Source: Sneathiella chungangensis (lineage in GTDB: Bacteria; Pseudomonadota; Alphaproteobacteria; Sneathiellales; Sneathiellaceae). From it: a stretch of 64,000 nucleotides of DNA. The position numbers and the translations under genes were made by a program. Of this stretch, positions 1-64,000 are shown one piece after another. The stretch covers positions 372,001-436,000 of the forward strand of contig NZ_WTVA01000001.1 of the NCBI RefSeq assembly GCF_009882935.1, written 5' to 3'. Positions within the stretch are counted from its first letter, which is position 1. Every line of letters begins with the position of its first letter. Under the pieces are notes generated by a model. The model had not been told where the DNA came from. It did no database searches and saw only the letters and a program-made list of their open reading frames with translations.

Positions 1-319
1 GGACAAATGGAATGCGCTTGGCCCGGAAAAGCAAGCCACGCTGCAAGCGGAGCTCGACAAGCTGACCGACGCCATGTGGGCGGAAACGGCAACGGAAGAT
101 GCCATTGCACTGGATTGTCTGTCGGGCAAGAAATGCGACATTGGCGAAGCCGCCAGCATGACTTTGATCACGCCGAGCGCGGATGATCTCAAGGCGCGCG
201 ACCAGATTGCCAAGGATGTCATTCTCGCCCGCTGGGCAGAGCGCTGCGGCGCGGATTGTGCGGCGGACTGGAATGCAACAGTCGGCAAAATTACGGGTAT
301 GCAGGCGACCGCCAAATAG
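1..319 (+). CDS. dctP: TRAP transporter substrate-binding protein DctP, C-terminal part (5' cut by window)
   Basis: The frame is open from base 2 and ends at the TAG at 317-319, so only about 105 C-terminal residues are present. They match the amphipathic C-terminal helices of DctP-type periplasmic solute receptors (LQAELDKLTDAMW near the start). Two cysteines (CLSGKKC) and a later C-x3-C pair could form periplasmic disulfides. The ATG at 74 lies inside the conserved helix and is not the real start. The next genes are the small and large TRAP permeases, which supports the family call. The family binds carboxylate-type ligands outside the membrane and hands them to DctQM; the ligand cannot be read from this fragment. 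The hydantoinase/oxoprolinase downstream suggests a cyclic amide or amino-acid-like substrate, which is inference. Confidence 0.85.
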   Translation, partial: DKWNALGPEKQATLQAELDKLTDAMWAETATEDAIALDCLSGKKCDIGEAASMTLITPSADDLKARDQIAKDVILARWAERCGADCAADWNATVGKITGMQATAK

Positions 320-336
320 ACCCGAAACAAAAACCG

Positions 337-367
337 CGGAGGCCGGTGGGTAAAAAGCCGGCCTCCG
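337..367 (+). terminator. Intercistronic hairpin between dctP and dctQ
   Basis: A perfect 10-bp inverted repeat (CGGAGGCCGG at 337-346 and CCGGCCTCCG at 358-367) surrounds an 11-nt loop just after the dctP stop. No clean T-run follows, so it looks like a leaky attenuator or an mRNA 3'-end stabiliser. Such hairpins often let the binding protein be made in excess of the permease; that role is inferred here. Confidence 0.55.
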
Positions 368-392
368 TCAATAATTTGCAGGGAGAAGCGCG

Positions 393-956
393 ATGATAAA
401 CAGGTTACTGGGATCATTCGAGGCAATATCGAAACGTCTCGTCTGGCTGGGCGGGATCATGCTGATTGGGGCCGCCTTTCTCGTCACGATCGATGTATTT
501 GCCAGGAAATTTCTGAATATAAGCCTCGCCGGATCGGACGAGCTTTCCGGATACGCCTTCGGTATGTCAACGAGCCTTGCCTTCGCCTATGCGCTGCTCA
601 GCCGCGCCAATATCCGCGTCGATGCCTTTTATCATCTGTTTCCGCGATGGGGCCGCGTCGCGTCCGATATTATCGGGCTTGCCCTCCTCCTCGGATTTAT
701 CGGCCTGATCGCCTATCTCGGGTTCAATCTGCTGACGGACAGCTTTTTCCATGGATCGCGGTCAATCACGCCGCTGCGCACGCCGCTCGCCATCCCGCAA
801 ACCGTCTGGTGGCTGGGCCTTGCCTTCGCGCTGCTGACCGGCCTTCTCATCCTCGTCGCCTCCCTCCATGCCGTCTTCAGGAAGGACTGGGCGACCATCC
901 AGCGCCTCGTCGGCGTCAAGTCCGTCGATGAACAGATCGACGAAGAAACAGCCTGA
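393..956 (+). CDS. dctQ: TRAP transporter small permease subunit DctQ
   Basis: A 187-aa integral membrane protein with the four hydrophobic segments expected of DctQ (about residues 18-37, 50-70, 90-112 and 132-158). The central FARKFLNISLAGSDELSGYAF region matches the DctQ family signature (F.R...N.....ELS). It partners with DctM in the inner membrane. The start at 393 follows a GGGAGAAG Shine-Dalgarno. It lies 73 bp after dctP, across a hairpin, and 11 bp before dctM. Confidence 0.92.
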   Translation: MINRLLGSFEAISKRLVWLGGIMLIGAAFLVTIDVFARKFLNISLAGSDELSGYAFGMSTSLAFAYALLSRANIRVDAFYHLFPRWGRVASDIIGLALLLGFIGLIAYLGFNLLTDSFFHGSRSITPLRTPLAIPQTVWWLGLAFALLTGLLILVASLHAVFRKDWATIQRLVGVKSVDEQIDEETA

Positions 957-967
957 GGAGACCTGCC

Positions 968-2257
968 ATGTTGTTTCAAGCGATCTTCATTCTCCTCGGC
1001 CTCGTGGCGCTCGGTATCCCGATCGCCGCGGCGCTCGCCTGGCTGGCCCTGTCGCTCAATTTCAGCTTCTCTTCAAGCCCGCTCTATCTCGCACTTGGCG
1101 ATATTGCCTGGCAGAACAGCACCGAATTCCTGCTGGTGGCGATCCCGATGTTCGTCCTCCTCGGCGAGCTGCTGTTGCGGTCCGGCATTGCCTCAAAGAT
1201 GTATGAAGGAATGGTGCAATGGCTGAGCTGGCTGCCCGGCGGCCTGATGCATTCGAATATCGGCGCCTGCTCCCTGTTCGCGGCAACCTCGGGCTCAAGC
1301 GTTGCCACGGCCGCGACAATTGGCACCGTGGCCCTCCCCGAAGTTCAGAAACGCAATTATAATGAGCGGCTGTTCCTTGGGACACTTGCTGCCGGCGGAA
1401 CGCTCGGCATCCTTATCCCGCCGTCGATCAACCTGATCCTCTATGGCCTGCTCACCGATACTTCCGTGCCGGAACTGTACCTTGCCGGCTTCCTTCCCGG
1501 CCTCCTCCTAGCCGGGCTTTTTATGCTCACGGTCATTGTTGCCTGCTTCTTCCGTAAAAGCTGGGGCGGCAGCAAGGTCGATGTTACCTGGAAAACGCGC
1601 ATTGGCAGTCTTCCGGGCCTTCTCCCCCCGCTTGGTATCTTCCTCGTCGTTGTCGGCTCGATTTATGCGGGTCTTGCAACACCGACGGAAGCCGCCTCTC
1701 TCGGCGTCGTTGCGGCGCTCGGACTTGCCGCCGCCAACAAAACTCTCAGCATCGACATGCTGAAGGCGGCGATTGAGGGAACCATGCGGACGACGGCGAT
1801 GATCATGCTGATCATTCTGGCCGCGATATTCCTGAATTTTATCCTGGCGACCATCGGCCTGACGCAGGCGTTGACGCAGGCCATCGTTGATCTTGGCTGG
1901 ACGCCGTTCCAGACGATGCTGATGATCATCGGTTTCCTAATCCTGCTCGGGTGCTTTATGGAAACCCTGTCAATGCTGCTGACGACTGCCCCGCTCCTTG
2001 CGCCCATCGTCATCCAGCTTGGCTACGATCCGGTCTGGTTTGGCATCCTTTTGATGGTGCTGCTGGAAACCGCGCTGATCACGCCGCCGATCGGGATCAA
2101 TCTTTATGTTGTGCAGGGCATTCGAAAGGACGGTCGTCTCAATGACGTGATGATCGGCGCCCTGCCCTTTGTGCTCACCATGTTCGTGATGATCGGATTG
2201 CTCCTTGCCTTTCCCGATATCGCACTATGGATGCCAAGCCTCGTTTACCCCAGTTGA
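968..2257 (+). CDS. dctM: TRAP transporter large permease subunit DctM
   Basis: A 429-aa, highly hydrophobic protein of about 12 membrane segments and normal DctM length. It holds family motifs such as GSSVATAATIGTVALPEV (about residues 108-125), GTLGILIPPSINLILYG (about 143-159) and the C-terminal ETALITPPIGINLYVVQG. DctM is the Na+-coupled translocation subunit that receives solute from DctP. GAGGAG ending 7 nt before the ATG supports the start. The gene is in one operon with dctQ and is followed 20 bp later by the oxoprolinase-like gene. Confidence 0.95.
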   Translation: MLFQAIFILLGLVALGIPIAAALAWLALSLNFSFSSSPLYLALGDIAWQNSTEFLLVAIPMFVLLGELLLRSGIASKMYEGMVQWLSWLPGGLMHSNIGACSLFAATSGSSVATAATIGTVALPEVQKRNYNERLFLGTLAAGGTLGILIPPSINLILYGLLTDTSVPELYLAGFLPGLLLAGLFMLTVIVACFFRKSWGGSKVDVTWKTRIGSLPGLLPPLGIFLVVVGSIYAGLATPTEAASLGVVAALGLAAANKTLSIDMLKAAIEGTMRTTAMIMLIILAAIFLNFILATIGLTQALTQAIVDLGWTPFQTMLMIIGFLILLGCFMETLSMLLTTAPLLAPIVIQLGYDPVWFGILLMVLLETALITPPIGINLYVVQGIRKDGRLNDVMIGALPFVLTMFVMIGLLLAFPDIALWMPSLVYPS

Positions 2258-2277
2258 AGAAAAGGACTTATAACGTT

Positions 2278-5200
2278 ATGTGGCAGATCTGGATCGATCG
2301 TGGCGGCACCTTCACGGATATCGTGGCCAAACGGCCGGACGGAACGCTGGTATCCCACAAGCTATTGTCGGAAAATCCCGAGCAATACCGGGATGCCGCA
2401 GTTCAGGGTATCCGCGATCTTCTGAAGGATGAGGCCGATCCGGGTGAAATCACGCGTCATATCCGCAGCATCAAGATGGGCACCACTGTCGCCACCAACG
2501 CGCTGCTTGAGAGAAAGGGCGACCGCACTCTTTATGTGACGACGAAGGGTTTCGGTGATGCGCTCCGGATCGGCTACCAGAGCCGGCCACGGATATTCGA
2601 TCTCGATATCAAGCTGCCGGAACTCCTCTACGAAAAAGTTGTCGAAGCGGAAGAACGTTTGAACGCCGCGGGTGAAGTCCTGATCCCGCTTGATGACGCC
2701 AAACTTGAAACCAGCATGCGCACCGCGTTCGATAGTGGTATTCGTGCCGTGGCCATCAACTTCATGCATGGTTTTCGCTTTCCCGGGCATGAAAACCGGG
2801 CGGCGGAAATCGCCCGCGACATCGGCTTCACGCAAATCTCGACGAGCCACCAGACGAGCCCGCTGATCAAGCTGGTGGCGCGCGGCGATACGACAATGGT
2901 CGATGCCTATCTGTCACCGATTCTCCGGCGCTATGTCAATCAAGTGAAGGACGAACTCGGCATAGATGCGGAAAATGGACGTCCAAGGCTGATGTTCATG
3001 CAATCGAACGGCGGCCTCACCGATGCCGGCCTCTTTCAGGGCAAGGATGCGATCCTGTCGGGCCCGGCGGGCGGCGTTGTCGGCATGACCCGCACGGCCG
3101 GCATGAGCGGGCTTACCCGCCTCATCGGGTTTGACATGGGTGGAACCTCGACCGACGTCACCCACTATGATGGCGCGTTCGAGCGGAGTTTCGAGACCGA
3201 GGTCGCCGGCGTGCGGCTGCGCGCACCGATGATGCATATCCATACCGTCGCCGCGGGCGGTGGCTCAATCCTCAAGTTTGACGGCAGCCGGTATCGCGTC
3301 GGGCCAGACTCCGCCGGTGCCAATCCGGGACCGGCCTGTTACCGCCGCGGCGGGCCGCTCGCCGTCACCGATTGTAATGTCATGCTGGGAAAAATTCAGC
3401 CGGACTATTTTCCGAAAGTCTTTGGCTCAAAGGCGGATCAACCGCTCGACGCGGAGGCGGTCCGCGATAAATTCACCGCGATGGCAGAGGAGATCGCCGC
3501 ATCCTCCGGACAGCAGTCCCTGACACCAGAAGAGGTCGCGGAGGGATTTCTCCGGATTGCCGTCGAGAATATGGCAAATGCAGTCAAGAAAATCTCAGTC
3601 CAGCGCGGCTATGACATCACCGACTATACGTTGAACTGTTTCGGCGGCGCGGGCGGGCAGCATGCCTGCCTGGTTGCCGATGCGCTGGACATGAAAAGCA
3701 TTTTCATTCACCCCTTCGCGGGCGTCCTTTCGGCCTTCGGCATGGGTCTCGCCGATATCCGTGCGATGCGCGAGGCCCAGCTCGACATCCCGCTCGATGA
3801 GGAGGCTGAGGAAAAACTTAAGGAGATTGCCGCCCCGCTCCTCGCCGAGGCGGAGGCGGAAGTGCTGGCGCAGGACGTTGAAAAAGCGCATCTCGCGCAT
3901 ATCCAAAAAGCGCATATCCGCTATCAGGGAACGGATGCGACCCTTCTCGTCGACGTCGGATCCGCCGACGCCATGAGAGCGGCGTTTGAAGATGCCCATC
4001 GGCAACGCTTCGGATTTATTGCAAAAGAGCGCGGGCTCGTGATCGAAGCGCTCTCTATCGAGGTTGTCGGCCGGACGGAAACGGATATCGATCCGCTCAG
4101 CAATGATCCCCTTGTCGAAGGGGAAACCGAGCCGCAGGATAGCGTCAGGATGTATGTCTCCGGCCAATGGCGCGACGTGCCGCTTGTTGACCGGTCCCAT
4201 ATGCGCCCCGGTCAGCAGGTTACCGGGCCCGCCATTATCATCGAACCCACGGGCACAATCGTCGTCGAGGACGGATGGCGCGCCACCCTGAATGCCCGGC
4301 GGCATCTTCTCGTCAATCGGTATCTTGCCAAGCCAAAGCGGCAGGCCATCGGGACCGAGGCCGACCCGGTCATGCTCGAGGTTTTCAATAATCTCTTCAT
4401 GTCGATCGCCGAACAGATGGGAGCGACTCTCTCCAACACGGCATATTCGGTCAATATCAAGGAACGGCTGGATTTTTCCTGCGCCATTTTCGATGCGCAA
4501 GGCAATCTTGTCGCCAACGCACCCCATGTCCCGGTCCATCTCGGTTCCATGGGGGAATCGATCAAGTCCGTCATTGCCGCGAATGCAGGCTGCATGAAAC
4601 CCGGCAATGTCTACGCGCTAAATGCCCCCTATAACGGCGGCACGCATCTGCCGGACGTCACGGTGATCACGCCGGTCTTCAATCGAGAGGGCAAGAGCAT
4701 TCTTTTCTACGTCGCTTCCCGCGGTCATCATGCCGATATCGGCGGCCGGACGCCCGGTTCAGCGCCGCCGGACAGCAAGGTTATCGAAGAAGAAGGCGTG
4801 CTGATTGACAATTTCCTCCTCGTCGAGGAAGGCCGGTTTCGCGAGACCGAGACACGGGCGCTTCTCGCTTCGGGCAGGTATCCGTGCCGGAATATCGACC
4901 AGAATATCGCCGATCTGTCGGCACAGATCGCCGCCAATGAAACCGGCCTTCGCGAAGTTCGCAAAATGATCGACCAGTTTGGCGTGGAGGTGGTGAAGGC
5001 CTATATGGGGCATGTCCAGGACAATGCCGAGGAATCGGTCCGCCGCGTCCTCGATGTCCTGAAGGACGGATCCTTTACTTACGCATTTGACGGCGGCAAG
5101 AAAATCCGCGTTGCCGTCTCGGTCGATAAAAAGGCGCGCGAGGCAACCATCGATTTCACCGGCACCTCGCCACAGGATAGCGGCAACTACAACGCCCCGG

Positions 5201-5907
5201 TCGCCATCTGCAAGGCGGCGGCATTATATGTCTTCCGGACCCTCGTCGGCGACGATATCCCGCTCAACGAGGGCTGCATGAAACCCCTCAAGCTGATTAT
5301 CCCGGAAAAAAGCATGATCAGCCCGGAATATCCGGCCGCCGTAATCGCCGGAAACACCGAAGTCTCGCAAGGGATTACCGATGCTCTCTTTGGCGCGCTT
5401 GGCGTCCTCGCCTCCAGCCAGGGGACCATGAACAATTTCATCTATGGAAATGAGACCTATCAGAATTACGAGACGATTTGCGGTGGCACCGGCGCCGGAA
5501 ACGGATTTTGCGGAACCGACGCGGTGCACAGCCATATGACCAATACCCGCATGACCGATCCGGAAGTTTTGGAACAGCGCTTCCCGATCCTTGTCGAGGA
5601 ATTCTCGATCCGAAAACAGTCCGGCGGCGCGGGCAAATTTTCCGGCGGCAACGGCGCCATCCGCAAAATGCGGTTTCTCGAGCCCATGACGGTGACCCTT
5701 CTCACCTCTCACCGGGAAACGGACCCATATGGGCTGAATGGCGGAAAACCGGGTAAAAAAGGGCGCAATTACGCTATCCTCACCTCCGGAAAACATATAG
5801 AGTTAAAGGGCAATGACGAAACTGAGCTGTCTCCTGGGGATGCCATAGTGATTGAAACCCCTGGCGGTGGCGGATTCGGAACCGCAAGTGAAAGAGTAAA
5901 GAGTTGA
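2278..5907 (+). CDS. Fused hydantoinase A/B (5-oxoprolinase-type) enzyme
   Basis: A protein of about 1209 aa with two domains: HyuA/OXP N-terminal and A domains (about 1-690; IDRGGTFTDIVAKRPDG near the start, GPAGGVVGMTRTA, FDMGGTSTDVTHYDG and a GGAGGQHAC motif) and a HyuB domain (about 690-1209; GSMGESI, YNGGTHLPDVTVI, SRGHHADIGGRTPGS). Single-chain fusions are known for eukaryotic and some bacterial ATP-dependent 5-oxoprolinases. The family hydrolyses cyclic imides or lactams (5-oxoproline, hydantoins) or carboxylates ketones with ATP. I chose the ATG at 2278 because it is preceded by GAAGAAAAGGA and precedes the conserved N-terminus; the ATG at 2227 lies inside dctM. The location directly after dctQM suggests it processes the TRAP substrate. 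The exact substrate is unknown. Confidence 0.88.
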   Translation: MWQIWIDRGGTFTDIVAKRPDGTLVSHKLLSENPEQYRDAAVQGIRDLLKDEADPGEITRHIRSIKMGTTVATNALLERKGDRTLYVTTKGFGDALRIGYQSRPRIFDLDIKLPELLYEKVVEAEERLNAAGEVLIPLDDAKLETSMRTAFDSGIRAVAINFMHGFRFPGHENRAAEIARDIGFTQISTSHQTSPLIKLVARGDTTMVDAYLSPILRRYVNQVKDELGIDAENGRPRLMFMQSNGGLTDAGLFQGKDAILSGPAGGVVGMTRTAGMSGLTRLIGFDMGGTSTDVTHYDGAFERSFETEVAGVRLRAPMMHIHTVAAGGGSILKFDGSRYRVGPDSAGANPGPACYRRGGPLAVTDCNVMLGKIQPDYFPKVFGSKADQPLDAEAVRDKFTAMAEEIAASSGQQSLTPEEVAEGFLRIAVENMANAVKKISVQRGYDITDYTLNCFGGAGGQHACLVADALDMKSIFIHPFAGVLSAFGMGLADIRAMREAQLDIPLDEEAEEKLKEIAAPLLAEAEAEVLAQDVEKAHLAHIQKAHIRYQGTDATLLVDVGSADAMRAAFEDAHRQRFGFIAKERGLVIEALSIEVVGRTETDIDPLSNDPLVEGETEPQDSVRMYVSGQWRDVPLVDRSHMRPGQQVTGPAIIIEPTGTIVVEDGWRATLNARRHLLVNRYLAKPKRQAIGTEADPVMLEVFNNLFMSIAEQMGATLSNTAYSVNIKERLDFSCAIFDAQGNLVANAPHVPVHLGSMGESIKSVIAANAGCMKPGNVYALNAPYNGGTHLPDVTVITPVFNREGKSILFYVASRGHHADIGGRTPGSAPPDSKVIEEEGVLIDNFLLVEEGRFRETETRALLASGRYPCRNIDQNIADLSAQIAANETGLREVRKMIDQFGVEVVKAYMGHVQDNAEESVRRVLDVLKDGSFTYAFDGGKKIRVAVSVDKKAREATIDFTGTSPQDSGNYNAPVAICKAAALYVFRTLVGDDIPLNEGCMKPLKLIIPEKSMISPEYPAAVIAGNTEVSQGITDALFGALGVLASSQGTMNNFIYGNETYQNYETICGGTGAGNGFCGTDAVHSHMTNTRMTDPEVLEQRFPILVEEFSIRKQSGGAGKFSGGNGAIRKMRFLEPMTVTLLTSHRETDPYGLNGGKPGKKGRNYAILTSGKHIELKGNDETELSPGDAIVIETPGGGGFGTASERVKS

Positions 5908-5914
5908 GCTGGCT

Positions 5915-6115
5915 ATGAGTACATACGTCTTTTCAGTTTACAATGCCGAGGCGCGAGACGCCCTCGATAACAACCGGGAACATCCCCATATTTCCATGCG
6001 CTGGGCGACGCCCTGCCGCTTCTCCGTCGAGGCAGAAAGCCCTCAGGCGGCAGAGAGCTGCATCAAGGAAAAGTACCCGCGCGAGAAGGGCTTCGTGACC
6101 AAGCGCATCCACTGA
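5915..6115 (+). CDS. Small conserved-looking protein (66 aa), function unknown
   Basis: A 66-aa soluble basic protein starting 7 bp after the oxoprolinase stop, with codon use like its neighbours. It has a YVFSVYNAEARD N-terminus and a KYPREKGFVTKRIH C-terminus, no cysteine cluster and no membrane segment. The central ISMRWATPCRFSVEAES stretch looks like paired beta-strands. It may be an accessory of the oxoprolinase operon because of tight spacing. I do not recognise a named family. The Shine-Dalgarno is weak, which suggests translational coupling. Confidence 0.6.
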   Translation: MSTYVFSVYNAEARDALDNNREHPHISMRWATPCRFSVEAESPQAAESCIKEKYPREKGFVTKRIH

Positions 6116-6226
6116 CGCCGTCACAGGTCCAGAAATAACTACACATGATCGGGACTCATCCCTTACCATGGGAGCAGGCGCCCGCCGAACTGGTGCGGCT
6201 GCTGCGGTGGACGGGGACGAGAAGAC

Positions 6227-6994
6227 ATGACAGAAAAGCAAAAAATACGCATCGAAACCAAGGGCCCGGTGACCACGATCATCATCAACCGCCCGGAAGT
6301 GCGCAATGCACTCGACCAGGAATCGTCCGATTTGCTGGCGCAAGCCTTTCGCGCCTTCGAGGCCGACGACAGCCAGCGGGTGGCGGTCGTGACCGGTGCG
6401 GGCGGCGCCTTTTGCGCCGGGGCCGACCTCAAGGAAACGGCGACCCGTGTTGATTACAAGGCCTGGGCGGGCCATCCTGAAGGGCCATTTCATGCCCCGC
6501 TGTCAAAGCCGCTGATCGCCGCCGTGGAAGGCCATGCGGTCGCCGGCGGTATGGGACTTGCCCTTTATTGCGATATCCGCATCGCCGATGCATCAGCTGT
6601 TTTCGGGATTTTCTGCCGCCGCTGGGGCGTGCCGATGAGCGACGGGACGACGGTCCGCCTACCCCGTGTGATCGGCCTTGGCCCGGCCCTCGACATGATG
6701 CTGACCGGCCGCCCCGTATCGGCGCAGGAAGCCCTGTCCATGGGATTGGTAACCCGCGTCGTGCCCGATGGCACGGCCCGCGCCGCGGCGGAAGAGCTGG
6801 CGCAGCAAATCGCCGACTTTCCGCAGATTGCGATGCTGTCCGATCGGGAAAGCGTTTATGCGCAACAAGGAAAAACCGATGCCGAAGCGATACATTTCGA
6901 AATGCTGGCGGCTGAGGAAGCGAAACAGAAGGAAGCCCAGGCCGGCGCCGCGCGGTTTGCCGACGGTGAAGGCCGCCATGGTACCTTTAAATAG
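6227..6994 (+). CDS. Crotonase-fold protein (enoyl-CoA hydratase/isomerase family)
   Basis: A 255-aa crotonase superfamily protein. It shows the first oxyanion-hole region (AFCAGADLKE, about residues 60-70) and the second (GHAVAGGMGLALYCDIRIAD, about 104-123), then LPRVIGLGPALDMMLTGRPVSAQEA. The segment where classical enoyl-CoA hydratases carry their two catalytic glutamates reads FGIFCRRWGVPMSDGTTVRL and lacks both at the usual places, so plain hydratase activity is doubtful. Other crotonase reactions (isomerase, hydrolase, decarboxylase) remain possible. The gene is 111 bp after the 66-aa gene, probably in the same transcript, and ends 3 bp from the convergent regulator gene. Confidence 0.85.
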   Translation: MTEKQKIRIETKGPVTTIIINRPEVRNALDQESSDLLAQAFRAFEADDSQRVAVVTGAGGAFCAGADLKETATRVDYKAWAGHPEGPFHAPLSKPLIAAVEGHAVAGGMGLALYCDIRIADASAVFGIFCRRWGVPMSDGTTVRLPRVIGLGPALDMMLTGRPVSAQEALSMGLVTRVVPDGTARAAAEELAQQIADFPQIAMLSDRESVYAQQGKTDAEAIHFEMLAAEEAKQKEAQAGAARFADGEGRHGTFK

Positions 6995-6997
6995 CGC

Positions 6998-7453
6998 CTA
7001 CTGAACCGGATAGCCTTTCCAGGGCTTGATGGCGCGAAGGGCAAAGGTCGAGCGCATACTGGCAACATGCGGCAATTTCGTCAGGCAATTTCGGTGGATA
7101 CGATCATAATCCGGCACGTTCCGTGCGGCCACCCGGACAATATAGTCCGCATTCCCCGATGTCAGATGGCATTCCAGAATTTCGTCGTAACACATCACAG
7201 CTTTTTCAAACTGGTTCAACGTTTCCTGACTTTGCGAAGTGAGTGAAATTTCAACAAATACATCTGCCTCTAGTCCGAGGGCATGCCGGTCCAGACGGGC
7301 CGCATAGCCGTCTATTATCCCTGCTTCTTCCAGCATTTTAATGCGCCGATGACAGGCGGAAAGCGAAAGATTAACCTTCTCCGCAATCTCGGAAATGGAT
7401 TTATCGGAGTCAATCTGCAGTTCAGATAATATTTTACGATCAAAGTGATCTAT
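6998..7453 (-). CDS. Lrp/AsnC family regulator, probably of ald; start appears to be ATA
   Basis: With an ATA start at 7453-7451 the product is 151 aa, the normal length of an AsnC/Lrp protein. The N-terminus reads DHFDRKILSELQ, then the HTH (ISEIAEKVNLSLSACHRRIK) and the linker LEEAGIIDGY, then a RAM ligand-binding domain (VMCYDEILECHLTSGNADYI). The first ATG in frame (7336) would remove the whole HTH. No ATG, GTG or TTG lies between 7336 and the upstream in-frame stop at 7552-7550. The ATA sits exactly where family members have Met, and AGGA ends 9 nt upstream. One CTG (7486-7484) and some ATT/ATC codons are weaker alternatives. The gene is divergent from ald, as is common for alanine-responsive AldR/Lrp activators. 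Confidence 0.8.
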   Translation of the reverse strand: MDHFDRKILSELQIDSDKSISEIAEKVNLSLSACHRRIKMLEEAGIIDGYAARLDRHALGLEADVFVEISLTSQSQETLNQFEKAVMCYDEILECHLTSGNADYIVRVAARNVPDYDRIHRNCLTKLPHVASMRSTFALRAIKPWKGYPVQ

Positions 7454-7595
7454 TGAATATTTTCCTGAAATTTGTGTCGAAAGCAGGATTTTACACCAAA
7501 ATCGGGTAACATTGAAATAAATTTCGAAAAAAATATCGGCGATAAAAAGCTATAATCCCTCTATCGATTAAATCACCTAGCAGGGAGCGATGGGC
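7454..7595. promoter_or_regulatory. Divergent lrp-ald control region
   Basis: An AT-rich region between the Lrp-type regulator and ald. On the plus strand a perfect TATAAT lies at 7551-7556, about 45 nt before the ald start, with no good -35 at 16-18 nt; this fits an activator-dependent promoter. A-tracts and a TTTCGAAA palindrome (7522-7529) are typical of Lrp-type binding regions. Shine-Dalgarno AGGGAG at 7582-7587 is 8 nt before the ATG at 7596 but only 2 nt before the ATG at 7590. Confidence 0.5.
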
Positions 7596-8714
7596 ATGAA
7601 GGTTGGAACACCCAAAGAAATCAAAAACCATGAATATCGCGTCGGGCTGACGCCGGAAAGTGCCGGAGAGCTCGTCGCGCATGGACATGAAGTACTCGTT
7701 GAAACCGATGCGGGCAAAGGTATCGGCGCATTGAATGAGGCCTATGAAGCAGTTGGCGCGAAAATCGTTGACACCGCAGAAGAAATTTTCGCCCGCGCAG
7801 ACATGATCGTTAAGGTAAAGGAACCGCAGGCGGTGGAACGGGCCATGCTCAGCGAGGGGCAAATCCTCTATACCTATCTCCACCTTGCCCCGGACCCGGA
7901 ACAGACCCATGACCTGATCAAGTCAGGGGCCGTCTGTATCGCCTATGAAACCGTCACCGACAACAGCGGTGGCCTCCCGCTCCTCAAACCCATGAGCCAG
8001 GTTGCCGGGCGCATGTCGGTGCAGGCTGGCGCGGCGGCGCTTGAAAAATCCCACGGCGGGCGCGGCGTGCTTCTCGGCGGCGTTCCCGGTGTCGCGCCGG
8101 GTAAGGTCGTTATCATCGGCGGCGGTGTCGTTGGTTTTAATGCGGCGCAAATGGCCATCGGCCTGCATGCGGATGTCACCATCCTCGACCGCAATCCGGT
8201 AACGCTGGAACGGCTGGAAAATCATTTTGAATCCTCCGCCAAGGTTATCTATTCGACGAACGCCCTTCTCGAGCGCCTCGTGAAAGAGGCGGACCTCGTG
8301 ATCGGCGCCGTCCTGATCCCCGGCGCAGCCGCACCGAAACTGGTGACGCGCGAAATGCTGAAGACGATGCAGGACGGTGCGGTGATTGTCGATGTCGCGA
8401 TCGATCAGGGGGGCTGCTTCGAAACCTCCAAGGCGACCACGCATGCGGACCCAACTTATGTCGTCGATGGCGTCGTCCATTATTGCGTCGCCAATATGCC
8501 GGGCGGCGTTGCCCGCACCTCGACCTATGCGCTCAACAATGTGACCCTGCCCCATGCCCTCCGGATCGCCGACAAGGGATGGAAGCAGGCGCTTCGGGAC
8601 GACAGGCATCTCGCCAATGGCCTCAACGTCTGGAACGGAAAGATCACCTGCGAGCCCGTCGCACAGGATCTCAAGCTCGACTACACACCGGTTGACGTCG
8701 CCCTTAAAGTCTGA
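7596..8714 (+). CDS. ald: Alanine dehydrogenase
   Basis: A 372-aa NAD-dependent L-alanine dehydrogenase that interconverts L-alanine and pyruvate plus ammonia. The N-terminus [20 protein letters not shown] is nearly invariant in the family. It contains Lys and His in the pyruvate-binding region ([15 protein letters not shown]), the Rossmann loop [13 protein letters not shown] (about residues 173-185), the signature [13 protein letters not shown] (about 264-276) and [18 protein letters not shown]. The start at 7596, not 7590, is set by the Shine-Dalgarno spacing and by homology. The gene is divergent from its likely Lrp-type regulator and ends in an intrinsic terminator. Confidence 0.97.
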
Positions 8715-8731
8715 GTTCAGCTGGAAAACGC

Positions 8732-8764
8732 AAAAAGCCCGGCTTTATTCAGCCGGGCTTTTTC
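8732..8764 (+). terminator. Intrinsic terminator after ald
   Basis: AAAAAGCCCGGCT and AGCCGGGCTTTTT form a strong GC-rich stem around a short TTATTC loop, followed by T residues. The A-run on the other arm makes it usable from both strands, so it may also serve the minus-strand tRNA-Arg that lies directly beside it. Confidence 0.9.
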
Positions 8765-8769
8765 ATCGA

Positions 8770-8846
8770 TGGCGACCCCGGCACGACTCGAACGTGCGAC
8801 CTATTGATTAGAAGTCAATTGCTCTATCCAGCTGAGCTACGGGGCC
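8770..8846 (-). tRNA. tRNA-Arg (anticodon TCT)
   Basis: Read on the minus strand, the 77-nt sequence folds as a cloverleaf. The acceptor is GGCCCCG against CGGGGTC, the D-arm has AGCTCAGCTGGATAGAGC, and the anticodon stem ATTGA/TCAAT encloses the loop CTTCTAA, giving anticodon TCT. The T-arm contains GTTCGAGTC and the CCA end is encoded. The ald terminator hairpin lies just beyond its 3' end. Confidence 0.95.
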
Positions 8847-8866
8847 GTTGTTAGCGACAGTTTGGT

Positions 8867-9169
8867 TTATCCGCGCACACGCGAATAGGAGAAGTTGTCT
8901 GCATAGGCCTTCAGATGAAGGCGCCGCGTCTTCGGCTCATACACCGTATAGTCGATGTTGTTGGCTTCGCAAAACGCGATGGCGCTTTCCTTGTCCTCGA
9001 AATCGATACGGACTTCCGCGTTCATGTCGCGCGATCCCGTCCAGCCCATCAGCGGCTCCACATATCTGGCCTCAGCCGGAGCATATTCAAGACGCCAGCG
9101 TTTCGTGCCCTTGCGGCCCGACTGCATGGCGTTCTTCGCCGGTTGAAATATTCGTGCCTTTGCTGCCAT
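8867..9169 (-). CDS. NDUFS4-like ETC complex I subunit
   Basis: A 100-aa protein of the ETC_C1_NDUFA4/NDUFS4 family. It starts with ARIFQPAKNAMQSG and has the typical WRLEY, LMGWTGSRDM and FEDKESAIAFCEANNIDYTV segments, ending in KAYADNFSYSR. In mitochondria and alphaproteobacteria this protein caps the peripheral arm of NADH:ubiquinone oxidoreductase near the N-module. It is usually encoded apart from the nuo operon, as here. It overlaps no gene and starts 8 bp after the PA14 gene, so the two are probably co-transcribed. Confidence 0.92.
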   Translation of the reverse strand: MAAKARIFQPAKNAMQSGRKGTKRWRLEYAPAEARYVEPLMGWTGSRDMNAEVRIDFEDKESAIAFCEANNIDYTVYEPKTRRLHLKAYADNFSYSRVRG

Positions 9170-9176
9170 TATCCGG

Positions 9177-9794
9177 TCACTCCACTAAATGACTGAACAC
9201 CTCGGCCGGGACATAATCCAATTCGCCGAAACCCGGCGCTTCCCAGTAAAGTTCCAATGTCGAGGTGTTTTTCTTCTCGAAATACTTGATGTGGATCGGA
9301 TACCAGCCCGGCTCTGAAATCTCAACAACTATTTCATCAGAGAAGCGGTCGGCATGGACGTCGGGGTCTTCATAAATCAGCTTGTCGCCGATCGCAATCC
9401 AGACGCCGTCATTGGAATGCACCATGAAGACGTAGCGGCCCGGCTCCGCCATCTTGATATAACCCGTGATGATGGCGCCGACCATGTCGTTGCTGTTGGA
9501 GGTCAGGACATTGCCCTGGCCGACCTGATAATTGAGCATGGGTATGGGCGTGCCCGGCTTGCCGTCCATATATCCCATATTCTCTTCAAGCTCTTTGATG
9601 CTGTCGACTTTGACGCCGTAATATTTGACGGCTAGACCCGGCTTCAGGTTGGCTTCGTCAGGTTGCGGCGAGGCCGGCTTCAGTCCGGAAAATGTCTCTG
9701 CCTGCGCAACAAGCGGCACCGCAAGGAGACCCGCAATGAATGCCGTCGTGCGAATGGCTCGCCACAACAGCCCAATAAAATTTCTGCCACCCAT
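9177..9794 (-). CDS. Exported PA14-domain protein
   Basis: About 205 aa from the ATG at 9794. An N-terminal signal peptide (basic start, then a hydrophobic run ending AVPLVAQAE) is followed by a single PA14-like beta-barrel: GLAVKYYGVKVDSI, GYIKMAEPGRYVFMVHSNDGVWIAIGDKLI, GWYPIHIKYFEKKNTSTLELYWEAPG. PA14 domains commonly bind carbohydrate, so a role at the cell surface or periplasm is likely but unproven. The reading frame extends upstream to 9860, but the signal peptide and GGAGG 11 nt upstream favour 9794. No catalytic domain is fused to it. Confidence 0.8.
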   Translation of the reverse strand: MGGRNFIGLLWRAIRTTAFIAGLLAVPLVAQAETFSGLKPASPQPDEANLKPGLAVKYYGVKVDSIKELEENMGYMDGKPGTPIPMLNYQVGQGNVLTSNSNDMVGAIITGYIKMAEPGRYVFMVHSNDGVWIAIGDKLIYEDPDVHADRFSDEIVVEISEPGWYPIHIKYFEKKNTSTLELYWEAPGFGELDYVPAEVFSHLVE

Positions 9795-9923
9795 CCGGTT
9801 CGTCGCCTCCACCAAAAGAAAAATCTTCTGATATTCTAATGAAAAATCGACGAACGGCAATCGAAAGCGGATTTGCGGTGAAAAATGAGACCGAAGACCA
9901 AATAATCAGCTAATTTCGGAAAT

Positions 9924-9960
9924 AAAAAAGCTTTGCAATCTTCTGAATTGCAAAGCTTTT
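9924..9960 (-). terminator. Intrinsic terminator of tRNA-Pro
   Basis: AAAAGCTTTGCAA and TTGCAAAGCTTTT form a long perfect stem with a 9-nt loop. On the minus strand it follows the tRNA directly and ends in a T-run, so it terminates the tRNA-Pro transcript. Confidence 0.88.
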
Positions 9961-9964
9961 ATGA

Positions 9965-10041
9965 TGGTCGGGGCAGCAAGATTCGAACTTGCGACCTCTC
10001 GCTCCCAAAGCGAGCGCACTACCAGGCTGTGCTATGCCCCG
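9965..10041 (-). tRNA. tRNA-Pro (anticodon TGG)
   Basis: A 77-nt cloverleaf on the minus strand. The acceptor is CGGGGCA against TGCCCCG, the anticodon stem CTCGC/GCGAG encloses the loop TTTGGGA (anticodon TGG), and the T-loop is GTTCGAATC. The discriminator is A and the CCA is encoded. Confidence 0.95.
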
Positions 10042-10116
10042 AAAGATGAGCTGATGATCTATACCATCAAGCCCGCGCCCGCAAGGCGGAATTGAGCAAT
10101 TCTGCCAATAAATTTG

Positions 10117-10548
10117 CTAGCTGCCGACATGCACATAATGGAAGATGCCGTCCGCCTTGAAGATGGCCTTCTGGCCGACTTTGAGGCTGCCCCGGACGAA
10201 AACGACCGTCCGTGTGCTGCGAATGACCTCGACATCGGATTCCACCCAGTCGCCCTCACGGGCCGGCCGCAAGAATTCGGAATTCATCTTGATGGTGACG
10301 CAGCGGCGTCCGGTCTCGTGAAAAACAACCGCCGCCAGCGCGGAATCCGCGAAGGTCATCAACATGCCGCCATGGGCGAATTTGATGCTGTTCAGGTGTT
10401 TCGGTTCTACATAAAAGGCGCGAACGAGTTTGTTGTCATCGGATATTTTCTCGAAGAAGGGACCATTCGCGATGGTAAAGGGCGCCTTTCTGTCGGCGGG
10501 CACGAATCCTTCGGGAATGGGACGGTTTCTGGTGTCTTGCTTGTTCAT
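10117..10548 (-). CDS. PaaI-family hotdog-fold thioesterase
   Basis: A 143-aa single hotdog domain. It holds the family motif NSIKFAHGGMLMTFADSALA (about residues 52-71), with HGG at the active-site helix and D/S in the following helix, then CVTIKMNSEFLRPAREGDWVESDVEVIR. Members hydrolyse aromatic or acyl-CoA thioesters in the cytoplasm. The gene sits 15 bp downstream of the DUF192 gene on the same strand, so co-transcription is likely; the substrate is unknown. Confidence 0.88.
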   Translation of the reverse strand: MNKQDTRNRPIPEGFVPADRKAPFTIANGPFFEKISDDNKLVRAFYVEPKHLNSIKFAHGGMLMTFADSALAAVVFHETGRRCVTIKMNSEFLRPAREGDWVESDVEVIRSTRTVVFVRGSLKVGQKAIFKADGIFHYVHVGS

Positions 10549-10563
10549 TATTGTTTCCGGTTT

Positions 10564-11034
10564 TTACTTATTTTCAAACAGGCGGTGGAGCAGCATGTCG
10601 CCCACCCCGACAGAATTTTCCCGCGCGAATCCCCCGTTCACCTCCAACACGGCGCGCGCAGGCTTATCGGCAGAGATCAACTCGATCGAAAAGGGCTCGG
10701 AGTTCTCCTTAATGTAGAGAATTTTTCCGCGCCCATCCACAAAGAACATATCGAGGGGTATCTTCGTGTTTTTCATCCACATGGTAATCGCGACGGTCTT
10801 GTTGAAATCAAAGAGCATCCCCTGCATCGGCGGCAACATTTCACGGTGCATCAGGCCCCTGCTCCGCTCGGCGGAATCGTCGGCGATCTCAACCTGCAAT
10901 TCCAGTAGCCGGTCGGCTGTTTTGACGATCAGCCTTTCCGTTGCGCCCTGCGCGACCGCGGTGGCCGCCACCAAAATCAGGACCAACGCCGCGAAGACGA
11001 CCCTGCCGCCATGCTTTTTAACCCGGTCCATCAT
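10564..11034 (-). CDS. DUF192 family exported protein
   Basis: A 156-aa protein with an N-terminal signal peptide or anchor (hydrophobic run about residues 12-29, ending VAQGA) followed by one DUF192 domain. Family motifs visible are [37 protein letters not shown] and [10 protein letters not shown]. Function of the family is not established. The start region faces the TPP riboswitch, so the intergenic region carries two divergent promoters. Confidence 0.9.
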
Positions 11035-11085
11035 CCCGATGAATTATCCTTTGCCCGTTCGGTTAAATTCTCTATAGTAAAGGTC

Positions 11086-11174
11086 CCTCGGGGGGAGCCG
11101 ATTTGGCTGAGAGGTTCCGGTCTTTGGAACGACCCCGATCACCTGATCAGGTTAATACCTGCGTAGGAACGAGA
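11086..11174 (+). ncRNA. TPP riboswitch (THI element)
   Basis: The sequence upstream of the thi transporter contains the conserved TPP aptamer parts in order: GGGGGAGCC, GGCTGAGA, a variable hairpin (GGTTCC...GGAAC), ACCCCGATCACCTGATC, AGGTTAATACCTGCGTAGG. It ends about 6 nt before the first gene, so it probably controls translation initiation by sequestering the start region. Excess thiamine pyrophosphate should shut off the operon. Confidence 0.95.
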
Positions 11175-11179
11175 TATCA

Positions 11180-11986
11180 ATGGAACCGGAAGATTCAGCC
11201 AATTCCGAATTATCGGAGCCTATCCCTGATACATCGCGCGATCAAGGAGCGCCCGCGGTCGGCCTGAATTTAAAGCTCAAGGAGCTTGTATTCGACGGCG
11301 ACACGATCCTCACCGATCTGGATCTGACCCTGTCCCCCGGCAAGATCACCTGCCTGCTCGGCCCAAGCGGCGTCGGCAAGAGCAGCATCCTGAAAATTCT
11401 CGCAAGCTTCCTTCCCCCGCCGGAGAGCAGTTTTCTGGTCACCACAGATGGCGACCCGCTGAAGGGACGGATTTCCTATATGGATCAGCAGGACCTGCTC
11501 CTGCCGTGGGCGACGGTACTCGACAATCTCCTTATCGGCGATCGGTTGCGCGGAGACACGCCGGATACGGCCCGTGCGATGGCGCTTCTCGACCAGGTCG
11601 GCCTGACGAAATGGCGCGACGCCCGGCCGGACGCTCTTTCCGGTGGCATGCGCCAGCGCGTCGCCCTCGCCCGCTCTCTGATGGAGGAGGCGCCTGTCGT
11701 CCTGATGGATGAGCCCTTTTCCGCGCTTGACGCGATCACGAAATATCACCTGCAGGCACTTGCGGCGCGAATGCTGGCCGGTCGCACCGTTCTCCTGATC
11801 ACCCATGACCCGATGGAGGCACTCCGTCTCGGCCATGTTATTCACGTGCTGTCGGGACATCCGGCGCGATTGTCCTTGCCGCTAACGCCGGCAGGCGCGA
11901 TACCACGAGATCCGTCGGATGACGCGTTGCAGCGACTTTACTCCGAAATCATGACCCGCCTCGCCGGGGAACCGGTGGACGCGTGA
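11180..11986 (+). CDS. thiZ: ABC transporter ATPase for thiamine pyrimidine precursor (ThiZ-type)
   Basis: A 268-aa nucleotide-binding protein. Walker A GPSGVGKSS (about residues 60-68), Q-loop DQQDLLLPW, signature LSGGMRQRVALARSL (about 157-171), Walker B VVLMDEPFSALD and the switch His in LLITHDPMEAL are all present. About 30 extra N-terminal residues precede the domain. Together with the permease and NMT1/ThiY-like protein after it, and the TPP riboswitch before it, it should energise uptake of HMP or formylaminopyrimidine. The spacing to the permease is an overlap (TGATG). Confidence 0.92.
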   Translation: MEPEDSANSELSEPIPDTSRDQGAPAVGLNLKLKELVFDGDTILTDLDLTLSPGKITCLLGPSGVGKSSILKILASFLPPPESSFLVTTDGDPLKGRISYMDQQDLLLPWATVLDNLLIGDRLRGDTPDTARAMALLDQVGLTKWRDARPDALSGGMRQRVALARSLMEEAPVVLMDEPFSALDAITKYHLQALAARMLAGRTVLLITHDPMEALRLGHVIHVLSGHPARLSLPLTPAGAIPRDPSDDALQRLYSEIMTRLAGEPVDA

Positions 11987-12780
11987 TGAAACTTTTGCGC
12001 ATCCTCATCACAGTTGGCGGACTGATCCTGATCTGGGAATCGCTGACGGCCCTTCTTGACCTGCCGAAGTTCATGCTGCCCTCGCCCCTCGTCGTCGCCG
12101 AGGCGCTCTACAGCCATGCCGGACTGATCGCGGAGAACGCTCTCACAACATTGATTGAAATACTGGTCGGCCTCTTTCTTGGTCTTGTCTTCGGTATGGT
12201 GTCAGCTGTTTTGATTTCTGCCTACCGCCCCGTAAAACAATGGGTTTTTCCGCTTCTGATTGCCAGCCAGGCGATCCCGGTTTTTGCCATCGCGCCGCTT
12301 CTCGTGCTGTGGCTCGGTTACGGACTTGCGCCGAAAATCGTGATGAGCCTGCTGATCATATATTTCCCTGTCACCGTCGGCTTTCTTGATGGCCTCAACC
12401 GCACCCACCCGGCCTGGCTCAATCTGGCCGCGCTGTTGCAGCAATCGGGCCGCCGGCGCCGCTTGCGCAACACCCTTAATCTCTATCGTTACATCAAGAT
12501 CCCCTTTGCCCTGCCCTCGCTTGCCTCCGGCATCCGCGTGGCGGCGGCGATCGCGCCGATCGGGGCGATTGTCGGCGAATGGGTCGGCGCATCCTCTGGC
12601 CTCGGCTATCTGATGCTGCACGCGAATGCACGCGTGCAGACCGACCTCATGTTCGCGAGCCTGCTCGTTCTCACGGTCATGGCGCTTCTTCTTTATTACC
12701 TGATCGACCACGGTCTTCGTCTTGCCTTGCCGTGGCTCGCCGATCAGACCGACCTTCACAGTCAACAACGGAGTTTGTAA
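11986..12780 (+). CDS. thiX: ABC transporter permease for thiamine pyrimidine precursor (ThiX-type)
   Basis: A 264-aa permease with about six membrane segments and the BPD EAA-like loop near GEWVGASSGLGYLML (about residues 196-210). The N-terminal part has the LPSPLVVAEAL motif typical of the SsuC/TauC/ThiX group. The start ATG at 11986 overlaps the ThiZ stop by one base; a GTG at 11983 is the only near alternative. It forms the membrane channel of the transporter. Confidence 0.9.
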   Translation: MKLLRILITVGGLILIWESLTALLDLPKFMLPSPLVVAEALYSHAGLIAENALTTLIEILVGLFLGLVFGMVSAVLISAYRPVKQWVFPLLIASQAIPVFAIAPLLVLWLGYGLAPKIVMSLLIIYFPVTVGFLDGLNRTHPAWLNLAALLQQSGRRRRLRNTLNLYRYIKIPFALPSLASGIRVAAAIAPIGAIVGEWVGASSGLGYLMLHANARVQTDLMFASLLVLTVMALLLYYLIDHGLRLALPWLADQTDLHSQQRSL

Positions 12781-13719
12781 ATGAACCGGATCATATTCCC
12801 CCTTATCCTCGCCTTTTTGCTCCAGAGCACGGCCGCCGCCGCATCGGAAAAGCTGACGGTGCTGCTCGACTGGTTCGTCAACCCGGATCACGCGACATTG
12901 ATCATTGCCGAGGAAAAGGGAATTTTCAAAAAGCACGGATTGGACGTGGAAATGATTGCGCCGGCCGATCCCAATGATCCGCCCAAGCTGGTCGCCGCGG
13001 GAAAGGCCGATCTCGCCATCTCCTATCAGCCGCAACTCCATCTCCAGGTGGCCGAAGGCTTGCCGCTCAAGCGTATCGCGACGTTGATTGCAACCCCACT
13101 CAACAGCCTCGTGGTATTAAAGGATGGCCCGATTGAAAGCCTCGCCGATCTGAAGGGGAAAAAGATCGGATATTCCATTGGCGGATTTGAAACGGCGATC
13201 CTGAAGGCAATGCTTGCGCCCCATAATATATCACTCGACGACATCACCCTGATTAACGTGAATTTCTCCCTCTCACCGAGCCTTCTCTCCGGCCAGGTCG
13301 ACGCGGTTATCGGCGCCTTCCGGAATTTCGAGCTCAACCAGATGGATATCGAAGGTTATCCGGGACGGGCATTCTATCCCGAAGAGGAAGGCGTTCCCGC
13401 ATATGATGAACTGATCCTTGTCGCCAACAGCGGCAAACTGGATGACCCGCGCTTCAAATCTTTTGTCGAGGCGCTGGAGGAAGCAACGCAATATCTCGTC
13501 AATCATCCGGAAGACAGCTGGAAGCTGTTCATCAAAAATCACAAGGAGTTGGATGACGAGTTGAACCGGCGGGCCTTCGCGTCGACCCTGCCCCGCTTCG
13601 CCCTACGCCCGGCGGCGCTCGATGCCGCCAGATACCACCGCTTCGCCGCCTTCATGCAGGCGCAGGGCCTCATTAAGACGATTTTGCCAGTCCATGACTA
13701 TGCCATCGTATTGCAATGA
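12781..13719 (+). CDS. thiY: Periplasmic binding protein for thiamine pyrimidine precursor (ThiY/NMT1 family)
   Basis: A 312-aa protein with a signal peptide (about residues 1-21, ending TAAAA). The mature part begins LTVLLDWFVNPDHATLIIA, the hallmark of ThiY/NMT1-type pyrimidine binders. Further conserved stretches are GKADLAISYQPQ and KKIGYSIGGFETAILKAML. It captures HMP or N-formyl-4-amino-5-aminomethyl-2-methylpyrimidine in the periplasm. The start directly abuts the permease stop, consistent with coupling. The gene ends convergent with the cold-shock gene. Confidence 0.9.
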   Translation: MNRIIFPLILAFLLQSTAAAASEKLTVLLDWFVNPDHATLIIAEEKGIFKKHGLDVEMIAPADPNDPPKLVAAGKADLAISYQPQLHLQVAEGLPLKRIATLIATPLNSLVVLKDGPIESLADLKGKKIGYSIGGFETAILKAMLAPHNISLDDITLINVNFSLSPSLLSGQVDAVIGAFRNFELNQMDIEGYPGRAFYPEEEGVPAYDELILVANSGKLDDPRFKSFVEALEEATQYLVNHPEDSWKLFIKNHKELDDELNRRAFASTLPRFALRPAALDAARYHRFAAFMQAQGLIKTILPVHDYAIVLQ

Positions 13720-13753
13720 CACTCTCAATCATTCGGGAAAGACACAGGAGCAA

Positions 13754-13774
13754 TCCGGAATAAGTTATTCCGGA
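13754..13774. repeat. Perfect inverted repeat between convergent thiY and cold-shock genes
   Basis: TCCGGAATAA at 13754-13763 and TTATTCCGGA at 13765-13774 are perfect complements around a single G. The right arm contains the stop codon of the cold-shock gene. No T-run follows on either strand, so it may act as a 3'-end processing or pause hairpin rather than a classical terminator. Confidence 0.55.
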
Positions 13775-14334
13775 CGCTCTATTTCCGCGACTTGCGGTCC
13801 TTTCGGGCTATCACCAATACGGACCTTCATCCGCTGGCCCGCCTGAACCGGTAGTGCTCCTTCACGGCGCAGGGTTTCCATATGAACGAAAATATCCTGC
13901 GTCCCGTCCCCGCGTGTCAGGAAGCCATATCCCTTTACGGGATCAAACCATTTAACCTCGACTTCGACGAAATCTCCCTGAGGCTGCACGGCTGGGTGGT
14001 TAGTGACATTGTTTTTCTCTGGTACCCGTGGCTCAAAAGGAACAGCCGTCGACGTATCAATATCAAGCACCTTGATTGCCTGCAGACCTTTCGACCGTCG
14101 CACAACAACACAAGTTACGCTTACACCCTCTGCCACATACTCATGGCCAGCTTCGCGCAAACAGGAAAGATGGAGAAAGATATCGCCCGGCTCGTCATTC
14201 GGCGTTAAAAATCCAAAACCTTTGACCGTGTTGAACCATTTAACGCGGCCTGTCATCTCAAAGGTTGTTTCCGGGGACTCGTTCGATTTTGTATCTTCCT
14301 GCTTACTCCGTAATTGTTCAATTTTGGCTGTCAT
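13765..14334 (-). CDS. Two-domain cold-shock (CSD) protein
   Basis: A 189-aa protein with two cold-shock domains, one at about residues 29-93 (GRVKWFNTVKGFGFLTPND...DIFLHLS) and one at about 120-187 (VEVKWFDPVKGYGFLTRGDG...DIFVHMETL). Both keep the RNP1 (K-G-F/Y-G-F) and RNP2 (IF-x-H) motifs. The duplicated form is common in alphaproteobacteria and larger than the 70-aa CspA type. Start at 14334 is supported by GGGAG 6 nt upstream; longer in-frame starts lack one. It binds single-stranded nucleic acid and probably acts as an RNA chaperone. Confidence 0.93.
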   Translation of the reverse strand: MTAKIEQLRSKQEDTKSNESPETTFEMTGRVKWFNTVKGFGFLTPNDEPGDIFLHLSCLREAGHEYVAEGVSVTCVVVRRSKGLQAIKVLDIDTSTAVPFEPRVPEKNNVTNHPAVQPQGDFVEVEVKWFDPVKGYGFLTRGDGTQDIFVHMETLRREGALPVQAGQRMKVRIGDSPKGPQVAEIERPE

Positions 14335-14497
14335 ATAATACTCCCGAACTTGACAGGCGTTTGTTGACGCCTCGCCAGAACAACAGTTTAACACAATATT
14401 AAGTAAAATTTCAATATTCGAATTAGTTGAGTATTAAATGCAAAAGTACAGGTAATAGAGGCAACAAAAGTTGCCATCCGAATGGGCGACCGGCAAC
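14335..14497 (-). promoter_or_regulatory. Structured leader region of the cold-shock gene
   Basis: On the minus strand this region contains GTTGCC (14497-14492), GGCAAC (14475-14470), TTTT, GTTGCC (14465-14460). The middle element can pair with either the first or the last, giving two mutually exclusive hairpins. A further GGCGT-CAACAA-ACGCC hairpin (14371-14356) lies just upstream of the Shine-Dalgarno. If transcription starts upstream of 14497 the leader would be about 160 nt, similar to the long thermosensitive cspA leaders. The transcription start is not known. Confidence 0.4.
14388..14402. promoter_or_regulatory. Candidate CtrA box upstream of the cold-shock gene
   Basis: A perfect TTAA-N7-TTAA (spacer CACAATA) lies 54-68 bp upstream of the cold-shock start codon. 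This is the consensus for the cell-cycle regulator CtrA, whose upstream kinase CckA is encoded in this window. The surrounding DNA is AT-rich, so chance is a real alternative. Confidence 0.4.
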
Positions 14498-14632
14498 ATG
14501 TCGGGATTAACGCGCGGTTGATACTTGCGGCAGCGGAATTCCCATGGCATATACGTGCCAAAGCTTTCACGCGCCAAGGGGTGGCGCTCCCAAAAAACGA
14601 TAACCAATACTGACAACAGGAAGTGCAAGACG

Positions 14633-15112
14633 TTGTTAAGAACCGTTAGTTTGTTTCTCGTCCTCATGGCTGTCTGGCTTCTCCTGTCAGGGCATTACAC
14701 GCCGCTGATCACCGGCTTTGGCATTGCCTCCTGTCTGCTTTCCGCCCTTATCGCCTACCGCATGGACGTTATCGACCATGAAAGTCATCCGCTGCAACTC
14801 GGACCGCGTATTTTTCTCTATTGGGGATGGCTGTTCATCGAGATTTTCAAGGCGAATTTGGACGTCGCGAAATGCATCCTGTTCCCAAGCAAGAATCTGC
14901 GCCCGAGCATGTTCATGGTGACGGCCAGCCAGAAATCGGATCTCGGCAAGGTGATTTACGCGAATTCCATTACTCTGACGCCCGGAACGGTGACGGTGGA
15001 CCTTGACGGGGATCAGGTGATGGTTCATGCCCTGACCGAGATCTCCGCCCAGGGAGTGATGAGCGGCGATATGGACCGGCGCGTGACAAAGGTGATGGAG
15101 GCGACCTCATGA
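14633..15112 (+). CDS. mrpE: Mrp-type Na+/H+ antiporter subunit E
   Basis: About 159 aa from TTG at 14633. Two hydrophobic N-terminal segments (TVSLFLVLMAVWLLLSG and LITGFGIASCLLSALIAYRM) are followed by FLYWGWLFIEIFKANLDVAK and the conserved IYANSITLTPGTVTVDLDG, which define MrpE/MnhE. AGGAAG ends 9 nt before the TTG. The frame stays open to 14525 but that part is unlike the family. An ATG at 14666 would cut into the first membrane segment. The subunit is part of the membrane antiporter complex; the stop overlaps mrpF (ATGA). Confidence 0.9.
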   Translation: MLRTVSLFLVLMAVWLLLSGHYTPLITGFGIASCLLSALIAYRMDVIDHESHPLQLGPRIFLYWGWLFIEIFKANLDVAKCILFPSKNLRPSMFMVTASQKSDLGKVIYANSITLTPGTVTVDLDGDQVMVHALTEISAQGVMSGDMDRRVTKVMEATS

Positions 15113-15396
15113 TATATGCGATAACCGCGATTGCCATTCTCGTCAGCATCGCCCTCGCGCTCGTCCGGGCCATTCTGGGCCCCACTTCCTACGACCGGAT
15201 CCTGTCCGCCAACGCCATCGGCACCAAGACGGTGCTTCTTATCGGCGTCATGGGCTTCCTGTCTGGCCGGCCGGACTTTCTCGATCTCGCGCTGGTTTAC
15301 TCGCTGGTCAATTTCATCGGTACGCTCGCCGTCCTGAAATATTTCAAATTCGGCACGCTGCGCGGTACGCTGTCCAAACCGGCGGATAACGCATAA
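15109..15396 (+). CDS. mrpF: Mrp-type antiporter subunit F
   Basis: A 95-aa protein with three predicted membrane segments and the family stretch LVRAILGPTSYDRILSANAI (about residues 18-37). The start overlaps mrpE by 4 bp and the stop overlaps mrpG (TAATG), so translation is coupled. In Mrp complexes MrpF belongs to the small-subunit cluster next to MrpE and MrpG. Confidence 0.93.
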   Translation: MIYAITAIAILVSIALALVRAILGPTSYDRILSANAIGTKTVLLIGVMGFLSGRPDFLDLALVYSLVNFIGTLAVLKYFKFGTLRGTLSKPADNA

Positions 15397-15734
15397 TGGA
15401 ACTGGCGCTGGACATCGGAACCTGGGTCCTGCTCCTTGCCGGCAGCCTGTTGCTCCTGATCACCGGCTTTGGCCTCATTCGCCTGCCAGATCTCTACACG
15501 CGCATTCATGCAGGCGGCATGGCGGACACGCTCGCGACATTCCTGATATTTGTCGGACTTTCACTGCAAAGCGGATTTTCGCTCGTGACCGTCAAGTTGC
15601 TGCTGGTGATCGCCTTCGTCTTTTTTACCGGCCCGACCGCGTCCTATGCGCTGGCGCAAGCGAGTTTCGTCGCCGGATTGAAGCCGAAACTCGACGGCCT
15701 GAGCGAATCTGAAGACAAAGACGAAACCGACTAA
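15396..15734 (+). CDS. mrpG: Mrp-type antiporter subunit G
   Basis: A 112-aa protein with three membrane segments (about residues 7-28, 40-60 and 66-88). It carries LITGFGLIRLPDLYTRIHAGGMADTL, the MnhG/PhaG signature. It has an acidic hydrophilic tail (ESEDKDETD). The start codon overlaps the mrpF stop by one base. Confidence 0.93.
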   Translation: MELALDIGTWVLLLAGSLLLLITGFGLIRLPDLYTRIHAGGMADTLATFLIFVGLSLQSGFSLVTVKLLLVIAFVFFTGPTASYALAQASFVAGLKPKLDGLSESEDKDETD

Positions 15735-15762
15735 TCTGAATTAATCGAGAGGGGACAAGACC

Positions 15763-16824
15763 ATAGCCGCTTTTGTTGATGTATTTCTGATGCTGTTGCT
15801 GATTGCCGGTGCCCTGGCGGTCCTGTCGGTGCGCAATCTGTTCGTCGCAACGATGCTCCTTGGTATCGTCAGCTTCACCATGGCGCTGATATTCATCAGC
15901 CTCGACGCCGTCGACGTCGCCTTTACCGAAGCCGCCGTCGGCGCCGGCATCAGCACGGTTCTCTATATCGGCACCCTTGCCCTTGTCGGATCTCAGGAAC
16001 GCGAGAAATCGAAATTTGCGCCCGGCCCTCTCGCGGTCTGTCTTGCGGTCGGCGCCGTGCTTTATTACGCAACCTATGAAATGCCGCGCTATGGCCAGCC
16101 GGACAACCCCGTCCATACCCATGTGGCCCCCCGTTACATCGAGGATAGCCCGACGGAAATAGGCGTTCCGAATATGGTAACGTCGGTTCTGGCGAGTTAT
16201 CGTGGCTATGATACCTTTGGCGAGACAACCGTGATCTTTACGGCCGGGATCGGCGTGTTATTGATCTTGCGGCAACGGCGTCGGCGCAAAAAAGAGGTAA
16301 CGACGGAGGACCCGCCGCTCCGGGACGGCAAGGGCGGCAGCATTAGCGGGCTAGGAAGCGCGCACGATCTTGTCCCGCATGTCATATCAAAGCTGCTGGT
16401 GCCCTTCATTTTCGTATTTGCGCTTTATGTGCAGTTCCATGGCGATTACGGCCCGGGTGGCGGATTTCAGGCTGGGGTGATTTTTGCCGCCGGAATTATC
16501 CTCTATGCGCTTGTTTTCGGTCTTGATTTCGCACGGGCGGTTGTCAATGAAAAGGCGATCCTTTTTCTTATTTCCGCCGGCGTTTTACTATATGGCGGCG
16601 TTGGCGTCGTGAGCATGCTGCTGGGTGGAAACTTCCTCGACTACAATGTCCTGTCAAGTGACCCCGTCGCCGGACAGCATCTTGGCATTCTGCTCGTCGA
16701 ACTTGGCGTCGGCATAACGGTGACGGCGGCGATGCTGGCGATTTTCTATGCGTTTGTCGGCCGGCCGGAATTACTGATCGAGACATCGACGAATGCGGAA
16801 CAGCCGGGGAAGGAGAGAAACTGA
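15763..16824 (+). CDS. mrpB: DUF4040-MnhB fusion subunit of Mrp antiporter; start appears to be ATA
   Basis: About 353 aa. The N-terminal third is a DUF4040/MbhD domain, equivalent to the C-terminal part of MrpA (VDVAFTEAAVGAGISTVLYIGTLAL). A loop and a membrane segment follow, and a basic linker (RQRRRRKK, about residue 170) leads to an MnhB domain (LYVQFHGDYGPGGGFQAGVI). The expected N-terminus, AAFVDVFLMLLLIAGALAVL, is preceded by ATA at 15763, with GAGGGG ending 8 nt upstream. The first ATG (15790) has no Shine-Dalgarno and removes nine conserved-looking residues. No ATG, GTG or TTG exists between them. The stop overlaps mrpC by one base. Confidence 0.88.
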   Translation: MAAFVDVFLMLLLIAGALAVLSVRNLFVATMLLGIVSFTMALIFISLDAVDVAFTEAAVGAGISTVLYIGTLALVGSQEREKSKFAPGPLAVCLAVGAVLYYATYEMPRYGQPDNPVHTHVAPRYIEDSPTEIGVPNMVTSVLASYRGYDTFGETTVIFTAGIGVLLILRQRRRRKKEVTTEDPPLRDGKGGSISGLGSAHDLVPHVISKLLVPFIFVFALYVQFHGDYGPGGGFQAGVIFAAGIILYALVFGLDFARAVVNEKAILFLISAGVLLYGGVGVVSMLLGGNFLDYNVLSSDPVAGQHLGILLVELGVGITVTAAMLAIFYAFVGRPELLIETSTNAEQPGKERN

Positions 16825-17189
16825 TGTCCTTCGGCTTCTTCAATTACTGGATTTTCATCATCCTGCTGATGATCGGCCTGTACACGGTGATGAGCCGGTC
16901 CAATCTTGTGAAAAAGATGATTGGGCTCTCGCTCTTTCAGATTTCCGTCTTCCTCTTTTACATCAGCATGGGCAAGATCGACGGCGGCACCGCCCCGATC
17001 GTTGTCGAAACCGGCGCCGATGGGATGGCGCCCGTATATTCCAACCCGTTGCCGCACGTGCTGATCCTCACGGCCATTGTGGTCGGCATCGCGACGACGG
17101 CGCTGGGCCTGTCCCTTGTGGTGCGTATCCGGGAAACCTTTGGAACCATTGACGAAGATGAAATCCTCGAAATGGAGGACAAGGACTGA
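16824..17189 (+). CDS. mrpC: Mrp-type antiporter subunit C (NuoK-like)
   Basis: A 121-aa NuoK/MnhC-like protein with three membrane segments. Family features include SNLVKKMIGLSLFQISVFLF (about residues 30-49) and NPLPHVLILTAIVVGIATTALGLSLVVRI (about 73-101), and an acidic tail DEDEILEMEDKD. It is homologous to the complex I subunit next to the first proton channel. The gap to the next gene is one base. Confidence 0.93.
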   Translation: MSFGFFNYWIFIILLMIGLYTVMSRSNLVKKMIGLSLFQISVFLFYISMGKIDGGTAPIVVETGADGMAPVYSNPLPHVLILTAIVVGIATTALGLSLVVRIRETFGTIDEDEILEMEDKD

Positions 17190-17190
17190 C

Positions 17191-18687
17191 ATGACCGCGT
17201 TGAGTTCCCAGTTCCCGATCATCGTCGCGATCGTCCCTCTCCTGGCGGCGCCTATCTGCGCGCTTTTCCGCGGCACAACCTTGCCCTGGGCGATTACGAC
17301 AATCATCAGCGGCATTACATTCTACGTTAGCATCCAGCTCATGATCGCCGTCATACAGGGCGGTCCGATTTCCTATGAACTTGGCGGATGGGCGCCCCCC
17401 TGGGGCATTGAATATGTCGTCGATCTGTTAAGCGGCTTCATGCTGATACTGATCAGCGCAATCAGTACAGGCGTTCTGCTGTTTAGCCGCGAGAGCATCA
17501 CCCGGGAAGTGCCGGACCATCAGCTGGGCCTGTTTTTCGCCGCTTACCTGCTCGCGCTCACCGGCATGCTGGGAATTTGCATCACGGGCGACGCCTTCAA
17601 CGTTTTCGTCTTTCTCGAGATCATGTCGCTCTCCTCCTACGCGCTTATCGCCATGGGCGCGAATGAGGACCGCCGCGCCCTTACCGCCGCCTTCCAGTAT
17701 CTCATTATCGGAACCGTCGGCGCGTCATTCTACCTGATCGGCGTTGGCCTCATCTATATGATGACCGGCACATTGAATATTGCGGATATCGCCGCGCGCT
17801 TTCCCGAAATCGAAGGCGCCCGCCCGATACTGGCGGCCGCCGGGTTTATCGTTATCGGACTGGCGATCAAGCTGGCGCTCTTTCCCTTTCATGTCTGGCT
17901 GCCGAACAGCTATACCTATGCCCCCAGTATCATAACCGCCTTTTTCGCCGGAACCGCGACCAAGGTTGGGGTTTATTTGCTGATCCGGTTTATTTTCACG
18001 GTGTTCGGCGTGAACTATAGCTTCGGCGGCCTTGAGCTTACGGATATCCTGCTGCCGCTTGCGGTTCTCGGGTTTCTGTCGATGTCAGTCGTGGCGATTT
18101 ACCAGACGAATATCAAGCGGCTGCTCGCCTATTCCAGCGTTGCCCAACTCGGATATATTATTCTCGGAATTGCCCTTGCCAGCGAATCCGGCCTGATGGC
18201 GACAATCGTGCATATTTTCAATCATGCCATCGTCAAGTCGGGGCTGTTCCTCTCCGTCGGCTGCATGTTCTATGTCGCGGGATCGGTTTACCTCAAGGAT
18301 CTCCACGGGATCGGGCGACGGATGCCGGTCACTACCTTCGGCTTTGTTCTCGGCGGCCTCGGATTGATCGGCGTTCCGCTGACGCCCGGCTTTATCAGCA
18401 AATGGTACCTCGTCGTTGCCTCGATTGAACATGGCGGCGTTATCGGCTATGGCCTTGTCGCCCTTCTGATGGTCTCAAGCCTGCTGGCGGTGATCTATAT
18501 CTGGCGCGTCGTCGAGGTCGCCTATTTCCGCGATATCCCCGAAGGGGCCGAAAAAAAGGAAGCCCCCCTGTCGATGCTCGTCCCGACCTGGCTTTTCATC
18601 GCCGCAAGCTTCTATTTCGGGATTGAGACGACGTTCAACGTCGGGATTGCGAAGGCGACGGCCGCCTTCCTGATGGGGGGATCGTAA
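17191..18687 (+). CDS. mrpD: Mrp antiporter subunit D-like, copy 1 (proton_antipo_M family)
   Basis: A 498-aa, about 14-TM NuoL/M/N-like subunit. It shows a Glu in TM5 (FVFLEIMSLSSYALIA), a Lys in TM7 (IKLALFPFHVWLPNSYTYAP) and a broken-helix Lys region near FNHAIVKSGLF, matching ion-translocating residues in MrpD. The start at 17191 follows GGAGGACAAGGACTGAC. It is the first of three paralogous channel subunits in the operon. Confidence 0.93.
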   Translation: MTALSSQFPIIVAIVPLLAAPICALFRGTTLPWAITTIISGITFYVSIQLMIAVIQGGPISYELGGWAPPWGIEYVVDLLSGFMLILISAISTGVLLFSRESITREVPDHQLGLFFAAYLLALTGMLGICITGDAFNVFVFLEIMSLSSYALIAMGANEDRRALTAAFQYLIIGTVGASFYLIGVGLIYMMTGTLNIADIAARFPEIEGARPILAAAGFIVIGLAIKLALFPFHVWLPNSYTYAPSIITAFFAGTATKVGVYLLIRFIFTVFGVNYSFGGLELTDILLPLAVLGFLSMSVVAIYQTNIKRLLAYSSVAQLGYIILGIALASESGLMATIVHIFNHAIVKSGLFLSVGCMFYVAGSVYLKDLHGIGRRMPVTTFGFVLGGLGLIGVPLTPGFISKWYLVVASIEHGGVIGYGLVALLMVSSLLAVIYIWRVVEVAYFRDIPEGAEKKEAPLSMLVPTWLFIAASFYFGIETTFNVGIAKATAAFLMGGS

Positions 18688-18688
18688 G

Positions 18689-20197
18689 ATGATGTTTACC
18701 CTCGAAACTCATGTCCTCCTCTCCCTGATCATTCCGCTTTTGGGCGCGATCGGTATCGCCCTCACCTCATCCGTTCCGAATATCCGCGAGACGGTCACGC
18801 TCGTGACCTCCGTGCTGCTGTGTCTCAATGTCTTCAGCCTCCTACCCGGGATCATGAACGGCGCGGAACCGGCTGTCCTGCTGGCGGAAATCGTCCCCGA
18901 TATTGGCCTCGCGCTCAAGGTCGAGCCCCTTGGCATGACGTTTGCCGCCGTCGCCTCGTCCCTTTGGATCATCAATTCGATCTATTCCATCGGCTATATG
19001 CGCGGCAACAACGAACCGCGCCAGACCGGATTTTATATCTGCTTCGCCATCGCCATCGCCGCCACAATGGGCGTGGCGTTCTCCGGCAACCTGCTGACGC
19101 TTTTCGTCTTCTACGAGGTTTTGACACTCTCGACCTATCCGCTGGTCACCCATAAAAAGAATGCCGATGCGCTGAAGGGCGGCCGGATCTACCTCGGCAT
19201 CCTGATCGGCACCTCCATCGGGCTCTTTCTGCCGGCGATCATCTGGACCTGGACGCTGGCGGGCACGGTCAATTTCGTGAAGGGCGGCATTCTCGAGGGC
19301 CATGCGAGCGCCGGCGTCACAGGCGTTCTGCTGTTCCTCTTTATGTACGGGATCGGCAAGGCGGCCCTGATGCCCATCCATCGCTGGCTGCCGGCCGCGA
19401 TGGTGGCCCCCACCCCGGTCAGCGCGCTGCTTCATGCGGTGGCCGTCGTGAAGGCGGGCGTCTTTGCGGTATTGAAAGTCGTGATCTATATCTTCGGGAT
19501 AGATTTTCTCACGACGACCGGTGCGGCGGAATGGCTCACCTGGGTCGCCGCCTATACCCTGATTGCCGCCTCCGTCGTGGCGCTCACCAAGGATAACCTG
19601 AAAGCCCGGCTCGCCTACTCGACCATCAGCCAGCTTGCTTATGTCGTGCTCGGCGCCTCCATGGCGACGTCAATGGCGGTGGCCGGCGGCGCCTTGCAAA
19701 TCGTTATGCATGCCTTCGGCAAGATCACCCTCTTCTTCTGTGCCGGCGCCATCTATACCGCCGTACATAAAACGGAAATCAGCGATATGCGCGGCCTCGG
19801 CCGACAGATGCCGGTCACTTTTATCGCCTTCCTGATCGGCTCGCTCAGCATCATCGGCCTTCCGCCGCTCGGCGGGAGCTGGAGCAAATTTTACCTGATG
19901 CTCGGCGCGGCGGAAGCGGACGAAATCTACCTGATGATCGTGCTGCTGGTCAGTTCGCTTCTCAATATTGCCTATCTGCTGCCGATCGTCGCCCGTGGCT
20001 TCTTCTATCCGCCGCTCGGGCAGAGTGACGAACCGGTGCCGGTCGGATATGAAAAATCCGACTTTTCATGGCGGAATATCCAGGAGGCTCCCCTATTTTG
20101 TGTATTGCCGCCTGTCCTGACCGCCCTGGCCTGTGTGGTCCTTTTCTTCCTTGCGGACCCGATCGTCAGGCTGATCGAACCCATTTTGACGCCATAG
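18689..20197 (+). CDS. Mrp antiporter subunit D-like, copy 2
   Basis: A 502-aa paralogue of the preceding gene with the same fold: FVFYEVLTLSTYPLVTHKK (TM5 Glu followed by Lys), GKAALMPIHRWLPAAMVAPTPVSALLHAVAVVKAG and VMHAFGKITLFFCAGAI. The HAVAVVKAG stretch is characteristic of NuoL/MrpA-like subunits, so this one may supply the MrpA-type channel function that is otherwise absent. It starts one base after the previous stop. Confidence 0.9.
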   Translation: MMFTLETHVLLSLIIPLLGAIGIALTSSVPNIRETVTLVTSVLLCLNVFSLLPGIMNGAEPAVLLAEIVPDIGLALKVEPLGMTFAAVASSLWIINSIYSIGYMRGNNEPRQTGFYICFAIAIAATMGVAFSGNLLTLFVFYEVLTLSTYPLVTHKKNADALKGGRIYLGILIGTSIGLFLPAIIWTWTLAGTVNFVKGGILEGHASAGVTGVLLFLFMYGIGKAALMPIHRWLPAAMVAPTPVSALLHAVAVVKAGVFAVLKVVIYIFGIDFLTTTGAAEWLTWVAAYTLIAASVVALTKDNLKARLAYSTISQLAYVVLGASMATSMAVAGGALQIVMHAFGKITLFFCAGAIYTAVHKTEISDMRGLGRQMPVTFIAFLIGSLSIIGLPPLGGSWSKFYLMLGAAEADEIYLMIVLLVSSLLNIAYLLPIVARGFFYPPLGQSDEPVPVGYEKSDFSWRNIQEAPLFCVLPPVLTALACVVLFFLADPIVRLIEPILTP

Positions 20198-20208
20198 GGG
20201 TGAAACAG

Positions 20209-20481
20209 ATGTCAAACCCGGATGATGAGAAAAAATACTGGCTGGATGATCCGAAGAATATCGACAAGGTTTTTTACGGCGTGCTTGTGATTTGCGCGCT
20301 GGTCGCCCTGCCGGATGTGCTCGCTCTTCTCAATATTCTCTACCACAAGCATATTGAATTCGAATTCGAGAATATCTTCGAGTTTTACTCCCTTTACGGC
20401 CTGATCTGCTATGTCGGCCTCGTCTTGATCGCCAAGAAACTTCGTAAAGTGTTGATGCGGGATGAGGACTATTATGATTGA
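20209..20481 (+). CDS. Small membrane protein inside the Mrp operon (90 aa), function unknown
   Basis: A 90-aa protein with an acidic N-terminus (SNPDDEKKYWLDDPKNIDKV), a first membrane segment (about residues 24-44), a second (about 64-82) and a charged end (DEDYYD). The start at 20209 has GGGGTGAAAC upstream. It overlaps the next gene by 8 bp, so it is a true operon member. Its place between two channel subunits suggests a structural subunit of the antiporter. I do not recognise a named domain. Confidence 0.75.
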   Translation: MSNPDDEKKYWLDDPKNIDKVFYGVLVICALVALPDVLALLNILYHKHIEFEFENIFEFYSLYGLICYVGLVLIAKKLRKVLMRDEDYYD

Positions 20482-22189
20482 AGGTCTAAATCCCGGTTTT
20501 ATCCTGATATTTGGCGCCCTTCTGGTACCGCTCACCAGTGGGATTGTCCGCTCGATCCTGCTTCTCACGCTACCGGTTCTCGCGCTTGTACAGATCTATA
20601 CGCTTGGCCTTGGAACCTGGGGACATTACGACTTTCTCGGCCTCTCGATCGAGCTGACGCGCATCGATCCGCTGGCCCGGATATTCGGGACCGTATTCTG
20701 CCTCGCGGCGTTCATGGGCATGATCTATGCGCTGCATGTGAAGGACACCGTTCAGCATTTCGTTGCGCTCATCTATATCGGTTCGGCCATCGGCGCGGTG
20801 TTCGCCGGCGATATGATCACCCTCTTTGTGTTCTGGGAACTGACGGCGATTTCCTCCGTTTTCCTGATCTGGGCGAGCCGTACGGAGCGCGCCTACAAGG
20901 CGGGCATGCGCTACCTGATCATTCAGGTTTCCTCGGGCGTGATCCTGCTCGGCGGGATTATCCTCTATTATCAGGAGACCGGGTCGATTGCCTTCAACTA
21001 CATTGGCCTCACCGGCCTTGCAAGCGGCCTGATCCTGGTCGCCTTCGGGATCAAGAGCGCCTTTCCCTTCCTGCATAACTGGATGCAGGACGCCTATCCG
21101 GAGGCAACGGTTACCGGCACCGTGATTCTCTCGGCCTTCACGACGAAGCTCGCGATCTATACGCTCGCCCGGGCGTTTCCCGGCACCGATATCCTGATCC
21201 CGATCGGCGGCGCGATGACCGTTTTCCCGATATTTTACGCCGTGCTGGAGAACGACCTCCGCCGCGTTCTCGCCTATTCCCTCAACAACCAGCTTGGCTA
21301 TATGGTGATCGGCGTCGGTATCGGCACGGAACTGTCAATAAACGGGACGGCCGCCCATGCCTTCGCCCATATCATGTACAAAAGCCTTCTGTTCATGAGC
21401 ATGGGCGCGGTGTTGTTCCGGACCGGGACAATCAAGGCGTCGGAACTGGGGGGGCTGTATAAATCCATGCCGGTGACGATGGTCTTCTGCATCATCGGCG
21501 CGGTTTCCATCGCCGGCTTCCCGCTGACCGGCGGCTTCGTCTCGAAGGCCATGATCCAGTCCGCTGCGGCCGACGGCGGCATGATTGCGATCTGGCTCGT
21601 CATGCTGTTCGCAAGCGCGGGCGTGATGGATCATTCCGGCATCAAGGTTCCCTTCTTCACCTTCTTTGCCCATGACAGCGGTATCCGCGTCAAGGAGGCG
21701 CCGGTCAATATGCTGGTCGCGATGGGCTTTGCCGCCTTCTTCTGTATCGGCATCGGGGTTTTCCCGGACCTGCTCTATCAGTTATTACCGTATGAGCCGA
21801 CCTATCACCCCTATACCGCCGGCCATGTGATCACATCACTGCAATTGTTGCTATTTGCGGTACTCGCCTTCGCGCTTCTCATGCGCTACAAGGTCTATCC
21901 ACCGGAGCTGCGTTCGACGAACCTCGATTTCGACTGGTTCTACCGGGTGCCTCTGAAACGGCTGGCGCTGGCGGCCGGCCGGCTCATCGCCACCGTCTGG
22001 GCCTGGTTGCTTGGCATCGGAAGAGGTATCGTTGCCGGCATCATCGAAAAAACCGTCAATACGCATGGTGACGGCAAGGTTATGGCGCGCACCACGGCAT
22101 CAAGTACAGCGGTGATGATCATTGTCGCGGCGCTCGGTTTCGTTGTGGTGTTTTTCTACCGCTTTTTGCAACAACCTGTGCCGATGTAG
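20474..22189 (+). CDS. Mrp antiporter subunit D-like, copy 3 (proton_antipo_M family)
   Basis: About 571 aa from the ATG at 20474, preceded by GATGAGGAC. Channel motifs are FVFWELTAISSVFLIWASRT (TM5 Glu), FGIKSAFPFLHNWMQDAYPEA (TM7 Lys) and AHAFAHIMYKSLLFMSMGAVL. A C-terminal extension includes two more membrane helices (about residues 505-530 and 547-566). The N-terminal residues of a longer frame from 20462 lie within the previous gene. The gene ends 5 bp from the convergent Panacea-like gene. Confidence 0.9.
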   Translation: MIEGLNPGFILIFGALLVPLTSGIVRSILLLTLPVLALVQIYTLGLGTWGHYDFLGLSIELTRIDPLARIFGTVFCLAAFMGMIYALHVKDTVQHFVALIYIGSAIGAVFAGDMITLFVFWELTAISSVFLIWASRTERAYKAGMRYLIIQVSSGVILLGGIILYYQETGSIAFNYIGLTGLASGLILVAFGIKSAFPFLHNWMQDAYPEATVTGTVILSAFTTKLAIYTLARAFPGTDILIPIGGAMTVFPIFYAVLENDLRRVLAYSLNNQLGYMVIGVGIGTELSINGTAAHAFAHIMYKSLLFMSMGAVLFRTGTIKASELGGLYKSMPVTMVFCIIGAVSIAGFPLTGGFVSKAMIQSAAADGGMIAIWLVMLFASAGVMDHSGIKVPFFTFFAHDSGIRVKEAPVNMLVAMGFAAFFCIGIGVFPDLLYQLLPYEPTYHPYTAGHVITSLQLLLFAVLAFALLMRYKVYPPELRSTNLDFDWFYRVPLKRLALAAGRLIATVWAWLLGIGRGIVAGIIEKTVNTHGDGKVMARTTASSTAVMIIVAALGFVVVFFYRFLQQPVPM

Positions 22190-22194
22190 CGATG

Positions 22195-22806
22195 CTAGTT
22201 GAGAACCGGCCGGTCCTTGCTGACAATGCGCTTCTTCGGCATCCAGCGGGTGACCGAGCGACCGTCGGCGGTGAAACGGACTTCCTGTTTCGAATTGGGT
22301 GCCGCATCCAGAATTGATCGCCCCGTTCCGTCCAGCGACGGAGATAGCGGCGCGGCGCCGTCCTTTCCGGCGATGGCCGGAACGCCCCGTTTATACGCAG
22401 CCGCCATTTCAGAAAGCGTAATTTCCGAGTTTCTGCCCCGTGCTGCCGCCGAACGCAGCGCTGTATCCTGTGCAAGGATCACATCAAGCTCCGCCATTCC
22501 CTTGTCCCGCAGACCATCGAAAAAGGATTTCAGAAACGCTTCCACTTCCACGGTCGGCGACAGCGCCTTGCGGATGGTGAGGTTGTTCTCGAGAGCCAGA
22601 AAGATATCGGGTTCAATCGGTCCGGCCGCCGTTGCAAGGAAAGTCGCGGGCATAAGTTTTCGCTGTTTATGCGACGCGGCATAAAGCGCCTGGGCGAGAT
22701 AAAGCAGTTTCAGGAGGAACGGCGCCTCCTTGGCCTGGCTGGATGCCCATTTCTGGGCCTTGAGCCAGCATAAAACGTCAAATGTGGATCTGGTGGCAGG
22801 ACGCAT
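22195..22806 (-). CDS. Panacea-like (SocA-type) domain protein, orphan
   Basis: A 203-aa soluble protein. The N-terminal 70 residues (KEAPFLLKLLYLAQALYAAS, then LMPATFLATAAGPIEPDIFLALENN) resemble the Panacea/SocA domain, in which K-L-x-K-L-L-Y-x-A-Q is followed by a G-P-[IV]-x-P-[DE] motif. The C-terminal part has a basic end (TRWMPKKRIVSKDRP). Panacea domains are antitoxin neutralisation modules, but no toxin gene is adjacent: the neighbours are the Mrp operon and a PAS protein. It could be a diverged chromosomal adaptor. The family assignment is moderate. Confidence 0.55.
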   Translation of the reverse strand: MRPATRSTFDVLCWLKAQKWASSQAKEAPFLLKLLYLAQALYAASHKQRKLMPATFLATAAGPIEPDIFLALENNLTIRKALSPTVEVEAFLKSFFDGLRDKGMAELDVILAQDTALRSAAARGRNSEITLSEMAAAYKRGVPAIAGKDGAAPLSPSLDGTGRSILDAAPNSKQEVRFTADGRSVTRWMPKKRIVSKDRPVLN

Positions 22807-22856
22807 ACGGAAAATACTCTAATGATTGATACATAAGCCAAATTAGAGAGTAATGG

Positions 22857-22871
22857 TTAATCCGAGTTTAA
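22857..22871. promoter_or_regulatory. Candidate CtrA box between Panacea-like and PAS genes
   Basis: A perfect TTAA-N7-TTAA (spacer TCCGAGT) lies 50 bp upstream of the Panacea-like start and 155 bp upstream of the PAS gene. It fits the CtrA consensus. The rest of 22807-23025 is AT-rich with no gene visible. Confidence 0.4.
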
Positions 22872-23025
22872 CGTCGGGTGTTCTTCGTTGTGGGAATGCA
22901 ACAAAATAACCCGACGCAAGGTCAATAACGACAAAACACTACTTAAAAGAGAATAAATTGATTGCAAAATAATCTTTGCTAATATATGACTGAGCCGTTT
23001 TGTAACCCCACAGGAACGGTAGTAT

Positions 23026-23529
23026 ATGAGTACATTTACGACGTCTCTGTCGGACATCGCAAATCCGGCGCTCCGCGACCTTGTCCGTTATTGGCAGAAG
23101 TTGAAACCTGCGTCGGTCATCCCACATCGGCAGCAATTCAACCCCGTTGAAATACCGCATTGCCTGCGTTATATCATCCTCGTGGATGTCTGTGACGGCA
23201 CACCCCGATATTTTATCCGACTTGCCGGATCGTCGGTAAATCCCGTCTATCAGAAATCGGTGAGCGGGCAGTATCTGGAAGATATCCTGCGTGACGAAGA
23301 CCGTCCCGAAATTATTGCCCAATATGATTACTCGGTCATGCATCAGACACCGACTTACATGTCCAGCACGGCAATGGTGCCAAGCGGCAAGAGACTGTCC
23401 TATGAACGCGTCATCCTGCCGATGACGACGAACGGACGCACCGCCGACAAGTTACTGGTCGGCATAAATTTTTTCGACGTGAAACAGGATTTTATCGATC
23501 GTCCCGGGTTTAAATTAAAGCGCCGATAA
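23026..23529 (+). CDS. PAS-domain protein (PAS_5 family)
   Basis: A 167-aa protein consisting of one PAS_5-type sensory domain. Typical of the family are the N-terminal LRDLVRYWQKLKPASVIPHRQQF, ILVDVCDGTPRYFIRLAGSS, SGQYLEDIL and YERVILPMTTNGRTADKLLVG. Alphaproteobacteria have many such stand-alone proteins of unknown ligand and partner. AGGAACGG ends 7 nt before the start. No output domain is present, so it must act through a partner. Confidence 0.88.
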   Translation: MSTFTTSLSDIANPALRDLVRYWQKLKPASVIPHRQQFNPVEIPHCLRYIILVDVCDGTPRYFIRLAGSSVNPVYQKSVSGQYLEDILRDEDRPEIIAQYDYSVMHQTPTYMSSTAMVPSGKRLSYERVILPMTTNGRTADKLLVGINFFDVKQDFIDRPGFKLKRR

Positions 23530-23602
23530 CGGACTTGCTCTGTGCGGCTTACTTGGAGTAGGCTAACCCAAAGAACAAACACTTTGGCTCGGGAGACAGA
23601 TC

Positions 23603-24253
23603 ATGCAGATGAGCGGTGAAGAACTGATCAACGCATCGCGGGAGCAGGTTTGGAACGCCCTCAACGACCCTGAAATTCTCCGGCAAAGTATCCCCGGCTG
23701 CCAAACCGTTGAAAAGGTAAGCGATACGGAATTCACCGCGACGGTAAAAGTAAAGGTCGGGCCCGTCTCCGCCAATTTCAAGGGCGATGTCACGCTCAGC
23801 AATATTGATGCGCCCAACGGCTACACGATCACCGGTGAGGGCAAGGGCGGCGCGGCCGGTTTTGGCAAAGGCGGCGCGGACATCACCTTGAAGGACGCCG
23901 ATAATGGCACCTTGCTTTCCTACGACGTCAACGCGTCGGTGGGCGGAAAAATGGCGCAGATCGGATCGCGCCTGATCGACGGTACCGCGAAAAAGCTGGC
24001 CGGCGAATTCTTTGCGAAATTCAATGAACTAGTGAGTTCCGGACAGGAAGAGGCCGCTGCGGCACCTTTGGGCGCGGAACCCCCGGCGGAAGATGTGGCC
24101 GCCGCGGAAACACCCGCCCCCTCAAGTTCGGTGGAGGAACGCACGCCACCGCCCGCACAAAAGGAACCGTCGCCAACCTGGATGCGGCCCATCATACTCA
24201 TACCGCTTGGCATAATTGCCGCGATCATTCTGTTCTATCTTGCTGGCGACTAA
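23603..24253 (+). CDS. coxG: CoxG, SRPBCC-fold CO dehydrogenase subunit G, membrane-anchored
   Basis: A 216-aa protein. Residues 1-145 form the CoxG/SRPBCC domain (WNALNDPEILRQSIPGCQTVEK; GYTITGEGKGGAAGFGKGGAD). A Pro/Ala/Glu-rich linker and a C-terminal membrane helix (WMRPIILIPLGIIAAIILFY) follow. In Oligotropha, CoxG anchors CO dehydrogenase to the membrane; the tail fits that role. GGGAG lies 7 nt before the ATG. It is 147 bp upstream of coxS, so may have its own promoter. Confidence 0.9.
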   Translation: MQMSGEELINASREQVWNALNDPEILRQSIPGCQTVEKVSDTEFTATVKVKVGPVSANFKGDVTLSNIDAPNGYTITGEGKGGAAGFGKGGADITLKDADNGTLLSYDVNASVGGKMAQIGSRLIDGTAKKLAGEFFAKFNELVSSGQEEAAAAPLGAEPPAEDVAAAETPAPSSSVEERTPPPAQKEPSPTWMRPIILIPLGIIAAIILFYLAGD

Positions 24254-24400
24254 AGGGAGATAAGGAAAAAACTTTACAGGTCTTGACGGCGCGCTAGATC
24301 AGTTAGAAACTCGTGACCCAAGAACAACAACAGGCCGCCACGACGGTCTCGCAATTCGTTCAACATTTCACAAGATGTTAGATCAAGGGAGGAAGATCAT

Positions 24401-24868
24401 ATGACAACCGTTTCAATGACGGTGAATGGGAAAAAGGTCAGCGCCGATGTGGCGCCCAACACCCTTCTCGTTCAATTTATCCGCGACAACCTGCGCCTGA
24501 CCGGCACCCATGTCGGCTGCGATACCAGCCAGTGCGGCGCCTGCACCGTTCATGTCAACGGCGACAGTGTCAAGTCCTGCACGATGCTGGCGGCCCAGGC
24601 CGAAGGGGCGGACGTCACCACCATCGAGGGTCTTGCGAAAAATGGCGAACTGCATCCGATGCAGGCGGCGTTCAAGGAAAACCATGGTCTGCAATGCGGC
24701 TTCTGCACGCCGGGCATGATCATGAGCGCGGTTGACCTTGTAAAACGCAACCCGAACCCCTCCGAGGAGACAATCCGGACCGAGCTTGAAGGCAACATCT
24801 GCCGATGCACGGGCTATCATAATATTGTCAAATCAGTCAAAGCAGCCGCGGAGAATATGGGAGGGTGA
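24401..24868 (+). CDS. coxS: CO dehydrogenase-like small subunit, 2Fe-2S protein
   Basis: A 155-aa two-cluster ferredoxin subunit. Cluster II ligands are in [21 protein letters not shown] (about residues 42-62), shown here as C-x4-C-x2-C-x11-C, and cluster I ligands in CGFC...CRC (about 101-140). It carries electrons from the molybdenum site to FAD. GGGAGG precedes the start. The gene order S-L-M is that of form II CODH-like enzymes. Confidence 0.95.
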
Positions 24869-24871
24869 TCA

Positions 24872-27223
24872 ATGTCTGTCGAAAATGGAATTGGCGCCTC
24901 AGTCAGGCGTAAAGAAGACCAACGGTTTATTACCGGCAACGGCCACTATCTGGATGATATGAATAGAGCGGGACAGGCTTACGGCTATTTCCTGCGCTCA
25001 CCCTATGCCTTTGCCAAAATCAAGAATATAGATCTCAGCGCAGCCAAATCGGCCCCGGGCGTTGTCGATATCTTCACGGGCGCGGACATGGTGGCCGACG
25101 GTATCGGTGGCTTGATCTGCGGTTGGGGTATTACCAGCAAGGACGGATCGCCGCACAAGGCGCCGCCGCATAACAGCATGGCCGTTGATGCTGTCCGGCA
25201 TGTCGGCGATCAGGTCGCTTTCGTGATTGCCGAAACTCTGGAGCAGGCAAAAAATGCGGCGGAGTTAATCGAGGTTGGCTACGAAGTGCTGACGCCGGTT
25301 ACGAATATTGCCAAGGCGCTCGCACCGGGAGCTCCGCAAATACATGAGGAAGCGCCTGGAAACCTCTGTTATGACTGGGAATTAGGCGACAAGGCAGCGG
25401 TAGATGCCGCCTTTGCGAACGCGGCCCATGTCTCGAAAATCGATTTGGTCAACAACCGCCTCTCTCCGAACCCGATGGAGCCGCGCGCGGCCCTTGGCGA
25501 ATATGACGCGGGCAGCGGCGAACTCACGCTCCATACGACCAGCCAGAACCCGCATGTCGCCCGGCTAATCATGTCGGCCTTTTTGGGCATTGCGCCGGAG
25601 AACAAGCTTCGCGTCGTCGCCCCTGACGTCGGTGGCGGATTCGGCAGCAAGATTTTCGTCTATGCGGAGGAAACGACCACGATCTGGGCCGCGCGAAAGA
25701 TCAACCGGCCGGTGAAATGGACGGCGGATCGCTCCGAAGCCTTCCTGACGGACGCCCATGGCCGCGATCACGTCACCCATGCGGAACTGGCGACCGACAA
25801 TGACGGCAAGATCCTGGCGTTCCGTGTCTCGACCAAGGCGAATATGGGGGCCTATCTCTCGACATTCGCCTCCGCCGTGCCGACCTATCTTTACGGCACC
25901 CTCCTAAGCGGTCAGTACAAGATCCCGAGCATCTATTGCGAAGTTCAGGCCGGTTTCACCAATACCACCCCGGTGGATGCCTATCGCGGTGCCGGACGTC
26001 CGGAAGCCACCTATGTCGTTGAACGGATGATGGATACGGCCGCGAAGGACCTCAAGATGGATCCCACGGAATTCCGGCTCAAGAACTTCATCCAGCCGGA
26101 TGCCTATCCGTACGAGACGCCGGTTATCATGACCTATGACTCGGGCGATTATCCGCTGGCCATGAACCTGGCCAAGGAGATGATCGACTATAACGGCTTT
26201 GCCGCCCGCAAGGCGCAGTCGGAAGCCAATGGCAAGTTGAGAGGGATCGGCGTTGCCGCCTATATCGAAGCCTGCGGCATTGCGCCATCGGCTGCGGTGG
26301 GCTCCCTCGGGGCCGGTGTGGGTCTTTGGGAATCGGCGGAAGTCCGCTTTAACCCGACAGGCAGCGTGACTGTCTTCACCGGCAGTCACAGCCATGGTCA
26401 GGGCCATGAAACCACCTTCGCGCAGATCATCGCCGACAAGCTTGGCGTTCCGATCGACAGTGTCGAGGTTGTGCATGGCGATACGAGCAAGGTTCCCTTC
26501 GGTATGGGCACTTACGGGTCCCGCTCGCTTGCCGTCGGTGGATCGGCAATCGTCAAGGCGGTCGACAAGATCGTCGAAAAGTCGAAGAAGATCGCCGCCC
26601 ATCTCATGGAAGCCTCGGTTGAGGATATCGAGCATGAGCATGGCGTCTTCTCGGTTGCCGGAACGGACAAGAAGCTGACCATGGGCGAGATCGCCTTTGC
26701 CGCCTATGTTCCGCATAATTATCCGGCTGATCTGGAGCCGGGCATGGCGGAAAATGCGTTCTATGATCCGCTTAACTTCACCTTCCCGGCGGGCACCCAT
26801 ATCGCGGAAGTCGAGATTGATCCCGCAACGGGCGTTGTCGATATCGTCGACTGGGCGGCCGCGGATGATTTCGGCAATGTCATCAACCCGATGATCGTTG
26901 AAGGGCAGGTCCATGGCGGTGTCGCGCAAGGCATCGGTCAGGCGCTCCTTGAAGGGGTGATCTATGACGAGGAAAGCGGGCAGCTTCTCACCGGTTCCTA
27001 TATGGACTATTGCATGCCACGTGCCGACGATCTTCCGAACTTCCGCGTCGCGACGACCAATACCCCCTGCCCCAGCAATCCGCTCGGGGTCAAAGGGTGC
27101 GGCGAGGCCGGCGCCATTGCCGGTCCGGCGGCGCTCATGAATGCCATCGTCAATGCCATCGGCAAGGATATCGACATGCCGGCGACGCCTGAAAAGGTCT
27201 GGCGCGCCATCAACAGCAATTAA
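24872..27223 (+). CDS. coxL: Form II CO dehydrogenase-like large (molybdopterin) subunit
   Basis: A 783-aa xanthine-oxidase family large subunit with GGGFGSK (about residue 250), [13 protein letters not shown] (about 507-519) and the C-terminal [11 protein letters not shown] with the catalytic glutamate (about 742). The active-site loop reads AYRGAGR (about residues 371-377), the form II marker, not the AYxCSFR loop of proven form I CODH. The true substrate may therefore be CO at low affinity or another aldehyde/heterocycle. It starts 3 bp after coxS. Confidence 0.94.
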
Positions 27224-27237
27224 GAAGGGACAAACCC

Positions 27238-28026
27238 ATGTATTCATTCGATTATGAACGCCCTTCGGGGGTAAATGAGGCAGCGTCCGCCATCGGCGAG
27301 GATGACAAGTTTCTGGCCGGTGGTCAGACGCTGATCCCGACGTTGAAGCTCCGGCTCGCCCAGCCCGGGAAGCTGGTCGATCTGAGCGGCATTTCCGAGC
27401 TGAAAGGCATAAGCGTCAATGGCTCGGAATTGTCTGTTGGCGCGATGACCCGCCATGTCGACGTGGCGGACTCAGCAGATGTGAAATCCGCGATCCCGGC
27501 CCTCGCCCAACTCGCCAGCCATATCGGCGATGCGCAGGTGAGGAATCGCGGCACGATCGGTGGCTCCATCTCCAACAACGATCCGGCGGCGGACTATCCC
27601 GCCGCCCTCGTGGGACTCGGCGCGACGGTACATACCAACAAGCGAAGCATCTCGGCGGAGGATTTCTTCGTTGACCTGTTCGAGACGGCGCTGGAAGACG
27701 GAGAGCTAGTCACCAAGGTCACTTTCCCGATACCGGAAAAGGCGGGATATGCCAAATTCCCCAATCCGGCGTCCCGCTTTGCGCTGACCGGCGTGTTCGT
27801 GGCCAAGACGGCAAGCGGCGTGCGCGTGGCCGTGACCGGCGCGGGCCCCTGCGTCTTCCGCCAGACGGACATGGAGGCTGCGCTTTCGAGCAACTTCTCC
27901 CCCGACGCGGTATCGGGCATCAAAACCGAGGCGTCGGGCCTGAACGCCGATATTCATGCCTCGGCTGACTATCGCGCCAACCTGATCACGGTCATGGCGG
28001 CGCGCGCGGTCAAAGCCGCGTCGTAA
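27238..28026 (+). CDS. coxM: CO dehydrogenase-like medium subunit, FAD-binding
   Basis: A 262-aa FAD_binding_5/CO_deh_flav_C protein. FAD contacts are AGGQTLIPTLKLRL (about residues 27-40) and NRGTIGGSISNNDPAADYPA (about 102-121). It passes electrons from CoxS to the quinone pool or another acceptor. AGAAGGGAC upstream supports the start. The gene is followed by a strong terminator, closing the structural unit SLM. Confidence 0.95.
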   Translation: MYSFDYERPSGVNEAASAIGEDDKFLAGGQTLIPTLKLRLAQPGKLVDLSGISELKGISVNGSELSVGAMTRHVDVADSADVKSAIPALAQLASHIGDAQVRNRGTIGGSISNNDPAADYPAALVGLGATVHTNKRSISAEDFFVDLFETALEDGELVTKVTFPIPEKAGYAKFPNPASRFALTGVFVAKTASGVRVAVTGAGPCVFRQTDMEAALSSNFSPDAVSGIKTEASGLNADIHASADYRANLITVMAARAVKAAS

Positions 28027-28051
28027 AAGATCACGCAATTGATCTGAACGG

Positions 28052-28085
28052 AAGGGGAAGTTTTGACTTCCCCTTTCCTTTTTTC
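28052..28085 (+). terminator. Intrinsic terminator between coxM and coxD
   Basis: AAGGGGAAGT (28052-28061) and ACTTCCCCTT (28066-28075) form a perfect 10-bp stem with a TTTG loop, followed by TCCTTTTTTC. This should stop most transcripts after coxM, leaving the maturation genes coxDE-xdhC to read-through or to a promoter in 28086-28160. Confidence 0.88.
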
Positions 28086-28160
28086 TAACCTGAAACCACA
28101 TTCCCTGTAGTGAACCGAACGGCGCCACAACAATCAGAAAACGAAGGACATCCGACCAAT

Positions 28161-29078
28161 ATGTCAAACGCGCAACCGCACTCCATCGATGCCGTTCAGG
28201 ACCTGTTACAAAACGCCAACTATGTGGCAGACCGCAGCTTGGCGACCGTTCTCTTTCTATCGCTCAAGATGGGCCGTCCCCTCTTTCTGGAGGGTGAGGC
28301 CGGCGTCGGCAAGACGGAAATCGCCAAGGTCCTCGCGGAGCAGCTTGGCCGCCCGCTGATCCGCCTGCAATGCTATGAGGGTCTGGATGTCAGCTCCGCC
28401 GTCTATGAATGGGACTATGCCCGCCAGATGATTGAAATCCGGCTGGCCGAAGCGACGGAGACGGCGGACCGGGACCGGCTCAGCAGTGATATTTTTTCGG
28501 AAAAATTTCTGATCAAACGGCCCCTGCTGAAGGCACTGGAGAGTACAGTCGGCGGCGCGCCGGTCCTGCTGATCGACGAGCTGGACCGCACCGATGAACC
28601 CTTTGAAGCGTTTCTTCTGGAGATGCTTTCCGATTTTCAGGTCACCATCCCCGAGTTCGGAACCATCAAGGCGAAGGAACCGCCCATTGTCGTCATTACC
28701 TCCAACCGGACACGGGAAATTCATGACGCGCTGAAACGCCGCTGCCTCTATCACTGGGTCGATTACCCCAACGCGGAGCGAGAAAAGGAAATTATCGCGC
28801 GGAAGCTCCCCGGTGTCGACGCCCGGCTTTCAGAGCAGATCGTGCGTTTTATCCAGGAACTGCGCAAGGATCCGAACCTCTTCAAACTGCCGGGCGTTGC
28901 CGAGACGTTGGATTGGACCAATGCGCTCAAGGAACTCGATATTATCTCCCTCGATCCCGACGTCATCAATGACACGCTCGGGGTCCTGCTGAAATACCAG
29001 GATGATATCGTGAAAATTCAGGGCAGCGAGGCGGCGGAAATCATTGGGAAGATCAACGCCGAAATCGACGCGCGATGA
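28161..29078 (+). CDS. coxD: CoxD-type MoxR AAA+ ATPase
   Basis: A 305-aa AAA+ ATPase of the MoxR group. Walker A is GEAGVGKTE (about residues 42-50), Walker B VLLIDELDRTDE (about 135-146) and the sensor region VVITSNRTREIHDALKRRC. CoxD is needed to insert sulfur and copper into the CODH active site in Oligotropha. I chose ATG 28161 (AAGGAC upstream); a longer frame starts with GTG at 28110 without family similarity. It overlaps coxE by 4 bp. Confidence 0.92.
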   Translation: MSNAQPHSIDAVQDLLQNANYVADRSLATVLFLSLKMGRPLFLEGEAGVGKTEIAKVLAEQLGRPLIRLQCYEGLDVSSAVYEWDYARQMIEIRLAEATETADRDRLSSDIFSEKFLIKRPLLKALESTVGGAPVLLIDELDRTDEPFEAFLLEMLSDFQVTIPEFGTIKAKEPPIVVITSNRTREIHDALKRRCLYHWVDYPNAEREKEIIARKLPGVDARLSEQIVRFIQELRKDPNLFKLPGVAETLDWTNALKELDIISLDPDVINDTLGVLLKYQDDIVKIQGSEAAEIIGKINAEIDAR

Positions 29079-30295
29079 CCAAAACCGCGCCACATAGCGG
29101 CGGCACCTTTGCCGAAAACATCCTGCATTTTGCGCGGACCCTGCGCCGGGCCGGTCTGCCGGTGGGGCCAGGCCGGGTGATCGAGGCAATCCGCGCCGTC
29201 GAAGTCGCGGGCATCCGGCGACGCGATGATTTTTACTGGACGCTTCATTCCGTTTTCGTCAATCGCCGCGACCAGTGGGATATTTTCGATCAGGCCTTCC
29301 ATGTGTTTTGGCGCAATCCGGAATTGCTCAAAAAAATGATGGATATGATGCTGCCGACGACCTTTCTCGACAGCACGAAGCGCGATGACCAGCCGGAATT
29401 GAGCCGCCGCCTGTCCGAGGCGCTGGCCCCCTCTCCCGCGCCCGAGTCGGATCAGGAAAGCGAGCAGGAGGAAATCGAAATCAATGCAACGTTGACGGCG
29501 TCGGACAATGAACTGCTGCAGTCCAAGGACTTCGAGAGCATGAGCGCCGCAGAAATGGAGGAGGCGAAGAAGGCGATGGCGGCGATGCGCCTTCCGATCC
29601 TTGAGGTCAAGACCCGCCGGCAGCGCGCCGATCTGCGCGGAAATCTCATCGACATGCGACGGACCCTGCGCGCGAGCCTTCGAAGCGGCGGGGCCACCAT
29701 CCCGCTTCGTTTTCGATCGAAGGTGACGCGCCATCCGCCACTTGTCATCCTCTGTGATATCTCCGGTTCGATGGCCCAATATAGCCGGATGCTGCTGCAT
29801 TTCATGCATGCGCTCACCAACGACCGGGACCGCGTTCACACATTTGTATTTGGCACCCGGCTCACCAATATAACAAGATATATGCGCTATCGGGATGTCG
29901 ATGCGGCGCTGGATGCGGTCAGCGAGAAGGTCGAAGACTGGTCCGGCGGCACCCGTATCGGCGCAACGGTCCGGGAATTCAACAAATTCTGGTCACGGCG
30001 CGTTTTGGGGCAAGGTGCGGTGGTGCTGCTGATCTCGGACGGCCTGGACCGCGAGGGCGGCGAAGGGTTGGAGACTGAAATGGAACGGCTGCATAAATCA
30101 TGTCGGCAGTTGATATGGCTGAACCCTCTCTTGCGCTTTGAGGGGTTTGAACCCCGCGCGCGGGGCGTCAAGGCGATCCTTCCCCATGTCGACCAGTTCC
30201 GCACGGTCCATAATCTGAACAGCCTGAAGGACCTTGCCGATATTCTTTCCAAACCCATGGGCGCGCAACTTGAGAAGAGGAGTTTTGCCGCATGA
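29075..30295 (+). CDS. coxE: CoxE-type VWA-domain protein
   Basis: A 406-aa protein with a C-terminal von Willebrand A-like domain. The MIDAS motif is ILCDISGSMAQYSR (about residues 224-237), followed by TFVFGTRLTNIT, WSGGTRIGATVREFN and LISDGLDREGG. The middle has an acidic Ser/Glu-rich segment (SDQESEQEEIE). CoxE works with CoxD in maturing the MoCu centre. It overlaps both neighbours by 4 bp, which implies coupling. Confidence 0.92.
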   Translation: MTKTAPHSGGTFAENILHFARTLRRAGLPVGPGRVIEAIRAVEVAGIRRRDDFYWTLHSVFVNRRDQWDIFDQAFHVFWRNPELLKKMMDMMLPTTFLDSTKRDDQPELSRRLSEALAPSPAPESDQESEQEEIEINATLTASDNELLQSKDFESMSAAEMEEAKKAMAAMRLPILEVKTRRQRADLRGNLIDMRRTLRASLRSGGATIPLRFRSKVTRHPPLVILCDISGSMAQYSRMLLHFMHALTNDRDRVHTFVFGTRLTNITRYMRYRDVDAALDAVSEKVEDWSGGTRIGATVREFNKFWSRRVLGQGAVVLLISDGLDREGGEGLETEMERLHKSCRQLIWLNPLLRFEGFEPRARGVKAILPHVDQFRTVHNLNSLKDLADILSKPMGAQLEKRSFAA

Positions 30296-30630
30296 CCGAA
30301 ACCACATCCGCTTTGCCCGCCGACGATATTCTGGCGCAGGCCCTGGCCTGGAGAAAAGACGGCCGTAAGGTTGCGCTGGCGACGGTGATCACGACATGGG
30401 GCTCCGCGCCGCGGCCCGCCGGCAGCCAGCTTGCCATTGACGAGACCGGCCGGATGGTCGGCTCCGTGAGCGGCGGCTGCGTCGAGGGCGCCGTCATTCA
30501 GGAAGCGTTGGAGATTATCGAGAGCGGCAAGCCGAAAACCCTCGAATTCGGCGTCACCAACGACGAAGCCTGGGAAGTCGGGCTCGCCTGCGGCGGGAAA
30601 ATAAATGTTTTCGTCGAAAAGCTCGATTAG
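30292..30630 (+). CDS. XdhC/CoxF N-terminal-domain protein
   Basis: A 112-aa protein with the XdhC_CoxI domain (TTWGSAPRPAGSQLAID, MVGSVSGGCVEGAVIQEALE). It binds and protects Moco for insertion into molybdenum hydroxylases. Its TAG stop is followed 9 bases later, in the same reading frame, by the ATG of the C-terminal half, so the full XdhC is split by one in-frame stop. Such two-gene XdhC pairs are usual in CODH clusters, so I do not call it broken. Confidence 0.9.
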   Translation: MTETTSALPADDILAQALAWRKDGRKVALATVITTWGSAPRPAGSQLAIDETGRMVGSVSGGCVEGAVIQEALEIIESGKPKTLEFGVTNDEAWEVGLACGGKINVFVEKLD

Positions 30631-30639
30631 GACCGCAAG

Positions 30640-31329
30640 ATGAAAACCGCCCTATTAGAAGATCTGCAAAAGGCACGCGCGGAAAAACGCCAGGTCGTGC
30701 TCGCAACAAACCTCACCTCAGGTGAACAAAAACTTCTCTATCCATTTGAAAGTAAAGAGATATACGACGTCATCGAAGCGGCAAGAGGGGCGCTCAGAAA
30801 TGATAAGCCCACGACGGTCGAGACCGAAGACGGACCGGTATTCCTCAATATCTTCAACCCTCCGCTGCGGCTCTTTATTGTCGGCGCCGTGCATATCGCG
30901 CAGGCTCTCGTTCCCATGGCAGCAGGTGCGGACTATGAGGTGACCGTCATCGATCCGCGCCGGAGTTTCGGATCCAGCTTCCGCTTTCCGAACGTCACCC
31001 TCGATGACCGCTGGCCGGATGACGCCTTCGCGGACCTGCATCCCGACCGCCGTTCCGCCATCGTCACGCTCACCCATGACGCCAAGCTCGACGATCCGGC
31101 GCTGCAATATGCGCTTCGCTCAGATGCCTTTTATATCGGCGCATTGGGCAGTGGTCGAACCCATGCGAAACGGCAACAACGGCTCCAGAAGGCCGGATTC
31201 AGCGACGAGGATTTTGCGCGCATTCACGGGCCAATCGGCCTCGATATCGGGGCCAAATCACCGGCGGAAATCGCCATTTCCATCATGGCGGAAATCACGG
31301 CGGTACTTCGCGGGAAAGCCGGCTCATGA
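30640..31329 (+). CDS. XdhC/CoxF C-terminal Rossmann-domain protein
   Basis: A 229-aa protein with XdhC_C Rossmann features: LFIVGAVHIAQALVPMAAG (about residues 77-95), VTVIDPRRSFGS, LTHDAKLDDPALQYAL, YIGALGSGRTHAKR and HGPIGLDIGAKSPAEIAISI. It completes the XdhC function begun by the previous gene. It overlaps the following gene by 4 bp. Confidence 0.9.
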   Translation: MKTALLEDLQKARAEKRQVVLATNLTSGEQKLLYPFESKEIYDVIEAARGALRNDKPTTVETEDGPVFLNIFNPPLRLFIVGAVHIAQALVPMAAGADYEVTVIDPRRSFGSSFRFPNVTLDDRWPDDAFADLHPDRRSAIVTLTHDAKLDDPALQYALRSDAFYIGALGSGRTHAKRQQRLQKAGFSDEDFARIHGPIGLDIGAKSPAEIAISIMAEITAVLRGKAGS

Positions 31330-32954
31330 TTTTCGGGCGCATGGAAGTGGGTGAAGCAGAGGATGTTGTCCTCGCCCATGCGGTGGAGATTGCGCCCGGC
31401 AAGTTGCTTAAAAAAGGACATGTCCTCACAAGCGAGGATATAAAGGGACTGACAAACAACGGCATAGAGACCATTCTTGGCGCCCGGATGGAAGAAACGG
31501 ATATGCCGGAAGATGCGGCCGCGGCCGCCATCGCGGCCCCTCTCGCGGGCACCCATATTACCGTCAAGCCGCCCTTTACCGGGCGCGCCAATCTGTTCGC
31601 CGAGACCCGCGGGATCGCCGTCATCGATGAAGAGAAAATCAAGGCGCTCAATCATATCGATGAAACCATCACCATCGCCGCCGTGAAAAACCACGAGTTG
31701 GTGGAGGCCGGCCAGATGCTGGCAACCGTCAAAATCATCCCCTTCGCCACCCCGAAAGCCAAGGTGGAGATGGTGCTCGATCGCATAAAGGGCGGCACGC
31801 AACCCATCGTTTCCGTCAAACCATTCGTGAGCAAGAAAATTGGTGTCGTTTCCACCCTGCTGCCGAACACCAAGGAGAAGGTGATCGAGAAGTCGGAACG
31901 GATCATGGCCGACCGTCTGGCGCGCTGCGAAAATAAAATCGATATGCTCCGTCGATGCGAGCATCATGAAGACGCGCTAACGCAAGCCATTACGGCACTT
32001 GATAAGGAAGGATGCAACCTCATCCTGATCTTCGGCGCATCGGCGATTACCGACCGCAAGGATGTGATCCCCGCGGCCATCACGGAGGCCGGCGGCGGGA
32101 TCGATCATTTCGGCATGCCGGTTGATCCGGGTAATCTTCTTCTGATGGGCCACCTCAGGGACAAGATCGTCATCGGGCTGCCGGGCTGCACCCGCTCGCC
32201 CAAGCTGAACGGCTTTGATTTTGTGCTCGACCGTATTCTGGCCGATATCCCGGTTCCGCCCTCCGATATCATGGATATGGGCGCCGGCGGGCTGCTCAAG
32301 GAAATTGCGAGCCGACCGCAACCGCGAGACCAGGACCGGAAGGCGCAACCGAAATCCACAGGAAAGTCGGTCGCCTTACTGATCCTTGCCGCCGGACAAT
32401 CGCGACGAATGGGAAAAGACAACAAGCTGCTTGCCAAGATCGGTGGCAAGCCCATGCTCCGCCACACGGCGGAACAGGCGCTGAAATCAAAGGCGGCGGG
32501 TGTCTTTGGCGTAACCGGACACGAAAGCGAGAAAATCAAGGCATTGCTGGAGGAACTCGAGATCGAGAGCTTCCACAACCCCGATTTCGCGGATGGCCTC
32601 AGCAGTAGCCTCAAGACCGGATTTCGTGCCCTCGCGGATCGCTATGATGGCATTCTTATCTGTCTTGGCGACATGCCGCTTGTCTCCCCGTCGCTGTTCG
32701 ATAAATTGATCGATGCCTTTGACGTCGAGGAAGGGCGCGCGATCATCGTGCCGACCTTCGAGGGCAAGCGCGGCAACCCCGTTTTGATCGCCAGCCACTT
32801 CAAGAATGACATTCTCGCCATTACCGGCGATATCGGCGCAAAATCGCTGATCGCCGAAAACGAAACCGTGGTTTTCAATGTTGAGGCTGAAAAAGACAGC
32901 ATCTTTACCGATATAGATACACCCGAAGCCCTTGCGTCCCTGCAACGGAAGTGA
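31326..32954 (+). CDS. Molybdopterin-binding / MocA-like cytidylyltransferase fusion
   Basis: A 542-aa two-domain protein. Residues 1-340 form a MoeA/CinA-like molybdopterin-binding region (GASAITDRKDVIPAAITEAG, VDPGNLLLMGHLRDKIVIGLPGC). Residues 348-542 form an NTP_transf_3 domain (LILAAGQSRRMGKDNKLLAKI, LICLGDMPLVSPS), the MocA/MobA type. This matches CODH-family need for molybdopterin cytosine dinucleotide, so it probably makes MCD in the cytoplasm. CTP versus GTP preference cannot be proven from sequence. Confidence 0.88.
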   Translation: MIFGRMEVGEAEDVVLAHAVEIAPGKLLKKGHVLTSEDIKGLTNNGIETILGARMEETDMPEDAAAAAIAAPLAGTHITVKPPFTGRANLFAETRGIAVIDEEKIKALNHIDETITIAAVKNHELVEAGQMLATVKIIPFATPKAKVEMVLDRIKGGTQPIVSVKPFVSKKIGVVSTLLPNTKEKVIEKSERIMADRLARCENKIDMLRRCEHHEDALTQAITALDKEGCNLILIFGASAITDRKDVIPAAITEAGGGIDHFGMPVDPGNLLLMGHLRDKIVIGLPGCTRSPKLNGFDFVLDRILADIPVPPSDIMDMGAGGLLKEIASRPQPRDQDRKAQPKSTGKSVALLILAAGQSRRMGKDNKLLAKIGGKPMLRHTAEQALKSKAAGVFGVTGHESEKIKALLEELEIESFHNPDFADGLSSSLKTGFRALADRYDGILICLGDMPLVSPSLFDKLIDAFDVEEGRAIIVPTFEGKRGNPVLIASHFKNDILAITGDIGAKSLIAENETVVFNVEAEKDSIFTDIDTPEALASLQRK

Positions 32955-32965
32955 AGATTTGTGTG

Positions 32966-33394
32966 ATGAAGGAACTTTACCAAAAAAACCTGCTGCGCCT
33001 CGCCGCCAACGCCGTTGGCGACGGCCAGATGGAAAATCCGGATGCGGAGGAAACGCTGGACAATCCCACCTGCGGCGACCGGATCACCATACAGGTGCGC
33101 GTCAAAGATGGCGCGATTACGGATCTCAAGCACCAGAACCGGTCCTGCATGCTCTGCCAGGCCGCGGCGTCGCTGATCGGCGAGAATGCGATGGGCCGGG
33201 AACTTGAGGAGATTGCCTCCACGCGGAATAATCTTCAATCCATGTTGCAGGGAGAGGCCGTTCAGGCTACATCGGACTGGAAAGACATCGAATTTTTTAA
33301 TGTAGTCGCAAGCCACAAAAGCCGGCATCACTGCGTACTCCTCCCCTTCGACGCGTTGATAAAGGCGTTGGAGGCAGCGAAAATGAAAGCCTGA
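32966..33394 (+). CDS. IscU/NifU-like Fe-S scaffold protein in the CODH cluster
   Basis: About 142 aa. It contains the three IscU-type cysteine regions: NPTCGDRI (about residue 36), CMLCQAAASL (about 61-70) and HHCVLLPFDA (about 125-134). IscU proteins assemble 2Fe-2S clusters. Its presence directly after the Mo-cofactor gene suggests dedicated supply of clusters to CoxS. The longest frame begins with GTG at 32951, overlapping the previous stop; ATG at 32966 fits the family N-terminus (LYQKNLLRLAANAVGDG) better. Confidence 0.85.
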   Translation: MKELYQKNLLRLAANAVGDGQMENPDAEETLDNPTCGDRITIQVRVKDGAITDLKHQNRSCMLCQAAASLIGENAMGRELEEIASTRNNLQSMLQGEAVQATSDWKDIEFFNVVASHKSRHHCVLLPFDALIKALEAAKMKA

Positions 33395-33395
33395 C

Positions 33396-33617
33396 ATGCG
33401 ACGCAAGAACCCACGAGTTAAAAACCTCCCCGACCTTCCCTCTCCCTGCACCGGTATTTGCAGTATGGATATGCAAAATCTCTATTGCCGCGGCTGTTTT
33501 CGCACCCGGAATGAAATCGGCGGCTGGGTCCTGATGAGCAACGAAGAGAAGATGGATGTCATCAAACAATTGCGCCAGCGTCGCAAGGAATCTCGGCTCG
33601 CGAAAAATTTGCCTTAA
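33396..33617 (+). CDS. DUF1289 family protein
   Basis: A 73-aa protein with the DUF1289 cysteine pattern SPCTGICSMD then LYCRGCFRT, probably a metal or Fe-S site, and the helix EEKMDVIKQLRQRR. It starts one base after the scaffold gene and is likely the last gene of the CODH maturation transcript. Function of the family is unknown. Confidence 0.88.
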   Translation: MRRKNPRVKNLPDLPSPCTGICSMDMQNLYCRGCFRTRNEIGGWVLMSNEEKMDVIKQLRQRRKESRLAKNLP

Positions 33618-33693
33618 TTTCGCCTATTTCCCCCCGCTTAATAAGAGCGTCGTCTGATAGAAAGTGAGTATATTCTAAAGGAAGGGGGCACAA

Positions 33694-34188
33694 ATGTATT
33701 TGAAAACCCTGAGCGTTCTGACAGTTGCCTTTCTGTCGTTGCTCTTCCTTGTCATGACGGTATTCATGCCAGCCTCGACGACACTCGTGGCCTCATCCGA
33801 TAACGATCCCGATCTGCAGTGCCTCGCCCAGGCGGTTTATTTCGAAGCACGGGGAGAGCCGTTCAGCGGACAGATTGCCGTCGCGCAGGTCGTGCGCAAC
33901 CGCGTTGTCGAAAAGGCAATGTCCTATTGCGACGTGGTTTTTGAAGGAAGCTCAAAGCGCAACGCCTGCCAGTTTTCCTTCGCCTGCGATGGCAAATCCG
34001 ACAAAGCAACGGAGAAAGTGGCGTGGCAACGGGCGTTGATGATCGCCAACTTGGTGAAGAGCGGCTATATGCGCGATCTTTCCGGCGATGCGACATTTTA
34101 CCATGCGACCTATGTCACTCCCTACTGGTCAAAGATCCTGCAAAAGACGACGAACATCGGAAATCACATCTTTTACCGCCAGATGTAG
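33694..34188 (+). CDS. Cell-wall hydrolase, SleB-like (Hydrolase_2)
   Basis: A 164-aa protein with an N-terminal membrane segment or signal (about residues 5-29). The Hydrolase_2 domain follows: CLAQAVYFEARGEPFSGQIAVAQVVRNRV (shown as AVYFEARGEP with the catalytic Glu, about residue 53), CQFSFACDGKSD and ATFYHATYVTPYWS. Such enzymes cut peptidoglycan in the periplasm. GGAAGGGGGC 4 nt before the ATG gives a strong Shine-Dalgarno. Confidence 0.88.
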   Translation: MYLKTLSVLTVAFLSLLFLVMTVFMPASTTLVASSDNDPDLQCLAQAVYFEARGEPFSGQIAVAQVVRNRVVEKAMSYCDVVFEGSSKRNACQFSFACDGKSDKATEKVAWQRALMIANLVKSGYMRDLSGDATFYHATYVTPYWSKILQKTTNIGNHIFYRQM

Positions 34189-34459
34189 CCCTCCCGGCCC
34201 GATTCTCGACAGCAACGCAGAAAAGAGCGGACTCGGGTCCCTTTTCCCGGTGACTTGACCGCAACTCACCCCGACAAAATCGGCCACAACTTACCGGCGT
34301 AGTAAGGAAAATTCATTTTCGTGACGCCGGTCACATGCGCCTTTCATCGATTTCGGCTATATTACGTTGCTATTATATCGATTTGATATATTGTCCGTCG
34401 ACATATCGGACTTTGGGCGCAGGTTTGTATCTCGATAATGAACTGAAATAGCAGGTTTT
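34189..34459. promoter_or_regulatory. Control region upstream of padR with candidate operators
   Basis: No gene is visible in this 271-bp gap. Two inverted repeats stand side by side: TATATC-GATTT-GATATA at 34374-34390 and GTCCG-N9-CGGAC at 34393-34411. They lie 50-85 bp before the PadR-type gene and are the obvious candidates for an autoregulatory operator. I could not place a convincing -35/-10 pair. Confidence 0.4.
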
Positions 34460-34996
34460 ATGGACATTCGCACGCTATGCCTTGGTATTCTCACCATGGG
34501 AGATGCCACGGGCTATGAAATCAAGAAAACTTTTGAGGAACGGCTGGATCTGATTTTCCAGGCGAGCTATGGCTCCATCTATCCGGCGCTCAACAAGTTG
34601 ACGGAAGAAGGTCTCGTTTCCTGCCGGGCCCAGAGCCAGGAAAAACGTCCCGACAAGAAGATCTATTCGATCACCTCGGCGGGCCGGTATCTGTTCTTTG
34701 ACGAGATCATGAAGAAGCCGGCGGCGGACCGCTTCCGCTCCGAATATCTGGCGACCTTGATGTTCGCCCATCTACTGCCGGCCGCCGCGATATCGGAACT
34801 TATCGATGAGCGGATTGCCGACCGGCTTCAAAAGATCGAATCACTCATGAGCGACTGTGACACGCGTCAGACGGACCGCGAACAGTTTCTTTGCAACTAT
34901 GGCCGCACCATGTATCAGGCGGAAATAGAATATCTACAGGAAAACAGGCACTTACTTGAAGCGGACGCGCTGCTTGGCAGCCGGGCGGCCGAATAA
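34460..34996 (+). CDS. PadR family transcriptional regulator
   Basis: A 178-aa protein. The PadR winged helix is at residues 1-80 (LCLGILTMGDATGYEIKK, QASYGSIYPALNKLTEEGLV, KKIYSITSAGRYLFFDE), followed by a helical C-terminal dimerisation domain. PadR proteins mostly repress exporters and respond to small toxic ligands. It is 39 bp upstream of the RND adaptor gene, so it likely controls this operon and itself. Confidence 0.93.
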   Translation: MDIRTLCLGILTMGDATGYEIKKTFEERLDLIFQASYGSIYPALNKLTEEGLVSCRAQSQEKRPDKKIYSITSAGRYLFFDEIMKKPAADRFRSEYLATLMFAHLLPAAAISELIDERIADRLQKIESLMSDCDTRQTDREQFLCNYGRTMYQAEIEYLQENRHLLEADALLGSRAAE

Positions 34997-35035
34997 GAAA
35001 ATTTTGGACAATCTGGAAAACAGAGAGGTATCACT

Positions 35036-36169
35036 GTGAACCGTTCAATCATTATTGCGATCATCATCGCCGTCGGCGTCACGGCCTGGATTGCGTCCGG
35101 ACAGATCGATATGAGCGGGGATGGCGAAGACACCGCCGGTAATGCCGCCGCCGCAACGAACACCGAGAACGTGTCCGAAGAAACAGCGACGGCGGAATAC
35201 GAGCAGAATGCGCCAAAGATCATGGGCGTTCGCTATCTTACCTTCACCGCCCAGCCGCGCCAGCGGGAGATTATCGTCCATGGCAAGACCGAGGCGAACC
35301 GTGTTGTTGAGCTGAAAGCCGAAATTTCGGGACGGGTCAAATCCGTTCATGTCAATGATGGCGACCGCGTCAAGCGCGGCGATCGCCTTGTAAGCTTCGA
35401 TGTGAAGGATAATGAGGCAAGGCTGCAGGAAGCGCAGGCGCTCGTCCGTCAGCGGGAAATCGAATTCAACGCGGCGCAGAAGCTGAATAAGAAGGGTTTC
35501 AGTTCCGATACGACCTTTGCAAGCGCCAAAGCCCAGCTGGACAGTGCCAAGGCGCAGGTCACGGCCATGAGAATTCGTCTCAACGATCTCGTAATCAACG
35601 CGCCCTTTGACGGCTATATCGAAAAGCGAAGCGCCGAAGTCGGTGATTTCGTTAAAGACGGCAATCCGATTGCCACGATCGTCGAGAGCGACCCGCTTAT
35701 CGTTACGGGTCAGATTTCCGAATTGCAGGTTGGCAATATCGAAGTCGGCGGTGAAGGCTCGGCGCAGCTTGTCACGGGCGAAGAAGTCACCGGCAGCGTG
35801 ACATTTATCGGCAGCGTGGCCGATCCCGAGACACGGACTTTCCGGGTTGAACTCGAAGTCCCGAACGAAGGCTATAAACTGAGAAGTGGCGTGACGGCGG
35901 AAATCACCTTCAAGACGAACTCTGTCAAGGCGCATTTCCTATCTCCGGCGTATCTCACGCTGAATGACGCGGGTGTCCTTGGTCTTCGGGCAGTCGGTGA
36001 GAATGATATCGTTGAATTTTATCCGGTCAAAATCCTCTCTGATACGCCCGATGGCGTCTGGGTGCAGGGTCTTCCGGAGACGGTCCGCTTGATTGTCGTC
36101 GGGCAGGATTTTGTCCGTGCGGGCGACAAGGTGAAGCCCGACCTATTTGTCGCTGAGGCAACGAAATGA
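35036..36169 (+). CDS. RND efflux periplasmic adaptor (MFP)
   Basis: A 377-aa membrane-fusion protein starting at GTG 35036 with AGAGG 7 nt upstream. One N-terminal hydrophobic helix (IIIAIIIAVGVTAWIA) is followed by a lipoyl/barrel-sandwich domain (VVELKAEISGRVKSVHVNDG), an alpha-hairpin (residues about 125-175), and a beta-barrel with GYIEKRSAEVGDFVKDGNPI. It links the inner-membrane pump to an outer-membrane channel. It overlaps the RND gene by 4 bp; no TolC gene is in view. Confidence 0.93.
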   Translation: MNRSIIIAIIIAVGVTAWIASGQIDMSGDGEDTAGNAAAATNTENVSEETATAEYEQNAPKIMGVRYLTFTAQPRQREIIVHGKTEANRVVELKAEISGRVKSVHVNDGDRVKRGDRLVSFDVKDNEARLQEAQALVRQREIEFNAAQKLNKKGFSSDTTFASAKAQLDSAKAQVTAMRIRLNDLVINAPFDGYIEKRSAEVGDFVKDGNPIATIVESDPLIVTGQISELQVGNIEVGGEGSAQLVTGEEVTGSVTFIGSVADPETRTFRVELEVPNEGYKLRSGVTAEITFKTNSVKAHFLSPAYLTLNDAGVLGLRAVGENDIVEFYPVKILSDTPDGVWVQGLPETVRLIVVGQDFVRAGDKVKPDLFVAEATK

Positions 36170-39100
36170 ACGCCATTATTGATGCCGCAATCAACCGTTC
36201 GCGAACGGTCATTTCCGCGCTTTTGCTGATTCTGGTTGCCGGGACATATGCCTATGTTGATATCGCGAAGGAATCGGATCCGGATATCAACATCCCGATT
36301 ATCTATGTCTCCATGACCCATGAGGGGATTTCCCCGGAGGATGCGGAGCGGCTGCTGATCCGTCCCATGGAGCTGGAACTCAGGTCCATCGAGGGCGTCA
36401 AGGAAATGACGGCAAGCGCGTCCGAAGGGCATGCCTCTGTTACCCTTGAATTCGATGCCGGTTTCGACGTCGACAAGGCGCTTCAGGATGTGCGTGAAAA
36501 GGTCGATATCGCCAAGAACGAATTACCGCAGGAAACCGACGATCCGACGGTGAACGAGGTCAACTTCGCCCTCTTCCCCGTGATTATCGTGACGCTGTCG
36601 GGCGATGTCCCCTTGCGCACTCTCATCAAGCTTGCGAAGGATCTGGAAGACCGGGTCGAAGGTCTGCCGGGCGTCCTGGAAGCCGATATCGGGGGCGACC
36701 GGGAGGAAGTGCTCGAAGTCATCATTGATCCGGTGAAACTTGAAAGCTATAAGATTTCCAACGCCGAACTCATCAGCACGGTTGTCAATAACAACAAGCT
36801 CATCGCCGCCGGCTCCATGGATACCGGCAAGGGCCGCTTTTCCATCAAGGTTCCCGGGCTGTATAAAACCGCCGCCGATGTTCTTGATATCCCGATCAAG
36901 GTCTTCAACGACGGAGTTGTCACCTTGCGGGACGTGACGGAGGTACGCCGTACCTTCAAGGATGCGGAAAGCTACGCGCGCCTCGACGGCCGGCCGGCGG
37001 TCGCGCTCGAGATCAAGAAACGGGTCGGCGAGAATATTATCGAGACGATCGAGGATGTGAAACGCGCCGTCGCCGTAGAACAGAAATACTGGCCGAAGAA
37101 TGTCGTCGTCACCTATTCCCAGGACCGGTCCGAAGATATCCGCAATATGCTCACGGATCTTCAGAACAACATCATCAGCGCCATCATCCTCGTGATGGTG
37201 GTGGTGATCAGCGCGCTTGGCGTGCGCACGGCGGGACTAGTCGGGTTGTCTATCCCCGGTTCCTTCCTGATCGGCATTCTCTATATGTATCTCTTCGGTC
37301 TCACCATCAATATCGTGGTGCTGTTCGGGCTCATCCTCGCGGTTGGCATGCTGGTTGACGGCGCCATCGTGGTAACGGAATTCGCCGATCGCAAGATGGC
37401 GGAAGGGATTGACAAGAAGGAAGCCTACGCCCTCGCCGCCAAACGCATGGCTTGGCCAATTATAGCGTCCACGGCGACGACCCTTGCCGTGTTCATGCCG
37501 CTGATGTTCTGGCCGGGCGTCGTCGGCGAATTCATGAAATACCTGCCCCTCACCCTGATCACGACACTCACCGGCTCGCTGCTGATGGCGCTCATCTTTG
37601 TGCCAACGCTGGGCTCCGTGTTCGGTAAGTCGGGCTCGACCAACTCGAAGACGCTTGCGGCTCTGGCGGCGGCGGAGAGCGGGGATATCCGGGATATTGG
37701 TGGCTTTACAGGGCGGTATGTGCGCTTTCTCTCGGTCTGCATCAAGCATCCAACAAAGATCGTTATTGTTGGCGTTGCAACGCTGATTGGCGTTCAGGCC
37801 TATTACGCCACTCATGGCAACGGGGTTGAGTTCTTCCCGGACGTGGAGCCGGAAATGGCGCTCGTCTATGTCCATGCGCGCGGCAACATGTCCACGGATG
37901 AGAAAGACCAGTTGGTTCGGCAGGTCGAGAATGAAGTCCTGAAACTCGACGACTTTGCCGGCGTCTATACCCGTACCGGATCCCCGCAACAAGGTCAGCG
38001 CGACGTCGCCGAGGATGTCATCGGGACGATCCAGATGGAATTCAAGGACTGGCAGGATCGCCGTCCGGCCGAGGAAGTCTTTGCCGATATCCGCGAGCGC
38101 ACGGCGCATCTGACCGGCATCATGGTCGAGGCGCGGGAGCCGGATGCCGGACCGCCGACGGGCAAGCATATCCAGATACAACTGTCATCGCGCCATCCGG
38201 AGCTTCTGCCGGTGGAAGTCGCGAAGATCCGCAATCATCTGGAAACCAAGGTCAAGGACCTGATCGATATCGAAGATAGCCGTCCGATACCGGGTATCGA
38301 ATGGCAGATAACGGTCGATCGCGCCCAGGCGGGTCGCTTTGGCGCCGATATCCAGACGGTCGGCAAAACCATCCAGCTCGTCACCAACGGTATCAAGGCG
38401 GATGAATACCGTCCGAACGACGCCGATGACGAAATCGATATCCGTCTGCGCTTCCCTGACGATAAACGCAGTATCGATCAGCTCGACAATCTGCGCGTGA
38501 TGACGGCCAACGGCATGGTGCCGATTTCAAACTTCGTAAAGCGCGAAGCGCGCCAGAAGGTCGGCAACATCAGCCGTTCCGATGCCGAGCGGATCATGAC
38601 GGTCAAGGCCAATGTCGCGGCCGGCGTTCTCGTCGATGACAAGGTCCGCGAGCTGCAGGCCTGGATGGAAAATGACGCCAAGATCGACCCCGAGGTCTCC
38701 TATGTCTTCAAGGGCGAGGATGAGGAGCAAAAGAAGGCCCAGGACTTCCTTGGCAAGGCCTTTGCTGTCGCGCTCTTCATCATGGCGATTATTCTCGTCA
38801 CGCAGTTCAACAGCTTCTATCACGCCTTCCTGATCCTGACTGCCGTGATCATGTCCACGATTGGTGTATTTGTCGGCCTGATCATCACCGGCCAGCCGTT
38901 CGGCATCGTCATGACGGGGGTCGGGGTGATCGCCCTTGCCGGCATCGTCGTGAACAATAATATCGTGCTGATCGACACCTATGCGCATTTGCGAAGGCAG
39001 GGCATGGAGGCGATGGAAGCGGTGCTGCGGACCGGTGCCCAACGTCTGCGTCCGGTTATGCTGACGACCGTTACCACCATATTCGGTCTGCTGCCCATGA

Positions 39101-39345
39101 CATTGCAGGTGAATATCGATTTCCTCAGCCGCGAGATCGTGACCGGGGCTCCCTCCTCCCAATGGTGGGTTCAGCTCTCGACGGCCGTGGCGTTCGGATT
39201 GACCTTCGCAACGCTCCTCACCCTCGTGATGACCCCCGCCCTTCTGATGCTGGGTGCGAATGTCAGCAACGCGCTTGAGCGGCGGCGTCAGCGCAAAACG
39301 GCGAAAAAGGCCGCCGCGACGGGGCATCCGGAACCGGCGGAATAA
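36166..39345 (+). CDS. RND-family efflux permease
   Basis: A 1059-aa transporter with 12 membrane helices and two large periplasmic loops. The N-terminus, ITVSALLLILVAGTYAYVDI-like helix, and PDINIPIIYVSMTHEGISPEDAE are typical of the family. TM4 reads LILAVGMLVDGAIVVTEFADR: the first of the two usual aspartates is kept and the second is glycine. TM10-12 include GVIALAGIVVNNNIVLIDTY. It exports hydrophobic or toxic compounds using the proton gradient. Substrate unknown; PadR control suggests an inducible detoxification pump. Confidence 0.93.
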   Translation: MNAIIDAAINRSRTVISALLLILVAGTYAYVDIAKESDPDINIPIIYVSMTHEGISPEDAERLLIRPMELELRSIEGVKEMTASASEGHASVTLEFDAGFDVDKALQDVREKVDIAKNELPQETDDPTVNEVNFALFPVIIVTLSGDVPLRTLIKLAKDLEDRVEGLPGVLEADIGGDREEVLEVIIDPVKLESYKISNAELISTVVNNNKLIAAGSMDTGKGRFSIKVPGLYKTAADVLDIPIKVFNDGVVTLRDVTEVRRTFKDAESYARLDGRPAVALEIKKRVGENIIETIEDVKRAVAVEQKYWPKNVVVTYSQDRSEDIRNMLTDLQNNIISAIILVMVVVISALGVRTAGLVGLSIPGSFLIGILYMYLFGLTINIVVLFGLILAVGMLVDGAIVVTEFADRKMAEGIDKKEAYALAAKRMAWPIIASTATTLAVFMPLMFWPGVVGEFMKYLPLTLITTLTGSLLMALIFVPTLGSVFGKSGSTNSKTLAALAAAESGDIRDIGGFTGRYVRFLSVCIKHPTKIVIVGVATLIGVQAYYATHGNGVEFFPDVEPEMALVYVHARGNMSTDEKDQLVRQVENEVLKLDDFAGVYTRTGSPQQGQRDVAEDVIGTIQMEFKDWQDRRPAEEVFADIRERTAHLTGIMVEAREPDAGPPTGKHIQIQLSSRHPELLPVEVAKIRNHLETKVKDLIDIEDSRPIPGIEWQITVDRAQAGRFGADIQTVGKTIQLVTNGIKADEYRPNDADDEIDIRLRFPDDKRSIDQLDNLRVMTANGMVPISNFVKREARQKVGNISRSDAERIMTVKANVAAGVLVDDKVRELQAWMENDAKIDPEVSYVFKGEDEEQKKAQDFLGKAFAVALFIMAIILVTQFNSFYHAFLILTAVIMSTIGVFVGLIITGQPFGIVMTGVGVIALAGIVVNNNIVLIDTYAHLRRQGMEAMEAVLRTGAQRLRPVMLTTVTTIFGLLPMTLQVNIDFLSREIVTGAPSSQWWVQLSTAVAFGLTFATLLTLVMTPALLMLGANVSNALERRRQRKTAKKAAATGHPEPAE

Positions 39346-39375
39346 AAGCGGCGGGTAAGGAAACGGACGACGGTG

Positions 39376-40206
39376 TCAGTCTTCGTCGTCGTCCTCTTCG
39401 GCGCTCGCCTCCCCGTCATCCTCCGCCTCGGACGAAGCCTCGGCATTTTTCCGCGCCTCCTGTTCCTGCAATCGGCGATGGCTCATGATGGAGAAGGGAA
39501 TAGTCGCCATATAGATGACGGCGATCAGGGAGAGAAGCTGCCAGGGATAGCTCACCAGTACCGCGGCGAGACCACCGACGAGGACCAGCACCGGCATGAT
39601 AAATCGCCGGGCAATCCGGATCCGCTTGATCGAGAAGGTCGGAATGCGGCTGGCCATCAGGAAGGCCATAAAAAGCATCCAGGCGGCATTCAGAATGGCC
39701 GAACGGAAGAAATCACTGTCGGCATAGAAACTGATGACCATGAAAAGAAGCGAGATGGACGCGCCCGCGGGGGCAGCGATCCCGGTGAAATAGCGGCTTG
39801 CCCAGGCCGGCTGTTTTTTATCCAGCATGGAATTGAAGCGCGCAAGCCGGAGCGCGCAGGAAACCGTGAACACCAGCGAGATGATCCAGCCGACCCCGCC
39901 CAGACCGCTTTCCAGCGACCAAAGGAAGATCACCAGGCCTGGCGCAACGCCGAAACTGACGAAATCCGAGAGGGAATCGAGCTCCGCGCCAAATTTCGAG
40001 GCGCTGTTCAACAGCCGTGCCATACGTCCATCCAGCCCGTCAAGCACACCGGCCGCCAAGATGGCGATCACCGCCAATTCCCATTTTTCATCGAGGGCGA
40101 ACCGCACGGATGTCAATCCCGCGCAAAGCGCCAGCATGGTCAGCATATTCGGTATCAGCGAGTTGAGCGGCATGAACCGCAGGCGTCGGCGCTGTTGAAA
40201 GGTCAT
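39376..40206 (-). CDS. pssA: CDP-diacylglycerol-serine O-phosphatidyltransferase
   Basis: A 276-aa polytopic CDP-alcohol phosphatidyltransferase. The motif DGxxAR...GxxxDxxxD reads DGLDGRMARLLNSASKFGAE then LDSLSDFVSF (about residues 57-87). It makes phosphatidylserine from CDP-diacylglycerol and L-serine. The C-terminus is strongly acidic (SEAEDDGEASAEEDDDED). It directly abuts psd, as in many alphaproteobacteria, giving the two-step route to phosphatidylethanolamine. Confidence 0.95.
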   Translation of the reverse strand: MTFQQRRRLRFMPLNSLIPNMLTMLALCAGLTSVRFALDEKWELAVIAILAAGVLDGLDGRMARLLNSASKFGAELDSLSDFVSFGVAPGLVIFLWSLESGLGGVGWIISLVFTVSCALRLARFNSMLDKKQPAWASRYFTGIAAPAGASISLLFMVISFYADSDFFRSAILNAAWMLFMAFLMASRIPTFSIKRIRIARRFIMPVLVLVGGLAAVLVSYPWQLLSLIAVIYMATIPFSIMSHRRLQEQEARKNAEASSEAEDDGEASAEEDDDED

Positions 40207-40905
40207 CTAGCGAACCTCCACCGCCATGGGCGCCTCATTTTTCGCATGCAAGTCGGCGATGATTGTCTCGCCGCCGATCATCGATTGCCCGAGCCCGACG
40301 AGCGGCTCCACCCCGTCTGGAAGATAAATATCGGTGCGGCTGCCGAACCGGATCAGGCCAAATCTTTCCCCCGTCCGCACTTCCTGATTATCGGTGAGAT
40401 AGCAGACGATGCGCCGCGCAACCAACCCCGCGATTTGCACGAAAACGATGTCATTGCCGTCATTATCGCGAAGATGGACGGCATGGCGTTCATTTTCCTC
40501 CGACGCCTTGTCCAGGGCGGCGTTCAGGAATTTTCCGGGGCGATAGACCTGCCGTATGACCGTGCCGCCGAGCGGGATACGGTTCACATGGACATTGAAA
40601 ACATTAAGAAAAATGCTGATGCGAAGCCGGGCGTCCGGACCCATTCCGAGTTCTTCCGGCGGGACCGCGCGTTCGATCATCTGTACGACGCCGTCGGCCG
40701 GGCTGACGATCAGGCCGTCGCGGGTCGGAACATTGCGGTCAGGATCACGGAAGAAGTAAACGCACCAGAGCGTCAGGATAACACCGATCCAGCCGAGAAT
40801 TGGCCAGGTAAACAGGAACAGGGCGAGTGTTATCGCGGCAAATATGGCAATAAATCGGTGACCTTCCTGATTAATTGGCACCAAAACTGACTTTAACATG
40901 TCCAT
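40207..40905 (-). CDS. psd: Phosphatidylserine decarboxylase, short form
   Basis: A 232-aa PSD of the short (archaeal-like) type. Two N-terminal membrane segments are followed by [27 protein letters not shown], and the self-cleavage site [11 protein letters not shown] (Gly-Ser, about residue 194), where the Ser becomes the pyruvoyl group. It converts phosphatidylserine to phosphatidylethanolamine at the inner membrane. GGAAGGAAG upstream supports the start. Its stop adjoins the pssA start. Confidence 0.95.
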
Positions 40906-41015
40906 GTTGACTTCCTTCCGGCATACGGCCCGTTAGTGAAACTAGGTCTTACCTCATGTCATCGTCAAAAAGAACAAAAAGATGATCGTCTGCAATATGG
41001 AGGTAATTGTACCGC

Positions 41016-42848
41016 TTAATCCATGACCTGCTCAAGTTTCTCCTGATAGGTCGCGGCTTCCTGCTGGCGGGCCCACATCGCGGCATACTGGCCATTTAGC
41101 GCCAGCAGCTCATGATGCCGCCCCCGCTCCTGAATACGGCCGTTGTCGAGCACAATGATTTCGTCGGCGTCAACGACGGTTGAAAGACGATGCGCGATGA
41201 CAAGGGTCGTGCGGTTTTTGGAAACTTCGGCAAGGCTCGCCTGAATTTCCTTTTCCGTATGGGAATCAAGGGCGGAGGTCGCTTCGTCGAAGAGCAAAAT
41301 ACGGGGTTGTTTCAGGATCGCACGGGCAATGGCAACCCGCTGTTTCTCACCGCCGGAAAGTTTCAGGCCGCGCTCGCCGACCATGGACTCGTAACCCTCC
41401 GGGAGCTTTTCGATAAATTTGTCGATACTGGCGAGCCGCGCGGCGTCCTCGATCTCCTGATCGCTCGCGCCGGGCCGCCCATAGGCAATATTATAGCGAA
41501 TCGTATCGTTGAACAGGACCGTATCCTGCGGGACGATGCCAATGGCGGCGCGAAGCGAGTCCTGCGTGACTTCATTGAGTTTCTGGCCGTCGATGGTCAC
41601 ATAGCCGCTGTCGACGTCGTAAAAGCGGAAAAGGATGCGCGAGATCGTCGATTTTCCCGCGCCGGACGGCCCGACAATTGCCGTTGTCTTGCCGGGCGGC
41701 ACCTTGAAGGAGACACCGTGCAGGATCTGTCGGTTGCTCTCATACCCGAAATCGACATTGTGGAACTCGACTTCCCCGCCCCCTTCCGCAAGTGGCACAG
41801 CGCCGGGCAAATCGTCAATCTCCCGCGAGACGGTCAGAAGCTCGAACATTTTTTCCATATCGACGAGGCTCTGCTTGATCTCACGGTAAACGAAGCCGAG
41901 GAAATTGAGAGGCTGCACAAGCAGCATCATGAAGGCATGGATGGCGACGAAATCACCGACTGTATATTCCCCCGCGACAACGCCGCGCGCCGAGAGGATG
42001 AGAACGGCGACGAGACCGATGCTGATGATCGCCCCCTGCCCGATATTGAGATAGGCCAGCGTCGTATTGCTTTTGACGGCAGCTTTTTCATAGGAGGCAA
42101 GTGCCTTGTCAAAGCGGCGAGCCTCATGGTCTTCATTGCCGAAATATTTGACCGTTTCGAAATTGAGAAGACTGTCGATGGCCTTGGTATTGGCCTCACT
42201 GTCCTTCTCGTTCATCGTCCGGCGGTATTTGAGTCGCCATTCCGTCACGGTCAGCGTAAAATAGATGTAGCCGATGAGCGTCACGAAGGTGATGAGGGAC
42301 ATCAGCCAGCCATACTGGACCAGCAGAATTCCGCAGATAAACAGAATTTTCAGGAGGGTCGGCACGATGTTGAACAGCATGAAGCGAAGAAGGAAATCTA
42401 TCCCTTTCGTGCCCCGTTCGATAACACGGCTAAGCCCGCCCGTCTGCCGGTCAAGGTGAAAGCGCAAGGATAGCCGGTGCAAATGTCGGAAAGTGTTGAG
42501 AGCCACCTGACGTATGGCGTTCTGCCCCACCTTTGCAAACACGGCGTCGCGCAGCTCGGCAAAGGCCTGCGTCAGGACGCGCGCCACGCCAAAGGCCACG
42601 ATCAGGCCGAGGGGCATAATGATCATCGGGTTCACATCGCCCGTCAGGTCATCAACGATATATTTCAGAAGATAAGGCGTATAGACGGAGGCAACTTCCG
42701 CCGCCACAAGCAGGATAACGGCAACGAAAACGCGGAACTTCAGATCATTCCGTCCCTCGACCCAGAGATATTGGCCAAGGGTTCGCAAGGTCGCAAAATG
42801 GCTGCGTGTTTCCGTATGGCTATGGCTATCGAAATTTTTGCCGCTCAT
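41016..42848 (-). CDS. Atm1/HMT1-type ABC exporter
   Basis: A 610-aa half transporter: six membrane helices (residues about 35-330) and an ATPase domain with Walker A VGPSGAGKST (about 397-406), signature LSGGEKQRVAIARAIL (about 503-518), Walker B RILLFDEATSALD and the H-loop VIAHRLSTV. The DRQTGGLSRVIERGTKGIDFLLRF region (about 135-160) and KYFGNEDHEARRFD are characteristic of the Atm1/ABCB7 group, which exports glutathione-linked metal or sulfur species. Monocistronic by its spacing. Confidence 0.92.
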   Translation of the reverse strand: MSGKNFDSHSHTETRSHFATLRTLGQYLWVEGRNDLKFRVFVAVILLVAAEVASVYTPYLLKYIVDDLTGDVNPMIIMPLGLIVAFGVARVLTQAFAELRDAVFAKVGQNAIRQVALNTFRHLHRLSLRFHLDRQTGGLSRVIERGTKGIDFLLRFMLFNIVPTLLKILFICGILLVQYGWLMSLITFVTLIGYIYFTLTVTEWRLKYRRTMNEKDSEANTKAIDSLLNFETVKYFGNEDHEARRFDKALASYEKAAVKSNTTLAYLNIGQGAIISIGLVAVLILSARGVVAGEYTVGDFVAIHAFMMLLVQPLNFLGFVYREIKQSLVDMEKMFELLTVSREIDDLPGAVPLAEGGGEVEFHNVDFGYESNRQILHGVSFKVPPGKTTAIVGPSGAGKSTISRILFRFYDVDSGYVTIDGQKLNEVTQDSLRAAIGIVPQDTVLFNDTIRYNIAYGRPGASDQEIEDAARLASIDKFIEKLPEGYESMVGERGLKLSGGEKQRVAIARAILKQPRILLFDEATSALDSHTEKEIQASLAEVSKNRTTLVIAHRLSTVVDADEIIVLDNGRIQERGRHHELLALNGQYAAMWARQQEAATYQEKLEQVMD

Positions 42849-42972
42849 TTTCTATCCATGGATCGCCGGTACAAGCGATGAGCATAGCCTAAAGCGGTCC
42901 GCGCCAAGACGGAAAATTCGCGAACCGTGAAGAAATGTGACAACGGCCACAATAAGCGTGCACTTGCCGGTC

Positions 42973-44103
42973 TTATTCCTTTTTCGGCAGCGTGAAAATC
43001 TGGCCCGGGAAAATAAGGTCCGGATCCCTGATCTGGTCCTGATTGGCCTGATAGATCACCGTATATTCCATCCCCTCGCCATAGACACGGCGGGCGATCC
43101 GCCAGAGGCTGTTGCCGGGCTGGACGATCGCGCTGAGCCCCCCGCTTGCCTGCGCAAGGACGACATCACTCGGTTGTGCCTTCTGGAAGGGAAGCTCAAC
43201 GCGGGAGATGACCTTGCCTACGGGATCAATCTGGTCGATCCGCAAGGTGTGATTGCCGGCGGGAATGGACTGATCGGGAACGAGAGACCAGTTCCCCTCG
43301 CTATCGATTTCCGCCGTGCCGACGGGCTTGTTGTTCACATAGACCGCGACCCGGTTGCCCGGCAGGCCGCGACCGGAGAGCTGCAGGGTGCCCTTATCGT
43401 CATAATTCACGGAGCCGAGCGTCAGGTCCTTTGCGGCAGAAACATCGCCCTTCGCTTCCGGCACCTGCAAAAGCTTCGGCGCATTTCCACCGACTGACGC
43501 GCTTGCCTCTTCCTTCGGCACCAGCATTGCAATGGCCGGCGCGCGATCTTCAAGCGGTGCGCTACAGTCCGGGACATTCATGATGACGAGACTGCCCGAT
43601 TCAAGGTCCTTCCCGTCCGGATTATGCGACGTCAGATTAACGGTCTGGGAGCCCGAGGGAAGCGGCGTGCTGGACGTAAAAACCCATTCGCCGCTTGCGG
43701 ACGCCGTCGCCTCGCCGACCTTCCTGTCGCCGATGATGACCGCGACCACGGCGTCCGGCACCGCACGGCCCGCCGCCACAAGATCGCAATTCTGGTCAAT
43801 CCGGATGATATCGAAGCTCGGCCGGGCAAGCGCTGTCTGCTTGCCTTCATCCTCCGACGTATCGTCTAGATTTTTCTCAACGACTTTTGGCGGGGCAAGG
43901 GCGGTCTGCGTCGCATTCTTGTCGCCACTGCCCTCAGCGGTGGCCGATTGCGATTTCTCCATGTCGGAGGGCGCCGCGGTTTCAACGGCCCCTTGTTCGG
44001 CGGGACCGAAAATCAAATCGCTGCGAAAATAAAGAAACAGACCCGCCACTATTAGCAGCAATATTGCCAGGATACCAAATACGCGCACCAGAGCCTCACT
44101 CAA
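42973..44103 (-). CDS. LysM domain protein with Ig-like repeats
   Basis: A 376-aa protein: N-terminal membrane anchor (about residues 9-28), a low-complexity linker, two bacterial Ig-like segments (about 120-165, VVAVIIGDRKVGEATASASG; and about 235-300, NRVAVYVNNKPVGTAEIDSEG), and a C-terminal LysM domain (about 323-374, PGNSLWRIARRVYGEG...DPDLIFPGQIFTLP). LysM binds peptidoglycan. The layout is widespread in alphaproteobacteria; the role is probably envelope-associated. Confidence 0.88.
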   Translation of the reverse strand: MSEALVRVFGILAILLLIVAGLFLYFRSDLIFGPAEQGAVETAAPSDMEKSQSATAEGSGDKNATQTALAPPKVVEKNLDDTSEDEGKQTALARPSFDIIRIDQNCDLVAAGRAVPDAVVAVIIGDRKVGEATASASGEWVFTSSTPLPSGSQTVNLTSHNPDGKDLESGSLVIMNVPDCSAPLEDRAPAIAMLVPKEEASASVGGNAPKLLQVPEAKGDVSAAKDLTLGSVNYDDKGTLQLSGRGLPGNRVAVYVNNKPVGTAEIDSEGNWSLVPDQSIPAGNHTLRIDQIDPVGKVISRVELPFQKAQPSDVVLAQASGGLSAIVQPGNSLWRIARRVYGEGMEYTVIYQANQDQIRDPDLIFPGQIFTLPKKE

Positions 44104-44181
44104 TTACCCATTTTCGGCGCCATTATGAACGCCTGCGCCAGATCGCGCAATCTTTAGTAAAATTCTGGCTTTTTTGCCCGC

Positions 44182-45102
44182 CTATTGCACCTTGTGCGAG
44201 ATCGGCGGAATGGATTTGAGATATCTGGCAATCGCCTCAAGATCCGCATCCGTGAGCTTGGACAGGCTGTTCCGGATCACCTCGTCCATGCTGCCCTGCA
44301 CATCGTCGAAATTCGGCTTCATGCCGTCCTTCATGAAGCTGACGATATCGCCTTCCGACCAATCGCCTATGCCGGTTGCGTCATCCGGGGTAATATTGGC
44401 GACTTTCTCCCCCTCCCCGCCATTTGCCGTTCCGGCGAGATACAGGCTGTGATCACTGCCGCCCAGGAAATTTCGCGGGGTATGACACTCACCGCAATGA
44501 GTCAGCGCCTCGACGAGATAGCCGCCGCGCGCCACAGTTTCACCGGCTCCTGCGGGCGGCGCGTAGGGTGTGTCGTCAAAGAACAGAAGCCGCCATCCCC
44601 ATTGTAGCCATCGCCAGGAAAAGGGCGGTGAAACGTCATGCGGCTGGTTTTCCCGCATAACCGGCGTCAGCGTCATCAGATGGGATTTGATCGCAAGCGC
44701 GTCCTCATCGGTCATCTTCGTATAGCTGGTGTAGGGGAAGGCCGGGAAATAATAATGGCCGGTGGGGCTTATCCCCTGTTTAACGGCCTTCAGGAAATCC
44801 GCGTCCGACCAACCGCCAATACCGGTCTCCGCATCCGGCGTGATATTCGGCGTGTAGAATATGCCGAACGGCGTTTCGAGCGCCCGCCCGCCCGCGAAGG
44901 GTTTGCCGCCGTTCTTGATGTCCGTATGGCAGCCATAGCATCCGCTTGCCGCCGTAAGATAGGCGCCCCGGTCCGCTGCCTCCTCCGCCTGCAGCAGGTG
45001 ACTGCCGGCGCCCCAATAAAGGGTGACGCCCGCAATCAGGAAAAGAGCGGCCCTAATAAGAAAAAACCGCTCCCTCCGTATTTTTGTAACGGTGCCCGGC
45101 AC
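44182..45102 (-). CDS. Exported diheme cytochrome c
   Basis: A 306-aa protein with an N-terminal signal anchor (about residues 13-33). Two CXXCH haem sites occur at SGCYGCHTD (about 53) and THCGECHTPR (about 202), each followed by an NITPD segment (YTPNITPDAETGIGGWSD; ANITPDDATGIGDWSEGD). This is the architecture of the cytochrome subunits of alcohol/sorbitol dehydrogenases, but only two hemes are present and no dehydrogenase is adjacent. It is 8 bp downstream of the cytochrome c' gene and co-transcribed with it. Confidence 0.88.
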   Translation of the reverse strand: MPGTVTKIRRERFFLIRAALFLIAGVTLYWGAGSHLLQAEEAADRGAYLTAASGCYGCHTDIKNGGKPFAGGRALETPFGIFYTPNITPDAETGIGGWSDADFLKAVKQGISPTGHYYFPAFPYTSYTKMTDEDALAIKSHLMTLTPVMRENQPHDVSPPFSWRWLQWGWRLLFFDDTPYAPPAGAGETVARGGYLVEALTHCGECHTPRNFLGGSDHSLYLAGTANGGEGEKVANITPDDATGIGDWSEGDIVSFMKDGMKPNFDDVQGSMDEVIRNSLSKLTDADLEAIARYLKSIPPISHKVQ

Positions 45103-45110
45103 GGGTGCCG

Positions 45111-45584
45111 TTAATCTTTCGGTTTACGGAACTGCTTGTGACAGGCGCCGCAGGTCCCGCCGGTTTCCTTCAGCGCCGCGCCGATCATCGCCTGATCGCC
45201 GGTCTTCACGGCCGCGACCAGCTGTGTCGCCGCTGCCTGGAGGTTTTCGATATCTTTCTGGAAGGCATCTTTCTCGGTCCAGATTTCAGGTTTCGCGCGA
45301 GACGCTTCGACACCCGATCCTTCCGGGAATAGTTTTCCCATATTTGCGGCAATTTCGGCGATCTGCATCGCATTATCATTGAGCGAGTCACTATAGGACA
45401 TCTCTCCCTTCGCGACCTTGCCAATGGCGCCCATATTCATTCCCAACTTCTTCATCTCCGCAATCCGGAAATCCGCCTCGGCATTGCCGGTGGATTCCGA
45501 ATGGGCGGTGGCGATCCCCATGAACAGGGCGGCGCCCGCCAGCATTGCAACAGCAGTTTTTGTTAACATCACCTTCATTTTCAA
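45111..45584 (-). CDS. Cytochrome c' / c556 family protein
   Basis: A 157-aa exported four-helix cytochrome. A signal peptide (about residues 1-28, ending IATAHSE) is followed by helices and a C-terminal haem site CGACHKQFRK (about residue 145), diagnostic of the c'/c556 family. Family members bind NO or CO, or carry electrons, in the periplasm. Co-transcribed with the diheme cytochrome downstream. Confidence 0.92.
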   Translation of the reverse strand: MKMKVMLTKTAVAMLAGAALFMGIATAHSESTGNAEADFRIAEMKKLGMNMGAIGKVAKGEMSYSDSLNDNAMQIAEIAANMGKLFPEGSGVEASRAKPEIWTEKDAFQKDIENLQAAATQLVAAVKTGDQAMIGAALKETGGTCGACHKQFRKPKD

Positions 45585-45645
45585 CTCCCTCGCTGGTTAA
45601 ACTTCACAATAACTTCTATAAGGCCGCCAGAATTACACCATAAAA

Positions 45646-46014
45646 TCATTGCGGCACCTTAACAATTAATTCGGCCCCCCCGTACCCATGCATCTTGTCA
45701 TGGGCGCGGACGCGGACCTGCTTGACATGCATGGGAAGCGACAACGTCATCGATCGCGTAAAGGGCTGCTCGTCCTCATGGGGATGCATCAGCACCCGCG
45801 TGCCCAGGTTGTTCCCTTCCATGTCGAGGACGTCCCAGCGGTCCGCATAGTGATCCCAGCCGCTGTCGTCATGGCGGACCGTCACGCTGAACCGATAGAC
45901 ATCGGCGTCAACATTGACGACCTTCACATCGATCACGTCAGCCTTCCCCGCCAAAACGGGGCTTGACGCCATGATCAGGAACCCGCAAATAACAAGGGCA
46001 AGGATTTTTCTCAT
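45646..46014 (-). CDS. Small exported protein, function unknown
   Basis: A 122-aa protein with a clear signal peptide (residues 1-22, ending SPVLAG). The mature part is beta-rich: DVYRFSVTVRHDDSGWDHYADRW, MHPHEDEQPFTRSMTLSLP, VRAHDKMHGYGGAELIVKVP. Several His/Asp pairs could bind metal, but this is speculation. It lies 61 bp upstream of the cytochrome c' gene on the same strand and may belong to that transcript. Confidence 0.75.
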   Translation of the reverse strand: MRKILALVICGFLIMASSPVLAGKADVIDVKVVNVDADVYRFSVTVRHDDSGWDHYADRWDVLDMEGNNLGTRVLMHPHEDEQPFTRSMTLSLPMHVKQVRVRAHDKMHGYGGAELIVKVPQ

Positions 46015-46044
46015 TCTTTACCTTTTACCGTTATAGTTCGTCCA

Positions 46045-46629
46045 ATGCCCAAAATTTCTTCCCTATGCGTTTATTGCGGTTCCCGGATGCCCAAGGATCC
46101 GTCCCACATCGACGCCGCCAGAGACCTCGGCAAGGCACTTGCCGCCAACGGGATCCGGCTCGTCTATGGCGGCGGCCATGTCGGCCTGATGGGCGTAATT
46201 GCCGACGCCACGCTCAACGCTGGAGGACAGGTTATCGGGATTATTCCCGCTCATCTACATCATATTGAGGTCAGTCACGAGAAATTGACAGAGCTGCATG
46301 TGGTCGACAGCATGCATATCCGCAAGGAGAAGATGTTTCAGATGGCCGATGCCTTCGCTGTCCTGCCGGGCGGCCTCGGGACCCTTGACGAAACATTCGA
46401 GATGGTGACCTGGCGGCAACTCCGCCTGCACGACAAGCCGATCCTGCTGGTCAATTACAAAAATTACTGGCGACCCCTCCTAGATTTGCTGGACCATATG
46501 AACGAAGCGGGATTCGTGGAAACCGAAGCGCTCGACTTTTTTACCGTTGTGGAGAAGCTGGAGGATATCATCCCGACCCTCATGACGGAGCCCGAAGCGG
46601 AATTTAACGCCGATATCTCAAAATTTTAG
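46045..46629 (+). CDS. LOG family protein (TIGR00730)
   Basis: A 194-aa Rossmann-fold protein with LVYGGGHVGLMGVIAD (about residues 39-54) and the catalytic motif LPGGLGTLDETFEMVTW (about 111-127). LOG proteins cleave nucleoside 5'-monophosphates such as cytokinin ribotides to base and ribose 5-phosphate. The bacterial role is purine nucleotide turnover or unknown. The gene is divergent from the small exported protein, 30 bp away. Confidence 0.93.
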   Translation: MPKISSLCVYCGSRMPKDPSHIDAARDLGKALAANGIRLVYGGGHVGLMGVIADATLNAGGQVIGIIPAHLHHIEVSHEKLTELHVVDSMHIRKEKMFQMADAFAVLPGGLGTLDETFEMVTWRQLRLHDKPILLVNYKNYWRPLLDLLDHMNEAGFVETEALDFFTVVEKLEDIIPTLMTEPEAEFNADISKF

Positions 46630-46732
46630 GACTGAATTGACGTTTTTTTGACGGTTCAGCTTGCAGAGTTCGCCGGCAATGATATTTTGCTGCCGCAGAA
46701 TACCGAAACAATAGGCCAAGAAGGACGTCGAT

Positions 46733-47947
46733 ATGCCAAAAATTCAAGTCAAAAATCCGGTCGTGGAACTGGATGGCGACGAAATGACCCGGATTATCTG
46801 GGCATTTATCAAAGACAAACTCATCCTCCCCTACCTGGATATCGATTTGAAGTATTATGATCTCGGGATCGAGAAGCGTGATGAGACGGACGATCAGATC
46901 ACCATTGATGCTGCCAAAGCCATCCAGAAATACGGCGTCGGTGTCAAATGCGCGACCATCACCCCGGATGAGGCACGGGTCGAGGAATTCGACCTGAAGA
47001 AAATGTACCGCTCGCCGAACGGCACAATCCGCAACATCCTGGGCGGCACCGTGTTCCGCGAGCCGATTATCTGCTCCAACGTGCCGCGGCTCGTTCCGGG
47101 CTGGACCGACCCGATCGTGATCGGCCGTCATGCCTTCGGCGATCAGTACCGGGCAACCGATATGGTTGTGAAGGGCCCCGGCAAGCTGACCATGAAGTTC
47201 GAGCCCGCCGACGGCAGCGCGGCGCAGGAATTCGAGGTTTTTGACTTCCCCTCCGGCGGCGTTGCCATGAGCATGTATAACCTTGATGATTCCATTCGCG
47301 GATTTGCCCGGGCTTGCATGAACTACGGCCTGAACCGGGGCTGGCCGGTTTATCTCTCCACGAAGAACACTATCCTGAAGGCCTATGACGGCCGGTTCAA
47401 GGACCTCTTCGAGGAGGTGTTCAACAATGAATTCAAGGACAAGTTCGACAAACTCGGCCTGACCTACGAACATCGCCTGATCGACGACATGGTCGCCTGC
47501 GCGATGAAATGGTCGGGTAAATATGTCTGGGCCTGCAAGAATTACGACGGTGACGTGCAGTCCGATACGGTCGCGCAAGGCTTCGGATCGCTCGGCTTGA
47601 TGACATCCGTCCTGATGACGCCGGACGGAAATACTGTCGAGGCGGAAGCCGCCCATGGCACCGTGACCCGCCATTACCGCATGCATCAGGAAGGCAAGGA
47701 AACCTCAACCAATCCGATTGCCTCCATTTTTGCCTGGACCCGGGGTCTGATGCACCGCGCCAAGCTGGACGGAAACGACGAGTTGAAGAAATTCGCGGAA
47801 TCCCTTGAAAAGGTGTGCATTTCAACTGTCGAAGGCGGCCAGATGACGAAGGATCTTGCGCTGCTGGTCGGTCCCGATCAGACCTGGCTCACCACCAATC
47901 AATTCCTGGACGCACTGGACCAGAATTTGCAAAAAGAAATGGCCTGA
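46733..47947 (+). CDS. icd: Isocitrate dehydrogenase, NADP-dependent
   Basis: A 404-aa dimeric, eukaryote-like type II NADP isocitrate dehydrogenase. It starts [20 protein letters not shown], then [20 protein letters not shown] (isocitrate-binding Ser/Asn/Arg, about residues 94-110), the metal site region [20 protein letters not shown] and [12 protein letters not shown]. It converts isocitrate to 2-oxoglutarate in the TCA cycle. AAGGACG lies 5 nt before the ATG. It ends at a terminator shared with recA. Confidence 0.97.
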
Positions 47948-47964
47948 TCAATCAGGAGATATCC

Positions 47965-47999
47965 AAAAAAAAGTCGGCCCAAACGGGTCGGCTTTTTTT
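47965..47999. terminator. Bidirectional terminator between icd and recA
   Basis: AAGTCGGCCC and GGGTCGGCTT pair over 10 bp (two G-T wobbles) around an AAAC loop, with an A-run on the left and a T-run on the right. It can stop icd on the plus strand and recA on the minus strand. Confidence 0.88.
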
Positions 48000-48017
48000 A
48001 TGACTTAACTCCCGGCG

Positions 48018-49103
48018 TTACTCATCCATGATCATTTCATCGCGGTCCGGATCGCTTTCGGGCAGGCCCTGCAGAGCCTCGGACAGGACCCCGGCATTTG
48101 CCCGGATCTTCTGCTCGATCTCATTGGCGATTTCCGGATTTTCCTTGAGGAAGATCTTTGCCTGTTCCCGCCCCTGACCAATCCGCTGGCTATCATAGGA
48201 ATACCAGGAGCCGGACTTCTCAACGATCTCCGCCTTGACGCCAAGGTCGAGAATTTCGCCTGTCTTTGAAATCCCCTCGCCATACATGATGTCGAACTCA
48301 ATCACCTTGAACGGCGGGGCCACCTTGTTCTTGACGACCTTTACCCGCGTCTGGTTGCCGACAATATCGTCCTTCACCTTGATCTGCCCGATCCGGCGGA
48401 TATCGAGACGGACGGAGGCATAGAATTTGAGCGCGTTGCCGCCCGTCGTCGTTTCGGGGCTTCCGAACATCACACCGATCTTCATACGGATCTGGTTGAT
48501 GAAAATCACCATACAGTTGGAGCGCGCGATGGAACCGGTCAGTTTCCGGAGCGCCTGGCTCATCAGCCGCGCCTGAAGCCCGACATGGGTATCCCCCATC
48601 TCTCCTTCCAGCTCAGCCTGCGGCACCAGCGCGGCGACACTGTCGACCACCAGCACATCCACGGCGCCGGAGCGGACCAGCGTATCGGTAATCTCGAGCG
48701 ACTGTTCACCGGTGTCAGGCTGCGAGATCAGAAGCTCATCCACATCCACGCCCAGCTTGCGGGCATAGACCGGATCGAGCGCATGCTCCACGTCGATAAA
48801 GGCGCAGGTCCCGCCCTGACGCTGCGCTTCGGCAACCACATGAAGCGCGAGGGTCGTCTTGCCGGAACTTTCAGGACCGTAAATCTCGACCACCCGCCCC
48901 TTTGGCAGACCGCCAATGCCCAGCCCGATATCAAGGCCGAGGGATCCCGTCGGGATCGCCGCAACGTCCAGGGCCTCCTGCTGGCCAAGCCGCATCACCG
49001 ACCCTTTGCCGAAGGCCCGATCGATCTGGCTCAGGGCCGCTTCCAACGCTTTTTTCTTGTCCATGCCACCTGCTTCAACGAGCTTCAGAGCTGATTTTAC
49101 CAT
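48018..49103 (-). CDS. recA: Recombinase RecA
   Basis: A 361-aa RecA with Walker [12 protein letters not shown] (about residues 75-85), Walker [13 protein letters not shown], loop L1 [18 protein letters not shown] and L2 region [22 protein letters not shown]. It forms the filament for homologous recombination and LexA cleavage. The ATG at 49103 has AGGGGAG upstream; a second ATG 13 codons in is also possible. The C-terminal tail is acidic ([12 protein letters not shown]). Confidence 0.98.
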
Positions 49104-49149
49104 CGATCTCCCCTTATTCCATAGGTCCGTAGCGGATGCAACTGCTGTA

Positions 49150-49177
49150 AATGTACATGGTTTGTTCTCTTTTGCAA
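49150..49177 (-). promoter_or_regulatory. Candidate recA promoter with near-consensus LexA box
   Basis: On the minus strand TTGCAA (49177-49172) and TACATT (49155-49150) are 16 nt apart. Between and overlapping them lies GAAC-N7-GTAC (49167-49153), one base off the alphaproteobacterial LexA consensus GAAC-N7-GAAC. The rest of 49104-49316 is AT-rich and without a gene. Confidence 0.45.
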
Positions 49178-49316
49178 GAAAATTTTATGTGATTGTATTT
49201 AATGGTATTTTTGTATCATGTTTGATTTTTGTTCTCAAAATTACAAAGAACGATGAATCCCGTCATATAAAATTTGAGGAACGGAACCTTTGCCCGTTCC
49301 GAATCCCGCGCGAAAG

Positions 49317-51821
49317 TCAGTTGGTTTCCCGGACCAGGACTTCCTTGACCTTGGTGGCGATTTCTTTCAACGAGAAGGGTTTGGGGAGGAAATCGATTTT
49401 GCTGACGTCGAAATCGAGATCCTTGCGGAAGGCATCCTCGGCATAGCCGGAAATGAAAATGACCTTGAGGTCGGGCGTTTTGCCGAGAATATTTTTCACA
49501 AGCGTTGGCCCGTCCATAATCGGCATCACCACATCGGTGATCAGCAGGTCGATCTTGCCGTCATGCCCCTCCGCGACTTCAAGCGCCGTTTCGCCGCTAT
49601 CCGCCTGCAGCACCGTATATCCCTTGTTTTCAAGCGCCCGTGCGGCGAAAAGCCGGACCGGATCCTCGTCCTCGACAAGAAGGATGGTGCCCTTGCCGGT
49701 CAGGTCGCGATGGGCGGAATGCTGCGATATTTCTGCGGCGTCCGCCCGCCTTGCCTCTTCGGCATAGCGCGGCAGATAGATATTAAAAGTCGTTCCCTTG
49801 TCGTCGTTATTCTCGGCGAAAATATAGCCGCCCGTCTGCTTGATAATGCCATATACGGTGCTGAGGCCGAGACCCGTCCCCTCGCCGACTTTCTTGGTCG
49901 TGAAGAAAGGATCGAAGATCTTCTCGATGACATCTTCCGGGATCCCTGTGCCCGTATCCGAGACCTTGACGAGAATGTAGTCACCCGGCGGGATCAACTC
50001 GTTAAATCCCTTCTGGCCGGGCGCGATGGTAAGATTCTCGGTCTCGAACGAGAGCAGCCCGTCCCCGGACATGGCATCGCGCGCATTCACCGCGAGATTG
50101 ATGACCACCTGCTCGAATTGGCCGCGGTCGACCTTGACGAGCCAGAGGTCGCGGGCATGGCTGATCTTGAGCTGGATCGCCTCGCCGATAAGACGCCGGA
50201 GCAGGTTGGAAAGCTCGGCCAGCACATCGGTGAGGTCGGTGACTTCGGGGCGCAGGGTCTGCTGGCGGGAGAAGGCCAGCAACTGACGGACAAGGCCGGC
50301 GGCGCGATTGGCGTTCTGCTTGATCTGGTTGATGTCGGAATAGGACGGATCGCCAACTTGGTGACGGAGCAGCAACAGATCGCAAAATCCGATCATCGCC
50401 GTCAGAAGGTTGTTGAAATCATGGGCAATGCCGCCGGCCAGCTGGCCGACAGCCTGCATCTTCTGGCTTTGCGCGAACTGGACTTCAAGGCTGCGCTGAA
50501 CGGAAGTATCCACCACATGGACGAGCAGGCGGCCGTCCGCGGGCTCCTCCCCCGCAATGGCGCTAATATAGAAGCTTGCCGCCCGCTCCGTTGCGCCCTG
50601 CAGCTTCACCTCCAGCGATGGCGCGGCCATATCGCTGGCAACCGCCTCCATGAGCTTCTGTTGAAGCTGCGGGCGGTCGCCGTCTTCAACAAGTTCCGTT
50701 ATATGGCTACCGACCGCCTTGTTGAGGACGGTCCCGGTGAGAGCGCGGAACGCCGGGTTCGCCTCCAACACGACGCCTTTGGCGTCGAGCAACAGGATAC
50801 CAATCGGCGCGGCCTCGAAAAACCGGCGGAAATGCAGCTCCGCATTCGCAACCCGTTCCCGCCACTCCTTTTCCTGCAGGAGCTCGCGCACGACGGAGCG
50901 AGAGCCCAAAACCGCATCATTCTCGTCGCGGACAATCGTTTGCGTGACATGGACGGGCAATTGCGTGCCGTCGCGGCGGCGAAGGGTCAGTTCCCCCTCA
51001 TAAAGTGGGCCATCCGCCGAAAACACCTCCATCAGGTCAAGCTGCGCGTCATCCGATTTAACGACAAGGCTGGAGAAAGGCAGATGCCCTTCGTTCAACT
51101 CTTCCTGCTGATACCCAAGCCAGTCGGCGAAAATCCGGTTTGCGAACTGAAGATTGCCGTCGCCATCCAGGGAATAGAACCCAACCGGCGCATTATTGAA
51201 ATATTCCGAGAGTTTCTCGCGGGCGACCCGCTCCTCTTCCTCCAGCCGGTGCTGGCGAGTCGTTTCGGTGACGTACCAGATGATATTGTCCGGCAACACG
51301 TCAATGGCATGGGCGAGGATCGACAGCCACCGCCCGCTTGCGGTCTTGATATCGATGCGGCCACCGGTCGTACCATCATAGACGGCGGCCTTGAGAAGCT
51401 TCTCTATCTTTTCGCGCGCCTGCTCGTCGGCGTCGAAATAAGCGGCCAAGGTCTGCCTGTCATCCCTTGCCGGCAGATCGAGGAGTTTACGGTATGCGGC
51501 ATTCGCATAGACGAACCGGCCGTCCTTCGTCGTCAGCAGCCGCCCCTCCGGACTTGTGGCAATAACATCGGACAAGAGGTCGAGATTCCCACTCGCGGCC
51601 TGGCGCAGGCCATGAAAGATGAGATACCAGAGGCCCAGCCCCATGGCCGAGACCACCATCGCGCTCAGTATGACGATATTGATGAAGCTGAGTTCCCGGC
51701 CCAAGAGCGCCGAAATGACGATCAGCGCCGCCACGAGAAAGAAGGCAGCAGCAAGCTGGCGCGCATCCACGCCCATGAAGAATTTCGGATTTCTCCGCCG
51801 TCTGTTTACCTGTTGCGCCAT
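49317..51821 (-). CDS. cckA: CckA hybrid histidine kinase
   Basis: An 834-aa hybrid kinase: two N-terminal membrane helices (about residues 24-68), three PAS-like segments (about 80-430), DHp with the phospho-accepting His in [18 protein letters not shown] (about 456), an HATPase domain ([38 protein letters not shown]), and a C-terminal receiver with Asp in [14 protein letters not shown] (about 766). The domain order and the kinase core match CckA, which feeds ChpT and CtrA in alphaproteobacterial cell-cycle and motility control. It follows flhB by 10 bp on the same strand. Confidence 0.92.
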
Positions 51822-51831
51822 AGGGAACCGC

Positions 51832-52908
51832 TTACTTCTTCAGCTTATTCTTGTTGAGCCGCATGACATAGCCGATGATTTCGGCCACCGCCTTGAAATG
51901 CTCGTAGGGAATTTCCTCATCCAAATCGCAGGCCTTGTGCAGAGCCCGGGCAAGCGGCGGATTTTCGACGATCGGAATATCATTCTCGTTCGCGATTTCG
52001 CGGATTTTCGCGGCGATATTGTCCATGCCCTTGGCGACAACCACCGGCGCCCGCTCGTCCTCAGGCTTGTATTGCAGCGCGACCGCGAAATGGGTCGGGT
52101 TGGTAATCACGACATCCGCCTCCGGTACCGACTGCATCATGCGTTGGCGCGACCGTTCCGCCCTGAGTGCCCGGAGGCGGGCGCGGATCATCGGATCGCC
52201 TTCCGTCTGCTTGTATTCATCCTTGATCTGCTGCTTCGTCATGCGCAGTTCCTTGTGATGATTATAGCGCTGATACATGAAGTCGAGCCCGGCAATGACA
52301 CTCATGACCGCGACGACGCCGGCGAGCAGCAGAAGCGCCTGGTCCTGTATCAGCTCAAGCACTTGCGGGACGTCATAGGACACGACGACGGGAAGCTGAT
52401 CCATCGAAGGCAGCACGAACAGGATTGCGATGGTGCCGACCAGTGAAATCTTGAACAGGCCCTTCGCGAACTCGACCAGAGACTTGATCGAAAAGAGCCT
52501 GTTAAAGCCTTTCAATAGGGAGAGTTTCTCGAGTTTCGGCTTGATCCGTTCGGCGGAAAAAACCGGCCGATGCTGCACGAGATTGCCGAGAAGGCCGGCG
52601 ATCATCAGCGTGCCGAGCGCCGGGGCGACGACCCAGATGATCGCCCATCCGAGATCGCCGAAAATGAGGCCGAGGTGAAACCTGTCCGTCGCGATCGCAT
52701 GGGGTTGCTCGATGAATTTGAGCAGGTCGAATGTAAGACCCTTACCAAGACCGGCGATGAAAATCATCACGACCAGCGTGATCCCGATAGTCATGAACCA
52801 GTGGCCGACCTCCTGCGATTTCGGCACCTGACCTTTCTTGAAGGCATCCTCGAGCCGTTTGGCGGTTGGCTCTTCTGTCTTTTGGGCATCATCTGTATCG
52901 TCAGCCAT
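51832..52908 (-). CDS. flhB: Flagellar export protein FlhB
   Basis: A 358-aa protein with an N-terminal cytoplasmic Lys/Glu-rich tail (TEEPTAKRLEDAFKKGQVPKS), four membrane helices, and a C-terminal cytoplasmic domain with the autocleavage site NPTH (in VVITNPTHFAVAL, about residue 269). It switches export specificity from rod/hook to filament substrates. It is 6 bp downstream of fliR. Confidence 0.96.
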   Translation of the reverse strand: MADDTDDAQKTEEPTAKRLEDAFKKGQVPKSQEVGHWFMTIGITLVVMIFIAGLGKGLTFDLLKFIEQPHAIATDRFHLGLIFGDLGWAIIWVVAPALGTLMIAGLLGNLVQHRPVFSAERIKPKLEKLSLLKGFNRLFSIKSLVEFAKGLFKISLVGTIAILFVLPSMDQLPVVVSYDVPQVLELIQDQALLLLAGVVAVMSVIAGLDFMYQRYNHHKELRMTKQQIKDEYKQTEGDPMIRARLRALRAERSRQRMMQSVPEADVVITNPTHFAVALQYKPEDERAPVVVAKGMDNIAAKIREIANENDIPIVENPPLARALHKACDLDEEIPYEHFKAVAEIIGYVMRLNKNKLKK

Positions 52909-52914
52909 CTGCCC

Positions 52915-53676
52915 TTATTCCCCGAGAAAGCGCATCAGCGCCTCCTCGTAATAACTGATAAACCACATCATAGCGGCGCCAATTGTAATCGCCAGAATGG
53001 CAAAGGAAAGCACAATCTGCAGGGGCATGGCGACGAAGAAGATCTGCACCTGCGGCATCAGGCGGTTAATCAGGCCGATCCCCATATAGAAGGTAATTCC
53101 GAAAACAAGGAAGGGCGCGGACATCTGAAAACCGAGCAGGAAGGATTGCTGTACGAAATCCGTGATCAGCTGGCTGATGCTGCCGAAATCCGGCACCTGC
53201 CCGGCCGGGAAAAGACGGTAGGTCGCGAATGTGCCCTCGATGAACAGATGGTGCATATCGGTGACAAAAATCATCGTCAGGCCCATCAGGGTCATGAAGG
53301 TGCTGGTGATGGCGCCCTGGGTCATCTGCGCCGGATCAAAGAATTGCGCGGCGGCAAGGCCCGACTGCTGGGCGATGATCGTGCCAGCGATATGCAGGCT
53401 GCTGAGCAGCAATCGAAGGATTCCACCCATGACAAGGCCGATCACCATCTCGCCAACAAGCAACAACAGAAGTTCTATCGGCGTCGCGGGTTCGCCCGGC
53501 AGCTGGTCGATGGCAAAAGGTAAAACGATGAAACTGACCCCGAGCGCAACGGCAAGGCGTACCCGGGGCGGAATAAAGGCTTCGCCAAATCCCGGAACAA
53601 CCATGAAGGCGGCGCCAAGACGCGCGAAGACCAGCAAGAAGGCAAAGATATTTACGCTGAGATATTCGGCCAGCAT
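52915..53676 (-). CDS. fliR: Flagellar export protein FliR
   Basis: A 253-aa integral membrane protein with the family features VFARLGAAFMVVPGFGEAFIPPRVRLAVAL (seen at about residues 16-45) and later MGIGLINRLMPQVQIFFVAMPLQI. It forms part of the export gate with FliP and FliQ. It lies between fliQ and flhB in the same operon. Confidence 0.95.
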   Translation of the reverse strand: MLAEYLSVNIFAFLLVFARLGAAFMVVPGFGEAFIPPRVRLAVALGVSFIVLPFAIDQLPGEPATPIELLLLLVGEMVIGLVMGGILRLLLSSLHIAGTIIAQQSGLAAAQFFDPAQMTQGAITSTFMTLMGLTMIFVTDMHHLFIEGTFATYRLFPAGQVPDFGSISQLITDFVQQSFLLGFQMSAPFLVFGITFYMGIGLINRLMPQVQIFFVAMPLQIVLSFAILAITIGAAMMWFISYYEEALMRFLGE

Positions 53677-53693
53677 CTAACGGTCACCGGCGA

Positions 53694-53957
53694 TCATATG
53701 CCCGAAATACGCTGGGCGAGCTGTTCCATCAACGCAATCATCGAGGAAATCATGAAGGGCATGAAAATGATCAGGGACAGGAAGATCGCCAGAATTTTCG
53801 GAACAAACACCAGGGTCATTTCCTGAATCTGGGTCAGGGCCTGCACAAGCGCGATGATCAGACCGACAGCAAGGGCGACCAGCATGACAGGAGACGCCAC
53901 AGCAAGGAGGACCCAGATTGCTTCTCGAACGACATCGACGACATCGGCTGGGCTCAT
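53694..53957 (-). CDS. fliQ: Flagellar export protein FliQ
   Basis: An 87-aa protein with two membrane helices and the family stretch PVMLVALAVGLIIALVQALT (about residues 23-42) and QIQEMTLVFVPKI. ATG 53957 has AGGA 9 nt upstream; an earlier TTG at 53966 does not. It is part of the FliPQR export gate. Confidence 0.95.
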   Translation of the reverse strand: MSPADVVDVVREAIWVLLAVASPVMLVALAVGLIIALVQALTQIQEMTLVFVPKILAIFLSLIIFMPFMISSMIALMEQLAQRISGI

Positions 53958-53994
53958 TTGCTTCAATCCTTATGCTGTAAAAAACCTCTACAGC

Positions 53995-54324
53995 CTAGAT
54001 TGGCATTTTTATGATGTCTTGATAAGCCTGAATTACACGATCGCGGACGGCGACCACCGTTTCAAGGGTTGCCTCGGCGTTGCTGACGGCGGTGACGATA
54101 TCGGCAAGACCCGCATCCCCCGTAATCGCCTCCAGGCTGATCTGCTCGGAATTGACACCGGTTTCAATGGCCTCGGTGCCGGCGCTCGCGAGCATTTCGG
54201 CAAAGCTCGGCCCGCCGACGGCTTCCGCCGCCTCGTTGGCACCGCCGGATGGCTTGGCACCAAGGGTATTGTTAATCGCCTTTGAATAAGCCTGCGTGGC
54301 CGCAAGCGCGCTTGTATCCGCCAT
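53995..54324 (-). CDS. fliE: Flagellar hook-basal body protein FliE
   Basis: A 109-aa protein with the conserved C-terminal half of FliE: SFAEMLASAGTEAIETGVNSE, then DIVTAVSNAEATLETVVAVRDRVIQAYQDIIKMPI-type ending (MPI at the C-terminus). It joins the MS ring to the rod. GGGGAG upstream supports the start. In operon order it follows flgC. Confidence 0.94.
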   Translation of the reverse strand: MADTSALAATQAYSKAINNTLGAKPSGGANEAAEAVGGPSFAEMLASAGTEAIETGVNSEQISLEAITGDAGLADIVTAVSNAEATLETVVAVRDRVIQAYQDIIKMPI

Positions 54325-54344
54325 AATCTACTCTCCCCTCACTC

Positions 54345-54755
54345 CTACTGATGCAGGATGTCCAGCGTCCGCATAATCATCTTCTTCGATGCCTCGATCA
54401 CGCCAAGGTTGGCCTGATAGGACCGTTGTGTTTCCTTCATGTCCATAATCTCAACCAGCGAATTGACATTCGGCATCTTGACATAGCCGTCGGCGTTGGC
54501 CGCCGGATGACTCGGGTTGAATTTGAGATCAAAATCGGTCTTGTCCTCACCAATGCGCGAGACCTTCACCTTGGTGATCTTCTCCTCGCGGTCGAGCACA
54601 TTCTTGAAGGAAATAATTTTCCGCCGGTAGGGATCCTCGTCGGGCGTCTTGCCCATACTGTCCTTGTTGGCCAGGTTTTCCGAAATAACCCGCATCCGCT
54701 GTCCCTGGGCATCCATCCCAGAGGCCGATATCAACATTGTCTTTAAGAGATCCAT
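54345..54755 (-). CDS. flgC: Flagellar basal-body rod protein FlgC
   Basis: A 136-aa rod protein. N-terminal SASGMDAQGQRMRVISENLANKDS-like rod motif (about residues 11-34), HPAANADGYVKMPNVN in the middle and MKETQRSYQANLGVIEASKKM at the C-terminus are all FlgC hallmarks. GAAAAGGAAACCGG precedes the start. It lies between flgB and fliE. Confidence 0.95.
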   Translation of the reverse strand: MDLLKTMLISASGMDAQGQRMRVISENLANKDSMGKTPDEDPYRRKIISFKNVLDREEKITKVKVSRIGEDKTDFDLKFNPSHPAANADGYVKMPNVNSLVEIMDMKETQRSYQANLGVIEASKKMIMRTLDILHQ

Positions 54756-54781
54756 GTTACCGGTTTCCTTTTCTAGTCCGT

Positions 54782-55183
54782 TTAACGGCGGCCAAGGGCT
54801 GTTTTCAACATCCCCAGATTTTTCTTGTACAGCGACGTCGTCAGCTCGTACTGGATTTGTGTTTCCGCGACTTTCATCATTTCCTCTTCCAGCATCACCG
54901 CGTTGCCGGTCGGCGTGACGTCGGTGACATCGCGGTTGATCTCCGTCTCGTAAGTCGCGATTTCTTCGACGAAAATATGGCGCTTGTTGGTGCGATTGAT
55001 GCTGACGCTATCTTCTTTCGGCCCCTCGATCATGTCCCGGAATTCCAGCGGTTTTAAATCGCGCGCGCGGTAATTGGGCGTATCGGCATTGGCAATATTC
55101 TGCGCCAGCACCTTCTGCCGGGCAGAAAGCCACTTCATTTTCTCCGTCAGCGCGGCGAAGAGCGGAATTTTCTCCAAGTTCAT
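54782..55183 (-). CDS. flgB: Flagellar basal-body rod protein FlgB
   Basis: A 133-aa rod protein with WLSARQKVLAQNIANADTPN (about residues 18-37), YRARDLKPLEF and the C-terminal helix EEEMMKVAETQIQYELTTSL. It is the first gene of the minus-strand flagellar operon flgB-flgC-fliE-fliQ-fliR-flhB, followed by cckA. A near-consensus CtrA site lies 56 bp upstream. Confidence 0.95.
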   Translation of the reverse strand: MNLEKIPLFAALTEKMKWLSARQKVLAQNIANADTPNYRARDLKPLEFRDMIEGPKEDSVSINRTNKRHIFVEEIATYETEINRDVTDVTPTGNAVMLEEEMMKVAETQIQYELTTSLYKKNLGMLKTALGRR

Positions 55184-55238
55184 ATCAGGATCGCTTCCGT
55201 TCGCGGTTTTTTCCTGAGTGTAGATTAGACGGGAAACG

Positions 55239-55253
55239 TTAATAGACTATGAA
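55239..55253 (-). promoter_or_regulatory. Near-consensus CtrA box upstream of flgB
   Basis: On the plus strand TTAA-TAGACTA-TGAA (55239-55253) differs from TTAA-N7-TTAA at one base. It is 56-70 bp upstream of the flgB start, a normal distance for a CtrA-activated promoter. Confidence 0.35.
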
Positions 55254-55281
55254 TGCGAGGCCAAAAGCCCCATCACGCAAT

Positions 55282-55313
55282 AAAAAACGCCCCCGGAGAG
55301 CGGAGGCGTTTTC
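55282..55313 (-). terminator. Intrinsic terminator of the DJ-1/PfpI gene
   Basis: AAAACGCCCCCG and CGGAGGCGTTTT form a 12-bp stem with one mismatch and a GAGAG loop. On the minus strand it follows the DJ-1/PfpI stop by about 25 bp and ends in a T-run, so it separates that gene from flgB. Confidence 0.88.
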
Positions 55314-55337
55314 GACTGTCGGATACTACCGGGATTT

Positions 55338-55907
55338 TCAAGCGGCTTCCCATGCCTCCGGTTCGTAGTTCAAGATACGATCGGCGAATTTTTCGACCAG
55401 CGTATCATCGGCGAAACGGCTGGTAACCAGCATATCATCGACATGGATTTCCTCTTCGGCCAGTTTGGCGCCTTTTTCCTTAAGGGTTTCGTTGATGTCG
55501 TCAAATACGATCACCCGGCGCCCTTCGAGGAGGTCCGCTTCTGCGAGAACTTTCGAGGCGTCTTCAACCAGCGCAACCGGCTTGTTGTCTTCCATGAAGC
55601 CGCGCATGAAACGGGCGGTCTGCGGATCGGAGATGAGACGCGCGACGTGACGGGAGCCGCCAGGAATGATAACGGCGTCGAAATGATGGGACATGGAGGT
55701 CGCCAGATGGGCATTTGCCGGGAAAAAATGGCCCCAGCCATTGCCGTGCCAGCTGTTGACGACGCCCTTCTCAGGCGAGACGATCTTCACATCCGCGCCC
55801 GTCAGCACGAGGCTTTTGTGCAGGCTGGTCATGTGGGATTCTTCGAAACCATTGGCGACGAGTATCGCAACGGACTTACCGTTCAACGCATTTTCCAAGC
55901 CACTCAT
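55338..55907 (-). CDS. DJ-1/PfpI-like protein without cysteine
   Basis: A 189-aa single-domain DJ-1/PfpI fold. It shows VAILVANGFEESHMTSLHKSL (about residues 13-33), ADVKIVSPEKG, and DAVIIPGGSRHVARL (about 79-93). Where active members have the nucleophile-elbow Cys, this protein reads VALVEDASKVLAEADLL; it contains no cysteine at all. That resembles the C-terminal domain of large-subunit catalases, which is also non-catalytic. Glyoxalase or protease activity is therefore unlikely. GAGGAG lies 10 nt before the ATG. Confidence 0.85.
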   Translation of the reverse strand: MSGLENALNGKSVAILVANGFEESHMTSLHKSLVLTGADVKIVSPEKGVVNSWHGNGWGHFFPANAHLATSMSHHFDAVIIPGGSRHVARLISDPQTARFMRGFMEDNKPVALVEDASKVLAEADLLEGRRVIVFDDINETLKEKGAKLAEEEIHVDDMLVTSRFADDTLVEKFADRILNYEPEAWEAA

Positions 55908-56270
55908 ATAATATTTACTCCTCTAATTTCTGGCATCCACCGCGCGTCATCCATTAATTGAACGGCGGGAGCATTCAACATTGCGGGACTATTCTTCATC
56001 TCTCGAATAGCCGATCGTGTCACAACGACATTTGTTCAGTTTCTTTGTGCAAAGCGGAGCTATCGCTCCTGTCAGTCTGGTCGCACAGTGCCGGTCACAA
56101 TTAAATAGAGGCTATGTCGCCATTGTCCGGCGACGGGAACATAATCATTCCTTTTGCGAGTTGCAAGAAAGAACTTGCATATTTCTGCCGTATCCAGGCG
56201 CCAGGTAAAGAATTGTTAATCACGTTTCCGTAAATTAAGCGACATTGGGCCCCTTCGACCTTGGAAAACC
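55908..56270. other. Intergenic region without a recognisable gene
   Basis: A 363-bp gap between the divergent DJ-1/PfpI-like gene and the plus-strand flagellar block. The longest open frame (56017-56208) encodes 63 residues with no recognisable similarity and no good Shine-Dalgarno. The DJ-1 Shine-Dalgarno is at its left end. AT-rich GAATTGTTAATCACG near 56210 may belong to the promoter of the flagellar genes, but I cannot assign it to a sigma factor. Confidence 0.5.
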
Positions 56271-56567
56271 ATGACACAAAACGACGAAAACCCCGCGAAA
56301 AATGCCGATGACCCCCTCGCCATCGCCCTCAGCTATGACGATTCCCCCGCCGCGCTTGCCAAGGTGACGGCGAGCGGAAAGGGCGACGTTGCAGAACAAA
56401 TCTTGCAATTGGCCTTCGCCCATGGTGTAAAGGTGCGCACCGATTCAGATCTGGCCCAGATTTTATCGGAAATCGAGGTCGACTGCCCTATCCCCTTGGA
56501 GGCATTTGCCGCGGTTTCGGAAATTCTGTCCTATCTGTACAGGTGTCAGGAAAAACCGCCAGTTTGA
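56271..56567 (+). CDS. FlhB C-terminal-domain-like protein (FlhX type)
   Basis: A 98-aa cytoplasmic protein similar to the C-terminal half of FlhB (ALSYDDSPAALAKVTASGKG, AEQILQLAFAHGVKVRTDSDLAQIL, IPLEAFAAVSEILSYLY). It lacks the FlhB membrane domain and the NPTH cleavage site. Such stand-alone proteins (FlhX, YlqH) can substitute for the FlhB cytoplasmic domain. It heads the plus-strand flagellar block. Confidence 0.88.
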   Translation: MTQNDENPAKNADDPLAIALSYDDSPAALAKVTASGKGDVAEQILQLAFAHGVKVRTDSDLAQILSEIEVDCPIPLEAFAAVSEILSYLYRCQEKPPV

Positions 56568-56573
56568 TACAAC

Positions 56574-56876
56574 GTGTCGCCCATGGAAGATATCACAAAA
56601 ATAAATTCGGATATTTCCGACGTCATGAAAGACATTTCGGATTATCTGGAACAGACTCGCAAGGGCCTCATGATCGACATGAGTTCGCTCCCCGAGAAAA
56701 TTGTCCGCATCCAGGGCAAGGTGCAGAGCGCGCCCAGGAATGAACGTCTGGAACTGACGAATTTCATGAACCAGGTGATGCAGTCGTTGACTATGCTTTC
56801 CAACGAAATCCAGCAGCGCCATGATTCCCTTGGCCGCGATATCGACACTCTGGAAGGCCGGGTTTACAAAGAATAG
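56574..56876 (+). CDS. Coiled-coil protein in flagellar block, function unknown
   Basis: A 100-aa (GTG 56574) or 97-aa (ATG 56583, MEDITKINSDISD) helical protein without membrane segments. Heptad-like spacing of hydrophobics (ISDVMKDISDYLEQT; FMNQVMQSLTMLSNEIQQRH) suggests a coiled coil. It could be a chaperone of the FlgN/FliT kind or a basal-body accessory. It lies 6 bp after the FlhX-like gene and 78 bp before fliO. I do not recognise the family. Confidence 0.7.
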   Translation: MSPMEDITKINSDISDVMKDISDYLEQTRKGLMIDMSSLPEKIVRIQGKVQSAPRNERLELTNFMNQVMQSLTMLSNEIQQRHDSLGRDIDTLEGRVYKE

Positions 56877-56954
56877 TTTTCAAATCCACCAAGGGCCGCT
56901 AGTGTACTTCCGGAATGCGCAAACCACCCGGACGAATATAATTATGGCAGGCCG

Positions 56955-57260
56955 ATGGAACCCGTACAGTACCTGAAATATATTGTCGGTCTGATTGTCG
57001 TCCTTGGACTGATTGCGCTGATCGCCCTGCTCGCCCGGCGCCTCGGCATGGTGCCTCGGGCATCCCGCGACCCCTCCGCGCCGAAACGTCTTTCCATAAC
57101 CGATGTGATCGCCATCGATGCCAAGCGCCGCCTTATCCTCGTGAAGCGCGACGATCGGGAGCATCTGCTCTTGCTAGGGCCGGAACGGGATCTCGTGGTC
57201 GAGCGGAACATCACCTCCAACGTAACCGCCGAACAGGGCAATGTGAGTACGCATGAGTAA
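56955..57260 (+). CDS. fliO: Flagellar export protein FliO
   Basis: A 101-aa protein with one N-terminal membrane helix (about residues 9-27) and a cytoplasmic domain (LSITDVIAIDAKRRLILVKR, HLLLLGPERDLVVERNI) typical of FliO. FliO helps assemble FliP rings. Its end overlaps the fliP start by 8 bp, as expected for the pair. Confidence 0.92.
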   Translation: MEPVQYLKYIVGLIVVLGLIALIALLARRLGMVPRASRDPSAPKRLSITDVIAIDAKRRLILVKRDDREHLLLLGPERDLVVERNITSNVTAEQGNVSTHE

Positions 57261-58044
57261 ATTACCGAGAATGCGCCGCCTCCCCGCCATGAAAGAATTC
57301 AGAGGATTTCTGGCTGCCGGTTTGCTTGCGCTGATCATTCTGGCCGTCCCCTATGAGGTTCTGGCCCAGTCCATTTCCCTCGATTTCGGAGACGACAGCG
57401 GACCGCTGACGGGCCGCATTGTTCAGCTGGTCGTGCTGATGACGGTGCTCAGCCTCGCGCCGGCGATCCTGATCGTTACGACGTCCTTCACGCGGCTTGT
57501 CGTTGTCCTGTCGCTCCTTCGAAGCGCCCTCGGTGTTCAGTCGACGCCGCCGAACGTCGTGATCATCTCCCTCGCCCTGTTCCTGACGGCGTTTATCATG
57601 GCGCCGACCTTCGAGAGCGCCTATGAAAACGGGATTGTCCCGCTGATCGACGAGCAGATAGACGAGACACAGGCGTTTGAGCGCACGGTCGCGCCCTTTA
57701 AAACCTTCATGCTGCAGCATGCGCGCGAAAAGGACATTCTGCTATTCATGGATCTGAGCGCAACGCCGGAAACCGAAACGCCGGAGGAGGTACCGCTCAA
57801 GGTTCTCGTGCCCGCCTTCATGATTAGCGAACTCAAACGCGCCTTTGAAATCGGCTTTCTCCTGTTCGTGCCTTTCATCGTGATCGACATGGTTGTCGCC
57901 TCGATCCTGATGTCGATGGGCATGATGATGCTGCCGCCGGTCATGATTTCGCTTCCCTTCAAGCTGATCTTCTTCGTGCTGGTGGATGGCTGGAATCTCG
58001 TCGCGAAAAGCCTTGTTGAAAGCTTCGTGAATGGGCCGGGATAA
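57253..58044 (+). CDS. fliP: Flagellar export protein FliP
   Basis: A 263-aa protein with a signal peptide and four membrane segments. Family stretches include VLMTVLSLAPAILIVTTSFTRLVVVLSLLR (about residues 63-92), PFKTFMLQHAREKD and FMISELKRAFEIGFLLFVPF. It is the core of the export gate. The start overlaps fliO; an in-frame ATG at 57289 is an alternative just before the signal peptide. Confidence 0.95.
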   Translation: MSKLPRMRRLPAMKEFRGFLAAGLLALIILAVPYEVLAQSISLDFGDDSGPLTGRIVQLVVLMTVLSLAPAILIVTTSFTRLVVVLSLLRSALGVQSTPPNVVIISLALFLTAFIMAPTFESAYENGIVPLIDEQIDETQAFERTVAPFKTFMLQHAREKDILLFMDLSATPETETPEEVPLKVLVPAFMISELKRAFEIGFLLFVPFIVIDMVVASILMSMGMMMLPPVMISLPFKLIFFVLVDGWNLVAKSLVESFVNGPG

Positions 58045-58582
58045 CGGACTTTTCTCCCTGATGAAAAAAATATCTCCCTTACGGAGGATGGGGCTTGCCG
58101 TTGCCCTGCTCGGCTGCCTCGCCCTCCTCTATGTCGCGGTCCCCTTCTTTTCCCAGGAAGCACCGGCGCGCGGCCTCTGGTCGGAATCGACCCCCTCTCT
58201 CAATCTCACCCATATATTCGATGGCGAGATCAACAGGCACGGCAAGCCGGTCGGCTTTCATGTCGCGCCGAAGGAACCGTTGGGGGCCAAGTCCCGCATC
58301 AAGGAGGTGCTTTCCGGTCCCAACAAAGCGGGTATCTATACGGCCACCGTCGAGATATATGATCCCGCGGAACGCCGCTGGAAGGAAAAATTCTCCAGCT
58401 TCTTTCCCGACGATTTTTCCAGGGATCAGGTCATTCAAAGTATACTTTTCGCCATCGCCAACAATATGCTGCCCCAGGGCGCCCGCTGGCGCGGTCCCTC
58501 CGGCCACGGGTTTCTGATCGAGGGGTACCGTTTCGGCAACGGCGATGTGAATACAGCCTATCCGCTGTATGTCGCCGACTAG
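58031..58582 (+). CDS. Membrane-anchored EndoU-family nuclease
   Basis: A 183-aa protein (or 173 aa from ATG 58061). A hydrophobic N-terminal helix (about residues 21-42) is followed by a bacterial EndoU domain. It keeps the first His region LTHIFDGEINRHGK (about 59-72), the second His in VGFHVAPKE (about 76), Lys in the KFSSFFPDDFS block (about 122) and the C-terminal GFLIEGYRFG...NTAYPLY. EndoU domains are RNases, best known as toxin tips of contact-dependent inhibition proteins. Here it is not fused to a delivery module and overlaps the end of fliP by 14 bp. The domain should face the periplasm. Confidence 0.78.
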   Translation: MGRDNGLFSLMKKISPLRRMGLAVALLGCLALLYVAVPFFSQEAPARGLWSESTPSLNLTHIFDGEINRHGKPVGFHVAPKEPLGAKSRIKEVLSGPNKAGIYTATVEIYDPAERRWKEKFSSFFPDDFSRDQVIQSILFAIANNMLPQGARWRGPSGHGFLIEGYRFGNGDVNTAYPLYVAD

Positions 58583-58594
58583 AGGACCAGCAAG

Positions 58595-58918
58595 ATGATC
58601 GAGGTAACCCTGCACCGGGACATGAAAAGCGGATTGGTGAAAGCGAAAATATCCCCGGCAAACAGGCTGTTGGAAGAGTTTTTTGAAACGGAAATTCAGA
58701 ATGACGCGGCGGTCATTCATTACCTGTCATCGCGGGCGGCGGATGCGGACGGATATGATGTCGAGGTCACCGGCAATGCCTTCAATCTGACCCTCACGGC
58801 GGATCAGTATATCATTTCCCCACTGTTCGATCTGGAGAGGGCGCCGCAGGAAGGTCCGCGATCGGATTTTTTCTTCATCCTGGACAAATGGCAGAAATTC
58901 CTCTCCGGCGACAGCTGA
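58595..58918 (+). CDS. Small acidic protein downstream of the EndoU gene; possible immunity partner
   Basis: A 107-aa soluble protein with no signal peptide, starting 12 bp after the EndoU stop, with AGAGGACC upstream. The pattern VTLHRDMKSGLVKAKISP... FFETEIQ ... VTGNAFNLTLTADQYIISP resembles the YacL/UPF0231 layout in a loose way. Tight pairing with a nuclease gene and its small acidic nature fit an immunity protein, but a cytoplasmic location would not protect against a periplasmic nuclease unless the latter is imported. The function call is inference. Confidence 0.6.
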   Translation: MIEVTLHRDMKSGLVKAKISPANRLLEEFFETEIQNDAAVIHYLSSRAADADGYDVEVTGNAFNLTLTADQYIISPLFDLERAPQEGPRSDFFFILDKWQKFLSGDS

Positions 58919-58923
58919 CGGCA

Positions 58924-58938
58924 TTAACGAATTGTTAA
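58924..58938. promoter_or_regulatory. Perfect CtrA box upstream of the second flgC-like gene
   Basis: TTAA-CGAATTG-TTAA, a perfect match to the CtrA consensus, lies about 90 bp before the FlgC-like start at 59021. An AT-rich stretch follows, with a TATACGTATA palindrome at 58976-58985. It is directly after the small acidic gene stop, so it marks a new transcription unit. Confidence 0.55.
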
Positions 58939-59020
58939 TGTATGTGCCCCTATAACGTGTTAATGTGATAACTTATATACGTATAAATTTTATTTAAAAT
59001 TCTATTGATTGGAGACAATC

Positions 59021-59413
59021 ATGACATCCATTCTAGGTTCTGCGATAAGCGGCATGGCCGCGGCGACCAAGCGGGTCGAAGTATCCGCCCAGAATCTGGT
59101 CAACGCGAACAGCGTTGGCACGCCTGGCGCCACCGATAAAAACCAGTCCTACAAGGCTGTTGAACCGGTCCAGACGACCGATGAGACGGGTGCGCCAACC
59201 GTCAAGGTGCGCGAGAAAGATCCGGCCACCACTTATGTCTATCATCCGAACCATGCGCTCGCCAATGACGAGGGCCTGATTGAAAGCCCCAATGTCGATG
59301 TCGCCGGAGAACTCATCAATCAAAACCTGGCGCTTCACAGCTATAAGGCAAATGTGAAGATGTTCGAAGTCTGGAACGAGTTGCAGAAGGTTACTCTCGA
59401 CATCAAGAGCTAA
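59021..59413 (+). CDS. Second FlgC-like flagellar rod protein
   Basis: About 130 aa from ATG 59021 (GGAG 6 nt upstream; a TTG at 59009 is less likely). N-terminal SAISGMAAATKRVEVSAQNLVNANS (rod-type, about residues 6-30) and C-terminal ESPNVDVAGELINQNLALHSYKANVKMFE match basal-body rod proteins of the FlgC/FlgG group. It differs from the flgC at 54345-54755 and is transcribed alone. It may be an extra rod or hook-proximal component. Confidence 0.85.
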   Translation: MTSILGSAISGMAAATKRVEVSAQNLVNANSVGTPGATDKNQSYKAVEPVQTTDETGAPTVKVREKDPATTYVYHPNHALANDEGLIESPNVDVAGELINQNLALHSYKANVKMFEVWNELQKVTLDIKS

Positions 59414-59438
59414 CGACCCCAAGCCCCTGTGCCGGCAA

Positions 59439-60131
59439 TCACCCGAGGTCCGCGAGGGATTTCACGCGCAGGCGCGGATCGAAAAGGCCCGCAACGCTAC
59501 AGGCGCCGGCCAGCCCTGATAATTCGACGGTTTTGAGGCGCGCCACCGGTTGATGGGGTTTGCGGTAACCGACCGGCTGCCCGGCATCGACAACGACATC
59601 GATCTCCCGCGGATCAAGAGCCAGCCCCTCCCCCGTCACCTTCATTCGGGCTTCCTTCGCCGTCCAGAGCCAGAAAAACATCTCCCGCCGGGCCTGGCCC
59701 TCAAGTCGCGCCAGAACGGCATTCTCGGCCTCGGTATAGTAGTGGCGGCTCAGATCCTCAATTTCCACCTTGCGATCGAACATCTCGACATCAATACCGA
59801 CCTCCCCGCTTCGGCTTACAACGAAAACGCCGGAATCCGCCGAATGCGACATGTTGAAGTAGATTTTCTGGCCGCTGATGAAGGGCTTGCCGCGCGCGCC
59901 GGTCTCGATCGCAATTCTATTGGCGGGCAGGTCGATATAGGCCGCAAGTATGTGGCGCATCTGGCCATGGGCCCGCACATAGCGGTTGCGATGCAGATCG
60001 AAGCGGAACCGGTCGGCCCGCGCTTTTTCCTCCGAGCTTAGTGCCTGCCAGCACTGCGAAATATCAAGCGGCCCGGAGTCGCCGATATCCGCATGATAAA
60101 TATGCGTGTTTTCAATTTCAAAACCCGGCAT
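59439..60131 (-). CDS. 4'-phosphopantetheinyl transferase, Sfp type
   Basis: About 230 aa. The magnesium-binding motif VGIDVEMFD (about residues 104-112) and WLWTAKEARMKVTGEGLAL (about 152-170) identify the Sfp superfamily. It transfers phosphopantetheine from CoA to acyl or peptidyl carrier proteins. No polyketide or peptide synthase is in this window, so its target lies elsewhere. ATG 60131 is preferred; a TTG at 60149 lacks a Shine-Dalgarno. Confidence 0.9.
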   Translation of the reverse strand: MPGFEIENTHIYHADIGDSGPLDISQCWQALSSEEKARADRFRFDLHRNRYVRAHGQMRHILAAYIDLPANRIAIETGARGKPFISGQKIYFNMSHSADSGVFVVSRSGEVGIDVEMFDRKVEIEDLSRHYYTEAENAVLARLEGQARREMFFWLWTAKEARMKVTGEGLALDPREIDVVVDAGQPVGYRKPHQPVARLKTVELSGLAGACSVAGLFDPRLRVKSLADLG

Positions 60132-60252
60132 GGACACATCCGTGGGCAAATAACTGTAATTCTATTGCTTTTATCGCATCATAGCCGGTCCCAGCGAATT
60201 TCTACAGGGGCAATCTCGTGCCCCGGCCGCCCTGCATAAAAGAAATCAGTCC

Positions 60253-60266
60253 TTGATTCCGATCAA
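60253..60266. promoter_or_regulatory. FNR/Anr/FixK-type box upstream of the hemerythrin gene
   Basis: TTGAT-TCCG-ATCAA is a perfect match to the FNR/FixK/Dnr consensus TTGAT-N4-ATCAA, centred about 66 bp before the hemerythrin start. Expression should therefore respond to low oxygen or NO. Confidence 0.7.
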
Positions 60267-60325
60267 TGCCACAGCTTTTTGGGGATTTACTATCAACCTA
60301 CCTCAATACAGATCAGGGAGGTCAC

Positions 60326-60877
60326 ATGTCGCAGGTAATAGCAAAGCTCCTCGAGGATCACCGGCGCATGACGGTGCTTCTGGAGGTACTGGAGCGGGAA
60401 GTCAAACGGTTTTCCGAGGGTGTTTCCCTCAACTTTTTTCTGGTGGAAGCACTGCTCGATTACATGATGAATTTTCCCCAGAAATGCCACCATCCGATTG
60501 AAAATCTTATGCTGAGAAGCCTGAGCGCCCGGGATGAAGCTCGCGGTGCCGCCGCCGCTGAAATTTTCAGGGATCACGACGTCATCACCCATCTCGGGAT
60601 GCATTTTTCGGACGTATTTCAGCAGATCAAACTGCAAGAACAGGTACCGCGGGAGCTCCTTGTGGACGCGGTTCAGGACTACAGGGAATTTCTTCTTAGG
60701 CATATGGAGGCGGAAGAGACGATCTTTTTCCCGGCGGCGGAAGAGGTTCTTTATCCCTCGGACTGGGATGTCATCGAAACGCGGCTGGCAGACAAGGGCG
60801 ATCCCGTGTTCGGGCGCGAAGCCGACCGCCAATACCGCGCACTCCACAAGGTGATTGTCGAATGGGGCGAGAGATAG
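60326..60877 (+). CDS. Hemerythrin-domain protein
   Basis: A 183-aa four-helix protein. Ligand-type residues fall in LLEDHRRMTVLLEVLE (His about residue 11), FPQKCHHPIENLML (His about 54-55 and Glu 58), FRDHDVITHLGMHF and FLLRHMEAEETIFFP (His about 129, Glu about 133). This HxxxE pattern is that of hemerythrin HHE proteins, which bind a di-iron centre and react with O2 or NO. GGGAGG 4 nt before ATG 60326 fixes the start; longer frames run into the promoter. An FNR box lies upstream. Confidence 0.9.
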   Translation: MSQVIAKLLEDHRRMTVLLEVLEREVKRFSEGVSLNFFLVEALLDYMMNFPQKCHHPIENLMLRSLSARDEARGAAAAEIFRDHDVITHLGMHFSDVFQQIKLQEQVPRELLVDAVQDYREFLLRHMEAEETIFFPAAEEVLYPSDWDVIETRLADKGDPVFGREADRQYRALHKVIVEWGER

Positions 60878-60900
60878 TCGTCGCCCCTATGGCCGCTGCA

Positions 60901-62916
60901 TCAGCGTAATCGCCAGGCCTGCGTTCGCTTGAGAATGCCTTTCGACGCGGCGAGATGGAGGATGCGCGCCGCCGCATTGGTGTAAAATATCATCATCCCC
61001 ATGGCGGCGGCCGGCGCGATGTCGCCCGCATCGTCCATGTTCAGCACCGCGATCGAGGCGAGCGCCGTGTCGGTTGAGTAGAGAAAGACGACCGCCGAAA
61101 CGGTTGTCATGGCATTCACGAAGAGATAAATCCCGATATCGAGAATGGCCGGCATACAGACCGGAACGGTTACCCGCGCGAACAGCTTGTAGAAGGGCTG
61201 CTTGAGTGAGGCGGCCACAGATTCAAACTCACCATCCATCTGCTTCAGCGCCGTCACCGCCGTCAAATGCGACACGGTGTAAAAATGGGTGATCGTCACG
61301 ATCACCAGGATCGCCATGGTGCCATAGAGGAAATTCAGCGGATTATCGGGGTCGTTGAAGAAAAAGATATAGGCCAGCCCCAGCACCATGCCTGGAATGG
61401 CCATCGGCAGCATCGCCAGCAACTGGAAGATATTGCGGCCGCTTTTAAACCCGCGCGTCTTGTCCACCATATAGGCGCCGGTGAACACGACAATCGTGCC
61501 GAAGATCGCCGTCAGGATAGCGAGCTTGATGGAATTGCCATAGGCCTCCCAGCCGCCGCCGTCCATCACGTCAAAATTGTAATTCTTGAGACTGAGCGAC
61601 AGGTCATAGGGCCAGAATTTGATCAGCGCGGCAAACTGGCAAACACCGAGAATCCCGATAATGAAGACAGCGACCAACGTGCAATAGAGGAAGCAGAGAC
61701 GATCGAAGGACTTGTGCGGTTTGGGTTCGAAGACGACAGATCGCGCCGAGAGAAGCGCTACCTGCTTTTTCTGCACCTGACGGTCGACGGCAAAGGCGAT
61801 GAAGGCCGGCATCAGCAGGACGACGGAAACAACCGCGCCCATTTCAAAATTCTGCTGGCCGATCACCTGCTTATAGATATCGACGGCCAGCATGTTGTAT
61901 TGACCGCCGATGACCTTCGGCAGGCCGAAATCGGTGATCACCAGATTGAATACGACAAAGGCCGCCGAGATCAGGCCATAACGCGCGCCGGGAATGGTTA
62001 CCGTCCAGAATGTCTTCCACCGGCTTGCGCGCAGGGCGATCGCCGCCTCGTATAGACGGGCGTCGGAGATTGCCAGCGCCGTCGTAATGATGATCAGGGC
62101 ATGCGGAAAAGTGAAAAATACCGACCCTATAAGAATGCCATATGGGCCATAGATGGACTCCCCCATCATCATCCCTTTCAGCATTCCCTGATTGCCGAAG
62201 AGATAGACCAGCGCGATCCCGGGCAGCAGTGAGGGCACCAGAATGGGGGCCATCGCGATTAGCCGGAAAACGCCCTTGAAGCGCATGCAGCTGCGGCTAA
62301 GGGCATAGGCGAAGGCGAAGGCGAGGCTCACCGTGACAATGGTGCTGACGATCGAGATGAAAAGCGAATTTTCGATCGAACGGAACAGCGACGGGGTGGA
62401 GAAATAGGTCGTGAAGTTACTGAACCCGAAAGATTGCGCCGGGCGCAACACGACCCGGCGGAAGGTGTTCGAATCCATCTCCTTCCATTCGGTGCCGGTA
62501 ATCCGCTCCGATCCGATCAGATAAGCCGTATCCGCCGTCGTTCCGCGAATTTTATACCGGACCGGGCTTCGGAAACTGAAATCAGGAAAAAGCGGCGTGA
62601 GCTCAAGCCGGCTGTCACTGCTGGCGGCCATGCTGTCGGCACCGATTGCGCCGGTCTCATCGTTGAGCGTCGCCGCAGAAAGGATCGTTCCGTCGAAATT
62701 GCCCTCCTGATCGCTGACCTGCAGCTCGATCTGCGACAGATCAAAGCGGAAGGTCGAAAAGGCCTTCGACAGCATCGCGTAGAGCGGCAGGGCCAGAGTG
62801 ATAATGAGATAGAGCGCGATCATGAGGATAAATCCGCGCATCAGCAAATCATCTCGCCCGAGTTTCAGCGAAAGCGGCCGTCCCTTGGGCAGCCTATCCG
62901 ATGTTGTAACGCTCAT
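60901..62916 (-). CDS. ABC transporter permease, two-domain (iron/2-aminoethylphosphonate type)
   Basis: A 671-aa permease with two BPD_transp_1 halves (about residues 170-360 and 455-650), so both channel domains are on one chain. Each half has an EAA loop (EAAIALRASRWKTFWTVTIPG; ESVAASLKQPFYKLFARVTVP). An unusual hydrophilic insert of about 110 residues follows the first helix. The layout matches FbpB/SfuB and PhnU2-like permeases for ferric iron or 2-aminoethylphosphonate. It overlaps the ATPase gene by 4 bp. Confidence 0.88.
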   Translation of the reverse strand: MSVTTSDRLPKGRPLSLKLGRDDLLMRGFILMIALYLIITLALPLYAMLSKAFSTFRFDLSQIELQVSDQEGNFDGTILSAATLNDETGAIGADSMAASSDSRLELTPLFPDFSFRSPVRYKIRGTTADTAYLIGSERITGTEWKEMDSNTFRRVVLRPAQSFGFSNFTTYFSTPSLFRSIENSLFISIVSTIVTVSLAFAFAYALSRSCMRFKGVFRLIAMAPILVPSLLPGIALVYLFGNQGMLKGMMMGESIYGPYGILIGSVFFTFPHALIIITTALAISDARLYEAAIALRASRWKTFWTVTIPGARYGLISAAFVVFNLVITDFGLPKVIGGQYNMLAVDIYKQVIGQQNFEMGAVVSVVLLMPAFIAFAVDRQVQKKQVALLSARSVVFEPKPHKSFDRLCFLYCTLVAVFIIGILGVCQFAALIKFWPYDLSLSLKNYNFDVMDGGGWEAYGNSIKLAILTAIFGTIVVFTGAYMVDKTRGFKSGRNIFQLLAMLPMAIPGMVLGLAYIFFFNDPDNPLNFLYGTMAILVIVTITHFYTVSHLTAVTALKQMDGEFESVAASLKQPFYKLFARVTVPVCMPAILDIGIYLFVNAMTTVSAVVFLYSTDTALASIAVLNMDDAGDIAPAAAMGMMIFYTNAAARILHLAASKGILKRTQAWRLR

Positions 62917-64000
62917 TCCTTGTCGTCCACGGCTGCGAACACCTTCAGCCGCCTACTTGGAATTTCGATGACAATGTCCCGGTCCGCCGACAGATCGAGC
63001 CGCCGGACGGCATTGATCGAGAAATCGGCGATAAGCTCCGTATCGCCGAGGGCGGCCCCCTGTAGCCTTGTCCGCCAGAAGGATCCGAGAAACTCCATTT
63101 CCTTGATCTGGCAGGAAAAGGCGTTGTCCGGCTCGGCGATGGGTTCCTCCGCGACGGATCCATGGGGAATGATATCCTCCGGACGGACGGCGGCAATGAC
63201 CGCCGCGCCCGTCGCAAAATCATGGTTGGCGGATTTGAACTCCCGGTTACCGATGGTCACCTGTCCCGGCCCCTCCGACGTTGCTTCAAGCTTGTTCATC
63301 TCGCCGATGAAGTCCGCGACGAAGAGCGTTGTCGGCTCCCGGTAGATATCCGTCGGCGTTCCGATCTGTTCGATCACACCATGGTTCATCACGACAATCC
63401 GGTCCGCCATCGACAGCGCTTCTTCCTGGTCATGGGTGACCATGATCGTCGTAATGCCGAGCTTGCGTTGCAACGCCTTCACCTCATGTCGAAGATGTAC
63501 CCGCACTTTCGCGTCGAGCGCCGAGAGCGGCTCATCCAGCAGCAGAAGACCCGGCGACATGGCAATGGCGCGGGCGAGCGCGATGCGCTGCTGTTGCCCG
63601 CCGGAGAGCTGCGCGGGATATTTCTTTCCCTGCTCGGGAAGGCCGACGAGATCGAGAAGTTCGGCAACACGGGCCTTGATGGCCGGCCTCGCCATTCCCG
63701 AATTTTCGAGCCCGAAGGCGACATTCTTCTCAATTGTCAGGTTAGGAAAAAGGGCGTAGGACTGGAAAACAATACCAAAATCGCGTTCCGCCGGCGGAAG
63801 GTTGGAGATATCCTTTCCGGCCTGCTCCACGCTTCCCCGGCTTTGCAGGTCCAGCCCGGCAATCGCACGGAGCAACGTCGTCTTGCCGCAGCCGGAGGGC
63901 CCGAGAAAGCAGACGAACTCCCCTTCTGATATGCTGAGGGAAATGTCCTTGAGCGCGATAAATTCGCCAAAGGCTTTCCAGAGGTGATCGATCCGAAGAT
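62913..64000 (-). CDS. ABC transporter ATP-binding protein, 5' end beyond window
   Basis: About 362 residues are visible. The N-terminal part reads IDHLWKAFGEFIALKDISLS, then Walker A FLGPSGCGKTTLLRAIAG; further on are the Q-loop VFQSYALFPNLT, signature LSGGQQQRIALARAI, Walker B LLLLDEPLSALD, His-loop MVTHDQEEALSMADR and a C-terminal TOBE domain with VRPEDIIPHG. It matches the FbpC/PotA/PhnT group and drives the adjacent permease. The binding-protein gene is probably further upstream, outside the window. The start codon is not visible. Confidence 0.9.
   Translation of the reverse strand, partial: LRIDHLWKAFGEFIALKDISLSISEGEFVCFLGPSGCGKTTLLRAIAGLDLQSRGSVEQAGKDISNLPPAERDFGIVFQSYALFPNLTIEKNVAFGLENSGMARPAIKARVAELLDLVGLPEQGKKYPAQLSGGQQQRIALARAIAMSPGLLLLDEPLSALDAKVRVHLRHEVKALQRKLGITTIMVTHDQEEALSMADRIVVMNHGVIEQIGTPTDIYREPTTLFVADFIGEMNKLEATSEGPGQVTIGNREFKSANHDFATGAAVIAAVRPEDIIPHGSVAEEPIAEPDNAFSCQIKEMEFLGSFWRTRLQGAALGDTELIADFSINAVRRLDLSADRDIVIEIPSRRLKVFAAVDDKE

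Follow-up and report, generated by a model that had tools for sequence, protein, structure and literature searches.

In Escherichia coli, the gene infC starts at AUU and is autoregulated by IF3. In Staphylococcus aureus, AUA is the start codon of infC, citZ and ccpN, the last of which encodes a repressor; output from the ccpN and citZ sites is about 10-30% of that of AUG, AUA starts yielding about 10% of AUG in poor medium and ccpN up to 30% in rich medium, and the AUA/AUU sites of this species are reported to have extended Shine-Dalgarno sequences (SDs) (PMC13009471). IF3 is essential in bacteria, and in Streptomyces the gene sigR, which starts at GTC, is repressed by IF3 (PMC5472188). A search of the literature on alphaproteobacterial ATA starts and on the start codons of Sneathiella found nothing relevant.

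The window, that is, the whole stretch of 64,000 nucleotides analysed here, belongs to a genome of Sneathiella (Alphaproteobacteria) and carries a gene for a transcriptional regulator of the Lrp/AsnC family (lrp; Table 1), for which a sequence-only reading had proposed an ATA start codon. Here, I argue that AUA is very probably the genuine start of this gene in the window species and in at least four relatives, where inefficient initiation would result in a scarce, probably AldR-like regulator. With its unusually clean comparative evidence, lrp is a new example of a known rare phenomenon, and a second gene of the window, mrpB, is another.

The likeness of lrp to infC lies in a non-canonical ATN start kept over long times, the infC of Sneathiella itself starting with ATA; the difference is that infC encodes the discriminating factor behind a strong SD of -8.5 kcal/mol, whereas the Sneathiella lrp encodes a transcription regulator behind a weak SD of -4.3 kcal/mol (duplex energies assuming an E. 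coli-like anti-SD, the value for mrpB being -8.2 kcal/mol). In S. aureus and Bacillus subtilis, ccpN likewise has a conserved AUA start and codes for a metabolic transcription regulator, but it belongs to another protein family in another phylum and has an extended SD, as against the 4 bp of lrp, and the start of the Sneathiella gene is ATA in some species and ATG in others. The AGGA of lrp is thus no extended SD of the kind seen at the S. aureus-type non-canonical sites. Other marks of natural AUA genes are present, in that ATA is the sole ATN/NTG codon in one orthologue (L010) and is conserved in 5/11 orthologues. With Streptomyces sigR, lrp would share the condition of a regulator held low by a non-canonical start, the low level being presumed for the Sneathiella gene; the start codon is GTC in sigR, not ATA, and IF3 dependence is proven for sigR and presumed for lrp. 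On the basis of domain architecture, length and gene order, a further close counterpart is presumably the AldR-type Lrp/AsnC regulator encoded divergently from ald, from which the Sneathiella protein differs in the start codon of its gene, and whose regulation of ald it may be supposed to share.

Results

The regulator lies in an open frame of 183 aa (6998-7549, minus strand) preceded by TAG, the earliest ATG, GTG or TTG of which is the ATG at 7336. The sequence-only reading had pointed out that no such codon occurs between the upstream stop and 7336, and that an ATA occupies the initiator position, with AGGA 9 nt ahead and a product of 151 aa; both observations hold. According to Pfam, the N-terminus is a winged HTH of AsnC type (PF13404, E 1.7e-14; PF13412, E 9.9e-17), the HTH_AsnC-type match setting in right at the ATA codon (residue 33 of the open frame), and the C-terminus is an AsnC/RAM ligand-binding domain (PF01037, AsnC_trans_reg, E 2.9e-19). 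Since none of the NCBI equivalogs for Lrp, AsnC, LrpA and others reaches its curated cut-off (best 110.5 bits versus 233), the regulator can be named at family level only. Isoleucine codons in this genome region are ATC in 65%, ATT in 29% and ATA in 6.3% of cases (257/4094).

Table 1. Features of the lrp-ald region and of mrpB (positions in the window)
Feature	Position	Strand	Evidence
Lrp/AsnC-family transcriptional regulator (lrp), 151 aa from ATA	6998..7453	-	stop TAG 7000-6998; Pfam, orthologues
ATA start codon of lrp	7451..7453	-	ATA in 5, ATG in 6 Sneathiella orthologues; upstream stops in L009, L010, L016
Shine-Dalgarno AGGA of lrp	7463..7466	-	4 bp pairing, 9 nt ahead of ATA
Putative extended -10 TGGTGTAAAAT	7488..7498	-	predicted; conserved in all ATA species
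Inverted repeat GAAAT-TT-ATTTC, lrp-ald intergenic, candidate operator	7514..7525	-	sequence conservation
ald, alanine dehydrogenase, divergent neighbour, probable target	7590..8714	+	Pfam AlaDh_PNT_N, AlaDh_PNT_C
mrpB, MbhD/MbhE/MnhB fusion subunit of Na+/H+ antiporter, ATA 15763-15765	15763..16824	+	Pfam, orthologues

Nearly all the sequences nearest to the regulator come from Sneathiella. The gene is present in 11 of the 25 Sneathiella genomes searched, that of the window included, the ten other orthologues being 74-92% identical to it; in 14/25 no match was found at E <= 1e-50, some of the genomes being incomplete. Across the 11 orthologues the start codon is ATA in five and ATG in six, never ATC or ATT, so that only its third base varies. 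Given how few isoleucine codons are ATA in this genome region, the recurrence of ATA at one codon goes beyond chance. ATA is found in the window genome, S. sedimenti CAU 1612 (G022/L009), HT1-7 (G002/L011), G020/L010 and G014/L016, and ATG in G008/L008, G001/L012, G013/L028, G016/L013, G023/L031 and G021/L032. In five more distant orthologues (L014, L172, L173, L174 and L175) this codon is likewise ATG, and another (L015) has ATG four codons upstream of the start position. The alignment of orthologues, proposed in the sequence-only reading as a check, thus returned ATA in four other Sneathiella and ATG in six; from the latter it follows that AUA is dispensable for the function of the gene.

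In the window and in HT1-7 (L011), the frame stays open for 32 codons upstream of the ATA and contains ATT and ATC, and in the window CTG too, which speaks against the AUA-start explanation. Translation is known to start in rare cases at CTG or ATT, and might here begin at the CTG at 7486 or at an ATT six codons ahead of the ATA, the latter then being a plain isoleucine codon. Such an upstream start is improbable, for the other three ATA species have an in-frame stop 8 (L009), 6 (L010) or 5 (L016) codons upstream of the ATA, with no NTG in between and neither CTG nor ATT after it. The frame reads TGA AAT TCA GGA AAA TAT TCA ATA GAT in L010, where ATA is the sole ATN/NTG codon, TAG ACG GGA AAT TTT TCA ATA GAT in L016, where besides the ATA there is no ATN/NTG codon and one ACG, and TAG ACA CGA ATA TTA GGA AAA TAT TCT ATA GAC in L009, which offers only a second ATA. 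As no NTG codon occurs in these three leaders, a CTG start is not a general answer, and that at 7486, which the first reading of the sequence had left possible, is effectively excluded. The CTG also sits close behind the putative -10, which would set the transcript start at about 7482-7480, downstream of this codon, and so probably leave it outside the transcript.

The pattern of conservation leads to the same start. Mean pairwise differences at codon positions 1/2/3 are 0.44/0.45/0.42 in the 24 nt upstream of the start, 0.23/0.12/0.46 in codons 2-16 and 0.14/0.09/0.52 over the whole gene; the drop in position-wise variability from codon 2 indicates that protein-type selection on the regulator begins at this codon, while no codon-type conservation is seen in the stretch upstream, in which L014 has a 1-nt indel. 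The ATA of the orthologues, the upstream stops and the conservation from codon 2 all bear out a start at the ATA, which on this comparative footing may be taken as nearly certain.

A gene that has lost its canonical start may be a pseudogene, and the absence of a match at this threshold from 14/25 Sneathiella would fit a decaying regulator gene whose start has been lost. There is little to commend this view: the frame is full-length in all five ATA species, its codon positions 1 and 2 are under strong purifying selection, and the ATA clade spans a large divergence. A species tree was built from lrp, mrpB and infC after removal of the start codons. In it, G008 and the ATA species group together with a support (88/87) that is not strong, and G018, without an lrp match, also falls inside. 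The ATG species G008 nests there with G020 and G002 (100/99 support), from which it follows that ATA and ATG substitute for one another at the start codon. One gain of ATA and one reversion to ATG would be the simplest history; a tree based on lrp only has low resolution and does not contradict it.

A sequencing or assembly error concealing a true ATG would need a single base, and the close relative L008 does have ATG; nevertheless the chance of it is minute, given that the ATA recurs in four other species from separate projects, their independent assemblies comprising isolates (S. sedimenti CAU 1612 and HT1-7) as well as MAGs, and that mrpB has ATA in 11 species. The G-to-A error once considered for this codon is thus effectively excluded. 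Although no canonical start precedes the ATG at 7336 in the frame, initiation there is scarcely credible, as the truncated regulator would lose 39 residues, including most of the strongly conserved winged HTH, and other residues take the place of this methionine in L028, L013, L016, L031 and L032.

The second ATA start that had been claimed for the window, that of mrpB at 15763, stands as well. In a clade of 13 genomes (100/100 support) the codon at its start position is ATA in 11, ATC in G016 and CTT in G021, and ATG is found in 11 other Sneathiella, which form the sister clade. Conservation is of coding type from codon 2, with differences of 0.14/0.08/0.41 in codons 2-9 versus 0.44/0.48/0.46 upstream, and the start codon ends in A in 11/12 aligned rows, a degree of conservation equalled by only 12/89 other third positions. 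Initiation at codon 10, a conserved ATG, with which the beginning of the Pfam MbhD match at residue 11 would agree, is less likely. In the mrpB of G021 (L069) a GTG lies five codons upstream of the CTT, as if a replacement start had arisen.

The genus cannot do without initiation at AUA. The start of infC is ATA in 24/24 Sneathiella genomes in which the gene was found (L033-L056), with AAGGAG as SD (GAGGAG in G006/L049) and a stop (TAA/TAG) directly ahead of the ATA in 22/24 and 4-5 codons upstream in G014/L038 and G024/L048; as this start is genus-wide and IF3 is essential, Sneathiella must initiate at AUA. An ATA apparently stands at the same place in the infC of several other alphaproteobacterial families. 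Three identical initiator tRNA genes with anticodon CAU and no UAU tRNA were among the tRNAs recovered (RF00005, ARAGORN), a list known to be incomplete from the want of a tRNA-Ile(GAU), the rRNA operons being probably missing in part from the assembly. The CAU initiators, together with the lack of a UAU tRNA among those recovered, point to the reading of AUA by the normal initiator, and make a dedicated initiator with anticodon UAU most unlikely. The initiator tRNAs (L164, L165 and L166) have a UCAGG/CCUGA anticodon stem in which pair 29-41 is A-U and not the conserved G-C; this pair is one gripped by 16S rRNA in start selection.

Further ATA starts were sought by comparing 400 kb of the window genome with 400-kb stretches from two relatives, which made 221 conserved genes examinable. 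Frames in which conservation starts at least 6 codons ahead of the first canonical start were flagged, the final pick being made by eye, and the survey is blind to AUA starts with a canonical start codon within six codons downstream. Nearly all of the 52 ORFs flagged proved to be conserved 5' UTR/SD, and lrp and mrpB were the only convincing cases, apart from a decayed transposase. In this truncated gene of the IS6 family (L096:5730, minus strand), an ATA directly after a TGA occupies the codon at which relatives, compared by a search of plasmids, have their annotated start, probably as a result of decay.

As to the leader of lrp, the GGA of its SD is kept in 10/11 orthologues, and the strength of the SD is alike in ATA and ATG species. 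Folding around the AUA gave no significant structure, a small hairpin just 3' of it being absent from L009. A scan of the regulator upstream region with the sigma-70 consensus found no promoter and did not pick up the putative -10. The motif TGGTGTAAAAT occurs in 5/5 ATA species; the ATG species, G008 too, have TATAAA/TATAAT-like or other forms. Promoter form and start codon would thus seem to change together across species. The divergent layout of the regulator gene and ald is seen in the orthologue alignment.

Discussion

With an AUA start for lrp, the normal initiator fMet-tRNA, with its CAU anticodon, would read the codon with a mismatch at the third position, and the regulator would still begin with fMet. 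A near-cognate AUA combined with an SD pairing of only 4 bp leads one to expect initiation that is inefficient and restrained by IF3, and a regulator that is scarce in consequence. It is probable that AUA keeps the regulator scarce, as it is that its synthesis is sensitive to IF3; the regulator itself is probably AldR-like and in control of the divergent ald. What tells against the AUA-start explanation is the weakness of the SD (-4.3 kcal/mol) when set against the extended SDs at the S. aureus AUA/AUU sites.

Whether the AUA genes of Sneathiella (infC, mrpB, lrp and probably others) might constitute an IF3-dependent translational group is a tentative and rather doubtful proposition. If it were true, the status of IF3 and the ribosome, or the growth rate, would govern how much is made of an amino-acid regulator and of a Na+/H+ antiporter subunit.

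Gene callers in general seek ATG, GTG and TTG, and genes with an AUA start are therefore easily mis-started or truncated. In the present case, the comparison of genomes pins down AUA starts in two genes other than infC in one alphaproteobacterial genus, and the natural swaps between AUA and AUG in closely related species provide a ready-made experiment on the weak start of a regulator.
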